35,033 nucleotides of DNA from an uncultured Bacilli bacterium (GTDB taxonomy: Bacteria > Bacillota_I > Bacilli_A > RF39 > UBA660): the NCBI GenBank assembly GCA_947624515.1, contig CANQKN010000006.1, positions 1 to 35,033 on the forward strand, given 5' to 3'. The notes below the pieces were generated by a model. The model was not told where the DNA came from. It saw nothing but the letters and a program-made list of their open reading frames with translations, and did not search any database. Positions 1-35,033 of this stretch are shown one piece after another (position 1 is the stretch's first letter; each line of letters begins with the position of its first letter). Made by a program: the position numbers and the translations under genes.

Positions 1-834
1 GGAAAAGTAGATTGGTATAATGGTGGTATGGAACATGCTACTAGACATTTACTTTATGCAAGATTTTGGAATCAGTTCCTATATAATAATCATCTAGTTC
101 CTAATAAAGAACCATTTAAAGTTCGTGCTAGTCATGGCATGATTTTAGGTGAAGGTGGCGTCAAGATGAGTAAAAGTCTTGGTAATGTTATCAATCCAGA
201 CGATATTGTAGCAACCCTTGGTGCTGATGTATTGCGTACTTATGAAATGTTTATTGGTGATTATGAAAAAGAGGCTACTTGGAGTGAACAAGGATTAAAT
301 GGATGTAAGAGATTTATTGATAAAGTTATTCGTTTAGGAGAACACTTAAATCAATCTAATAGTTATTCTAAAGAATTGGAAAAGGATATTCATAAAACGA
401 TTAAGAAAGTTACAGAAGATATGGATGAACTTAAATTTAATACAGCAGTATCGGCATTAATGATTTTATTAAATAAAATGGAAAAGATGGATTCTATTTC
501 TCGATTAGATTATCGTACCTATTTGATGCTTTTTAATCCAATTGCTCCACATATTACAGAAGAATTAAATGAAAGATATATGCTTGGTAATCCAATCTGT
601 GAATCTAGTTGGCCAAGTTATGATGATGATAAATTAATAGACTCTGAAAAAGAGATTGCAGTTCAAGTAAATGGAAAGGTAAGAGCTACTATTCATGTTC
701 ATATGGATGATAGTGATGAAATGATTCAAGAACAAGCAATGAAAGAAGCTAATGTTATTAAACATTTAGAGGGAAAAGAAATTGTAAAAGTAATTGTAAT
801 TAAAGGAAAGATTGTTAATATTGTTGTAAAATAA
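1..834 (+). CDS. leuS: Leucyl-tRNA synthetase, C-terminal part (5' end outside window)
   Basis: Charges tRNA-Leu with leucine in the cytoplasm. The reading frame is open from base 1, so the gene starts upstream of the window and the first ATG at 28 is internal. Visible are the end of the class I catalytic domain (WYNGGMEHATRHLLYARFW near the start), the KMSKS signature (VKMSKSLGN, bases about 163-190), the anticodon-binding helical domain (HITEELNE region, then SSWPSYD) and the small C-terminal domain (IAVQVNGKVRA). All are standard for bacterial LeuRS, and the C-terminus looks complete. A hairpin-rich repeat starts 15 bases after the stop. Only the missing N-terminus is uncertain. Confidence 0.97.
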   Translation, partial: GKVDWYNGGMEHATRHLLYARFWNQFLYNNHLVPNKEPFKVRASHGMILGEGGVKMSKSLGNVINPDDIVATLGADVLRTYEMFIGDYEKEATWSEQGLNGCKRFIDKVIRLGEHLNQSNSYSKELEKDIHKTIKKVTEDMDELKFNTAVSALMILLNKMEKMDSISRLDYRTYLMLFNPIAPHITEELNERYMLGNPICESSWPSYDDDKLIDSEKEIAVQVNGKVRATIHVHMDDSDEMIQEQAMKEANVIKHLEGKEIVKVIVIKGKIVNIVVK

Positions 835-848
835 TATAAAATAAAAAA

Positions 849-928
849 AACTTGTAAAAAAGTTTTTTGAATCGTATCAATAAAGGGATTTTTTAAATTT
901 CGTTAGGGAAAATAAAAAATTCCTTTTT
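849..928 (+). repeat. 80-bp dispersed repeat, copy A (left end of Rpn element)
   Basis: By hand alignment this matches 7311-7390 at 74 of 80 positions with no gaps. Bases 881-928 can fold into an AT-rich hairpin: AAAGGGATTTTTT at 881-893 pairs with AAAAAATTCCTTT about 20 bases later, with one G-U pair. A smaller A/T hairpin around 843-870 could also end leuS transcription. Copy A lies between leuS and the broken nuclease gene and probably forms the upstream flank of that mobile unit. Confidence 0.85.
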
Positions 929-1030
929 CTTTTATTATCAATATAAAAAATAGGTGATTTTACAGTTATTTATCTTTCTGTTATGGTATCCTTTGTAAGT
1001 TGAAAGATTCAATTTTGAAGGAGGGAAAAA

Positions 1031-1833
1031 ATGCAGTTAGAAACGATTAATATGTTAAATGATGCTATGTTTAAATTCTTGTTTCGAAGTATTGAAGCAA
1101 GAAGTATGGTAGCATCTTTTTTACATGAAATCACAGGAATCGAAGAAAATTTACTAAAAAATGCCAACTATCAAGGAGGAGAATTAGTAAAGAAAAATCT
1201 AAAAGAAAAGAAAAAAGAAGCAGATATCATAATCAATTAATATTAGAAATGAATCAATATCCAAATAATCATATTTTTGAAAAGAATACAAGTTATGCCT
1301 TTTCAGTAATATCAGAAAGTATACCAATTAGTACTAAACGATATCCAACAGTAATCTTAATAAACTTAGATTATTTTAATAAATATCAAACTAAGAAATC
1401 AATATTACACTTTAAACTAAGAGATGAAGAAGGAACGATAGAAACAGAAATGTATGATTCATATCATTTAATACTTGAAAATATAGTTAACGAAAAGTAT
1501 AATAAAGATAGTGAAATACAAAAAGTAGTAAAATTATTAATGAGCAAGAAAATAGAAGAAATGATAGATCAGTTTAAAGGGGATGAGAAGTATATGGCAG
1601 CAATTAGGAAAGTAGAGGATTTATCAAAAGATCCAAACTTTGTAGGATACTATGATAAGGAAGAAGCACATAAATGGGATTTAGAAGATATGAGAGAAAC
1701 CGGATATGATGAAGGCGTGAGAAAAAGAAGTATTGAAATAGCACAAGCGATGTTAAAAAATAGGGAACCAATTGATAAAATTTTAAAATATACGAACTTA
1801 ACTGTTGAAGAAATTATGACATTAAATTTATAA
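1031..1833 (+). pseudogene. Rpn/PD-(D/E)XK nuclease family putative transposase, frameshifted
   Basis: The protein is split over two frames: 1031-1240 (69 residues, starting MQLETINMLNDAMFKFLF) and the frame carrying NQLILEMNQY through to VEEIMTLNL at 1833. Joined, they give about 265 residues, the usual size of the Rpn/PDDEXK_2 family (recombination-promoting nuclease/putative transposase). The switch is needed around 1225-1240, where the first frame gives KKEADIII and the second supplies the LILEM strand; D and E here fit the PD-(D/E)XK core. A strong AAGGAGGG ribosome site precedes the ATG at 1031. A small indel is the simplest explanation. The family assignment rests on sequence pattern; the frameshift is seen directly. 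Confidence 0.8.
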
Positions 1834-1836
1834 AAT

Positions 1837-1877
1837 GTAGAAAAGTAGGATATGTGGAATTCTACTTTTTTCGATTT
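1837..1877 (+). terminator. Intrinsic terminator after the nuclease pseudogene
   Basis: An AAAAGTAG arm pairs with a CTACTTTT arm about 10 bases later, followed by a T-rich run (TTTTTTCGATTTTTT). Confidence 0.6.
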
Positions 1878-1918
1878 TTTTAGCTATTCTTTTCTTTTAT
1901 ATTTATTTTGGTGATATT

Positions 1919-2092
1919 ATGAAAGTAAAACTTTTTGATTTTGAGGATGAAAAGGATTTGGAAAATGCAATCAATGATTTTTTAGATGATACTTTAGAAG
2001 TTATTGATATTAAATATCAAGTATCAGCTAGTGTTTTTAGTGAAGAACAGATTTACTGTTTTTCTGCTATGATTGTTTACTATAAAAAATAG
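1919..2092 (+). CDS. cse60: Cse60-like small sporulation-family protein (DUF2758)
   Basis: A 57-residue protein beginning MKVKLFDFEDEKDLENAINDF and ending CFSAMIVYYKK. The layout (charged start, DLE..IN.FL helix, V.D.K..VS strand, final hydrophobic strand ending in YY) matches Cse60/DUF2758, a small protein made in the mother cell of Bacillus under a sporulation sigma factor. Its molecular function is unknown. The ATG at 1919 is preceded by GGTGAT at a normal distance, and the gene stands alone between a terminator and the DNA polymerase gene. The family call is from remembered pattern, not a search; spoIIR and gerQ in the same window support a sporulation setting. Confidence 0.65.
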   Translation: MKVKLFDFEDEKDLENAINDFLDDTLEVIDIKYQVSASVFSEEQIYCFSAMIVYYKK

Positions 2093-2102
2093 TGATGTTC
2101 GA

Positions 2103-2131
2103 TTGTTTCTCATTTTTTTCTGATTTATAAT
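2103..2131 (+). promoter_or_regulatory. Sigma-A-type promoter for the Y-family polymerase
   Basis: TTGTTT (2103-2108), 17-base spacer, TATAAT (2126-2131). The polymerase start codon follows 17 bases later. Confidence 0.6.
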
Positions 2132-2147
2132 AAAGAAGGGTGGTACT

Positions 2148-3344
2148 ATGAAAGAAAGATTAATATTTCATATTGATGTTAATAATGCTTTTTTATCATG
2201 GACTGCTGTTGACTTATTAAAGAAAGGTTATCCGATTGACATTCGTACTATTCCTTCTGTTATTGGTGGAGATGAAGAAGCTAGAAGAGGAATTGTAACT
2301 GCGAAAAGTCCTGTTGCTAAGAAAATGGGAGTTGTAACGGCAGAACCTTTATATATGGCTAGAAGAAAATGCCCTGGTTTAAAGATATTTAAAGGAGATT
2401 ATGAATTATATCACAAAGAATCTAATAAATTATATGAATATTTTTGTTTATTTACGGATAAAATAGAAAGATTTTCGATTGATGAATGTTTTTTAGATAT
2501 GACAGGTACTGAACTATTATATCCAGATCCTATCCAACTTGCTTATAAAATGAAAGATGAAATTTATCAAAAATTTGGTTATACTGTTAATATAGGAATT
2601 GCCAATAATAAACTTTGTGCTAAAATGGCTAGTGATTTTGAGAAGCCTAATAAAGTTCATACTTTATTTCAGTATGAAATAGAGGAAAAAATGTGGCCTC
2701 TTCCTGTTACAGATTTGTTTATGGTAGGTAAATCTTCTAGTAAAACTTTAATGGAAATGGGAATTCGAACTATTGGTGATCTTGCTCATATAGATGTACA
2801 TTTTTTAAGAAAAAGATTTAAAAGTCAGGGAGATATGATGCATGAATATGCTAATGGTATTGATTATAGTGAAGTAATACCTAGAAATAGTAAGAGTAAA
2901 AGTATTAGTACGACCGAAACTCTTCCGAAAGATATCGATACTTTTTCTGAATTAAAAAAAGTATTAATGAAACAAGCTGAACGGGTAGGAAGGCAGGCTA
3001 GAAAGGAAAAACTTTATGCAAAAACGATTGCTTTAATCTTTAAAACGAATGATTTTGTTTCTTATTCTCATCAAATTAAATTGATCAATCCTACGAATGT
3101 TACTGCTGAAATTTATCAAACTTCTTTAGAAATTTTAGAAAAAGGATGGAAAAGGGAACCACTTCGTTTAATTGGTATTCGCTTATCTGATTTTACACAA
3201 AATAATCATAAGCAAATATCATTATTCGATGTAGAAAAAGATTATCATAGTGATAAGATTCAAGAAGTCATGGACCATATTTCTGATAAATATGGAGATG
3301 GTATTATCATTCCAGCTTCTTTAAAGAATAAGAGTGGAAAGTAG
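2148..3344 (+). CDS. dinB: Y-family translesion DNA polymerase (Pol IV-like)
   Basis: Copies damaged DNA past lesions. The 398-residue protein has the Y-family catalytic set: D10 in HIDVNNAF, then D112-E113 in SIDECFLDM. F15 sits at the expected steric-gate position that excludes ribonucleotides. A helix-hairpin-helix thumb follows (VTDLFMVGKSSSKTLMEMGIRTIGDLA, about 187-213), then the little-finger domain, and near the C-terminus QISLFD (356-361), a typical sliding-clamp-binding motif. The N-N in HIDVNNAF, instead of the M-D of classic DinB, is characteristic of a Firmicutes subgroup as I recall it. No LexA box was recognised upstream. The next gene starts 8 bases after the stop. Confidence 0.9.
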   Translation: MKERLIFHIDVNNAFLSWTAVDLLKKGYPIDIRTIPSVIGGDEEARRGIVTAKSPVAKKMGVVTAEPLYMARRKCPGLKIFKGDYELYHKESNKLYEYFCLFTDKIERFSIDECFLDMTGTELLYPDPIQLAYKMKDEIYQKFGYTVNIGIANNKLCAKMASDFEKPNKVHTLFQYEIEEKMWPLPVTDLFMVGKSSSKTLMEMGIRTIGDLAHIDVHFLRKRFKSQGDMMHEYANGIDYSEVIPRNSKSKSISTTETLPKDIDTFSELKKVLMKQAERVGRQARKEKLYAKTIALIFKTNDFVSYSHQIKLINPTNVTAEIYQTSLEILEKGWKREPLRLIGIRLSDFTQNNHKQISLFDVEKDYHSDKIQEVMDHISDKYGDGIIIPASLKNKSGK

Positions 3345-3352
3345 GAATATTT

Positions 3353-4261
3353 ATGAAATATAGTAATGAATTTATTAATCAACTGATAGAAAGTGAAATA
3401 GAATTTAGTAATCATTTAGCTTCTATTTATCACTATCCTGATAATATTACACATCTTTTATATATTATGATTCCTGCATTTATTTTAAAATATGGAACGA
3501 ATTTTAAACAATTATTAGAAAAATGTTTTGCAACCGTTCCTATTATTATTGATGATCAGCAAGATCAAATCTATCAAGCTTATTATTTTAGTAAATTGGA
3601 AAGAAAACAAGAAATTCGTGTAGTAAAAGGAATTGTTTTAAAAAATTATAAAAATATAGGGTTAATGCAATTACTAGACAATTTAGTTCATGAATTTAAT
3701 CATGCAGTAAATTCTTTACAAAACGAAATGATTGAAAATCATCATTTTTTAGTTAGAACAGGTATTGTTTATCATTATTTTGATAAGACTACTTTGCAGT
3801 TAGTTAAAACTGGTGAAGAAGAAATTTTAGAAGAAGTAATTAATACTAAACAAACGGAAATGATTATTGATATTATTAAACAATTATCTAATTATTCTAT
3901 TTCAAATTCTACTGTTCAAAGTACATTATATTCTATTGATTCTAATTATCATTCTAATAGTTATTTTTTAGAATCCTATGTTTGTAAAAAGTTAATGGAA
4001 AATAAGACTTTTTTATCTACCTTAGAAGTTTTACGATTTGAAGGACAAATTGAAGATATTTACCATTTTTTCGATTCTATTGTGGGTCAAGATGGTTCTT
4101 TCTTAAAATTATCTAATTATTTAAGACAGTCTTTAAAGTTACAGCGGGAACTTACTAATACAAAATGGTTTAAAAAAAGAAAAATAAATCGGATAAAAGA
4201 AATTAATCAAAAAGCTTTTGCTATTATACAGAAATTTGATTCTAATACCATTTATAAATAA
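3353..4261 (+). CDS. Predicted HExxH zinc metallopeptidase, unknown family
   Basis: Not recognised as a named family. The 302-residue protein has HEFNH at 113-117 in a helix-like context (LLDNLVHEFNHAVNSL), the HExxH zinc-binding motif. An acidic segment EEEILEEVINTKQTE (about 155-169) lies 40 residues on and could give the third (Glu) ligand of a gluzincin-type site. There is no signal peptide or membrane segment, so it is probably cytoplasmic. The C-terminus is basic (KWFKKRKINRIKEIN). It sits 8 bases behind the DNA polymerase gene with a ribosome site (GTAGGA) before the ATG, so the two are probably cotranscribed. Peptidase activity is inferred from the motif only. Confidence 0.7.
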   Translation: MKYSNEFINQLIESEIEFSNHLASIYHYPDNITHLLYIMIPAFILKYGTNFKQLLEKCFATVPIIIDDQQDQIYQAYYFSKLERKQEIRVVKGIVLKNYKNIGLMQLLDNLVHEFNHAVNSLQNEMIENHHFLVRTGIVYHYFDKTTLQLVKTGEEEILEEVINTKQTEMIIDIIKQLSNYSISNSTVQSTLYSIDSNYHSNSYFLESYVCKKLMENKTFLSTLEVLRFEGQIEDIYHFFDSIVGQDGSFLKLSNYLRQSLKLQRELTNTKWFKKRKINRIKEINQKAFAIIQKFDSNTIYK

Positions 4262-4295
4262 AAAAGATCCTATTTCTTTAATATAGGATCTTTTT
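4261..4295. terminator. Bidirectional terminator between convergent genes
   Basis: A perfect 13-bp stem: AAAAAGATCCTAT at 4261-4273 with ATAGGATCTTTTT at 4283-4295, loop of 9. T-runs are present on both strands. The stop codon of the reverse-strand gene (4270-4272) lies inside the stem. Confidence 0.85.
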
Positions 4296-4812
4296 CAACA
4301 ATATAAATATTTTTTAAAACTTTAATAATTTTACTTGGTATTTCATGAATTGGAATTTGTGGATTGGGAATGATTTCAGTGATAGTTATATTATTTTTCT
4401 TAATGGTAATAATTTGCTTTAGGTATTGTTGTTCTTGATCTGTTATCATATGGGTTTTATTCATTTCACCAAGAATATATATAATATTATAAATATACTG
4501 GATAAAAAAGTCGTATTTTTCTTTTTCTGTTGGAATTTGTGAATCTAGTTTTTGTGTGATTCCATCTAATGTCATCCATGATTCTATATCTTCTAACTTG
4601 ATCTCTTCCTTTTTTCTCTTCTTCCAACCTATTATTTTTTCAAATGAGTATATTTCCATAGCTTTTTCTAATAGAAAAATATTTTCAATCGTAGAATTTT
4701 TATGAAAATCATGTTCTAGAACAAAACTACAGCAGTATCTTGTAATATCTGTTGATTCACTTTGATAATTAATAGTTGGGACATATGGCTTATAAATTGG
4801 TTCTTGTTTCAT
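4270..4812 (-). CDS. Hypothetical protein, 180 residues
   Basis: Not recognised. Starts MKQEPIYKPYVPTINYQSES and ends VEKDPILKK; there is no signal peptide or obvious membrane span. The middle is a mix of charged helices and an aromatic stretch (YDFFIQYIYNIIYILGEMNK) that may be a buried amphipathic helix. The ATG at 4812 has a strong ribosome site (AAGGAG on the reverse strand) and an extended -10 promoter element at 4845-4853, so it looks like a real monocistronic gene. It ends in the bidirectional terminator shared with the metallopeptidase gene. Confidence 0.75.
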   Translation of the reverse strand: MKQEPIYKPYVPTINYQSESTDITRYCCSFVLEHDFHKNSTIENIFLLEKAMEIYSFEKIIGWKKRKKEEIKLEDIESWMTLDGITQKLDSQIPTEKEKYDFFIQYIYNIIYILGEMNKTHMITDQEQQYLKQIITIKKNNITITEIIPNPQIPIHEIPSKIIKVLKNIYIVEKDPILKK

Positions 4813-4844
4813 TATATTTTACTCCTTCTTCTTGATAGTATGTT

Positions 4845-4853
4845 ATTATAACA
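4845..4853 (-). promoter_or_regulatory. Extended -10 promoter element, reverse strand
   Basis: On the reverse strand this reads TGTTATAAT, an extended -10, about 35 bases before the start codon at 4812. No good -35 was seen. Confidence 0.5.
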
Positions 4854-4921
4854 TATATTTTTAAAAAATGCTATTTAGATAGTAAAAAATAGTAAAATTG
4901 TTAAAAATATTATTGATCCTA

Positions 4922-4951
4922 TTGACTTTTTCGTTTCTGTAAGGGTTTAAT
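4922..4951 (+). promoter_or_regulatory. Probable promoter of the surface-protein locus
   Basis: TTGACT (4922-4927), 18-base spacer, TTTAAT (4946-4951); a TATAAG lies just downstream as an alternative -10. The first gene starts at 4988. Confidence 0.45.
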
Positions 4952-4987
4952 AATATAAGAGAGTATCTTTTTAAATAGGGTGATTAT

Positions 4988-5491
4988 ATGAAAGATAATT
5001 ATGTATTTGAATATTTAAATGAGAATGATTTTAGAGTAAAAGAACGATCAGTTCGTAAATATAATATGCTTGCTTATAAAAAAATGACTTTTGAATATTA
5101 CCCTAAAATGAAATCAGGAGAGTTTTTAGGAAAACAAGTTTCTAAAAATGAAGATGGAAGTATCATGTATGAATTACCATTACCAACAGATGATATGTTT
5201 GCAAAAGTTCATGGTGTTATTACTTTACATTATACTGTTTATAAGGATAAGAAAGTTATTTTATTAACCAATATTACACCAGAAGGTATTTTAGAAGAAG
5301 GACATCGTACAGAGCTTAGTGCTTATAAAGGTGTTATGGTATCAAAAACTAATAAAGAAAAAGATATGTTTAAAATCAATTTATTAAATATGATGAATAA
5401 AGGGTTTGGGACTACTTTTGCTCTTACTACAATAGTAGCTTCTCTAATTGTATTAATGATTGGTATTATTGGTTTTTTATTTTTAAAATAG
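4988..5491 (+). CDS. Tail-anchored protein of unknown function
   Basis: Not recognised. The 167-residue protein has a soluble, mixed-charge region rich in beta-like segments (residues 1-140) and one C-terminal membrane segment (about 142-166, TTFALTTIVASLIVLMIGIIGFLFLK). There is no N-terminal signal, so it is predicted to be tail-anchored with the soluble domain in the cytoplasm. GGGTGAT precedes the ATG. The surface-protein gene starts 21 bases after its stop with no terminator between, so the two are probably cotranscribed and may act together, for example in export or regulation; that link is inference. Confidence 0.75.
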   Translation: MKDNYVFEYLNENDFRVKERSVRKYNMLAYKKMTFEYYPKMKSGEFLGKQVSKNEDGSIMYELPLPTDDMFAKVHGVITLHYTVYKDKKVILLTNITPEGILEEGHRTELSAYKGVMVSKTNKEKDMFKINLLNMMNKGFGTTFALTTIVASLIVLMIGIIGFLFLK

Positions 5492-5512
5492 GATAATTCA
5501 TAAGGAGATTAT

Positions 5513-7303
5513 ATGAATAAGGGTAGGAAACTATATTTTATGATATTAATATTAACTGTAGTTTTAGTATCGGCAGTGTATTTTTCGTATGCTATTTTTA
5601 CTAATAAAGTAGAAGAACATGGAAAGTTAAATATAGTAGCAGGAACACTAGATTATAAAATAGAGAGTGATAATTTAAAAAATAATCAAATAACTTTAAA
5701 ATCAAAAATGACACAAGAAATAATTATCAAAGTGATTTCCTTAAATAAAATTGATTCTAATTACGAGTTATATTATGAGATTAAAGAAGGAACAGATGTA
5801 GAAGTAGGATATAGTGAGAATACTAAAGATAACCCAAGCGGAACTATTAAAGCTGATGAATCAAAAGAAATCACAGTAACTATTCAAAATAAAAGTAATG
5901 ATAATGCTACTATAGAATTTAAAGTACTAGGTGGATTTACTCATAATGAGTTAGTGTTAGAACAAGGAAATAAAATAAATTTAACCAGTTTATATGTAGA
6001 GGAAATTTTAAATGGAGCGGATCCAGTATTAAAAGGAAATTTAATACCAGTAACAATAGATAAGGATGGGACTGTAAGAAAAGCAGATATCAGTAAAAAG
6101 TGGTATAGTTATGAAGAAAAAGAATGGGCCAATGCAGTTATCTTGAAAGATGAGTCAAAAACTTATACCAATGAACAAACTATTCCAGAAGATGAAATAG
6201 AAAGCTATTTTGTATGGATACCGAAATACAGTTATCAAATATGGGATTTAGGAACAAGTTATACAGGAGTAACCACATTAGATACTAAAAAAGTACATGC
6301 AATCAATATCCAATTTGGAACAGAGGATACAACAAATAGTAGTAATAGTTGTGCAACACCAAACAAAACTGGAGACAGTGGAAGTTGTCAAGTAGGATAT
6401 TATATGACACATCCAGCATTTACATCCTTTGGAGTAAATGGAATATGGGTAGGAAAATTTGAAACAGGATATAATGGAGCAACCCAAACTAGTGGAGCAG
6501 AACAAGATAGTAGTGATCATACTAAAATAATAATCAAGCCCAATGTATATAGTTGGAGAAATATAACCATAGGGCATGCTTTTCAAGCAAGTTATAATTA
6601 CCAAAGAGAAGAATTAGATAGTCATATGATGAAGAATACAGAATGGGGAGCAGTAGCATATTTAAGTCACTCCAAATATGGAACCTGTACTAATGGAAAT
6701 TGTAGTGAGGTAAGAGTTAATAATAATGAAGCATATATTACTGGATATGCAGCAACAGTAGCACCAACAAAAGGATATAGTACTACTAGTATAGAAGGAA
6801 ATCAATTTGAAACGACTTCATTAGGGGATGATGGAACCTATACAGTAAATTATAAAAATAGTAGTGCAGATGTAGCATCAACAACAGGAAATAAAACAGG
6901 AATCTATGATATGAGTGGAGGATCCTGGGAATATGTTGTAGGTTATACCACTTCAAATGGAAGTAATGATAAATCAGAACTTAATACAGTAACTTATCCT
7001 CTAAAATATTATGACATTTATTCATCAACCAAAGATAAAAATTATAATAATCGTATTTTGGGAGATGCAACCGGAGAGATGGGGCCATTTGGAAGTAAAG
7101 TTGATCCAGATAATATTGCACATAATCGCTCTAGCTGGTATGAGGATTATGCTTATTTCGCGGACTTGTCTTATCCATGGTTTGAACGTGGTGGTGGTTG
7201 GTATGATGGTACAATTGCTGGTGTTTTTGCATTCATACATGGGACTGGTAGATTGAATTTATCGAATTCTTTCCGTATCGTCCTAGCACCAAATAATGAC
7301 TAA
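5513..7303 (+). CDS. SipW-type exported surface protein with FGE/C-type-lectin-like C-terminal domain
   Basis: Predicted surface protein of 596 residues. The N-terminus (KGRK, then a hydrophobic stretch at 8-24, then SYAIFTNK at 25-32) followed by GKLNIVAGTLDYKI resembles the camelysin/TasA class processed by SipW-type signal peptidases. Residues about 45-150 look like a beta-sandwich. From about 230 the sequence (YFVWIPKYSYQIW, GIWVGKFETGYNG, NTEWGAVAYLSHSKYG, YDMSGGSWEYV at 465-475, YPWFERGGGW at 554-563, final SFRIVL) resembles the formylglycine-generating-enzyme/C-type-lectin fold used for ligand display. AAGGAG precedes the ATG. Glycine codons are nearly all GGA up to about residue 538, then almost all GGT, so the last 58 residues have a different codon history. 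No LPxTG anchor is present. Domain calls are by pattern. Confidence 0.8.
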   Translation: MNKGRKLYFMILILTVVLVSAVYFSYAIFTNKVEEHGKLNIVAGTLDYKIESDNLKNNQITLKSKMTQEIIIKVISLNKIDSNYELYYEIKEGTDVEVGYSENTKDNPSGTIKADESKEITVTIQNKSNDNATIEFKVLGGFTHNELVLEQGNKINLTSLYVEEILNGADPVLKGNLIPVTIDKDGTVRKADISKKWYSYEEKEWANAVILKDESKTYTNEQTIPEDEIESYFVWIPKYSYQIWDLGTSYTGVTTLDTKKVHAINIQFGTEDTTNSSNSCATPNKTGDSGSCQVGYYMTHPAFTSFGVNGIWVGKFETGYNGATQTSGAEQDSSDHTKIIIKPNVYSWRNITIGHAFQASYNYQREELDSHMMKNTEWGAVAYLSHSKYGTCTNGNCSEVRVNNNEAYITGYAATVAPTKGYSTTSIEGNQFETTSLGDDGTYTVNYKNSSADVASTTGNKTGIYDMSGGSWEYVVGYTTSNGSNDKSELNTVTYPLKYYDIYSSTKDKNYNNRILGDATGEMGPFGSKVDPDNIAHNRSSWYEDYAYFADLSYPWFERGGGWYDGTIAGVFAFIHGTGRLNLSNSFRIVLAPNND

Positions 7304-7310
7304 AATTAAA

Positions 7311-7431
7311 AACTTGTAAACAAATTTTTTGAATTGTATCAATAAAGGAATTTTTTAAAATCCGTTAGGGAAAATAAAAAATTCCTTTTTTTAGTAATTG
7401 GATTTAAGAAATTATGACATTAAATTTATAA
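7311..7431 (+). mobile_element. Internally deleted remnant of the Rpn element
   Basis: Bases 7311-7390 are the second copy of the 80-bp repeat found at 849-928 (74/80 identical). Sixteen bases later, 7406-7431 is identical over 26 bases to 1808-1833, the last codons and stop of the nuclease pseudogene. The left flank and extreme right end of the same element are thus present, with about 880 bases between them missing. The hairpin in the repeat (AAAGGAATTTTT with AAAAATTCCTTT) is perfect here. It could also serve as terminator for the surface-protein gene, which ends 7 bases upstream. Confidence 0.8.
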
Positions 7432-7566
7432 TAAACAAGAAAATATAGTGATGTGATGCTATTACAGAACTGATAAATGGTTAAAGATATCTTAGACAAC
7501 ACACATTGTTTAACATCTATCCTTAATAATAATTAGATTTTTAGTGTAACACTATTCTTGTTTTTC

Positions 7567-7591
7567 GTACTGATTTATCAGTACTTTTTTT
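7567..7591 (+). terminator. Strong intrinsic terminator upstream of murJ
   Basis: GTACTGA (7567-7573) pairs with TCAGTAC (7578-7584) around TTTA, followed by seven Ts. Confidence 0.8.
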
Positions 7592-7630
7592 GTTTTCTTA
7601 GAAATATATTAGGCTCTTTTGGTATTTGTG

Positions 7631-7639
7631 TGGTAAAAT
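7631..7639 (+). promoter_or_regulatory. Extended -10 element before murJ
   Basis: TGGTAAAAT, 19 bases before the murJ start codon; no clear -35. It is the only candidate promoter seen for the five-gene murJ-FemABX operon. Confidence 0.4.
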
Positions 7640-7657
7640 ATGGTTAGGTGATAAAAG

Positions 7658-9295
7658 ATGCGACGCAAGAAATTAAGAATCAACAATTATATGGAAGGTG
7701 CTTTTATTGCAACTCTAGGTATCGTTATTTCCAAAATTTTAGGAATGATTTATGTAATCCCTTTTTATTCTATTATTGGAGAGCAGGGGGGAGCATTATA
7801 TGGTTATGCTTATAATATCTATTCTATTTTTTTAGGAATTTCTTCTGCCGGAATTCCGTTAGCAATTAGTAAGATTGTAAGTGAATATAATACTTTAGAA
7901 TTGTATGAATCCAAAGAAAAGGTTTTTAAAATTGCTCGAATAGTATTAAGTACTTTAGGTATTATTTGTTTTCTTGTATTAGTGATTTTTGCTAGAAATA
8001 TTGCGACTATGATTATTGGTAATATTCAAGGTGGTAATTCGATTGAAGATATTGTTTATGTTATTCGCGTAATTGCTGTTAGTATTTTAGTTGTTCCTAT
8101 TTTAAGTGTTTATCGTGGATATTTACAGGGACATCGTTTTATGGAGCCTACTTCTGTTAGTCAAGTTTTGGAACAAATTATTCGTGTTACTATTATTATT
8201 GTTGGCAGTTTCTTAGCAATTAAAATTTTCCATTTAGAATTAAAACAAGCTGTTGGTATTGCGTTATTTGGTGCGACAGTTGGTGCAGTATTTTCTACTC
8301 TTTATTTAGTTAGGAAAGTTGCTAAAAATAAAGAAGTTTTAAAAAATCATCCTAAAGAAGCTGTTGTTAAAACAACTAAAGAAATTATTTGGCAAATTCT
8401 CATCTATGCTTTTCCTTTTATCTTTAGTGATGTTTGCAAATCACTATATAATTCTGTCGATACATTTTTTGTAGTTAAGACTTTAGTTAATGATTTAGGG
8501 TATCGTGTAACAGATGCTGAAGCTATCATGGGATTTATTTCTACATGGGGTAATAAATTAAATATGATCGTGATTGCGATTGGAACTGGATTTATGGCAA
8601 GTTTGATTCCTAACTTAACGATTAGTTTAGTCAAAAAAGATAAAAAAGATATTAATCATAAAATTAATAAAACTTTACAAATATTAGTTATGATTACTTT
8701 GCCAATGACAGTAGGATTAAGTTTTTTAGCAAAACCAGTTTGGAATATTTTCTATGGAGCAAGTTATTATGGACCTAGAGTATTTGCCTTTTCTATTTTT
8801 ACAGCTTTTGTAACAGTTTTATTAAGTACAGCAACTACTACTTTATTAACTTTAAAAGAATATAAAGTGTTATTTATTAATTTAATTTTAGGATTATTGA
8901 TCAATGCTATTTTTGATGTACCTCTTATGCGTTTATTAGCAGCAATTGGCTTACCTGGTTATTATGGTGCTACTTTATCTACCATTTTAGGAAATACTTT
9001 TTCTATATTAGCAACTTTCCTTTATTTAGGTAAAAAGTATGAAATTCATTTTAAAGAAACAATAAAAGTTATCTTAAAAGTAGTTTTATCTGTTATTTTA
9101 ATGTATTTTGGTTTAATGCTAGTAAAAGTTGTGATTCCATTCCCAACAAGTAGAATTTTCTCTTTTATTATTATTTGTATCTATGCTCTCATTGGTGCTG
9201 GCATTTACTATTTATGTTTAAAGCAATTTCATTTACTCGATACCGTATTAGAAAAGGATTTTTTGTTAAAAATAAAAAAGAAATTGAAGAGGTGA
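7658..9295 (+). CDS. murJ: MurJ/YtgP-type lipid II flippase
   Basis: Moves lipid-linked peptidoglycan precursor across the membrane. The 545-residue protein has many hydrophobic segments spread over its length, as in the 14-helix MOP/MATE-type flippases, and matches the length of Bacillus YtgP (MurJ). Typical features are the N-terminal GAFIATLGIVISKILGMIYVIPFY, the YGYAYNIYSIFLGISSAGIPLAISK segment and the YRGYLQGHRFMEPTSVSQVLEQ loop (about 148-170). SpoVB is a close relative and cannot be fully excluded, but the following FemABX genes favour a role with lipid II. AGGTGAT precedes the ATG. The stop TGA lies 4 bases before the next gene, so all five genes probably form one operon. Confidence 0.85.
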   Translation: MRRKKLRINNYMEGAFIATLGIVISKILGMIYVIPFYSIIGEQGGALYGYAYNIYSIFLGISSAGIPLAISKIVSEYNTLELYESKEKVFKIARIVLSTLGIICFLVLVIFARNIATMIIGNIQGGNSIEDIVYVIRVIAVSILVVPILSVYRGYLQGHRFMEPTSVSQVLEQIIRVTIIIVGSFLAIKIFHLELKQAVGIALFGATVGAVFSTLYLVRKVAKNKEVLKNHPKEAVVKTTKEIIWQILIYAFPFIFSDVCKSLYNSVDTFFVVKTLVNDLGYRVTDAEAIMGFISTWGNKLNMIVIAIGTGFMASLIPNLTISLVKKDKKDINHKINKTLQILVMITLPMTVGLSFLAKPVWNIFYGASYYGPRVFAFSIFTAFVTVLLSTATTTLLTLKEYKVLFINLILGLLINAIFDVPLMRLLAAIGLPGYYGATLSTILGNTFSILATFLYLGKKYEIHFKETIKVILKVVLSVILMYFGLMLVKVVIPFPTSRIFSFIIICIYALIGAGIYYLCLKQFHLLDTVLEKDFLLKIKKKLKR

Positions 9296-9299
9296 CGCT

Positions 9300-10568
9300 A
9301 TGAAATTCGAAATATTAACAGAGGAACAATTTAATACTTTTGCAAAGAGCCATGAACAAGCTAGTTTTTTTCAAACAGCAGAGACTGCTAAATTAAGAAG
9401 TATTTATGGTAGTAAGATTCATTTTGTAGGAGTTACTAAAAATAAAAAAATTATTGCAGCTAGTATGTTAACAGAAACTACCACTTTTCGAGGAAAGAAA
9501 ACTTTTTATGCACCTCGGGGTTTCTTATTAGACTATCATAATTATGAAGTACTAGAGTTCTTTGTTACCAATTTAAAAGCTTATTTAAAGGATAAGAATC
9601 CCTTACAAATCAAAATTGATCCCAATGTTATTTATCGTGTTCATGCCAATGATGGTAGTATTATAGAAGAAAATGGTTGTGATCATGAAACTCTTGAAAA
9701 TTTAAAAAAAGTAGGATTTTATCATTATGGATTTAATACGGATTTTATCTATACTCAATCTAGGTGGAATGTAAGATTAGAATTAGATAAAGATTATGAA
9801 AAATTAAAAAAAGGCTTTTCGAAAAGTACGAGGAAAAACATAGAATCTACTTATAAAAAAGGTGTTAGAGTCAGAAAAGGTACTTTTGAAGATTTAGAGT
9901 CTATGGAAGAAATTTTAATTAAGACTGCTGAAAGAAAGCATTTTGAAGCAAGAAGTCTAGAATACTATCAAAATATGTATCAGTGTCTAGGTAGTTTAAT
10001 GAATATTTATATTGCTTATTTGGATAGTGATATTTACTTAAACAGTACTATGGAATTATTAAAAGAAGAAAAACAGCATCATCAAGAAATTTTAGATAAA
10101 ATGGAAAAAGATATGGTAGGTAGTAAATTAATTCATCAAAAAGAAACTTCCGAACATCTTTTGGAAAAATTAGAACTAGAGGTGAAAGAGGCTAAACAAT
10201 TTCAGAAGGATTATCCACAAGGTAAAAATATCGGAGTTTTAATTTCTTTAGAATCTGGTTTAGAATATATTACATTATATAGTGGTATTTTAGTTGAGTA
10301 TAAAAAGTTTACTCCTAAGTATTTAATGTATGATGCACATATTCGTGATGCTTATGAGAAAAAAATAAAGTATGTTAATTTTTATGGAATATCTGGTATT
10401 TTTGATCCTAAAGATAAGGATTATGGAATGTTTGAATTTAAAAGAGGATTTGGTGGAAATGTAGTTGAATTAATTGGAGAATTTTCTTATCCACTTAGTC
10501 CGTACTATCATATTTATATCTTTTTAAGAAATATAAAAAGAAAAATATATAATTTAAGAAATAAGTAG
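9300..10568 (+). CDS. FemABX peptidoglycan bridge aminoacyltransferase, copy 1
   Basis: Expected to transfer an amino acid from aminoacyl-tRNA to the peptide of lipid II, building the interpeptide bridge. At 422 residues it has the FemA-type double-GNAT layout: N-terminal QFNTFAKSHEQASFFQT, strand YAPRGFLLDYHNYE (70-83), a charged two-helix arm (about 250-303) like the tRNA-synthetase-like arm of FemA, and the C-terminal GISGIFDPKDKDYGMFEFKRGFGGN followed by VVELIGEF. The ATG follows GAGGTGACGCT. It is the second gene of the murJ operon. The amino acid added cannot be told from sequence. Confidence 0.9.
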   Translation: MKFEILTEEQFNTFAKSHEQASFFQTAETAKLRSIYGSKIHFVGVTKNKKIIAASMLTETTTFRGKKTFYAPRGFLLDYHNYEVLEFFVTNLKAYLKDKNPLQIKIDPNVIYRVHANDGSIIEENGCDHETLENLKKVGFYHYGFNTDFIYTQSRWNVRLELDKDYEKLKKGFSKSTRKNIESTYKKGVRVRKGTFEDLESMEEILIKTAERKHFEARSLEYYQNMYQCLGSLMNIYIAYLDSDIYLNSTMELLKEEKQHHQEILDKMEKDMVGSKLIHQKETSEHLLEKLELEVKEAKQFQKDYPQGKNIGVLISLESGLEYITLYSGILVEYKKFTPKYLMYDAHIRDAYEKKIKYVNFYGISGIFDPKDKDYGMFEFKRGFGGNVVELIGEFSYPLSPYYHIYIFLRNIKRKIYNLRNK

Positions 10569-10576
10569 GTGATATC

Positions 10577-11818
10577 ATGGAGATTTTAGAAAATATTGAG
10601 GAAAAAGAATATACAGATTTTGTATCTCATCACTCTATGAGTCATTTTTTAAAATCATATGAATGGGGACAAGTTTCTAAATCTCGTGGCTTGATTCCAT
10701 ATTATGTAGGAATTAGGAAAAAACAAAAGTTAGTAGCCTGTGCTCTTTTACTAAAAAAAGAATTACCGTTTGGATACTCTTATTTTTATATTCCTAGAGG
10801 GTATACCATTGATTATACTAATTATTCTTTATTAAAAGAATTTACGGAAGCAATCAAAGAATTTACCAAAAAACAGAAATCGCTATTTTTTCGGATTGAT
10901 CCAGATATTTATTTGCATCATATTAATTCTGAAGCAGAGGTAATTGATGATCAAGATAATCATTATGAATTAGTAAAAGAACTTACTAATATTGGTTTTA
11001 AAAGAAGAAAACTAACTAAGTACTTTGAAACTATGCAACCACGGTTTACTTTTCGTGTTGATGTAACACCATCTATGGAAGAAATTAGAAAACGCTATAG
11101 TAAAAGTGTTATTCGTTGGATAAAATTAGCGGATAAGTACCAAGTAGAAGTTAATATTGGAAATCAGGAAGATGTGAAAGAATTCGTAAGACTCATGAAA
11201 TTAACAGAAAAAAGACAGAATTTTTTCTCTCATGAATATTCTTTCTATCAAGAATTTTATGATTTATTTCATGAGAAAGGGTATGTTGATTTACTTTATG
11301 CAACAGTAGATAATCAAAAAGTGTTAGAAGTAGTTAATCAAGAACTTATCAGTATTGAAGATGAAAAAGAAGAAAATAAAGAACGCTATCAAAAATTACT
11401 CATGATGAAAACTCATTTTGAGTCCTTAGATTCTTCTAAAAGACAAGTAGTAAGTGCTTACTTTAATGTAAATTATGGGAATAAAAGCTGGTATCTATAT
11501 GGTGCTAATGATATGGATTATAAACTTACTTATGCTAACTATAAATTATTTGATTTTCAAATAGAACATGCGCATCGTAAAAACAAGGAAATTTTTGATG
11601 AATTTGGTACAGTTGGAAATCCTCATACAACTAAAAGTATTGGTGGACTTCATGAATTTAAAAAGAAATTTGGAGGAGAATACACTGAATTTATTGGAGA
11701 ATTTGATTACATTACCAATTCTTTGATGTATTTTGTATTTATGAAATTGATACCACTTTATCGAAAACCATTAAAATGGCTTCGCCATATCAAAGTTCAT
11801 TTTCAGAAAGGAGCTTAG
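10577..11818 (+). CDS. FemABX aminoacyltransferase, copy 2 (most divergent)
   Basis: Same family and role as its neighbours, 413 residues. It keeps the N-terminal SHFLKSYEWGQVSK, the FYIPRGYTIDYTNY strand and the C-terminal LHEFKKKFGGEYTEFIGEFDY. It differs from the other three in a shorter charged arm (about 255-290) and a rewritten segment, NVNYGNKSWYLYGANDMDY and GTVGNPHTTKSIGGL, where the others have the YxFYGIxG strand. This points to a different acceptor or amino acid, possibly a MurM/FemX-like first step or a branching step; that is inference. It starts 8 bases after copy 1, with GGTGAT as ribosome site. Confidence 0.88.
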   Translation: MEILENIEEKEYTDFVSHHSMSHFLKSYEWGQVSKSRGLIPYYVGIRKKQKLVACALLLKKELPFGYSYFYIPRGYTIDYTNYSLLKEFTEAIKEFTKKQKSLFFRIDPDIYLHHINSEAEVIDDQDNHYELVKELTNIGFKRRKLTKYFETMQPRFTFRVDVTPSMEEIRKRYSKSVIRWIKLADKYQVEVNIGNQEDVKEFVRLMKLTEKRQNFFSHEYSFYQEFYDLFHEKGYVDLLYATVDNQKVLEVVNQELISIEDEKEENKERYQKLLMMKTHFESLDSSKRQVVSAYFNVNYGNKSWYLYGANDMDYKLTYANYKLFDFQIEHAHRKNKEIFDEFGTVGNPHTTKSIGGLHEFKKKFGGEYTEFIGEFDYITNSLMYFVFMKLIPLYRKPLKWLRHIKVHFQKGA

Positions 11819-11819
11819 T

Positions 11820-13112
11820 ATGAAACTAGAAAAAATAACAGAATCTGAATTTTCTAATTTTGCTTACCAACATCCTCTTTTTAGTTTTCATCAAACGAAA
11901 GAATGGGGAGAATTAAAAAAACAGAATGGTTGGGAATATGAATTTGTTGGATATAAAGAGAAACAAAAGATAATTGCAGGAGCTATTCTTTTATCTAAGA
12001 AAACACCAATTGGGAAAAAAATTTTTTATTCACCTAGGGGTTTTTTATTGGATTATGAAAATCAAAAATTATTGGAAACATTCACACGGGAGATGAAAGA
12101 ATATATTAGAAAAGAAAATGGTTTCTTTATTAAAATTGATCCTTATCTAATTTATAAACAAAGAGATATGAATGGTGATATTGTAGAAGGAGGAATCGAT
12201 CACTCCCAAGTGGTTGAAAATTTAAAGAAATTAGGGTACAAGCATTATGGATTTAATCTTACTTTTGGAAGTGAACTTCAGCCTAGATGGATTTATGTTT
12301 TAGATTTAAAGGGAAAAGATGAAGATACTGTTTTTCAAAACTTTTCTAGTGATACTAAAAGATATATTCATCGTGCTATTAAAAATGGTTTAGAAATAGA
12401 GGAGGTAACTTTAGAAAATTTAAAAGATTTTACAGGTATTATGGAACATACTTCTAAAAGAAGAGGCTTTATTAATAGACCTTATTCGTATTATCAAAAT
12501 ATGTTAGAAATACTAGGTAAAAATGTTAAAATATTAAGTTGCTTTTTAGATACTAATCAAGCTTTAGAAAAAGTAAGAGAAGAGAAAAAGGTCTTGGTGC
12601 AGGAAGTGAATGATGCCAAAATTCATATGGAGGAATCTGGTAGTAAGAAAAGTAAAGATCATTTTAAAACAAAACAAACAGAATTAGAAAAACTAGAAAA
12701 AAAGGAACAAGAATTTTTAGAATTAAAAGAAAACCATGGTGATAAAATTATTATGGCAAGTTCGATGTTCTTATTATTTGGACATGAGGTTTTGTATTTA
12801 TATAGTGGATCTTATGAAGAATTTATGAAATATAATGCTCAATATTTGATTCAATGGGAAATCATACAATATGCCATCAAAAATGGTTATGATCGATATA
12901 ATTTTTATGGAATCGAGGGTAATTTTCAGAAAGAAAATAATGATACTTATGGAATTTATGAATTTAAAAAAGGTTTTGATGGTAATGTAGAAGAGTTTAT
13001 TGGGGAGTTTGACTTAGTAATTAGTAAATTCTATTATTATTTATATAAGCTTTTATTTAAAGTCTATCGTGGTATGAAACATTTATTATTTAAATTAAAA
13101 GGAGGAAAATAG
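11820..13112 (+). CDS. FemABX aminoacyltransferase, copy 3
   Basis: 430 residues with the full FemABX pattern: FSFHQTKEWGELKKQNGWEYEF near the N-terminus, YSPRGFLLDYE (about 70-80), a long charged coiled arm (about 245-305, with LEKVREEKKVLVQEV and KTKQTELEKLEKKEQEF) and the final YNFYGIEGNF ... YGIYEFKKGFDGNVEEFIGEFD. It is most like copies 1 and 4. The start lies one base after the copy 2 stop; the ribosome site AAAGGAG is inside the end of copy 2, so translation is probably coupled. KGFDG replaces the usual KGFGG. Confidence 0.9.
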   Translation: MKLEKITESEFSNFAYQHPLFSFHQTKEWGELKKQNGWEYEFVGYKEKQKIIAGAILLSKKTPIGKKIFYSPRGFLLDYENQKLLETFTREMKEYIRKENGFFIKIDPYLIYKQRDMNGDIVEGGIDHSQVVENLKKLGYKHYGFNLTFGSELQPRWIYVLDLKGKDEDTVFQNFSSDTKRYIHRAIKNGLEIEEVTLENLKDFTGIMEHTSKRRGFINRPYSYYQNMLEILGKNVKILSCFLDTNQALEKVREEKKVLVQEVNDAKIHMEESGSKKSKDHFKTKQTELEKLEKKEQEFLELKENHGDKIIMASSMFLLFGHEVLYLYSGSYEEFMKYNAQYLIQWEIIQYAIKNGYDRYNFYGIEGNFQKENNDTYGIYEFKKGFDGNVEEFIGEFDLVISKFYYYLYKLLFKVYRGMKHLLFKLKGGK

Positions 13113-13113
13113 A

Positions 13114-14403
13114 ATGGAACTACAACAGTTAACAGAAGAAGAATTTAAAAAATTTGCCTATCATCATGAACAAGCTTCCTTTTTACAAACGATTGGTTGG
13201 GGAAAATTAAAGGAAGATAATGGTTGGAAATGTGAATTTGTTGGCTTAGAAAAAAATAAAAAAATCATTGCTGGTACGATGTTACTTTCTAAAATGACTC
13301 CTATTAAGAAAAAAATGTTTTATGCTCCTCATGGTTTTTTATTAGATTATACTAATTTTGAATTATTGGATGAATTTGTATCTCTTATGAAAGATTATGT
13401 AAAGAAAAATAATGGTATCTTCTTTAAGATTGATCCTTATGTTATGTTGGTAGAAAGAGATATTGATGGTAAAAAAGTAGAAAATGGTATTGACCATACT
13501 GAAGTTTATCAACATTTAAAAAAGTTAGGATTTGTGGAAATCAATGGTAAAGTAACAGAACAGACGCTACAAGGAAAATGGATCTATTGGATTGATATTA
13601 ATGGAAAATCCTTAGAAGAAATTATGACTCCTAAAATCCGTCAAGTGATGAAAAAGAATGAAAAAAATGGTGTTTATGTGCGTGAAGGAAGTTATGATGA
13701 ATTAGATAAATTTAAGAAGATTATGGATCATATTAGTAATCGTCGTGAATTCTTAAGTAGATCTTTAAAATATTATCAAGAAATGTATCAGGCTTTACAC
13801 AAAGAGGGAATTTGTAAATTGTATTTTGCTGAATTAAATTTAAAAGAACAGTTAGAGGCTTGTAAGAAAGAATGGGAAGAATTAAATACTGAATATCAAG
13901 CTAAAGAACAGGATTTTAAAGATGGCAAAATTACCGTTAATGAGAAAAAATTTAGAGTAAGACAGAATGAATTAAAAAACGCTATTACTCGTTTAGAAAA
14001 GAGTATTAGCGAATATGAGCCTCTTTATCAAGAACATGGCGATGTTTTAACTTTAGCTGGTATTATGTATATGATTCATGGTAATGAAGTATTATCATTT
14101 ATTGGTGGAGGCTATAGTGATTATTTAGAACTTCAACCTGCCTATTCTATTCACTATGAAATGATTAAATATGCAGTTGAAAATCATTATCGTTACTATA
14201 ATTTCTATGGAATATCAGGTAATTTAGTAGAAAGTGATCCCATGTATGGCGTATATCAGTTTAAACGTGGATTTGGTGGTCAGGTGGTAGAATTAATGGG
14301 AGAATTTGATTATCCAGTTAGTCCATTTTATTATCGAATTTATCGTATTAGTTATGATATTATTCATAAATTAAAAAAGATAAAAACGAAATTACATTTA
14401 TAA
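13114..14403 (+). CDS. FemABX aminoacyltransferase, copy 4
   Basis: 429 residues, last gene of the murJ operon. It shows ASFLQTIGWGKLKEDNGWKCEF, YAPHGFLLDYTNFE (APHG where copies 1 and 3 have PRG), a charged helical arm (about 240-300) and the C-terminal YNFYGISGNL ... YGVYQFKRGFGGQVVELMGEFDYP. It starts one base after copy 3, with AGGAGG just inside that gene's end. The operon ends at the bidirectional terminator at 14417. Four such enzymes behind a flippase suggest stepwise addition of several bridge residues; which copy adds which residue is unknown. Confidence 0.9.
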   Translation: MELQQLTEEEFKKFAYHHEQASFLQTIGWGKLKEDNGWKCEFVGLEKNKKIIAGTMLLSKMTPIKKKMFYAPHGFLLDYTNFELLDEFVSLMKDYVKKNNGIFFKIDPYVMLVERDIDGKKVENGIDHTEVYQHLKKLGFVEINGKVTEQTLQGKWIYWIDINGKSLEEIMTPKIRQVMKKNEKNGVYVREGSYDELDKFKKIMDHISNRREFLSRSLKYYQEMYQALHKEGICKLYFAELNLKEQLEACKKEWEELNTEYQAKEQDFKDGKITVNEKKFRVRQNELKNAITRLEKSISEYEPLYQEHGDVLTLAGIMYMIHGNEVLSFIGGGYSDYLELQPAYSIHYEMIKYAVENHYRYYNFYGISGNLVESDPMYGVYQFKRGFGGQVVELMGEFDYPVSPFYYRIYRISYDIIHKLKKIKTKLHL

Positions 14404-14416
14404 AGTAGAATTATTT

Positions 14417-14452
14417 AAAAAAAGAAAAATCAAATAACGGTTTTTCTTTTTT
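14417..14452. terminator. Bidirectional terminator after the FemABX operon
   Basis: An A-rich arm with AAAAAAGAAAAA (about 14418-14429) pairs with TTTTTCTTTTTT (14441-14452) across an 11-base loop. It serves the FemABX operon and the reverse-strand small gene, whose stop codon begins in it. Confidence 0.7.
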
Positions 14453-14669
14453 ACATCATATTATAAGTGTTTGGTTGATAATTAGAAGTATAGTTATCAT
14501 TATATGGATTAGAACTATTTTCGAGTTTTTCTACTTTTCTTTTTAAGCGGTTTACTTCTTTTTCGAGATTATATACTCGATTTTCCAAATTTCTAATATC
14601 TTGACTGTAATTATCATTTGGTATATTCATTCCATTTGGTAACATAAATGGTGGTATATTATTGTACAT
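14451..14669 (-). CDS. Small coiled-coil protein, 72 residues
   Basis: Not recognised. A central heptad-like helix (about 24-52: IRNLENRVYNLEKEVNRLKRKVEKLEN) is flanked by Asn/Tyr/Pro-rich ends (MYNNIPPFMLPNGMNIPND; NPYNDNYTSNYQPNTYNMM). A coiled coil with such tails suits an assembling structural protein and resembles the style of small spore-coat proteins, but that is only a guess. The ATG at 14669 has a strong reverse-strand AAAGGAG. It is transcribed divergently from trmB, with overlapping -10 candidates around 14693-14709. Confidence 0.7.
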   Translation of the reverse strand: MYNNIPPFMLPNGMNIPNDNYSQDIRNLENRVYNLEKEVNRLKRKVEKLENSSNPYNDNYTSNYQPNTYNMM

Positions 14670-14724
14670 AAGACATCTCCTTTATTTATTTTATTATATG
14701 TTATATAATAGTTTTGGTGATATT

Positions 14725-15366
14725 ATGCGACTTAGAAATGTCAAAAATAAGCAACAGATTATAGATTCTTCTTCTTATCTAATTTCTAATCCAGAAGATT
14801 TTTCTGGTAAATGGAAAGATGTATTTCAAAATTCTAATCCAATTCATATAGAAATTGGTACTGGAAAAGGTAAATTTATTATTGAAAAAGCTGTTCGATA
14901 TCCACATATTAATTTTATTGGAATTGAACGCTATGATAGTGTTATTGCCAGATGCTTACAAAAAATACCGGAAGGTTTATCTAATTTGAAAATGATTCGT
15001 ATGAATGCTTTAGAAATAGATCAAGTTTTTTGTCATGAAATTGATACTATTTATTTAAATTTTTCAGATCCATGGCCTAAAAAAAGATGGTACAAGAGAA
15101 GATTAACGAGTCCTGTTTTTCTAGAAAAATATGATTATCTGTTTCAAAATGAATGTAAAATTATTCAAAAAACGGATAATTCATCTTTATTTGAATATTC
15201 TATTTGTTCTCTTAGTCAATATGGTTACACTATCGAAGAAATCTCTTTTAATCTACATCATTCTGAAATTTTAGATAATATCACAACAGAATATGAGGAA
15301 AAATTTTCTAAGAAGGGAAATCCTATTTATTATTTAGTTGCAACTAAGAAAATTAAAATAAAGTAA
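14725..15366 (+). CDS. trmB: tRNA (guanine-N7-)-methyltransferase
   Basis: Methylates N7 of G46 in tRNA using S-adenosylmethionine. With the start at 14725 (MRLRNVKNKQQIID) the protein has 213 residues, the usual TrmB length. An upstream in-frame ATG at 14662 would add 21 poorly conserved residues, whereas GGTGAT sits correctly before 14725. Diagnostic motifs are the SAM loop EIGTGKGKF (43-51), GIERY (66-70) and NFSDPWPKKRWYKRRL (112-127), with the DPWPK signature. The gene is monocistronic or reads into the lipoprotein operon; a promoter lies between. Confidence 0.95.
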   Translation: MRLRNVKNKQQIIDSSSYLISNPEDFSGKWKDVFQNSNPIHIEIGTGKGKFIIEKAVRYPHINFIGIERYDSVIARCLQKIPEGLSNLKMIRMNALEIDQVFCHEIDTIYLNFSDPWPKKRWYKRRLTSPVFLEKYDYLFQNECKIIQKTDNSSLFEYSICSLSQYGYTIEEISFNLHHSEILDNITTEYEEKFSKKGNPIYYLVATKKIKIK

Positions 15367-15395
15367 AAAATATTTTTCTTTCTTTAATTATTTGG

Positions 15396-15401
15396 TATAA
15401 T
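15396..15401 (+). promoter_or_regulatory. -10 element of the lipoprotein operon
   Basis: TATAAT in the context TTTGGTATAATATT, 20 bases before the start codon; the -35 region (about 15373-15378) is only T-rich. Confidence 0.5.
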
Positions 15402-15421
15402 ATTAATAGAGTAGGTGAAAT

Positions 15422-16084
15422 ATGAAGAAATTATTGCTTATAAGTTGTATGATTTTACTTTTAAGTGGGTGTTCTTTCGTATATGTTAATGAACAATCAA
15501 TAGATGAAATTGTGAATTCTATTTTAGTTGATAACCATTCAAATTTAAAATCTGCATCTTTTGATGGATATTCCTACTTTTTGCCACAAGGAGTAAATCT
15601 ACATACAAATGATTCTGGTAATTCTATTCTTTATTATAATCATCAAAAAATGTATTTATATGTGGATATTGTTTCTTACTATCATCATGTAGATAGCAAT
15701 TACCAAGAAAATTCAGATAGTTATTATTCACTAGCCATTAACAAAAATGGAAATAAAGGTTATATTGAAATTACACAGATTTCTGACCGTTATTTTGTAG
15801 AATTTATGTATCATTATAGCAAAATTGAAGCTTATGTTAACAAAACAGATCTTAATAAAACTATTACTGTTATGGCTTATATTTTAAATAGTATCCAGTT
15901 TCATGATTCTGTTTTAGAGTCTTTAATTGGTAATAATTTATTAAACTATTCTGAAGAACAATTTAATATTTTTAAACCCAATAGTGGTAATAGTGATTTC
16001 TTAGATTATATTGAACAGTATGATGATGGAAGAACTGGTAGTAAAAATGAAGATATTTTTGAATTAGAAGATAATTTAGAGTGA
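15422..16084 (+). CDS. Predicted lipoprotein, 220 residues
   Basis: Not recognised beyond its export signal. MKKLLLISCMILLLSGC is a type II signal peptide with lipobox LSGC and Cys17 as the lipid-modified residue, so the mature protein should sit on the outer face of the membrane. The mature part has beta-rich, Tyr/Ser/Asn-rich stretches (YLYVDIVSYYHHVDSNYQ) and an acidic C-terminus (KNEDIFELEDNLE). AGGTGAAAT precedes the ATG. It leads a four-gene cluster ending with the YtxH gene; the following gene starts about 12 bases after its stop. Confidence 0.8.
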   Translation: MKKLLLISCMILLLSGCSFVYVNEQSIDEIVNSILVDNHSNLKSASFDGYSYFLPQGVNLHTNDSGNSILYYNHQKMYLYVDIVSYYHHVDSNYQENSDSYYSLAINKNGNKGYIEITQISDRYFVEFMYHYSKIEAYVNKTDLNKTITVMAYILNSIQFHDSVLESLIGNNLLNYSEEQFNIFKPNSGNSDFLDYIEQYDDGRTGSKNEDIFELEDNLE

Positions 16085-16096
16085 GGAATGATATAT

Positions 16097-16945
16097 ATGA
16101 AACTATTAGATAAGCTAAAAAATACTTTTTTTGAAGAAGAATATGTTGAAGTAGATGAACCAGAAGTAAAACCTCAACCGGTTGCTAAAAAAGTAGAACC
16201 TAAAGAGACTAAAAAACCTCCTGTTGTGGAAGAAATAACAGAAACGAAAGAAGAATTACCTCCTGAACCTATTGAGAAAAAAGATAATAAAATTTCTTAC
16301 TTTGAAGAAGAAGATTTTATTGAAATGGATTTAAATCAAGAAACAAAAGAAGAACCAAAAAAGATATATGGGGAAAGTAAAGATTCACTATATCAATCTA
16401 TTAATTATAGTGATACAAATCATAAACCATATAGTAATCCTACTCGTGAAGGATTTAAGCCAACTCCTATTATTTCTCCTATTTATGGTATTTTAGATAA
16501 AAATTATAAGAAAGATGAAGTAATTGATAAAAAAGATAAAATGGCTACTCATAGTAGTTATGTATCCAAAAAAAATGCCGATTTAGATTCTATTCGTATG
16601 AAGGCTTTTGGTGGATTAGAACCATTAGAAGGAATCCATTCATCAACTGCTTCTTCTGAAGAGGATATAGCGGATGATAATGTACTTTATGACATGACAA
16701 ATGATAATTCTACTCCTGTTGTTGATAAGGTAACCATTGCAGATGCAGAAGAATACTTTGAAGATTTAGGATTAGAATATAATATTGATTATAAAGATAA
16801 TCGCTATGAAAAAGCTACTGGTAGAAGAACTAGTGTAGCACCATCTACTAATGATACTGATTCTAATGAAGAAACTGAAGAAGCTGATTTAAACAATAAT
16901 TTATTTGATATTATTGATTCTATGTATGAGGATGGTGAAGAGTAA
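16097..16945 (+). CDS. Acidic, largely disordered protein of unknown function
   Basis: Not recognised. About 282 residues when started at 16097 (MKLLDKLKNTFFEEE), chosen because GTGAGG lies at a normal distance; the in-frame ATG at 16088 is only one base from it. The sequence is low-complexity, rich in Glu, Lys, Pro and Asp (residues 15-75), with one conserved-looking island, FKPTPIISPIYGILDKNYKK (about 113-132), and an acidic C-terminus. The short N-terminal amphipathic helix (LLDKLKNTFF) could touch the membrane. No membrane span is present, so it is probably cytoplasmic. Its stop overlaps the next start by one base (TAATG), so translation is coupled with the membrane protein that follows; an envelope or division scaffold role is possible but unproven. 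Confidence 0.75.
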   Translation: MKLLDKLKNTFFEEEYVEVDEPEVKPQPVAKKVEPKETKKPPVVEEITETKEELPPEPIEKKDNKISYFEEEDFIEMDLNQETKEEPKKIYGESKDSLYQSINYSDTNHKPYSNPTREGFKPTPIISPIYGILDKNYKKDEVIDKKDKMATHSSYVSKKNADLDSIRMKAFGGLEPLEGIHSSTASSEEDIADDNVLYDMTNDNSTPVVDKVTIADAEEYFEDLGLEYNIDYKDNRYEKATGRRTSVAPSTNDTDSNEETEEADLNNNLFDIIDSMYEDGEE

Positions 16946-17238
16946 TGGAAGAAATATTACATTATTTTCCTATTATTTTATACTTATTAGGTACTTTTTT
17001 GTTAGTCATTATGATTATTTTAGGATTTAAATTAATTCGTATGATTGATAAAACGAATGCTATTTTAGATAATGCATATAATAAAATAGAAAGTTTAAAT
17101 GGAATATTTAAAGTTATTGATTCTTTTACAAATGTAATGTCTTCTATTAATGATCGTGTTATCCATAATATTACTAATATTATGAATAAATTTTTGAATA
17201 ATAAAAAAAGAAAGAAGGAAATTGAAGAAGATGAGTAA
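16945..17238 (+). CDS. DUF948-like small membrane protein (YtxG type)
   Basis: 97 residues with one N-terminal membrane segment (about 8-32, YFPIILYLLGTFLLVIMIILGFKLI), then a helical, probably coiled cytoplasmic part (DKTNAILDNAYNKIESLNGIFKVIDSFTNVMSSI) and a basic/acidic tail. This matches the layout of DUF948/YtxG proteins, which in Bacillus lie next to ytxH, as here. The start overlaps the preceding stop by one base and its end overlaps the YtxH gene by 8 bases. The exact role of this family is unclear; a stress/envelope link is inferred from neighbours. Confidence 0.7.
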   Translation: MEEILHYFPIILYLLGTFLLVIMIILGFKLIRMIDKTNAILDNAYNKIESLNGIFKVIDSFTNVMSSINDRVIHNITNIMNKFLNNKKRKKEIEEDE

Positions 17239-17668
17239 AAAAGAAGAAACTGTAAAAAACAAAAAGAAAGGAACTGCAGGTAAATTTATACTTGGAGCTT
17301 TAATTGGTGCTGGTTTAGGAGTATTATTTGCTCCAAAATCTGGTAATGAAACTAGAAAAGAATTGAAAAATAAATTCTCTAATTTATTGGATAAAGCAAA
17401 ATCTATTGATGTAGAAGAAGTTCGTAATCACATTTCCGATAAAGTAGAAGAGATTAAACAGGAATTAAGTGATTTAGATAAAGAAAAGGTATTAAAAATT
17501 GCGAAACAAAAAGGAAATGATATTAAGGATAAATGTGAAGATTTAGTAGAGTTTGCTAAGAAAAAGGGTACTCCTATCTTAGAAAATGCTGCTAATGAAG
17601 TAAGAGAAAAAGCTATTGAAGTGATTAAAGATATACTTAATCGCTTAGAAGAAACGGATAAAAAGTAG
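17231..17668 (+). CDS. YtxH-like general stress/envelope protein
   Basis: About 145 residues from the ATG at 17231 (MSKKEETVKNKKKG); a TTG 9 bases upstream is in frame but lies too close to the GAAGGA ribosome site. The diagnostic YtxH segment is GKFILGALIGAGLGVLFAPKSGNETR (about 17-42): a glycine-rich membrane helix followed by APKSGxETR. The rest is charged alpha-helix with regular spacing (ISDKVEEIKQELSDLDKEKV), probably a cytoplasmic coiled coil. It is the last gene of the lipoprotein cluster and stops just before a strong bidirectional terminator. Confidence 0.85.
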   Translation: MSKKEETVKNKKKGTAGKFILGALIGAGLGVLFAPKSGNETRKELKNKFSNLLDKAKSIDVEEVRNHISDKVEEIKQELSDLDKEKVLKIAKQKGNDIKDKCEDLVEFAKKKGTPILENAANEVREKAIEVIKDILNRLEETDKK

Positions 17669-17672
17669 TACT

Positions 17673-17704
17673 AAAAAACTAATTCATAAGTGAATTAGTT
17701 TTTT
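17673..17704. terminator. Bidirectional terminator between ytxH-like gene and lemA
   Basis: A perfect 14-bp stem, AAAAAACTAATTCA (17673-17686) with TGAATTAGTTTTTT (17691-17704), loop TAAG. The lemA stop codon (17703-17705) overlaps the right arm. Confidence 0.9.
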
Positions 17705-18245
17705 AGTTTTCTTTTAAAATTTCTAAAGTTTCGATTTTTTCTTCTTTAAAGAATTCTTCCTTCTTATAATGAAAAAGGATAGCTACTAAATTGGAAGGAA
17801 AACACTTTACTATGTTATTATACATAACGATATTATCATTATAATATTTTTTAGCAGCATTTAAATCATTATCAATTTCTATTAAATCTTCATTTATATT
17901 TTTTAAAGAACTATTTTGTGCTAATTTTTTATCAAGATCTAAAAGTGCATAATATTCTCTTAAAGCAATAGTAAGTTCTCTATTTAAATCAAAACGATTA
18001 AATTTTTGATTTTTTATTTTAATTAAATTATCTAGTAATTCTTCTTCTTTATATTTTTTGTTACTATCTTTAATAATCGTAATACACCTATCTAATAGAT
18101 TTAATTTTTTTTCAAATAAAATATCAATATTATTTAGTGCTTCACTTATTTTTATATGTAGTAATTGAAATTTATTATAATAATTTACTTCTAATATGAT
18201 AAATAACATTACTAAAGTAACTATACCCACTATTATATAATACAT
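17703..18245 (-). CDS. lemA: LemA family membrane protein
   Basis: 180 residues. One N-terminal membrane segment (MYYIIVGIVTLVMLFIILEV, 1-20) is followed by a helical bundle. LemA hallmarks are SEALNNIDILFEKKLNLLDRCITII (about 34-58) and, near the C-terminus, AAKKYYNDNIVMYNNIVKCFPSNLVAILFHYKKEEFF (about 133-169), matching the family's YN..V..YN..I..FPSN..A..F.....F pattern. Expected topology is N-terminus out, helical domain inside. Function is not firmly known; in Bacteria it is often near envelope protease genes. AGGTGAT precedes the start. It follows gerQ after an 85-base gap that includes a terminator, so it may also have its own promoter. Confidence 0.88.
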   Translation of the reverse strand: MYYIIVGIVTLVMLFIILEVNYYNKFQLLHIKISEALNNIDILFEKKLNLLDRCITIIKDSNKKYKEEELLDNLIKIKNQKFNRFDLNRELTIALREYYALLDLDKKLAQNSSLKNINEDLIEIDNDLNAAKKYYNDNIVMYNNIVKCFPSNLVAILFHYKKEEFFKEEKIETLEILKEN

Positions 18246-18310
18246 ATGATCACCTATCTTATCTACTATTTTAACATTCTTTTTTTTTTTAGTAAATAAA
18301 ATATCTCAAT

Positions 18311-18346
18311 TCATAAAAAAAAGAAAATTTCTAATAAGAAATTTCT
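18311..18346 (-). terminator. Intrinsic terminator at the end of gerQ
   Basis: On the reverse strand AAGAAATTTC pairs with GAAATTTTCTT with one bulge, followed by eight Ts. The gerQ stop codon (18331-18333) is in the hairpin loop region. Confidence 0.65.
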
Positions 18347-18696
18347 TCATCGAATGTTGCAAAGTTAATATATACGAGCCATAATAAAATAATTTGTCCA
18401 TTCTCATCTTTTAATAATAGGTAATCTCTACCACCTGCTAAGATTGTACCAGTAAAAGCACGATCTCTCCATTCTATAGAATCAGGATATGATAGATAGA
18501 CGGTAACTTTTTTTCCATGATTTAAGGTAAATAAATTTTCTGCATATTGTGGATCTGCATTACTATTAGGATTGGTAGTTGTTCCTGTATTATTAGGACT
18601 TACATATCCAGGTATATTCATATAGGGAGGAAAAGTACTTTGATTAGGAATATAAGAAGGATTTCCTGTTCCTGTACTTGTGTAATTCTGATTCAT
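18331..18696 (-). CDS. gerQ: GerQ-like spore coat protein
   Basis: GerQ is an inner spore-coat protein needed for CwlJ-dependent germination in Bacillus. The 121-residue protein has a Pro/Asn/Thr-rich, flexible N-terminus (1-47) and the conserved GerQ domain at 48-121: YAENLFTLNHGKKVTVYLSY, AFTGTILAGGRDYLLLKD, then WLVYINFATFDEEISY. The end VY..F.TFDEEI.Y is very characteristic. The first lysine is at position 62, so the N-terminal lysines that Bacillus GerQ uses for transglutaminase crosslinking are missing. AAGGAGATATTT precedes the ATG at 18696. It lies 57 bases behind the class A PBP gene on the same strand, with no terminator seen between. Confidence 0.85.
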   Translation of the reverse strand: MNQNYTSTGTGNPSYIPNQSTFPPYMNIPGYVSPNNTGTTTNPNSNADPQYAENLFTLNHGKKVTVYLSYPDSIEWRDRAFTGTILAGGRDYLLLKDENGQIILLWLVYINFATFDEEISY

Positions 18697-18753
18697 AAAT
18701 ATCTCCTTTCTTCTAAGTAAATTTATGCAATAAGAAAAGAGATTATGAAAGTA

Positions 18754-20733
18754 CTAATTATTTTCCATAAATTCATCAAAAACAGGATCTGTATCCATAG
18801 GTTCTGTACCTCTTACATAATACATAATTCTGCGATTATTATCTTTTTCAGTAACTGGTTTTCCAGTAATAGGATTTACAAGTACTCCTACAACATTACT
18901 AGGTTGTTTGTACCAACTATCTTCATGACCTTCTAAATATCCTTCAATGGCATCTACCCAAATATTTCGTGAATATTTATAATCACTGGATGATAGGAAA
19001 GTATTATCATCATATCCAACCCATACTGCTGTAACAATTTCACCATTATAACCAATGGACCAATGATCTGTATCGGTAGTTCCACTTTTTAATGCAATTT
19101 TATGTTTAATTTTCGGTGCAATTCCAATAGCAGTTGGATAATTATAATCAATAAAACTTGAGTCATAAGTAGCTGTTAATAAATCACTTAAAATAAAAGT
19201 TAAACTCTTATTTAAAATTACTTCTTCTTTATACTTTTTCTCATATAGAACATTTCCTCTTAAATCTTCTACTTTGGAAATTAAATGACCTTCTACTTTG
19301 TATCCTTCGTTTGCAAAAGAAGAGTATGCTTGTGCCATTTCAATAATGTTAATACTAGCAGTACCAAGTGGAAGAGAAGGAACTTCTTCTAATTTAGCTG
19401 TGATTCCTAATCTTCTTGAGATATCTACTAGTGCATCTTCTCCTAAAAACATATGTGTTTTAACAGCATAAATATTATCTGAATATGAGATAGCAGTAGC
19501 AAGGGAAATTGGTTTATTTCCATACTGACCTCCATAGTTTTGGGGAGAATAAGTTTTATGATTGGAAAAAGTAAAAGTAGTTTCTTGACTTGTAAATGTA
19601 GTACTGGCTGTAAAACCATTTTCTAAAGCAGCATAGTAGAGAAGTGGTTTCATTGTAGAACCAACTTGTCTTTCTGATTGATAAGCACGATTATATTGAC
19701 TAACACTATAATCTCTTCCACCAACTAAAGCAATAATTTTTCCTGTTTTAGGATCCATCATTACACTAGCAACTTGGAGATTTTTTTCTGTATTTAAATT
19801 ATTTTTCACACTATCTTCTAGTATCTTTTGAGCATTCATATCTAAATTTGTATAAATACGAATTCCTCCTGTTTCTAAATAAGAATCTGGTATTTGATCT
19901 AGTGATTTTAATTCCCTCATGACAGCATCTTGATAATACATAATTGTAGATAAATCCTGAAAATTTTTTTCTCCAACTAAATGTAGTTCTTCATTTACGG
20001 CTTGATTATATTCTTCTTCGGTAATCTTTTTATTTTGATAAAGACTATACAAAACATTAACTTGTCTTTTTTTGGCAAGATCAAAATTGACTAAGGGTGA
20101 ATAATTAGCTGGAGATTTGGGTATTCCTACTAACATAGAAGCTTCTGCTAATGTTAAATCACTAGCATCTTTATCAAAATAAAATTGACTTGCATTTTGA
20201 ACACCATACATTCCATGTCCATAATTAATCGTATTTAAGTATCCTTCTAAGATTTCATCTTTGTTGTAACCTACTTCTAGTTTTAAAGTAAGCCACATTT
20301 CATTTAATTTTCTCTCCCAAGTTTTATCAAAGTCTAAAAATAGATTTTTTGCATACTGCTGTGTGATCGTAGATGCACCTTCTTTGGTAGTACCAGAAGT
20401 AATGTTGACATACATTGCTTTCACAATTCTTAACAAATCAAATCCAAAATGTTTATAAAAATGTTGATCTTCAGTATTGATAGTAGCCATAATTAAATCA
20501 TCAGACATATGATCCAAAGATACCCATTCTTGAGAACCACTTCCTTGAAAGAAAAGTTCGTTATTTCCATCATACATTAAAAAAGCATTAGCAGATTTAA
20601 TTTCTAATTTAGGAGACATTTTAATGTATAAAATAGTACCTGCAACAACCACAACAGAAAGTGTTAGAAAAATCGTTATTATCTTTAAAATAAGTTTTAA
20701 TTTTTTAGTAGTCTTTTTCTTCATCTTTTTCAT
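18754..20733 (-). CDS. ponA: Class A penicillin-binding protein (transglycosylase/transpeptidase)
   Basis: Polymerises and crosslinks peptidoglycan outside the membrane. Started at 20733 (MKKMKKKTTKK), it has 659 residues. The GGAGG ribosome site lies between an in-frame upstream ATG (20745) and this one, favouring 20733. A membrane anchor spans about 15-37. Glycosyltransferase motifs: EDQHFYKHFG (88-97), GASTITQQYAKN (119-130) and KDEILEGYLNTINYG (about 158-172). Transpeptidase motifs: STMK (359-362) with the catalytic Ser, SDN (418-420) and KSGT (549-552). The C-terminus is short, ending after PITGKPVTEKDNN, without PASTA repeats. The operon may continue into gerQ. Confidence 0.95.
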   Translation of the reverse strand: MKKMKKKTTKKLKLILKIITIFLTLSVVVVAGTILYIKMSPKLEIKSANAFLMYDGNNELFFQGSGSQEWVSLDHMSDDLIMATINTEDQHFYKHFGFDLLRIVKAMYVNITSGTTKEGASTITQQYAKNLFLDFDKTWERKLNEMWLTLKLEVGYNKDEILEGYLNTINYGHGMYGVQNASQFYFDKDASDLTLAEASMLVGIPKSPANYSPLVNFDLAKKRQVNVLYSLYQNKKITEEEYNQAVNEELHLVGEKNFQDLSTIMYYQDAVMRELKSLDQIPDSYLETGGIRIYTNLDMNAQKILEDSVKNNLNTEKNLQVASVMMDPKTGKIIALVGGRDYSVSQYNRAYQSERQVGSTMKPLLYYAALENGFTASTTFTSQETTFTFSNHKTYSPQNYGGQYGNKPISLATAISYSDNIYAVKTHMFLGEDALVDISRRLGITAKLEEVPSLPLGTASINIIEMAQAYSSFANEGYKVEGHLISKVEDLRGNVLYEKKYKEEVILNKSLTFILSDLLTATYDSSFIDYNYPTAIGIAPKIKHKIALKSGTTDTDHWSIGYNGEIVTAVWVGYDDNTFLSSSDYKYSRNIWVDAIEGYLEGHEDSWYKQPSNVVGVLVNPITGKPVTEKDNNRRIMYYVRGTEPMDTDPVFDEFMENN

Positions 20734-20855
20734 GGTATCCTCCATACTTCTAATTTTAGTATGAAAAAAAATAGAAAAAGTATGTAAGCACAATAAAAAA
20801 ATTGATTTTAAAAATAATTTTCTTTTTTAACTTAACAATAAATAAAAATTTTAAG

Positions 20856-20883
20856 TTGCATTTATACAATCTTATGTTATAAT
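20856..20883 (+). promoter_or_regulatory. Promoter of the ywiB-argS operon
   Basis: TTGCAT (20856-20861), 16-base spacer, TATAAT (20878-20883), with TGT before it (extended -10). Confidence 0.75.
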
Positions 20884-20905
20884 CTGTCTTAGAAATTCAA
20901 ATGGG

Positions 20906-21277
20906 ATGGGTAGGATGAAAAAACAAAAAATACATATTACTTTAAGGACCAATGATATGAATGAAGAATATAATCTATTAGGAGAATATGATCAAGAACA
21001 TAAAATTCTTTGTTATCAGGAGAAAAGAAATTTGGTAACGATCGTAAAAATAGATTTACAGAATCAATGTTTATCACGAGAAAATAAAGATTATATACTT
21101 ACTTATCAATTTCATGAAAAAAAAGTAACCTCTAATCTATTTCATTTAAAAGAATTTAATCAGAACATGATGATAAAAATTAAAACCGAAAAGTTTCAAG
21201 TAACTACCAATAAATTAGAAATTAGATATACTTTATTAGATAGTAAAGAGAATATTGATTATCAAATAGAATTTTAG
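20906..21277 (+). CDS. ywiB: DUF1934 (YwiB-like) protein
   Basis: 123 residues, rich in beta strands (KIHITLRTND, LVTIVKIDLQ, DYILTYQFHEKKVTSN, NKLEIRYTLLDSKENIDYQIEF), the small calycin-like barrel pattern of DUF1934. Position immediately before argS, with rpoE after it, repeats the Bacillus ywiB-argS-rpoE order, which is the main support for the name. No function is established for the family. Two starts are possible: ATG 20906 (MGRMKKQ) or ATG 20915 (MKKQKIHIT); neither has a standard ribosome site, because GGGTAGG abuts the second ATG, and the transcript leader is only about 15-25 bases. argS starts 9 bases after the stop. Confidence 0.7.
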   Translation: MGRMKKQKIHITLRTNDMNEEYNLLGEYDQEHKILCYQEKRNLVTIVKIDLQNQCLSRENKDYILTYQFHEKKVTSNLFHLKEFNQNMMIKIKTEKFQVTTNKLEIRYTLLDSKENIDYQIEF

Positions 21278-21286
21278 GAGGAAATC

Positions 21287-23029
21287 ATGAGTATTATCAA
21301 GAATGTAGAAAATAAAATCAAAAACCATATTATTGATGCCGGATATCAAGTAGATCACGTTATATTAGAACCTTCTAGTAGAAAAGATTTGGGTGAATAT
21401 CAAATTAATAGTGCTTTTCAATTAGGAAAAGAGAATCACTGTAATCCAAGAGAAGTAGCTGAAAAAATAGTAATAGAATTAGAAAAAGATTCCATATTTC
21501 AAAATATCAATATTGCTGGTGCTGGTTTTATTAATTTAAGTTTCTGTAATCAATTTTACTTGGATTCTATGAATCAAATGTTAGAAAATATCGAAAATAA
21601 TATTGATAAGCAGGAAAGTAAAAAGATCTTTATGGATTATGGTGGAGCTAATATTGCGAAAACATTACATGTAGGGCATCTTCGTAGTGCTGATATTGGA
21701 GAAGCTTTAAAAAGATTAACTAAATTATTAGGTCATGAAGTAATTAGTGATGTTCATTTTGGAGATATTGGTCGTCAATCAGGTATGGTTATTTATGAGA
21801 TGAAAGAACGTTATCCTCATCTAAATTATTTCCATGATCCTGTAGTAGGGGAATATGATGAACTTCCTATCACTGTAGAAGACTTACAAGAGATTTATCC
21901 TATTGCTTCCGAAAAAGCCAAAAATAATGAAGAAGTTATGGAAGAAGTAAGAAATATTGCGATGGATATTGAAGAAGGATATCCGAATTATACGGTGTTG
22001 TGGAATAAGATAAAAGAACTTTCTATAAAAGATATTAGAAGTATCTATGATCGATTAAATACGACTTTTGATTTATATGAAGGAGAAAGCGATTGTTATC
22101 CATATATTCCAGAAGTAGTAAAAATCTTAAAAGAAAAGAATCTGATTCGTGAAAGTGAAGGCGCTATGGTTGTTGATGTAAAAGAAGAAACAGATACAGA
22201 ACCAATGCCACCACTTGTTGTTTTGAAAGGAAATGGTGGGACTGTTTATCAAACCAGGGAACTAGCCACTATTCTTTCTAGAGAAAAAAGATTTTCTCCT
22301 GATGAAATTTGGTATTTTGCTGATAATCGACAAGAATTATATTTTAAACAAGTCTTTCGAGTAGCTAAGAAGGCAGAATTAGTTTCACCTCAAACAGAAT
22401 TAAAATTCTTTGGCTTTGGAACCATGAATGGTAGTGATGGAAAGCCTTTTAAAACACGTGCTGGTGGAGTTATGAATTTAATAGATTTAATGGAAATGGT
22501 TAAAAACATTACAGCTAGTAAAATTAATATGGATTTAGTAAAAGAAACCGATAAAGATCAAACAGCTGAAAAAATCTCAATTGCTGCTTTAAAATATGCT
22601 GATTTTCTTCCTTATCGTAGTAAAGATTTTATTTTTGATATCAATAAATTTGCGGATTTAGAAGGAAAAACAGGACCTTATTTACTTTATTCTACAGTTC
22701 GTATAGGATCTTTACTAGAAAAAGCCAATCAAGACATCAGTAATTTAACTATGAAAAAAATATCAGAGGTAGAGAAAGAAACTGTTCGTACTTTATTAGA
22801 ATTGCCAACTGTTTTAAATAATGCTTTTGAATCAAAATCACTAAATGAAATTGCAGACTATTTATATCGTTTAACTAGTAATTATAATAAATTTTATGCA
22901 GAAAATCATATTCTAACCTGTGAAGATGAAGATTTAAAAGAGTCTTGGTTAGCATTATCTAAACTAGTTCGTACTACCAATTTACTTCTTTTAGATACTT
23001 TAGCAATAGAAGTTCCAGAAAAAATGTAA
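21287..23029 (+). CDS. argS: Arginyl-tRNA synthetase
   Basis: Charges tRNA-Arg. The 580 residues match bacterial ArgRS length. An N-terminal add-1 domain (to about 110) recognises the tRNA elbow; the class I HIGH motif is HVGH at 128-131 within GGANIAKTLHVGHLRSADIG. The KMSK loop is replaced by the glycine-rich stretch MNGSDGKPFKTRAGGV, as is usual for ArgRS. The C-terminal DALR anticodon domain ends at VRTTNLLLLDTLAIEVPEKM. AGGAGGAAATC precedes the ATG. It is cotranscribed with the YwiB-like gene, and a separate promoter lies between it and rpoE. Confidence 0.97.
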   Translation: MSIIKNVENKIKNHIIDAGYQVDHVILEPSSRKDLGEYQINSAFQLGKENHCNPREVAEKIVIELEKDSIFQNINIAGAGFINLSFCNQFYLDSMNQMLENIENNIDKQESKKIFMDYGGANIAKTLHVGHLRSADIGEALKRLTKLLGHEVISDVHFGDIGRQSGMVIYEMKERYPHLNYFHDPVVGEYDELPITVEDLQEIYPIASEKAKNNEEVMEEVRNIAMDIEEGYPNYTVLWNKIKELSIKDIRSIYDRLNTTFDLYEGESDCYPYIPEVVKILKEKNLIRESEGAMVVDVKEETDTEPMPPLVVLKGNGGTVYQTRELATILSREKRFSPDEIWYFADNRQELYFKQVFRVAKKAELVSPQTELKFFGFGTMNGSDGKPFKTRAGGVMNLIDLMEMVKNITASKINMDLVKETDKDQTAEKISIAALKYADFLPYRSKDFIFDINKFADLEGKTGPYLLYSTVRIGSLLEKANQDISNLTMKKISEVEKETVRTLLELPTVLNNAFESKSLNEIADYLYRLTSNYNKFYAENHILTCEDEDLKESWLALSKLVRTTNLLLLDTLAIEVPEKM

Positions 23030-23035
23030 AATATA

Positions 23036-23064
23036 TTGCATTTTGTATAGAATAATGATATAAG
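23036..23064 (+). promoter_or_regulatory. Promoter of rpoE
   Basis: TTGCAT (23036-23041), 17-base spacer, TATAAG (23059-23064), preceded by TGA as an extended -10. Confidence 0.7.
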
Positions 23065-23116
23065 TTTAAATGATAAAAGCGAAAAAATGAAATTTAAATA
23101 TATAGGAGGAAATATC

Positions 23117-23551
23117 ATGAGTATTAAAAGCATGAAGAAAGAAGATTTAGAGTTATTATCTAATAAAGATATAACGAATTTATTACTAGAGGAAAAGGGA
23201 AGACAAAAAACTCCTGATTTGTTTAAAAAAATTATTAAGTTATTAGATTTGCCAGAATCAACTTTTGATAATAAAATAGGAGATTATTATACATCACTTA
23301 CTACTGATAAAAGATTTATTTTATTAGAAGATGGTACTTGGGATTTAAGAAATAGACATACTTCAGATAAAGTAATTAAAATTGATGAAGAAGATGAGGA
23401 AGAAGATTTAGAAGAAATGGAAGAAGAGGAAGAAGAGGAAGAAAACGACTATGATTCTATCGATAGTGACGATGATGATATTGACGATAGCGATGATGAT
23501 TTAAAAGATTTAGTTGTTTTAGATGAAGATGAGATTGAAGAGACAGAGTAG
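23117..23551 (+). CDS. rpoE: RNA polymerase delta subunit
   Basis: Gram-positive RNA polymerase accessory subunit that limits non-specific promoter binding and aids recycling. Started at 23117 (MSIKSMKKEDLELLS) after a textbook AGGAGG; an in-frame ATG at 23087 has no ribosome site. 144 residues: the N-terminal HARE-HTH winged-helix domain (about 5-85, with LLLEEKGRQKTPDLFKKI and FILLEDGTWDLRNRH), then an unbroken acidic tail (90-144) of Glu and Asp, the defining mark of delta. The order argS-rpoE agrees with Bacillus. It has its own promoter. Confidence 0.92.
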   Translation: MSIKSMKKEDLELLSNKDITNLLLEEKGRQKTPDLFKKIIKLLDLPESTFDNKIGDYYTSLTTDKRFILLEDGTWDLRNRHTSDKVIKIDEEDEEEDLEEMEEEEEEEENDYDSIDSDDDDIDDSDDDLKDLVVLDEDEIEETE

Positions 23552-23608
23552 TTCTCTTTTTCTTTGGGAAAAGAAAAAAGAATGGTATAATAATTTTGGT
23601 GAAGAAAT

Positions 23609-24592
23609 ATGAATTTGATAGAGATATTAAAAGTGAAAGCAAAAAAAGAGAAAAAGAGAATTGTTCTTCCGGAAACTATGGATGAAAGAGTATTAGAAGC
23701 AGCCGAACAAATTATAAAAGAAGATTTGGCAGAGATTATTCTAATTGGGGAAGAAGACATTTTCATCAATCATGAAACTTTAAAAAAGGCAACTGTAATC
23801 AATCCGAAAACCAGTAATCTAACTAATATTTATATAGATAAAATGGTAGAATTAAGAAAAGAAAAAGGATTAACGAAAGAAGAAGCTAGGAGACTATTAT
23901 TAGAAGATTATATGTATTTTTCTTGTATGCTAGTTTTAGATCACAAAGCGGATGGAATTGTAAGTGGTGCATGTCATTCCAGTGCCGATACTTTAAGACC
24001 TGCCTTACAACTGATTAAAACTAAGTTAGATACAAAACTAGTATCCTCTTTTTTTCTGATGTTAGTTCCTAACTGCTCCTATGGAGAAGAGGGTACTTTC
24101 CTATTTGCAGATTGTGGCTTAATTCAAGACCCAACTAGTGAAGAATTAGCTGAAATTGCTTTAGCTAGTAATGAGACTTTCCGAGAATTAATCGAAAAAA
24201 CACCATATATTGCGATGCTTTCACACTCTACTAAAGGAAGTGCTCATCATAAAGAAGTCGAAAAAGTAATCGAAGCTACTAAATTAGTAAAGGCAACTAA
24301 TTCACAAGTTCATATTGATGGAGAGCTACAACTAGATGCTGCTATTATTCCCGAAATAGCCGCAATGAAAGCACCAAATAGTGAAGTAGCAGGAAAAGCT
24401 AATGTTTTAATTTTTCCTAATTTAGATAGTGGTAACATTGGTTATAAATTAGTAGAAAGATTGGCTCATGCAAAAGCATATGGACCTTTAACACAAGGAA
24501 TGAAATATCCCGTTAACGATTTATCAAGGGGATGTAGTGTTGATGATATTGTTGGAGTTATCGTAATTACGGCTGTACAAGCGCAAAAATAA
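23609..24592 (+). CDS. pta: Phosphate acetyltransferase
   Basis: Interconverts acetyl-CoA and acetyl phosphate, part of the acetate/ATP-yielding branch of fermentation. At 327 residues it is the short, single-domain Pta of Firmicutes. Markers are RIVLPETMDERVLEAAEQI (near 18-36), the DHKADGIVSGACHSSADTLRPALQ segment (about 111-134) and the C-terminal PNLDSGNIGYKLVERLAHAKAYGPLTQGM (substrate-binding part). GGTGAAG precedes the ATG. A candidate promoter with TATAAT at 23586-23591 and TTGGGA 16 bases earlier lies between rpoE and pta. No acetate kinase gene follows here. Confidence 0.95.
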   Translation: MNLIEILKVKAKKEKKRIVLPETMDERVLEAAEQIIKEDLAEIILIGEEDIFINHETLKKATVINPKTSNLTNIYIDKMVELRKEKGLTKEEARRLLLEDYMYFSCMLVLDHKADGIVSGACHSSADTLRPALQLIKTKLDTKLVSSFFLMLVPNCSYGEEGTFLFADCGLIQDPTSEELAEIALASNETFRELIEKTPYIAMLSHSTKGSAHHKEVEKVIEATKLVKATNSQVHIDGELQLDAAIIPEIAAMKAPNSEVAGKANVLIFPNLDSGNIGYKLVERLAHAKAYGPLTQGMKYPVNDLSRGCSVDDIVGVIVITAVQAQK

Positions 24593-24611
24593 GTACAAAT
24601 CAAAAAAACTA

Positions 24612-24620
24612 TGTTATAAT
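24612..24620 (+). promoter_or_regulatory. Extended -10 promoter of the prfA cluster
   Basis: TGTTATAAT, 26 bases before the start of the next gene; no clear -35. Confidence 0.55.
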
Positions 24621-24646
24621 AAAAACCATCAAAAGAGGTGAAATAA

Positions 24647-25087
24647 ATGCAGAATACTATTCAAAAAATAAAATATCATCAAGAATTAATCAAAAATAAA
24701 ATTAGATTAGAAAAAGAATTAAAATTTGTCAACCATTTAATCGAGGAAGAACAGGATAGTTGTAACCATATTAGAGTGCTTTTAGGATGGGTTGGATCAC
24801 ATCCTTATCGTGATACTATAAAAGACATGTGCTTATTTTGTGGTGAAAAAGGTTTAGATCCCTATCTACCAACAATTGATGCTACTAATTATCAAAAATT
24901 CAAGTATAGTCATGGTGAAAGAGAAAGTAGTCGACTACAAAAACTGGATGATATTAGAAATTTATGGATACAGTATCAGACAGAAAATCAGCAATTAACA
25001 GATGAAGAACTGGTTGATAAAGTTAATAATACCATTCAAGAAAATATAGAAGAAATTAAACAATTGGAAAAGAAAATGAAAGGGTGA
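24647..25087 (+). CDS. Hypothetical protein with a C-x-H / C-x2-C motif
   Basis: Not recognised. The 146-residue protein has charged helices at both ends (1-36 and about 105-145, coiled-coil-like) around a small central module: CNH at 39-41, [13 protein letters not shown], and CLFCG at 62-66. Cys39/His41 with Cys62/Cys65 could bind a zinc ion. There is no signal or membrane span. AGAGGTG precedes the ATG. It is first in a cluster with prfA (start 4 bases after its stop), the zinc-ribbon gene and prmC, so a translation-related role is plausible but only inferred. Confidence 0.7.
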
Positions 25088-25091
25088 TTTT

Positions 25092-26156
25092 ATGATCGAG
25101 CGTTTAGAGGTAATTGAAAAGAAATATCAAGAACTGCAAACTGAACTTGCTAGTCCAGATATTTATAATGACATGAATAAAATGCGATCTTTATCCAAAG
25201 AAGCAAGTGATTTGGAAGAAACAGTAAATACTTATCATGAATATCAAAAAGTATTAACAGAAATCGAAGATACAAAAGAAATGGTAAAAGATCCAGAAAT
25301 GGGAGAACTTGCAAAAGAAGAATTAGAATCTTTAGAAGAACAAAAATCTAAATTAGAAGAAAAACTAGAAATCTTATTAATTCCAAAAGATCCTAATGAT
25401 AATAAAAATGTTATTGTGGAAATTCGTGGTGCAGCAGGTGGAGATGAAGCTAATATCTTTGCTGGAGATTTATACCGTATGTATTCTCGATATGCTGAAA
25501 AACAAGGTTTTAAAATAGAATTAATTGATGCCGAAGAAGGAGAAGCAGGAGGATTTTCTCAAATTGAATTTATGGTAAAAGGTGATGGTGCTTATTCCAA
25601 ATTAAAATATGAAAGTGGGTCTCACCGAGTACAAAGAGTACCAGAAACTGAATCTCAAGGAAGAATTCAAACATCGACTGCTACTGTTTTAGTAATGCCA
25701 GAAGCCGAAGATGTTAATATTGAGATTAATCCAAGTGATTTAAGAATCGATATCTATCGTTCTTCTGGTTGTGGTGGTCAAGGAGTAAATACAACGGATT
25801 CTGCTGTTAGAATTACCCATTTACCTACAAATACTGTTGTTACTTGTCAAAATGAAAGAAGTCAAATTCAAAATAAGGAACAAGCTATGAAAGTACTAAA
25901 GGCTCGTCTTTATGAGCAAGAACTTCAAAAACAAGAAGAAGCTTTAGGAAATGAAAGAAGAAATAAAATCGGAACAGGAGATAGAGCTGAAAAGATCAGA
26001 ACATATAATTATCCACAAAATAGAGTAACCGATCATAGAATTGGATATACAACTAATAATTTAGACAGAATTATGAATGGTTCTTTAGAAGAAATCATAG
26101 AAGCCTTAATTACAGAAGATCAAAAAAGAAAATTAATGGTAGATAGTAATGAATAA
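25092..26156 (+). CDS. prfA: Peptide chain release factor 1
   Basis: Recognises UAA and UAG stops and triggers peptide release. 354 residues, normal for RF1. Motifs: the codon-recognition PxT site as PET at 184-186 ([15 protein letters not shown]), and the catalytic GGQ at 228-230 within [20 protein letters not shown], whose Gln is methylated by PrmC (encoded 230 bases downstream). The N-terminal coiled-coil domain spans about 5-95. The stop overlaps the start of the zinc-ribbon gene by 8 bases. Confidence 0.97.
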
Positions 26157-26382
26157 AATAAACATCATTTGTCTAAGATGTGGAACTGTTCAAATTAGAT
26201 CAGATATTTTAGAAGTATGTAATGATAAGTATATCCTACTAAATCATAAACAACTTTGTCCAAAGTGTGGAATGAAAACTACACATATAGCTACCAATGA
26301 TATCAAAAGTTTAAGAAAAAGTTTAGAAGAAAATCCAAATAGAAAACTTGATAGTTATCTCTTAAAATTAGTAAAAAGGTGA
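26149..26382 (+). CDS. Small zinc-ribbon protein between prfA and prmC
   Basis: Not a named family that I recognise. 77 residues with two Cys pairs, C8-x2-C11 (CLRCG) and C37-x2-C40 (CPKCG), a typical zinc ribbon, followed by a basic C-terminal helix ([24 protein letters not shown]). It overlaps the prfA stop by 8 bases and ends 4 bases before prmC, so its translation is tied to both. The basic tail suggests RNA or ribosome contact; this is inference. Confidence 0.75.
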
Positions 26383-26386
26383 ATCT

Positions 26387-27208
26387 ATGACAGTAGAAGA
26401 ATTAATTATCTATGGCAAACAATATATTCATTCAACTTATGCTAAAATGTTACTTGCTGACTTATTAGGAGTTAATCCATTAGAACTTTTAAATTGTTTA
26501 GATAGAGTAGTGGAAGAAGAAGTAGTAGAAAAATATAAACAAAAGGTAACTCTAGTAAAGGAACAAACACCAGTTCAATATGCTATAGGAAATACTAATT
26601 TCTATGGAAATTCCTTTTTGGTAAATGAAAAAGTTTTGATTCCTAGATTTGAAACAGAAGAATTGGTAGAAAATACTTTAAATTATATTGATAAACTATT
26701 TTCTAACAAAAATCTAACAGTAATCGATCTAGGATGCGGTTCTGGATGTATTGGAATTACCTTAAAAAAGAAAATTCCTTCTTTAAATGTTACTTTATTG
26801 GATATTAGTAAAGAAGCATTAGAAATCGCAAAACAAAATGCTAACCAACTAAATACAGAAGTAACCTTTATAGAAAATGATATGTTAGAAAATATAGATG
26901 GAAAATTTGATATTATTATATCAAATCCACCATATATTAAAGAAAATGAAGAAATCGAAGAAATCGTAAAAAATAATGAACCTCATATTGCTTTGTATGC
27001 AGGATTAGATGGTTTAGATTATTATCGAAAAATATTAAAAGAAGCACCTAATCATGTAAATGAAAAATTTTTGATTGCGTTTGAAATTGGAATGGATCAA
27101 AAAGATGCAGTAAAAAAAATAGCCCAAGAAGCTTTTCCTAATGCTTGTATTATTTCTAAAAAAGATATGCAAGAAAAAGATCGAATGATTTTTATATATC
27201 AAGAATAG
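26387..27208 (+). CDS. prmC: Release factor glutamine methyltransferase
   Basis: Methylates the Gln of the GGQ motif in release factors. 273 residues. An N-terminal helical domain (1-75) binds the factor; the Rossmann methyltransferase part has the SAM loop DLGCGSGCIGI (114-124), D139 in LLDIS, and the catalytic NPPY at 180-183. IPRFETEELVE (85-95) is the family's P-R-x-E-T-E segment. Placement three genes after prfA is the classic arrangement. The transcript ends at the terminator at 27209. Confidence 0.96.
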   Translation: MTVEELIIYGKQYIHSTYAKMLLADLLGVNPLELLNCLDRVVEEEVVEKYKQKVTLVKEQTPVQYAIGNTNFYGNSFLVNEKVLIPRFETEELVENTLNYIDKLFSNKNLTVIDLGCGSGCIGITLKKKIPSLNVTLLDISKEALEIAKQNANQLNTEVTFIENDMLENIDGKFDIIISNPPYIKENEEIEEIVKNNEPHIALYAGLDGLDYYRKILKEAPNHVNEKFLIAFEIGMDQKDAVKKIAQEAFPNACIISKKDMQEKDRMIFIYQE

Positions 27209-27231
27209 AAGACTTTTATAAAGTCTTTTTT
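27209..27231 (+). terminator. Terminator of the prfA-prmC cluster
   Basis: AAGACTT (27209-27215) pairs with AAGTCTT (27221-27227), followed by a T-run to 27231. Confidence 0.8.
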
Positions 27232-27289
27232 CATTATTTGTATAAAAAGGATCAAAACTTATCATTATGTAACTAGAAAAGGTGATTCT

Positions 27290-27820
27290 ATGAAAAAAGT
27301 AATATTCGTAATGATTGCAGTTATGATTTTTTCTATATTAAATGCTAAAAGTGAAGAATTAATCATTCCTAAGGAGGCAATTCGTTTTCGTGTTATAGCA
27401 AATAGTAATGAACAACAAGATCAAGAAAATAAAATATTAGTTAGAGATCATATTCAAAAAGAAATGACGCAAGACTTAATTAAGTCAGAAAGTGTAGAAG
27501 GTGCGCGTAATACATTAAAGAATAATCTTTCCAAATATGAAAATTTAGTTTCTAATACTTTACAGGAAAATAATATTCATACTACCTTTCAAATGAATTA
27601 TGGGATGAATTATTTCCCTGAAAAAGTTTATAAAGGAGTAAAATACGAAGAAGGATATTATGAATCCTTGGTTGTTACTTTAGGAAATGGTTTAGGAAAT
27701 AATTGGTGGTGTGTATTATTTCCTCCATTATGTCTCTTAGAAGCAGAGGAAACAGAAGAAAAAACAGAAGTAGAATATAAATTCTTTATTACGGAATTAA
27801 TAGACAAATATTTTAAATAA
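27290..27820 (+). CDS. spoIIR: Stage II sporulation protein R
   Basis: Forespore signal secreted into the intermembrane space that triggers processing of pro-sigma-E in the mother cell. 176 residues. A signal peptide or anchor spans 1-22 (KKVIFVMIAVMIFSILNA). SpoIIR hallmarks are IPKEAIRFRVIANSNEQQDQENKILVRD (26-53), PEKVYKGVKYEEGYYESLVVTLG (110-132) and the near-invariant NNWWCVLFPPLCLL (137-150). GGTGAT precedes the ATG. No clear sigma-F promoter was found in the short gap after prmC. It is strong evidence that this lineage has, or had, the sporulation programme. Confidence 0.93.
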   Translation: MKKVIFVMIAVMIFSILNAKSEELIIPKEAIRFRVIANSNEQQDQENKILVRDHIQKEMTQDLIKSESVEGARNTLKNNLSKYENLVSNTLQENNIHTTFQMNYGMNYFPEKVYKGVKYEEGYYESLVVTLGNGLGNNWWCVLFPPLCLLEAEETEEKTEVEYKFFITELIDKYFK

Positions 27821-27829
27821 AGTTATAAT
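27801..27829 (+). promoter_or_regulatory. Promoter inside the end of spoIIR, for the PHP gene
   Basis: TAGACA (27801-27806), 17-base spacer, TATAAT (27824-27829), 22 bases before the PHP gene. It gives that gene expression independent of spoIIR. Confidence 0.65.
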
Positions 27830-27850
27830 AAATACCAAGAGGAGATAAAT

Positions 27851-28600
27851 ATGATAAAACAAAATATGCATATTCATTCAAATTATTCTTGGGATTCAAA
27901 AATGGATATTGATACCATTGCGAAAATTTTAGTTGAAAACAATATTTCCTATGGGGCACTTACTGATCATGTAGAATTAGATAGAGAACCACTTCCCTAT
28001 GTAATCACAAAACTAAAAATAAGAAATGTAGATATTGATAGAATCAATCAACAATACCAAGGAAAATTAACATTGTTAAAAGCAGTAGAAATTTCTGAAC
28101 CTCATTGGTATCCAGATCAAGTAGAAAAATTAAGTCAAGAAGTAGAATTAGATTTTATTATGGGGAGTGTTCATTCCATTCCCAAAGATATAGAATCAAA
28201 GTATGGAAGGGAAGATGCTACTTATCAATATTATAGAGAGATTCTAGAAATGATTAGAGCAGATCAAATCGATGTAGTTGGACATTTGGATTATATTAAT
28301 CGCTATTATGAAAAAGATTATAGTTTCTTTAGACAAGTTACGGATGTTTTAGATGCTATCAAAGAACATAATATGATTATAGAAATCAATACTTCAGCGG
28401 AAAGAAGATGTCACTTAAATGTTTTTCCTAGTTTAGATAAAATCTGTAGATATCGATTCAGACAAAATGAAATCATCATAGGAACTGATGCTCATACACC
28501 TAATGAATTAACTGATCATTTAGAGCAAGCAGAAGTAATTACTAATGAATTAGGATTAAAACCAGTTATCTATCAGAAAAGAAAAAGAATAAATCTTTAA
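27851..28600 (+). CDS. PHP-domain phosphoesterase (histidinol-phosphatase-like)
   Basis: 249 residues with the complete PHP metal set: H7 and H9 in MHIHS, D39-H40 in LTDH, E80 in AVEIS, H108 in SVHS, H145 in GHLDY, and D213/H215 in GTDAH. This pattern and length fit the HisJ/HisK type histidinol-phosphatase group, which hydrolyses phosphate monoesters using a trinuclear metal centre. No other histidine-biosynthesis gene is nearby, so the real substrate is uncertain. GAGGAG precedes the ATG. The transcript meets the hairpin at 28599, which starts inside its stop codon. Confidence 0.85.
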   Translation: MIKQNMHIHSNYSWDSKMDIDTIAKILVENNISYGALTDHVELDREPLPYVITKLKIRNVDIDRINQQYQGKLTLLKAVEISEPHWYPDQVEKLSQEVELDFIMGSVHSIPKDIESKYGREDATYQYYREILEMIRADQIDVVGHLDYINRYYEKDYSFFRQVTDVLDAIKEHNMIIEINTSAERRCHLNVFPSLDKICRYRFRQNEIIIGTDAHTPNELTDHLEQAEVITNELGLKPVIYQKRKRINL

Positions 28601-28634
28601 GCTTCCTACATATCTTTAAGTAGGAGGCTTTTTT
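28599..28634 (+). terminator. Hairpin that is both terminator-like and contains the mntP ribosome site
   Basis: AAGCTTCCTAC (28599-28609) pairs with GTAGGAGGCTT (28620-28630): 11 pairs including one G-U, then six Ts ending exactly at the mntP ATG (28635). The AGGAGG ribosome site (28622-28627) is wholly inside the 3' arm. Confidence 0.8.
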
Positions 28635-29165
28635 ATGTCACTATTCGTTATTTTGATGTTAGCAGTAGGACTTAGTATGGATGCATTTTCTCTTGCTATG
28701 ATTTATGGAACACTAGATTTAAAAAATAGTATGCGCAAACTAATGAGTATCATGGTAGGAATTTTTCATTTTTTTATGCCTATTCTTGGGTATCAAATAG
28801 GGGAACTTATTTTAAAGTTAATTAAAATAGATCCAGAAATACTAGTAGGAACTATCTTTATTATTCTTGGAATTGAGATGATTTTATCTTTAAGACAAGA
28901 AGAAAAAGTTAAAATACTAACAGGTCTTTTATCGGTTATTTTCTTTGCATTTACAGTAAGTATTGATAGTTTTTCAATTGGAATTAGTTTTGGTATTGTC
29001 AATGCTCATATCATTTTACCATGTATTATTTTTTCACTTGTTAGTGCTATTTTTACTTATATAGGAGTCATGTTAGGTAAAAAGTTATCAGATAAATTTG
29101 GAAATATTACTACTTTAATAGGAGCTATTATTTTGTTAATATTGGGTATTAGTTATCTGTTGTAA
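28635..29165 (+). CDS. mntP: MntP-like manganese efflux protein
   Basis: Predicted Mn(II) exporter of 176 residues with six membrane segments in two similar halves. Each half carries the family signature: SMDAFSLA (14-21, D16) and SIDSFSIG (109-116, D111). GIFHFFMPILGYQIG (42-56) closely follows the Bacillus MntP pattern. The related YtaF sporulation-membrane proteins share the fold but are longer. The ATG directly follows the T-run of a hairpin that holds its ribosome site, and no other promoter or start is evident, so expression depends on read-through from the PHP gene or an unseen promoter. Confidence 0.82.
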   Translation: MSLFVILMLAVGLSMDAFSLAMIYGTLDLKNSMRKLMSIMVGIFHFFMPILGYQIGELILKLIKIDPEILVGTIFIILGIEMILSLRQEEKVKILTGLLSVIFFAFTVSIDSFSIGISFGIVNAHIILPCIIFSLVSAIFTYIGVMLGKKLSDKFGNITTLIGAIILLILGISYLL

Positions 29166-29285
29166 AATGAAAAAGTCATCTATTTTCAGTTTCCCATCCG
29201 CTTATTTTATGATATAGTAATATTAGAAGTAAGAACGAAAGTTTGAAACTAAAATACAATATAGTAGGAGTTACTGGAGGGAAGT

Positions 29286-30542
29286 ATGAAAATATTAGAA
29301 ATTCATGGTGGAAAGAAATTATCAGGAACCATTCGTATTAGTGGTGCTAAAAATGCGTCTGTTGCATTAATTCCAGCTGCTATTTTAGCAGATAGCGAAG
29401 TAACTATTTGTAATGTTCCAGAAATTACAGATACGGATGCTCTAACAGAAATTTTACAGTATTTAGGTGCTGATGTTAAAAGAGCTAGTGAAAGTATTTT
29501 AATTAATCCACAAACTATTGAAAATAAAGAAATTCCAGAAGAATTGTCTGTTAAATTACGAGCTTCCTATTATTTTATGGCTGCTTTACTTGGAAAGTAT
29601 AAATATGTAGAAATGTATTTTCCAGGAGGATGTTCTATTGGAGCAAGACCTATTGATCAGACTTTAAAGAGTTTTAGAGCCTTAGGTGCATCCATAGAAG
29701 AAAAGGATAATCATTATAAAATTTATGCAGAAGAATTAGTAGGTGCTCATATTTATTTGGATATGCCAAGTGTAGGGGCAACTATTAATGCTATGTTGGC
29801 ATCAGTTAAAGCAAAAGGAGAAACGATTATCGAAAATGCTGCTAAAGAACCAGAAGTCGTTAGTGTAGCCACTTTTTTAAATGGAATGGGTGCTAAAATT
29901 ACTGGTGCTGGAACTAGTGAAATTAAAATTAAGGGAGTAGAAAAACTACAAGGCTGTTATACAGAAGTAATACCTGATCGAATTGAAGCAGGTACTTATA
30001 TCATTGCAGGAGCATTAGTAGGAGAAAATTTAAAAATAGATAATATTATTCCTGAACATGTGGAAATGTTAATATTAAAATTAAAAGAAATGGGTGTACA
30101 CATGGAAGTTGGCCCTGACTATGTTGTTGTATCTAAGACAGAAGATTTAAAACCTGTGAAAATCAAAACGCAAGGATATCCTGGTTTTGCTACTGATTTA
30201 CAGCAACCAATTACTCCATTATTAACTCAATGTTTAGGAATTTCTACTTTAGAAGAGACCATTTATGAAAATCGATTTAAGAATGTACCTTATTTAAATG
30301 AAATGGGTGCTAATATTGAAATCGATGATCGCACTATTAAAGTTTCAGGAAAAACAGAATTAGTTGGGAAAAGAGTAGAAGCAACTGATTTAAGAGCTGG
30401 AGCTTGTCTGGTACTTGCTGGATTATTAGCAAATGGGGTTACTACTATTACCAATATTGAGCATGTTCTAAGAGGATATGAAAATATTGTTCAAAAATTG
30501 GAAGATGTAGGGGCAGATATTACATTAAAAGAAGAAAATTAA
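29286..30542 (+). CDS. murA: UDP-N-acetylglucosamine 1-carboxyvinyltransferase
   Basis: First committed step of peptidoglycan synthesis: transfers enolpyruvate from PEP to UDP-GlcNAc; the target of fosfomycin. 418 residues in two inside-out alpha/beta barrels. K22-N23 (SGAKNA) and the catalytic loop GGCSIGARPIDQ with C116 are present, so the active-site Cys is intact. GIDLR-type end is seen as ATDLRAGACLVLAG. GGAGGG precedes the ATG, and a TGATATAGT extended -10 candidate lies at 29210-29218. The stop codon is in the loop of the terminator at 30527. Confidence 0.96.
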   Translation: MKILEIHGGKKLSGTIRISGAKNASVALIPAAILADSEVTICNVPEITDTDALTEILQYLGADVKRASESILINPQTIENKEIPEELSVKLRASYYFMAALLGKYKYVEMYFPGGCSIGARPIDQTLKSFRALGASIEEKDNHYKIYAEELVGAHIYLDMPSVGATINAMLASVKAKGETIIENAAKEPEVVSVATFLNGMGAKITGAGTSEIKIKGVEKLQGCYTEVIPDRIEAGTYIIAGALVGENLKIDNIIPEHVEMLILKLKEMGVHMEVGPDYVVVSKTEDLKPVKIKTQGYPGFATDLQQPITPLLTQCLGISTLEETIYENRFKNVPYLNEMGANIEIDDRTIKVSGKTELVGKRVEATDLRAGACLVLAGLLANGVTTITNIEHVLRGYENIVQKLEDVGADITLKEEN

Positions 30543-30558
30543 TTTCTTCTTTTCTTTT
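30527..30558 (+). terminator. Terminator overlapping the murA stop
   Basis: AAAAGAAGAAA (30527-30537) pairs with TTTCTTCTTTT (30543-30553), then CTTTTT. The stem is AT-only apart from G-C pairs at two positions, so it is weak. Confidence 0.5.
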
Positions 30559-30604
30559 TCTTGAAAAAGTATTATAATAAGTCTTATTTAAAGGAGTGAT
30601 TTTC

Positions 30605-31402
30605 ATGAATTGGGATGAAATATTTGACCAAGCAGCTGAAATTATAAATTTACAATTTAAATTAGATGAAAAAATAAATCATTCCACTATCCAAAAAATC
30701 CTTTTTAGAAATCAAAAATATTGTGTTTCAGAGATGGATTACAAAAGTTTAAATAATGCAGTATTAGAACATCAAATCGATATTACACCATATCAAATTC
30801 TTATATTAAGAAAAATTAATGAATTATCTTTAAAATTAGATACTAATTCTATTTATGTGAATATGCCAAATGATTTAGAACAAGCTTATAACTATATAGC
30901 TCAATTAAAAGAGGATTATTTACTTGCTATTCATTGCTTTGATTTAGTAATTGATTTGGAAACGTTATCTACTATAGAATATCAAGATGATTTTCAAAAT
31001 AATGAATATACTAGAAAAAGACAAATGGAAGATAAGTTGTTTTTGGGTGCTTTGGATAAAAAAATAGAATATAGTGTATTAGAAGAAGTAATCATTGGTG
31101 AACATAATAAGTATCTACAATCGTTATCTCAAGAACAGAAAAAAGAATTAATTTTACAGACTTTCTGTTTATCTTATTCTAGAAATGTTTTTTCTTACTT
31201 TGATATTCAAAAGGTAGCTTTAAATTCTGCCTCAACTAAGTATGATTTTGAATTTGTTTATAATGCACTTTTCACATTTCAAAAAGGTATTAAAGCTTGT
31301 GAACTTTTAAATATGACTAGAATGAATTTATCAAACTTATATGGTGAATTGAGAATTATTTATGATACAGATCTACTTCAACAAAAAATACATAAAATCT
31401 AA
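30605..31402 (+). CDS. Hypothetical helical protein, 265 residues
   Basis: Not recognised. Started at 30605 (MNWDEIFDQAAEII) because AAGGAG sits 8 bases before it; an in-frame GTG at 30596 overlaps that site. It is an all-helical, soluble protein with many Leu/Ile/Tyr residues (YQILILRKINELSLKLD; EQAYNYIAQLKEDYLLAIHCFDLVIDLETL). No motif or membrane segment was found. A TATAAT at 30574-30579 gives it a likely own promoter. It stands alone between murA and the T-box leader of tyrS. Confidence 0.75.
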   Translation: MNWDEIFDQAAEIINLQFKLDEKINHSTIQKILFRNQKYCVSEMDYKSLNNAVLEHQIDITPYQILILRKINELSLKLDTNSIYVNMPNDLEQAYNYIAQLKEDYLLAIHCFDLVIDLETLSTIEYQDDFQNNEYTRKRQMEDKLFLGALDKKIEYSVLEEVIIGEHNKYLQSLSQEQKKELILQTFCLSYSRNVFSYFDIQKVALNSASTKYDFEFVYNALFTFQKGIKACELLNMTRMNLSNLYGELRIIYDTDLLQQKIHKI

Positions 31403-31454
31403 TTGGCATTTTTTCTATTTTATGTTAATATAATAGTTGTATTTAATAGTGATT

Positions 31455-31645
31455 AATTATCAGTAGTTATCTTATGTATATTTAGAGAGTTCATGGCTGG
31501 TGTAAATGAACATAGTATGATAATGAAATACAAAATTATGAATTAAATCGGAGTAGTCCGTTATGGCTAAAAAGATAGAAGAGTTTCTATGAATTAAGGT
31601 GGTACCACGGTAATTCCGTCCTTATTTTGTAGGGCTTTTTATTGT
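31455..31645 (+). promoter_or_regulatory. T-box riboswitch leader of tyrS
   Basis: The T-box core AAGGTGGTACCACGG is at 31596-31610, followed by TAATTCCGTCCTT, the usual antiterminator partner. The stem I region has AGAGAG (31484-31489) and an apical hairpin GTTCAT...ATGAAC enclosing GGCTGGTG. A TAC (31529-31531) in GAAATACAAA is the candidate tyrosine specifier codon, agreeing with the tyrS gene downstream. A weak terminator (GTCCT/AGGGC then five Ts) lies at about 31619-31640. Uncharged tRNA-Tyr would favour antitermination. Confidence 0.9.
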
Positions 31646-31658
31646 TTAGGAGGAAAAA

Positions 31659-32894
31659 ATGAAATTATATGAAGATTTAGTATGGCGTGGCTTAATAAAA
31701 GATGTTGCAGGAGACGATTTAGAAAAAAAATTAAATGATGAGAAAATTACTTTTTATTGGGGAACTGATCCTACCGCTGATAGTTTGCATCTTGGACATT
31801 ATTCCTCTTTAGTAACTGCTAAAAGATTAGCTCTTGCTGGGCATCATCCTATTTTATTAGTAGGAGGAGCAACAGGATTAATTGGAGATCCCCGTCCAAC
31901 TAGTGAGAGGGAAATTATTCAAAAAGAAGTATTACAGAAGAATTTGGAAGGAATTCAGAGGCAAGTTTCTAAAATCTTTAATGGAAAAGCTACGGTTGTT
32001 AATAATTATGATTGGATGAAAGAATATAATTATCTTGAATTTTTAAGAGATATTGGAAAATATATTAATGTTAATTATATGCTTGATAAGGATATTATTC
32101 GTAGAAGATTGGATACTGGCATTACCTATGCAGAATTTTCTTATACATTGATGCAAGGTTATGATTTTTTATATTTGTATCAACATCATAACTGTATTAT
32201 GCAAGTAGAAGGTTCTGATCAGTGGGGAAATATTACGACTGGTATTGATTTAATTAAAAAGAAACTTGGAAAAGATGCTTATGGATTCACAATGCCTTTA
32301 ATTTTAGATAAATTTGGAAATAAATTTGGTAAAAGCGAAGGCAATGCTTTATGGTTAGATCTTAATAAAACTTCTTCTTATGAATTATATCAATATTTAA
32401 TTAATACAGATGATGAAATGATTATTCATTATTTGAAAGTATTTACTTTCTTATCAAAAGAGGAAATAGAAAAGATAGAAAAAGAACATTTTGCATGTCC
32501 TGAAAAACGTTTAGCACAACAAGCTCTTGCTAGAGAAATGATTACTGATCTTCATGGAAAAGAAGAATATGAAAAAGCACTTCGTTTAAGCCAGGTTTTA
32601 TTTAGCGGGGATGTCTCAAATTTAACAGGAAAAGAAATTGAAGAGGTATTTCATGGTGTTTCTACTTTCCATATTGAGAAAGAGGAAAATATTCTTGATT
32701 TTTTAGTAAACTATGGTATAGTAACAAGTAAACGTGAAGCAAGAGAATTTTTAGCAAGTGGTAGTATTTCTATTAATGGTAGTAAAATAGCAGATTTAGA
32801 GTATATTGTATCTAGACAAGTAGCAATTGAAAATAAATATATTATTGTTCGTCGTGGAAAGAAGAAATATTATTTAGGAATTTATCTTGTTTAG
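31659..32894 (+). CDS. tyrS: Tyrosyl-tRNA synthetase
   Basis: Charges tRNA-Tyr. 411 residues, bacterial TyrRS type. Class I motifs: HLGH at 44-47 and KFGKS at 222-226 (the KMSKS equivalent). GSDQWGNI (185-192) forms part of the tyrosine pocket. The C-terminal S4 RNA-binding domain (about 344-411) holds SKREAREFLASGSISINGSKI. AGGAGG precedes the ATG. It is controlled by the T-box leader. The next gene starts 15 bases after the stop without a terminator, so both probably share the transcript. Confidence 0.97.
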   Translation: MKLYEDLVWRGLIKDVAGDDLEKKLNDEKITFYWGTDPTADSLHLGHYSSLVTAKRLALAGHHPILLVGGATGLIGDPRPTSEREIIQKEVLQKNLEGIQRQVSKIFNGKATVVNNYDWMKEYNYLEFLRDIGKYINVNYMLDKDIIRRRLDTGITYAEFSYTLMQGYDFLYLYQHHNCIMQVEGSDQWGNITTGIDLIKKKLGKDAYGFTMPLILDKFGNKFGKSEGNALWLDLNKTSSYELYQYLINTDDEMIIHYLKVFTFLSKEEIEKIEKEHFACPEKRLAQQALAREMITDLHGKEEYEKALRLSQVLFSGDVSNLTGKEIEEVFHGVSTFHIEKEENILDFLVNYGIVTSKREAREFLASGSISINGSKIADLEYIVSRQVAIENKYIIVRRGKKKYYLGIYLV

Positions 32895-32909
32895 TATGGA
32901 GGTAGTTAT

Positions 32910-34823
32910 ATGGCTAATGCAAAGAAAGAGGAAAATGTAGCAGAAAAAGCTAAAAAGTCTAATCATAAAACTTCTAATAGTAAAAAAGACTCTAGTAATC
33001 AAGTTAGCTCTTCTAAAAAAGTGGTAAAATCCTCAAAAACCAATACTTCTTCTAAGGATGCGACTACTTCCACAAGAAATAAAAATATACAGAGTTCAAA
33101 GCAAAATTCTGTTTCTAAAACTACTGGTAAAAAAGGATCAACCAATCAGAAAAAAACTGTTAAAAAAGTAGTAAATTCTAAAAAAACTAATGGTTCTTCT
33201 AAGAGTACAACTACTTCTACAAAAAATAAAAATATCCAAAGTTCAAAATCTTCTACTCCTAAATCTACTAGTAAAAAAGGTTCTAGTAAACAAGTTGATG
33301 TTTCTAAAAAGAAACTAGTAGAAGCTTCTAATCGTAATTTAAAATCAGATCTTGATTATAAAGATTCTAACAAAGATAAAAGTTCTCTAATTGATCAGCC
33401 AAGAAAAAATCTTAAATCTTATATTTCTCTTATCGGATCTAAAATCAATGCTTTTTTTACACATTTTGGTAAAAATCGTAATTTGAATAAGAAAACAAAA
33501 CATTCACAAAATAGTGAAAAAAAGGAACCTATTTTTACTAAAAAAACCAAAAAGATATTTCTTTTAGTATCTTTGATTTGTGGAATCATTATTCTATTAG
33601 AGGGGGTTATCTTCTTAATTTATTCTATTCAAAACGATCAAAAGAATGTTTATTATGATGTTTTAAATGCTATTGATTTAGATGGCCAGGAAATTGTTGC
33701 TGTAGGGAGTAGCGACTTTCGATATAGTAAATCTCAAAATTATACAAAGGGATATCGAAAAGGTAAACTTATTAAATATGATTCTGAAGGCAAAATTATA
33801 TTTGAAAAAATGTATGATAATGGCATAAATACTAACTTTAATTCTGTTATTTCTGTGAGTGATGGTTATGTAGTAGTTGGAAATGGTGTTTTTAGTGAAG
33901 AAGAACAGGAAAATGAAGCAAGTGAAGCCTTTATCATTAAATTTGATAAAGAAGGAAATATCATTTGGCAAAAATTTTATCAAGTTGTTACCTATACTAC
34001 TTTTAATAAGGTAATAGAAACCACTGACGGTTATGTGGCAATTGGACAAAGTATTTACGCTAATATGGAAATGGGTAATCATACTACTGGTGGAGGTATT
34101 ATTGTCAAATATGATTTTAATGGTAATGAGATTTGGCATAATAATCATGGTGGTATGAAATCAGGAAACTTTAATGATATTATTGAGGTGGATGGAAATT
34201 TCTATGTTGTAGGAAAAGATGCTACTGATAGTGCCAATCTTATTAAATATGATCAAAATGGCAACTATCAATGGCATAAGAATTATAGTTATACAGATGG
34301 AATTGGCTTTACAGGAATTACTTATTTAGATCATTCTTTATATGTAGTTGGTTCTAAAAAAGTATTACCAGAAGGAACTGGAGACGATGATGATCGTACT
34401 ACTACTAATACAGATGCTTTAATAATTAAATATGATTTAGATGGTAATATTCAATATGAAAAAACTTTCGGTGGTAGTAACTATGAGCGATATAATTCGA
34501 TTTTAACTTATAAGAATGAGTTATATGTTATAGGACATACTACTTCTAGTGATGCAGGTTTTAAAGTTGAAACAGACGGTAATCTTATGACAGGAATTTT
34601 GGTCCGCTATGATCAAAATGGAAATATTTTAAAGAAGCAAACTTTTGGTGGTAGTAATAATGATAATTTAACAGATATTGTTACTGATGGTGTTAGTATT
34701 TATATGTGTGGGTATAGTAATAGTAAGAATGGTAATATCACCACTTCTAAGAACAATGGTAAGGATTACTTTGGTAAAATAATAAAAGTTGACTTTAAAT
34801 TTAGAACTTTAATTGTTAAATAA
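32910..34823 (+). CDS. Membrane-anchored protein with Lys/Ser/Thr-rich N-terminus and seven propeller-like repeats
   Basis: Not a named family that I recognise; 637 residues. Residues 1-210 are basic, low-complexity Lys/Ser/Thr sequence, including a tandem duplication of about 45 residues (36-80 and 85-128, both with KNKNIQSSK). One membrane segment lies at about 216-239, and by positive-inside logic the N-terminus is cytoplasmic and the rest outside. Residues 248-637 hold seven repeats of about 50-60 residues with the pattern FNxII...DGYVVVG ... IIKYDxxGNxxWxKxxGG, as expected for a seven-bladed beta-propeller. GGAGG precedes the ATG. It follows tyrS closely and may be under T-box control. 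Confidence 0.85.
   Translation: MANAKKEENVAEKAKKSNHKTSNSKKDSSNQVSSSKKVVKSSKTNTSSKDATTSTRNKNIQSSKQNSVSKTTGKKGSTNQKKTVKKVVNSKKTNGSSKSTTTSTKNKNIQSSKSSTPKSTSKKGSSKQVDVSKKKLVEASNRNLKSDLDYKDSNKDKSSLIDQPRKNLKSYISLIGSKINAFFTHFGKNRNLNKKTKHSQNSEKKEPIFTKKTKKIFLLVSLICGIIILLEGVIFLIYSIQNDQKNVYYDVLNAIDLDGQEIVAVGSSDFRYSKSQNYTKGYRKGKLIKYDSEGKIIFEKMYDNGINTNFNSVISVSDGYVVVGNGVFSEEEQENEASEAFIIKFDKEGNIIWQKFYQVVTYTTFNKVIETTDGYVAIGQSIYANMEMGNHTTGGGIIVKYDFNGNEIWHNNHGGMKSGNFNDIIEVDGNFYVVGKDATDSANLIKYDQNGNYQWHKNYSYTDGIGFTGITYLDHSLYVVGSKKVLPEGTGDDDDRTTTNTDALIIKYDLDGNIQYEKTFGGSNYERYNSILTYKNELYVIGHTTSSDAGFKVETDGNLMTGILVRYDQNGNILKKQTFGGSNNDNLTDIVTDGVSIYMCGYSNSKNGNITTSKNNGKDYFGKIIKVDFKFRTLIVK
33015..33293 (+). repeat. Two-copy tandem repeat in the basic N-terminal region
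   Basis: Codes for residues 36-80 and 85-128 of the propeller protein. Both units run KKVV..S.KTN.SSK...TTST.NKNIQSSK and end in a Gly-Ser-rich KKGS. The copies differ by scattered substitutions, so the duplication is not very recent. Confidence 0.75.
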
Positions 34824-34838
34824 TAGTGTTTTTGTTAC

Positions 34839-34872
34839 AAAGGAATGTGTATTTTAACACTTTCCTTTTTTG
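34839..34872 (+). terminator. Terminator of the tyrS-propeller transcript
   Basis: AAAGGAA-T-GTGT pairs with ACAC-T-TTCCTTT across a short loop (one mismatch), followed by six Ts. It lies directly before the next -35. Confidence 0.7.
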
Positions 34873-34901
34873 TTGACAAAAGTGCCTGGGGGGGGTAGAA
34901 T
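34873..34901 (+). promoter_or_regulatory. Consensus promoter with a G8 tract in its spacer
   Basis: TTGACA (34873-34878), 17-base spacer, TAGAAT (34896-34901). The last eight spacer bases (34888-34895) are all G, directly beside the -10. Gain or loss of one G would change the spacer to 18 or 16. Confidence 0.8.
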
Positions 34902-34933
34902 AAAGATAGAAAAATAGTAGTATGGAGGATACC

Positions 34934-35033
34934 ATGAAGAAGAAAGTGAAAAAAAGTAAAAAGAAGGAATTGATAATTACTATTATGGCTTTAATTAGTT
35001 TAGTAGTAATAACTGTAGGAATTAGTTATGCTT
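34934..35033 (+). CDS. SipW-type exported protein, N-terminus only (runs off the window)
   Basis: Only 33 residues are visible: MKKKVKKSKKKELI, then a hydrophobic stretch (ITIMALISLVVITVG) and ISYA. Very basic start, hydrophobic core and SYA near the cut site resemble the surface protein at 5513 (FSYAIF), so this is probably another camelysin/TasA-like SipW-dependent exported protein. Its mature domains lie outside the window. GGAGG lies between an in-frame upstream ATG (34922) and this one, favouring 34934. It is driven by the G8-tract promoter. Confidence 0.75.
   Translation, partial: MKKKVKKSKKKELIITIMALISLVVITVGISYA

Follow-up and report, generated by a model that had tools for sequence, protein, structure and literature searches.

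The window analyzed here, 35,033 nucleotides long and the entire contig C6 of a 72-contig, 1.02-Mb genome, ends in a promoter that is very probably phase-variable, of the spacer-length type, to judge from its sequence and its relatives. The promoter carries a run of eight G residues between its -35 and -10 hexamers, and precedes the start of a gene for a putative exported protein.

Promoter architecture in the window

The promoter and its surroundings comprise the following features:

34839..34868, + strand: terminator-like hairpin with T tail, immediately 5' of the -35
34873..34878, + strand: -35 hexamer TTGACA, perfect; also in the paralogs on contigs C29, C49 and C53
34879..34895, + strand: spacer AAAGTGCCTGGGGGGGG, 17 bp (18 bp, with G9, in the C53 paralog)
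34888..34895, + strand: G8 homopolymer, the proposed slippage tract, directly abutting the -10
34896..34901, + strand: -10 hexamer TAGAAT, 5/6
34924..34929, + strand: ribosome-binding site GGAGGA, read from sequence; conserved in C53 and C29
34934..35033, + strand: start of putative exported-protein gene with SipW-like signal; ATG at 34934, gene truncated by the contig end

A previous sequence-only reading had described TTGACA and TAGAAT at 17-bp spacing with G8 beside the -10, and this description was exact to the coordinate. Its remark that the G8 run is unmatched elsewhere in the window also held, the runner-up being an intragenic G6 (7786-7791), and shuffled versions of the window would contain 0.08 G8 runs on average. 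A homopolymer between the two hexamers is a feature of the spacer-length phase-variable class of the porA/tp0126 type. The upstream hairpin has a predicted RNA fold of -11.4 kcal/mol (z -3.2) and is followed by a T run; it is missing from a consensus terminator scan, probably through an internal mismatch. The promoter match on its own is weak evidence, not above chance in AT-rich DNA, as the last 534 bases of the window contain 3 promoter-like sites versus 3.0 in shuffles. Comparative evidence was therefore sought.

Downstream gene and signal peptidase

The open reading frame at 34934 starts with MKKKVKKSKKKELIITIMALISLVVITVGISYA, a basic stretch followed by a hydrophobic one and SYA, in agreement with the basic, SYA-containing export signal reported earlier, and runs for 33 codons before the contig end. 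The resulting 33-aa fragment resembles a SipW-type signal but matched no curated model. It also resembles the signal of L274, a same-genus protein with PARCEL repeats, which has 13 matching places in the present genome, including two PARCEL proteins (contigs C1 and C2). Because the body of the window gene is missing, its predicted identity as a surface protein is based on the signal segment and on these relatives. The genome encodes a SipW/ER-type signal peptidase on contig C11 (L333:714-1391), which scores above the cut-off of TIGR02228 and, with E=3e-24, below that of the SipW model NF046067.

Several other window features were noted in passing. The gene at 5513-7303 encodes a second exported protein (596 aa), with FSYAIF in a SipW-like signal; its upstream region has no G tract, and its family matches include none above cut-off. 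The 637-aa protein at 32910-34823 combines a Ser/Lys-rich N-terminus with a single membrane segment and a region that resembles a beta-propeller (SBBP-type match, E=3e-12, below cut-off). Four tandem genes at 9300-14403 (413-430 aa) look by eye like FemABX-type peptidyltransferases, which are cell-wall bridge enzymes. An ORF pair at 1031-1833 (69 and 194 aa) looks by eye like one gene split near 1240, and is possibly a decayed transposase-type protein.

Copies within the same genome

The whole 1.02-Mb genome contains three G runs of at least seven residues, and each of them lies at this type of promoter. Together with a fourth copy without a G run, they are arranged as follows:

C6 (the window): G8, 17-bp spacer
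C53: G9, 18-bp spacer
C49: G8, at the contig edge
C29: AGTTAGGAAAAAGG, 18 bp, no G run; -35, -10, leader and signal sequence as in the others

There are thus at least three poly-G promoters in this genome, at least two of which precede near-identical SipW-like signal sequences. DNA identity is 96% both between the 34934..35033 region and C29 and between the promoter region and C53. Each copy reaches the end of its contig within or ahead of the signal region, which is what an assembly should give where the 5' ends of several genes are nearly identical.

The same arrangement could be explained if 5' portions of genes, each a promoter with its signal sequence, were duplicated and served recombination between gene bodies, so that cassette shuffling varies the proteins and the G tract is incidental. 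The near-identical promoter and signal DNA of C6, C29 and C53, the breakage of all three contigs at that point, and the known shuffling of PARCEL proteins (PMC2996958) are in line with such a mechanism. However, the C29 copy lacks the G tract, and duplication therefore does not need one, whereas poly-G promoters recur ahead of unrelated genes in many genera. We consider shuffling as the sole explanation improbable, although it could coexist with tract switching.

Recurrence in the genus, the family and beyond

Within the genus, a matching promoter with G9 is present in one genome (G159) and two, with G10 and G9, in another (G150), while in a third (G157) G9 stands ahead of a SipW-like signal fused to PARCEL repeats. 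We then searched 145 sampled genomes of the family for the pattern TTGACA-N-G6+-N-TANAAT and found poly-G promoters in 28, of which 27 belong to other genera. The reversed pattern, used as a control, gave 1 match in total in the 145 genomes. The tract may be placed beside the -35, in mid-spacer or beside the -10. A chance coincidence of promoter match and G run, or an assembly artefact, might be suspected at a site that lies 130 bases from a contig end in AT-rich DNA, where promoter-like matches are common. This explanation is exceedingly unlikely and already refuted, given that 3/3 of the genomic G>=7 runs are found at this promoter type and that the arrangement recurs in 28 family genomes, with almost no matches to the reversed pattern and none to the C-run version.

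The poly-C version of the promoter was found in 0/145 family genomes, which rules out poly-C as an equal alternative to poly-G. The homopolymer on the coding strand is always G and never C family-wide, although switching based on spacing should ignore the strand; spacing alone does not account for this strict preference, a point against the spacer-length reading.

Runs of G>=8 were found in 105/145 family genomes, up to about 69 per genome. Many of them lie in promoters with other -35 sequences, and others in coding sequence. In the genome with about 69 G8+ runs (G021, L311-L316), many of these belong to a different promoter core, TGCAACT-G8/9-TGCAATACAAT, whose -35 is poorly conserved and which precedes two families of exported proteins. 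In a second sample, drawn from the same order and consisting entirely of members of the same family, the exact consensus was present in 39 copies in G224 and 36 in G191, which represent two further species. The order is probably GTDB RF39, to judge from the small genome, the intact MutS, the genes for peptidoglycan and the single family that the order contains. Other families of the class matched in 13/216 genomes. In a separate scan of named genomes, most of the matches listed came from Clostridia and Bacilli, for the larger part MAGs associated with the gut or with animals.

Proteins encoded behind poly-G promoters

A strong N-terminal hydrophobic segment (signal or membrane) is present in 109/124 downstream ORFs (~88%), compared with 3/17 genes of the window, a small control set. 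The cargo of these promoters thus consists mostly of predicted surface or exported proteins, as in the known class. It includes SipW substrates of the camelysin, BsaA and TasA types, PARCEL/DUF285 repeats, SpaA, LPXTG anchors, and VWA, LRR and lectin-like domains. In a few cases the gene behind the poly-G promoter lacks an export segment; by eye, these genes resemble an ABC transporter ATPase (L094) and a glycosyltransferase (L123).

Tract length and spacer distribution

In 14 within-genome sets, the promoter cores from -35 to -10 are identical save for the G count, which ranges from G6 to G13. A G8 fixed in all relatives is not what was found: paralogs carry G8 or G9, same-genus species G9 or G10, and the promoters of other genera, like those of the family as a whole, mostly G8-G13. 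Tract length thus varies between paralogs and between related species while the flanks stay constant. The assembled lengths refer to one genome per species; a search for same-species pairs with differing tract lengths returned exact duplicates of the same assemblies. Length differences over otherwise identical flanks, together with downstream genes that are overwhelmingly exported or membrane-anchored, argue for the phase-variable function proposed in the sequence-only reading.

Alternatively, the G tract may be a fixed element, either structural or bound by a regulator, that adjusts the strength of the promoter, with length differences arising by neutral drift. The strictly G strand preference speaks for such an element, as does the occurrence of the tract beside the -35, in mid-spacer or beside the -10, as might be the case for a bendable element. 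In a binding site, position and flanks should be conserved, whereas both vary widely between genera and it is the length that stays near 8-13; moreover, copies with identical cores differ in G count alone. We regard a fixed element as unlikely, if less so than the shuffling of duplicated gene ends, and favor a phase-variable promoter.

Non-G promoters with the same hexamers in the fetched DNA have a sharp spacing peak at 17 bp (13/21 within 15-19). In contrast, poly-G promoters peak at 19 bp, and 6/80 are at 17 (p=4e-7 vs non-G); in genus g89 the spacer mode is 15 bp and 17-bp copies are rare. The modes at 19 and 15 bp, about 2 bp away from 17, fit a state in which most members would be OFF in the assembled consensus. 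G-rich DNA may also shift the spacer optimum. Loss of mismatch repair can be set aside as a cause, since the genome has an intact MutS1 and 132/145 family genomes score above cut-off for it. Because MutS is intact, slippage would be slower than in mutators.

Proposed mechanism and its implications

In the proposed mechanism, DNA polymerase would slip in the G tract of the spacer and so change the spacer length by one or a few bp. A spacer of about 17 bp would allow strong firing and a longer or shorter one poor firing, so that each tract would switch one exported or surface protein on and off in a reversible and heritable way. The window copy, with 17 bp as assembled, would be ON. The benefit may be surface variation against immunity, phage or changing attachment sites. 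We infer slippage as the cause of the length differences, switching within one population, an effect on transcription, and this benefit.

On a broader scale, a lineage-wide poly-G 'phasome' is likely. The small-genome gut Bacilli of this family would use spacer slippage in G tracts, at as many as dozens of promoters in a genome, to shuffle the exported surface proteins that they express, and many other gut Bacillota would probably do likewise; at a given time, most copies would stand 2 bp from the optimum and a few would be ON. This would make it a candidate genome-wide, many-locus system in uncultured gut bacteria without a known disease role. The tracts are precise, and metagenome reads that already exist would allow them to be scored. 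If the proposal holds, gut commensals vary their surface as a matter of routine, with bearing on immune recognition, phage resistance and strain tracking.

Comparison with known systems

Members of the regulated set share with SipW/TasA/camelysin-type proteins (TIGR04088, TIGR04090, PF12389) a signal ending of SYA/TYA type followed by FF/YF. In Bacillus, SipW/TasA systems provide biofilm matrix proteins and, to our knowledge, are not known as phase-variable. Literature searches for RF39 phase variation, for MAG homopolymers and for slippage in Lachnospiraceae returned nothing relevant, and phase variation is unmentioned in two RF39 genome papers. The Vlp lipoprotein family of Mycoplasma hyorhinis, which has poly-A in its promoter spacers, is similar in being a multigene surface family in which a homopolymer in the promoter switches each member; it differs in its A tract and lipoproteins, as opposed to the G tract and SipW-type exported proteins described here.

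The closest parallels, in anatomy and length variation as read from sequence, are two poly-G promoters. In porA of Neisseria meningitidis, poly-G lies between the -35 and -10, and variants of 9-11 G are known (PMC3639595). In both porA and the window gene, the promoter spacer contains a G homopolymer, and the product is an exposed protein in porA and a putative one here. However, porA is one gene of a Gram-negative pathogen, whereas the uncultured Gram-positive-type gut Bacilli described here, known from sequence, carry from several to dozens of such promoters in a genome. In tp0126 of Treponema pallidum, an OmpW homolog, poly-G is likewise located between the -35 and -10, and a total spacing of 17 nt gives the highest transcription (PMC7864442); this system belongs to another phylum, has other cargo and comprises few loci of exactly that type. 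The principle is already known; the novelty lies in the lineage, in how many loci are involved and in the cargo.
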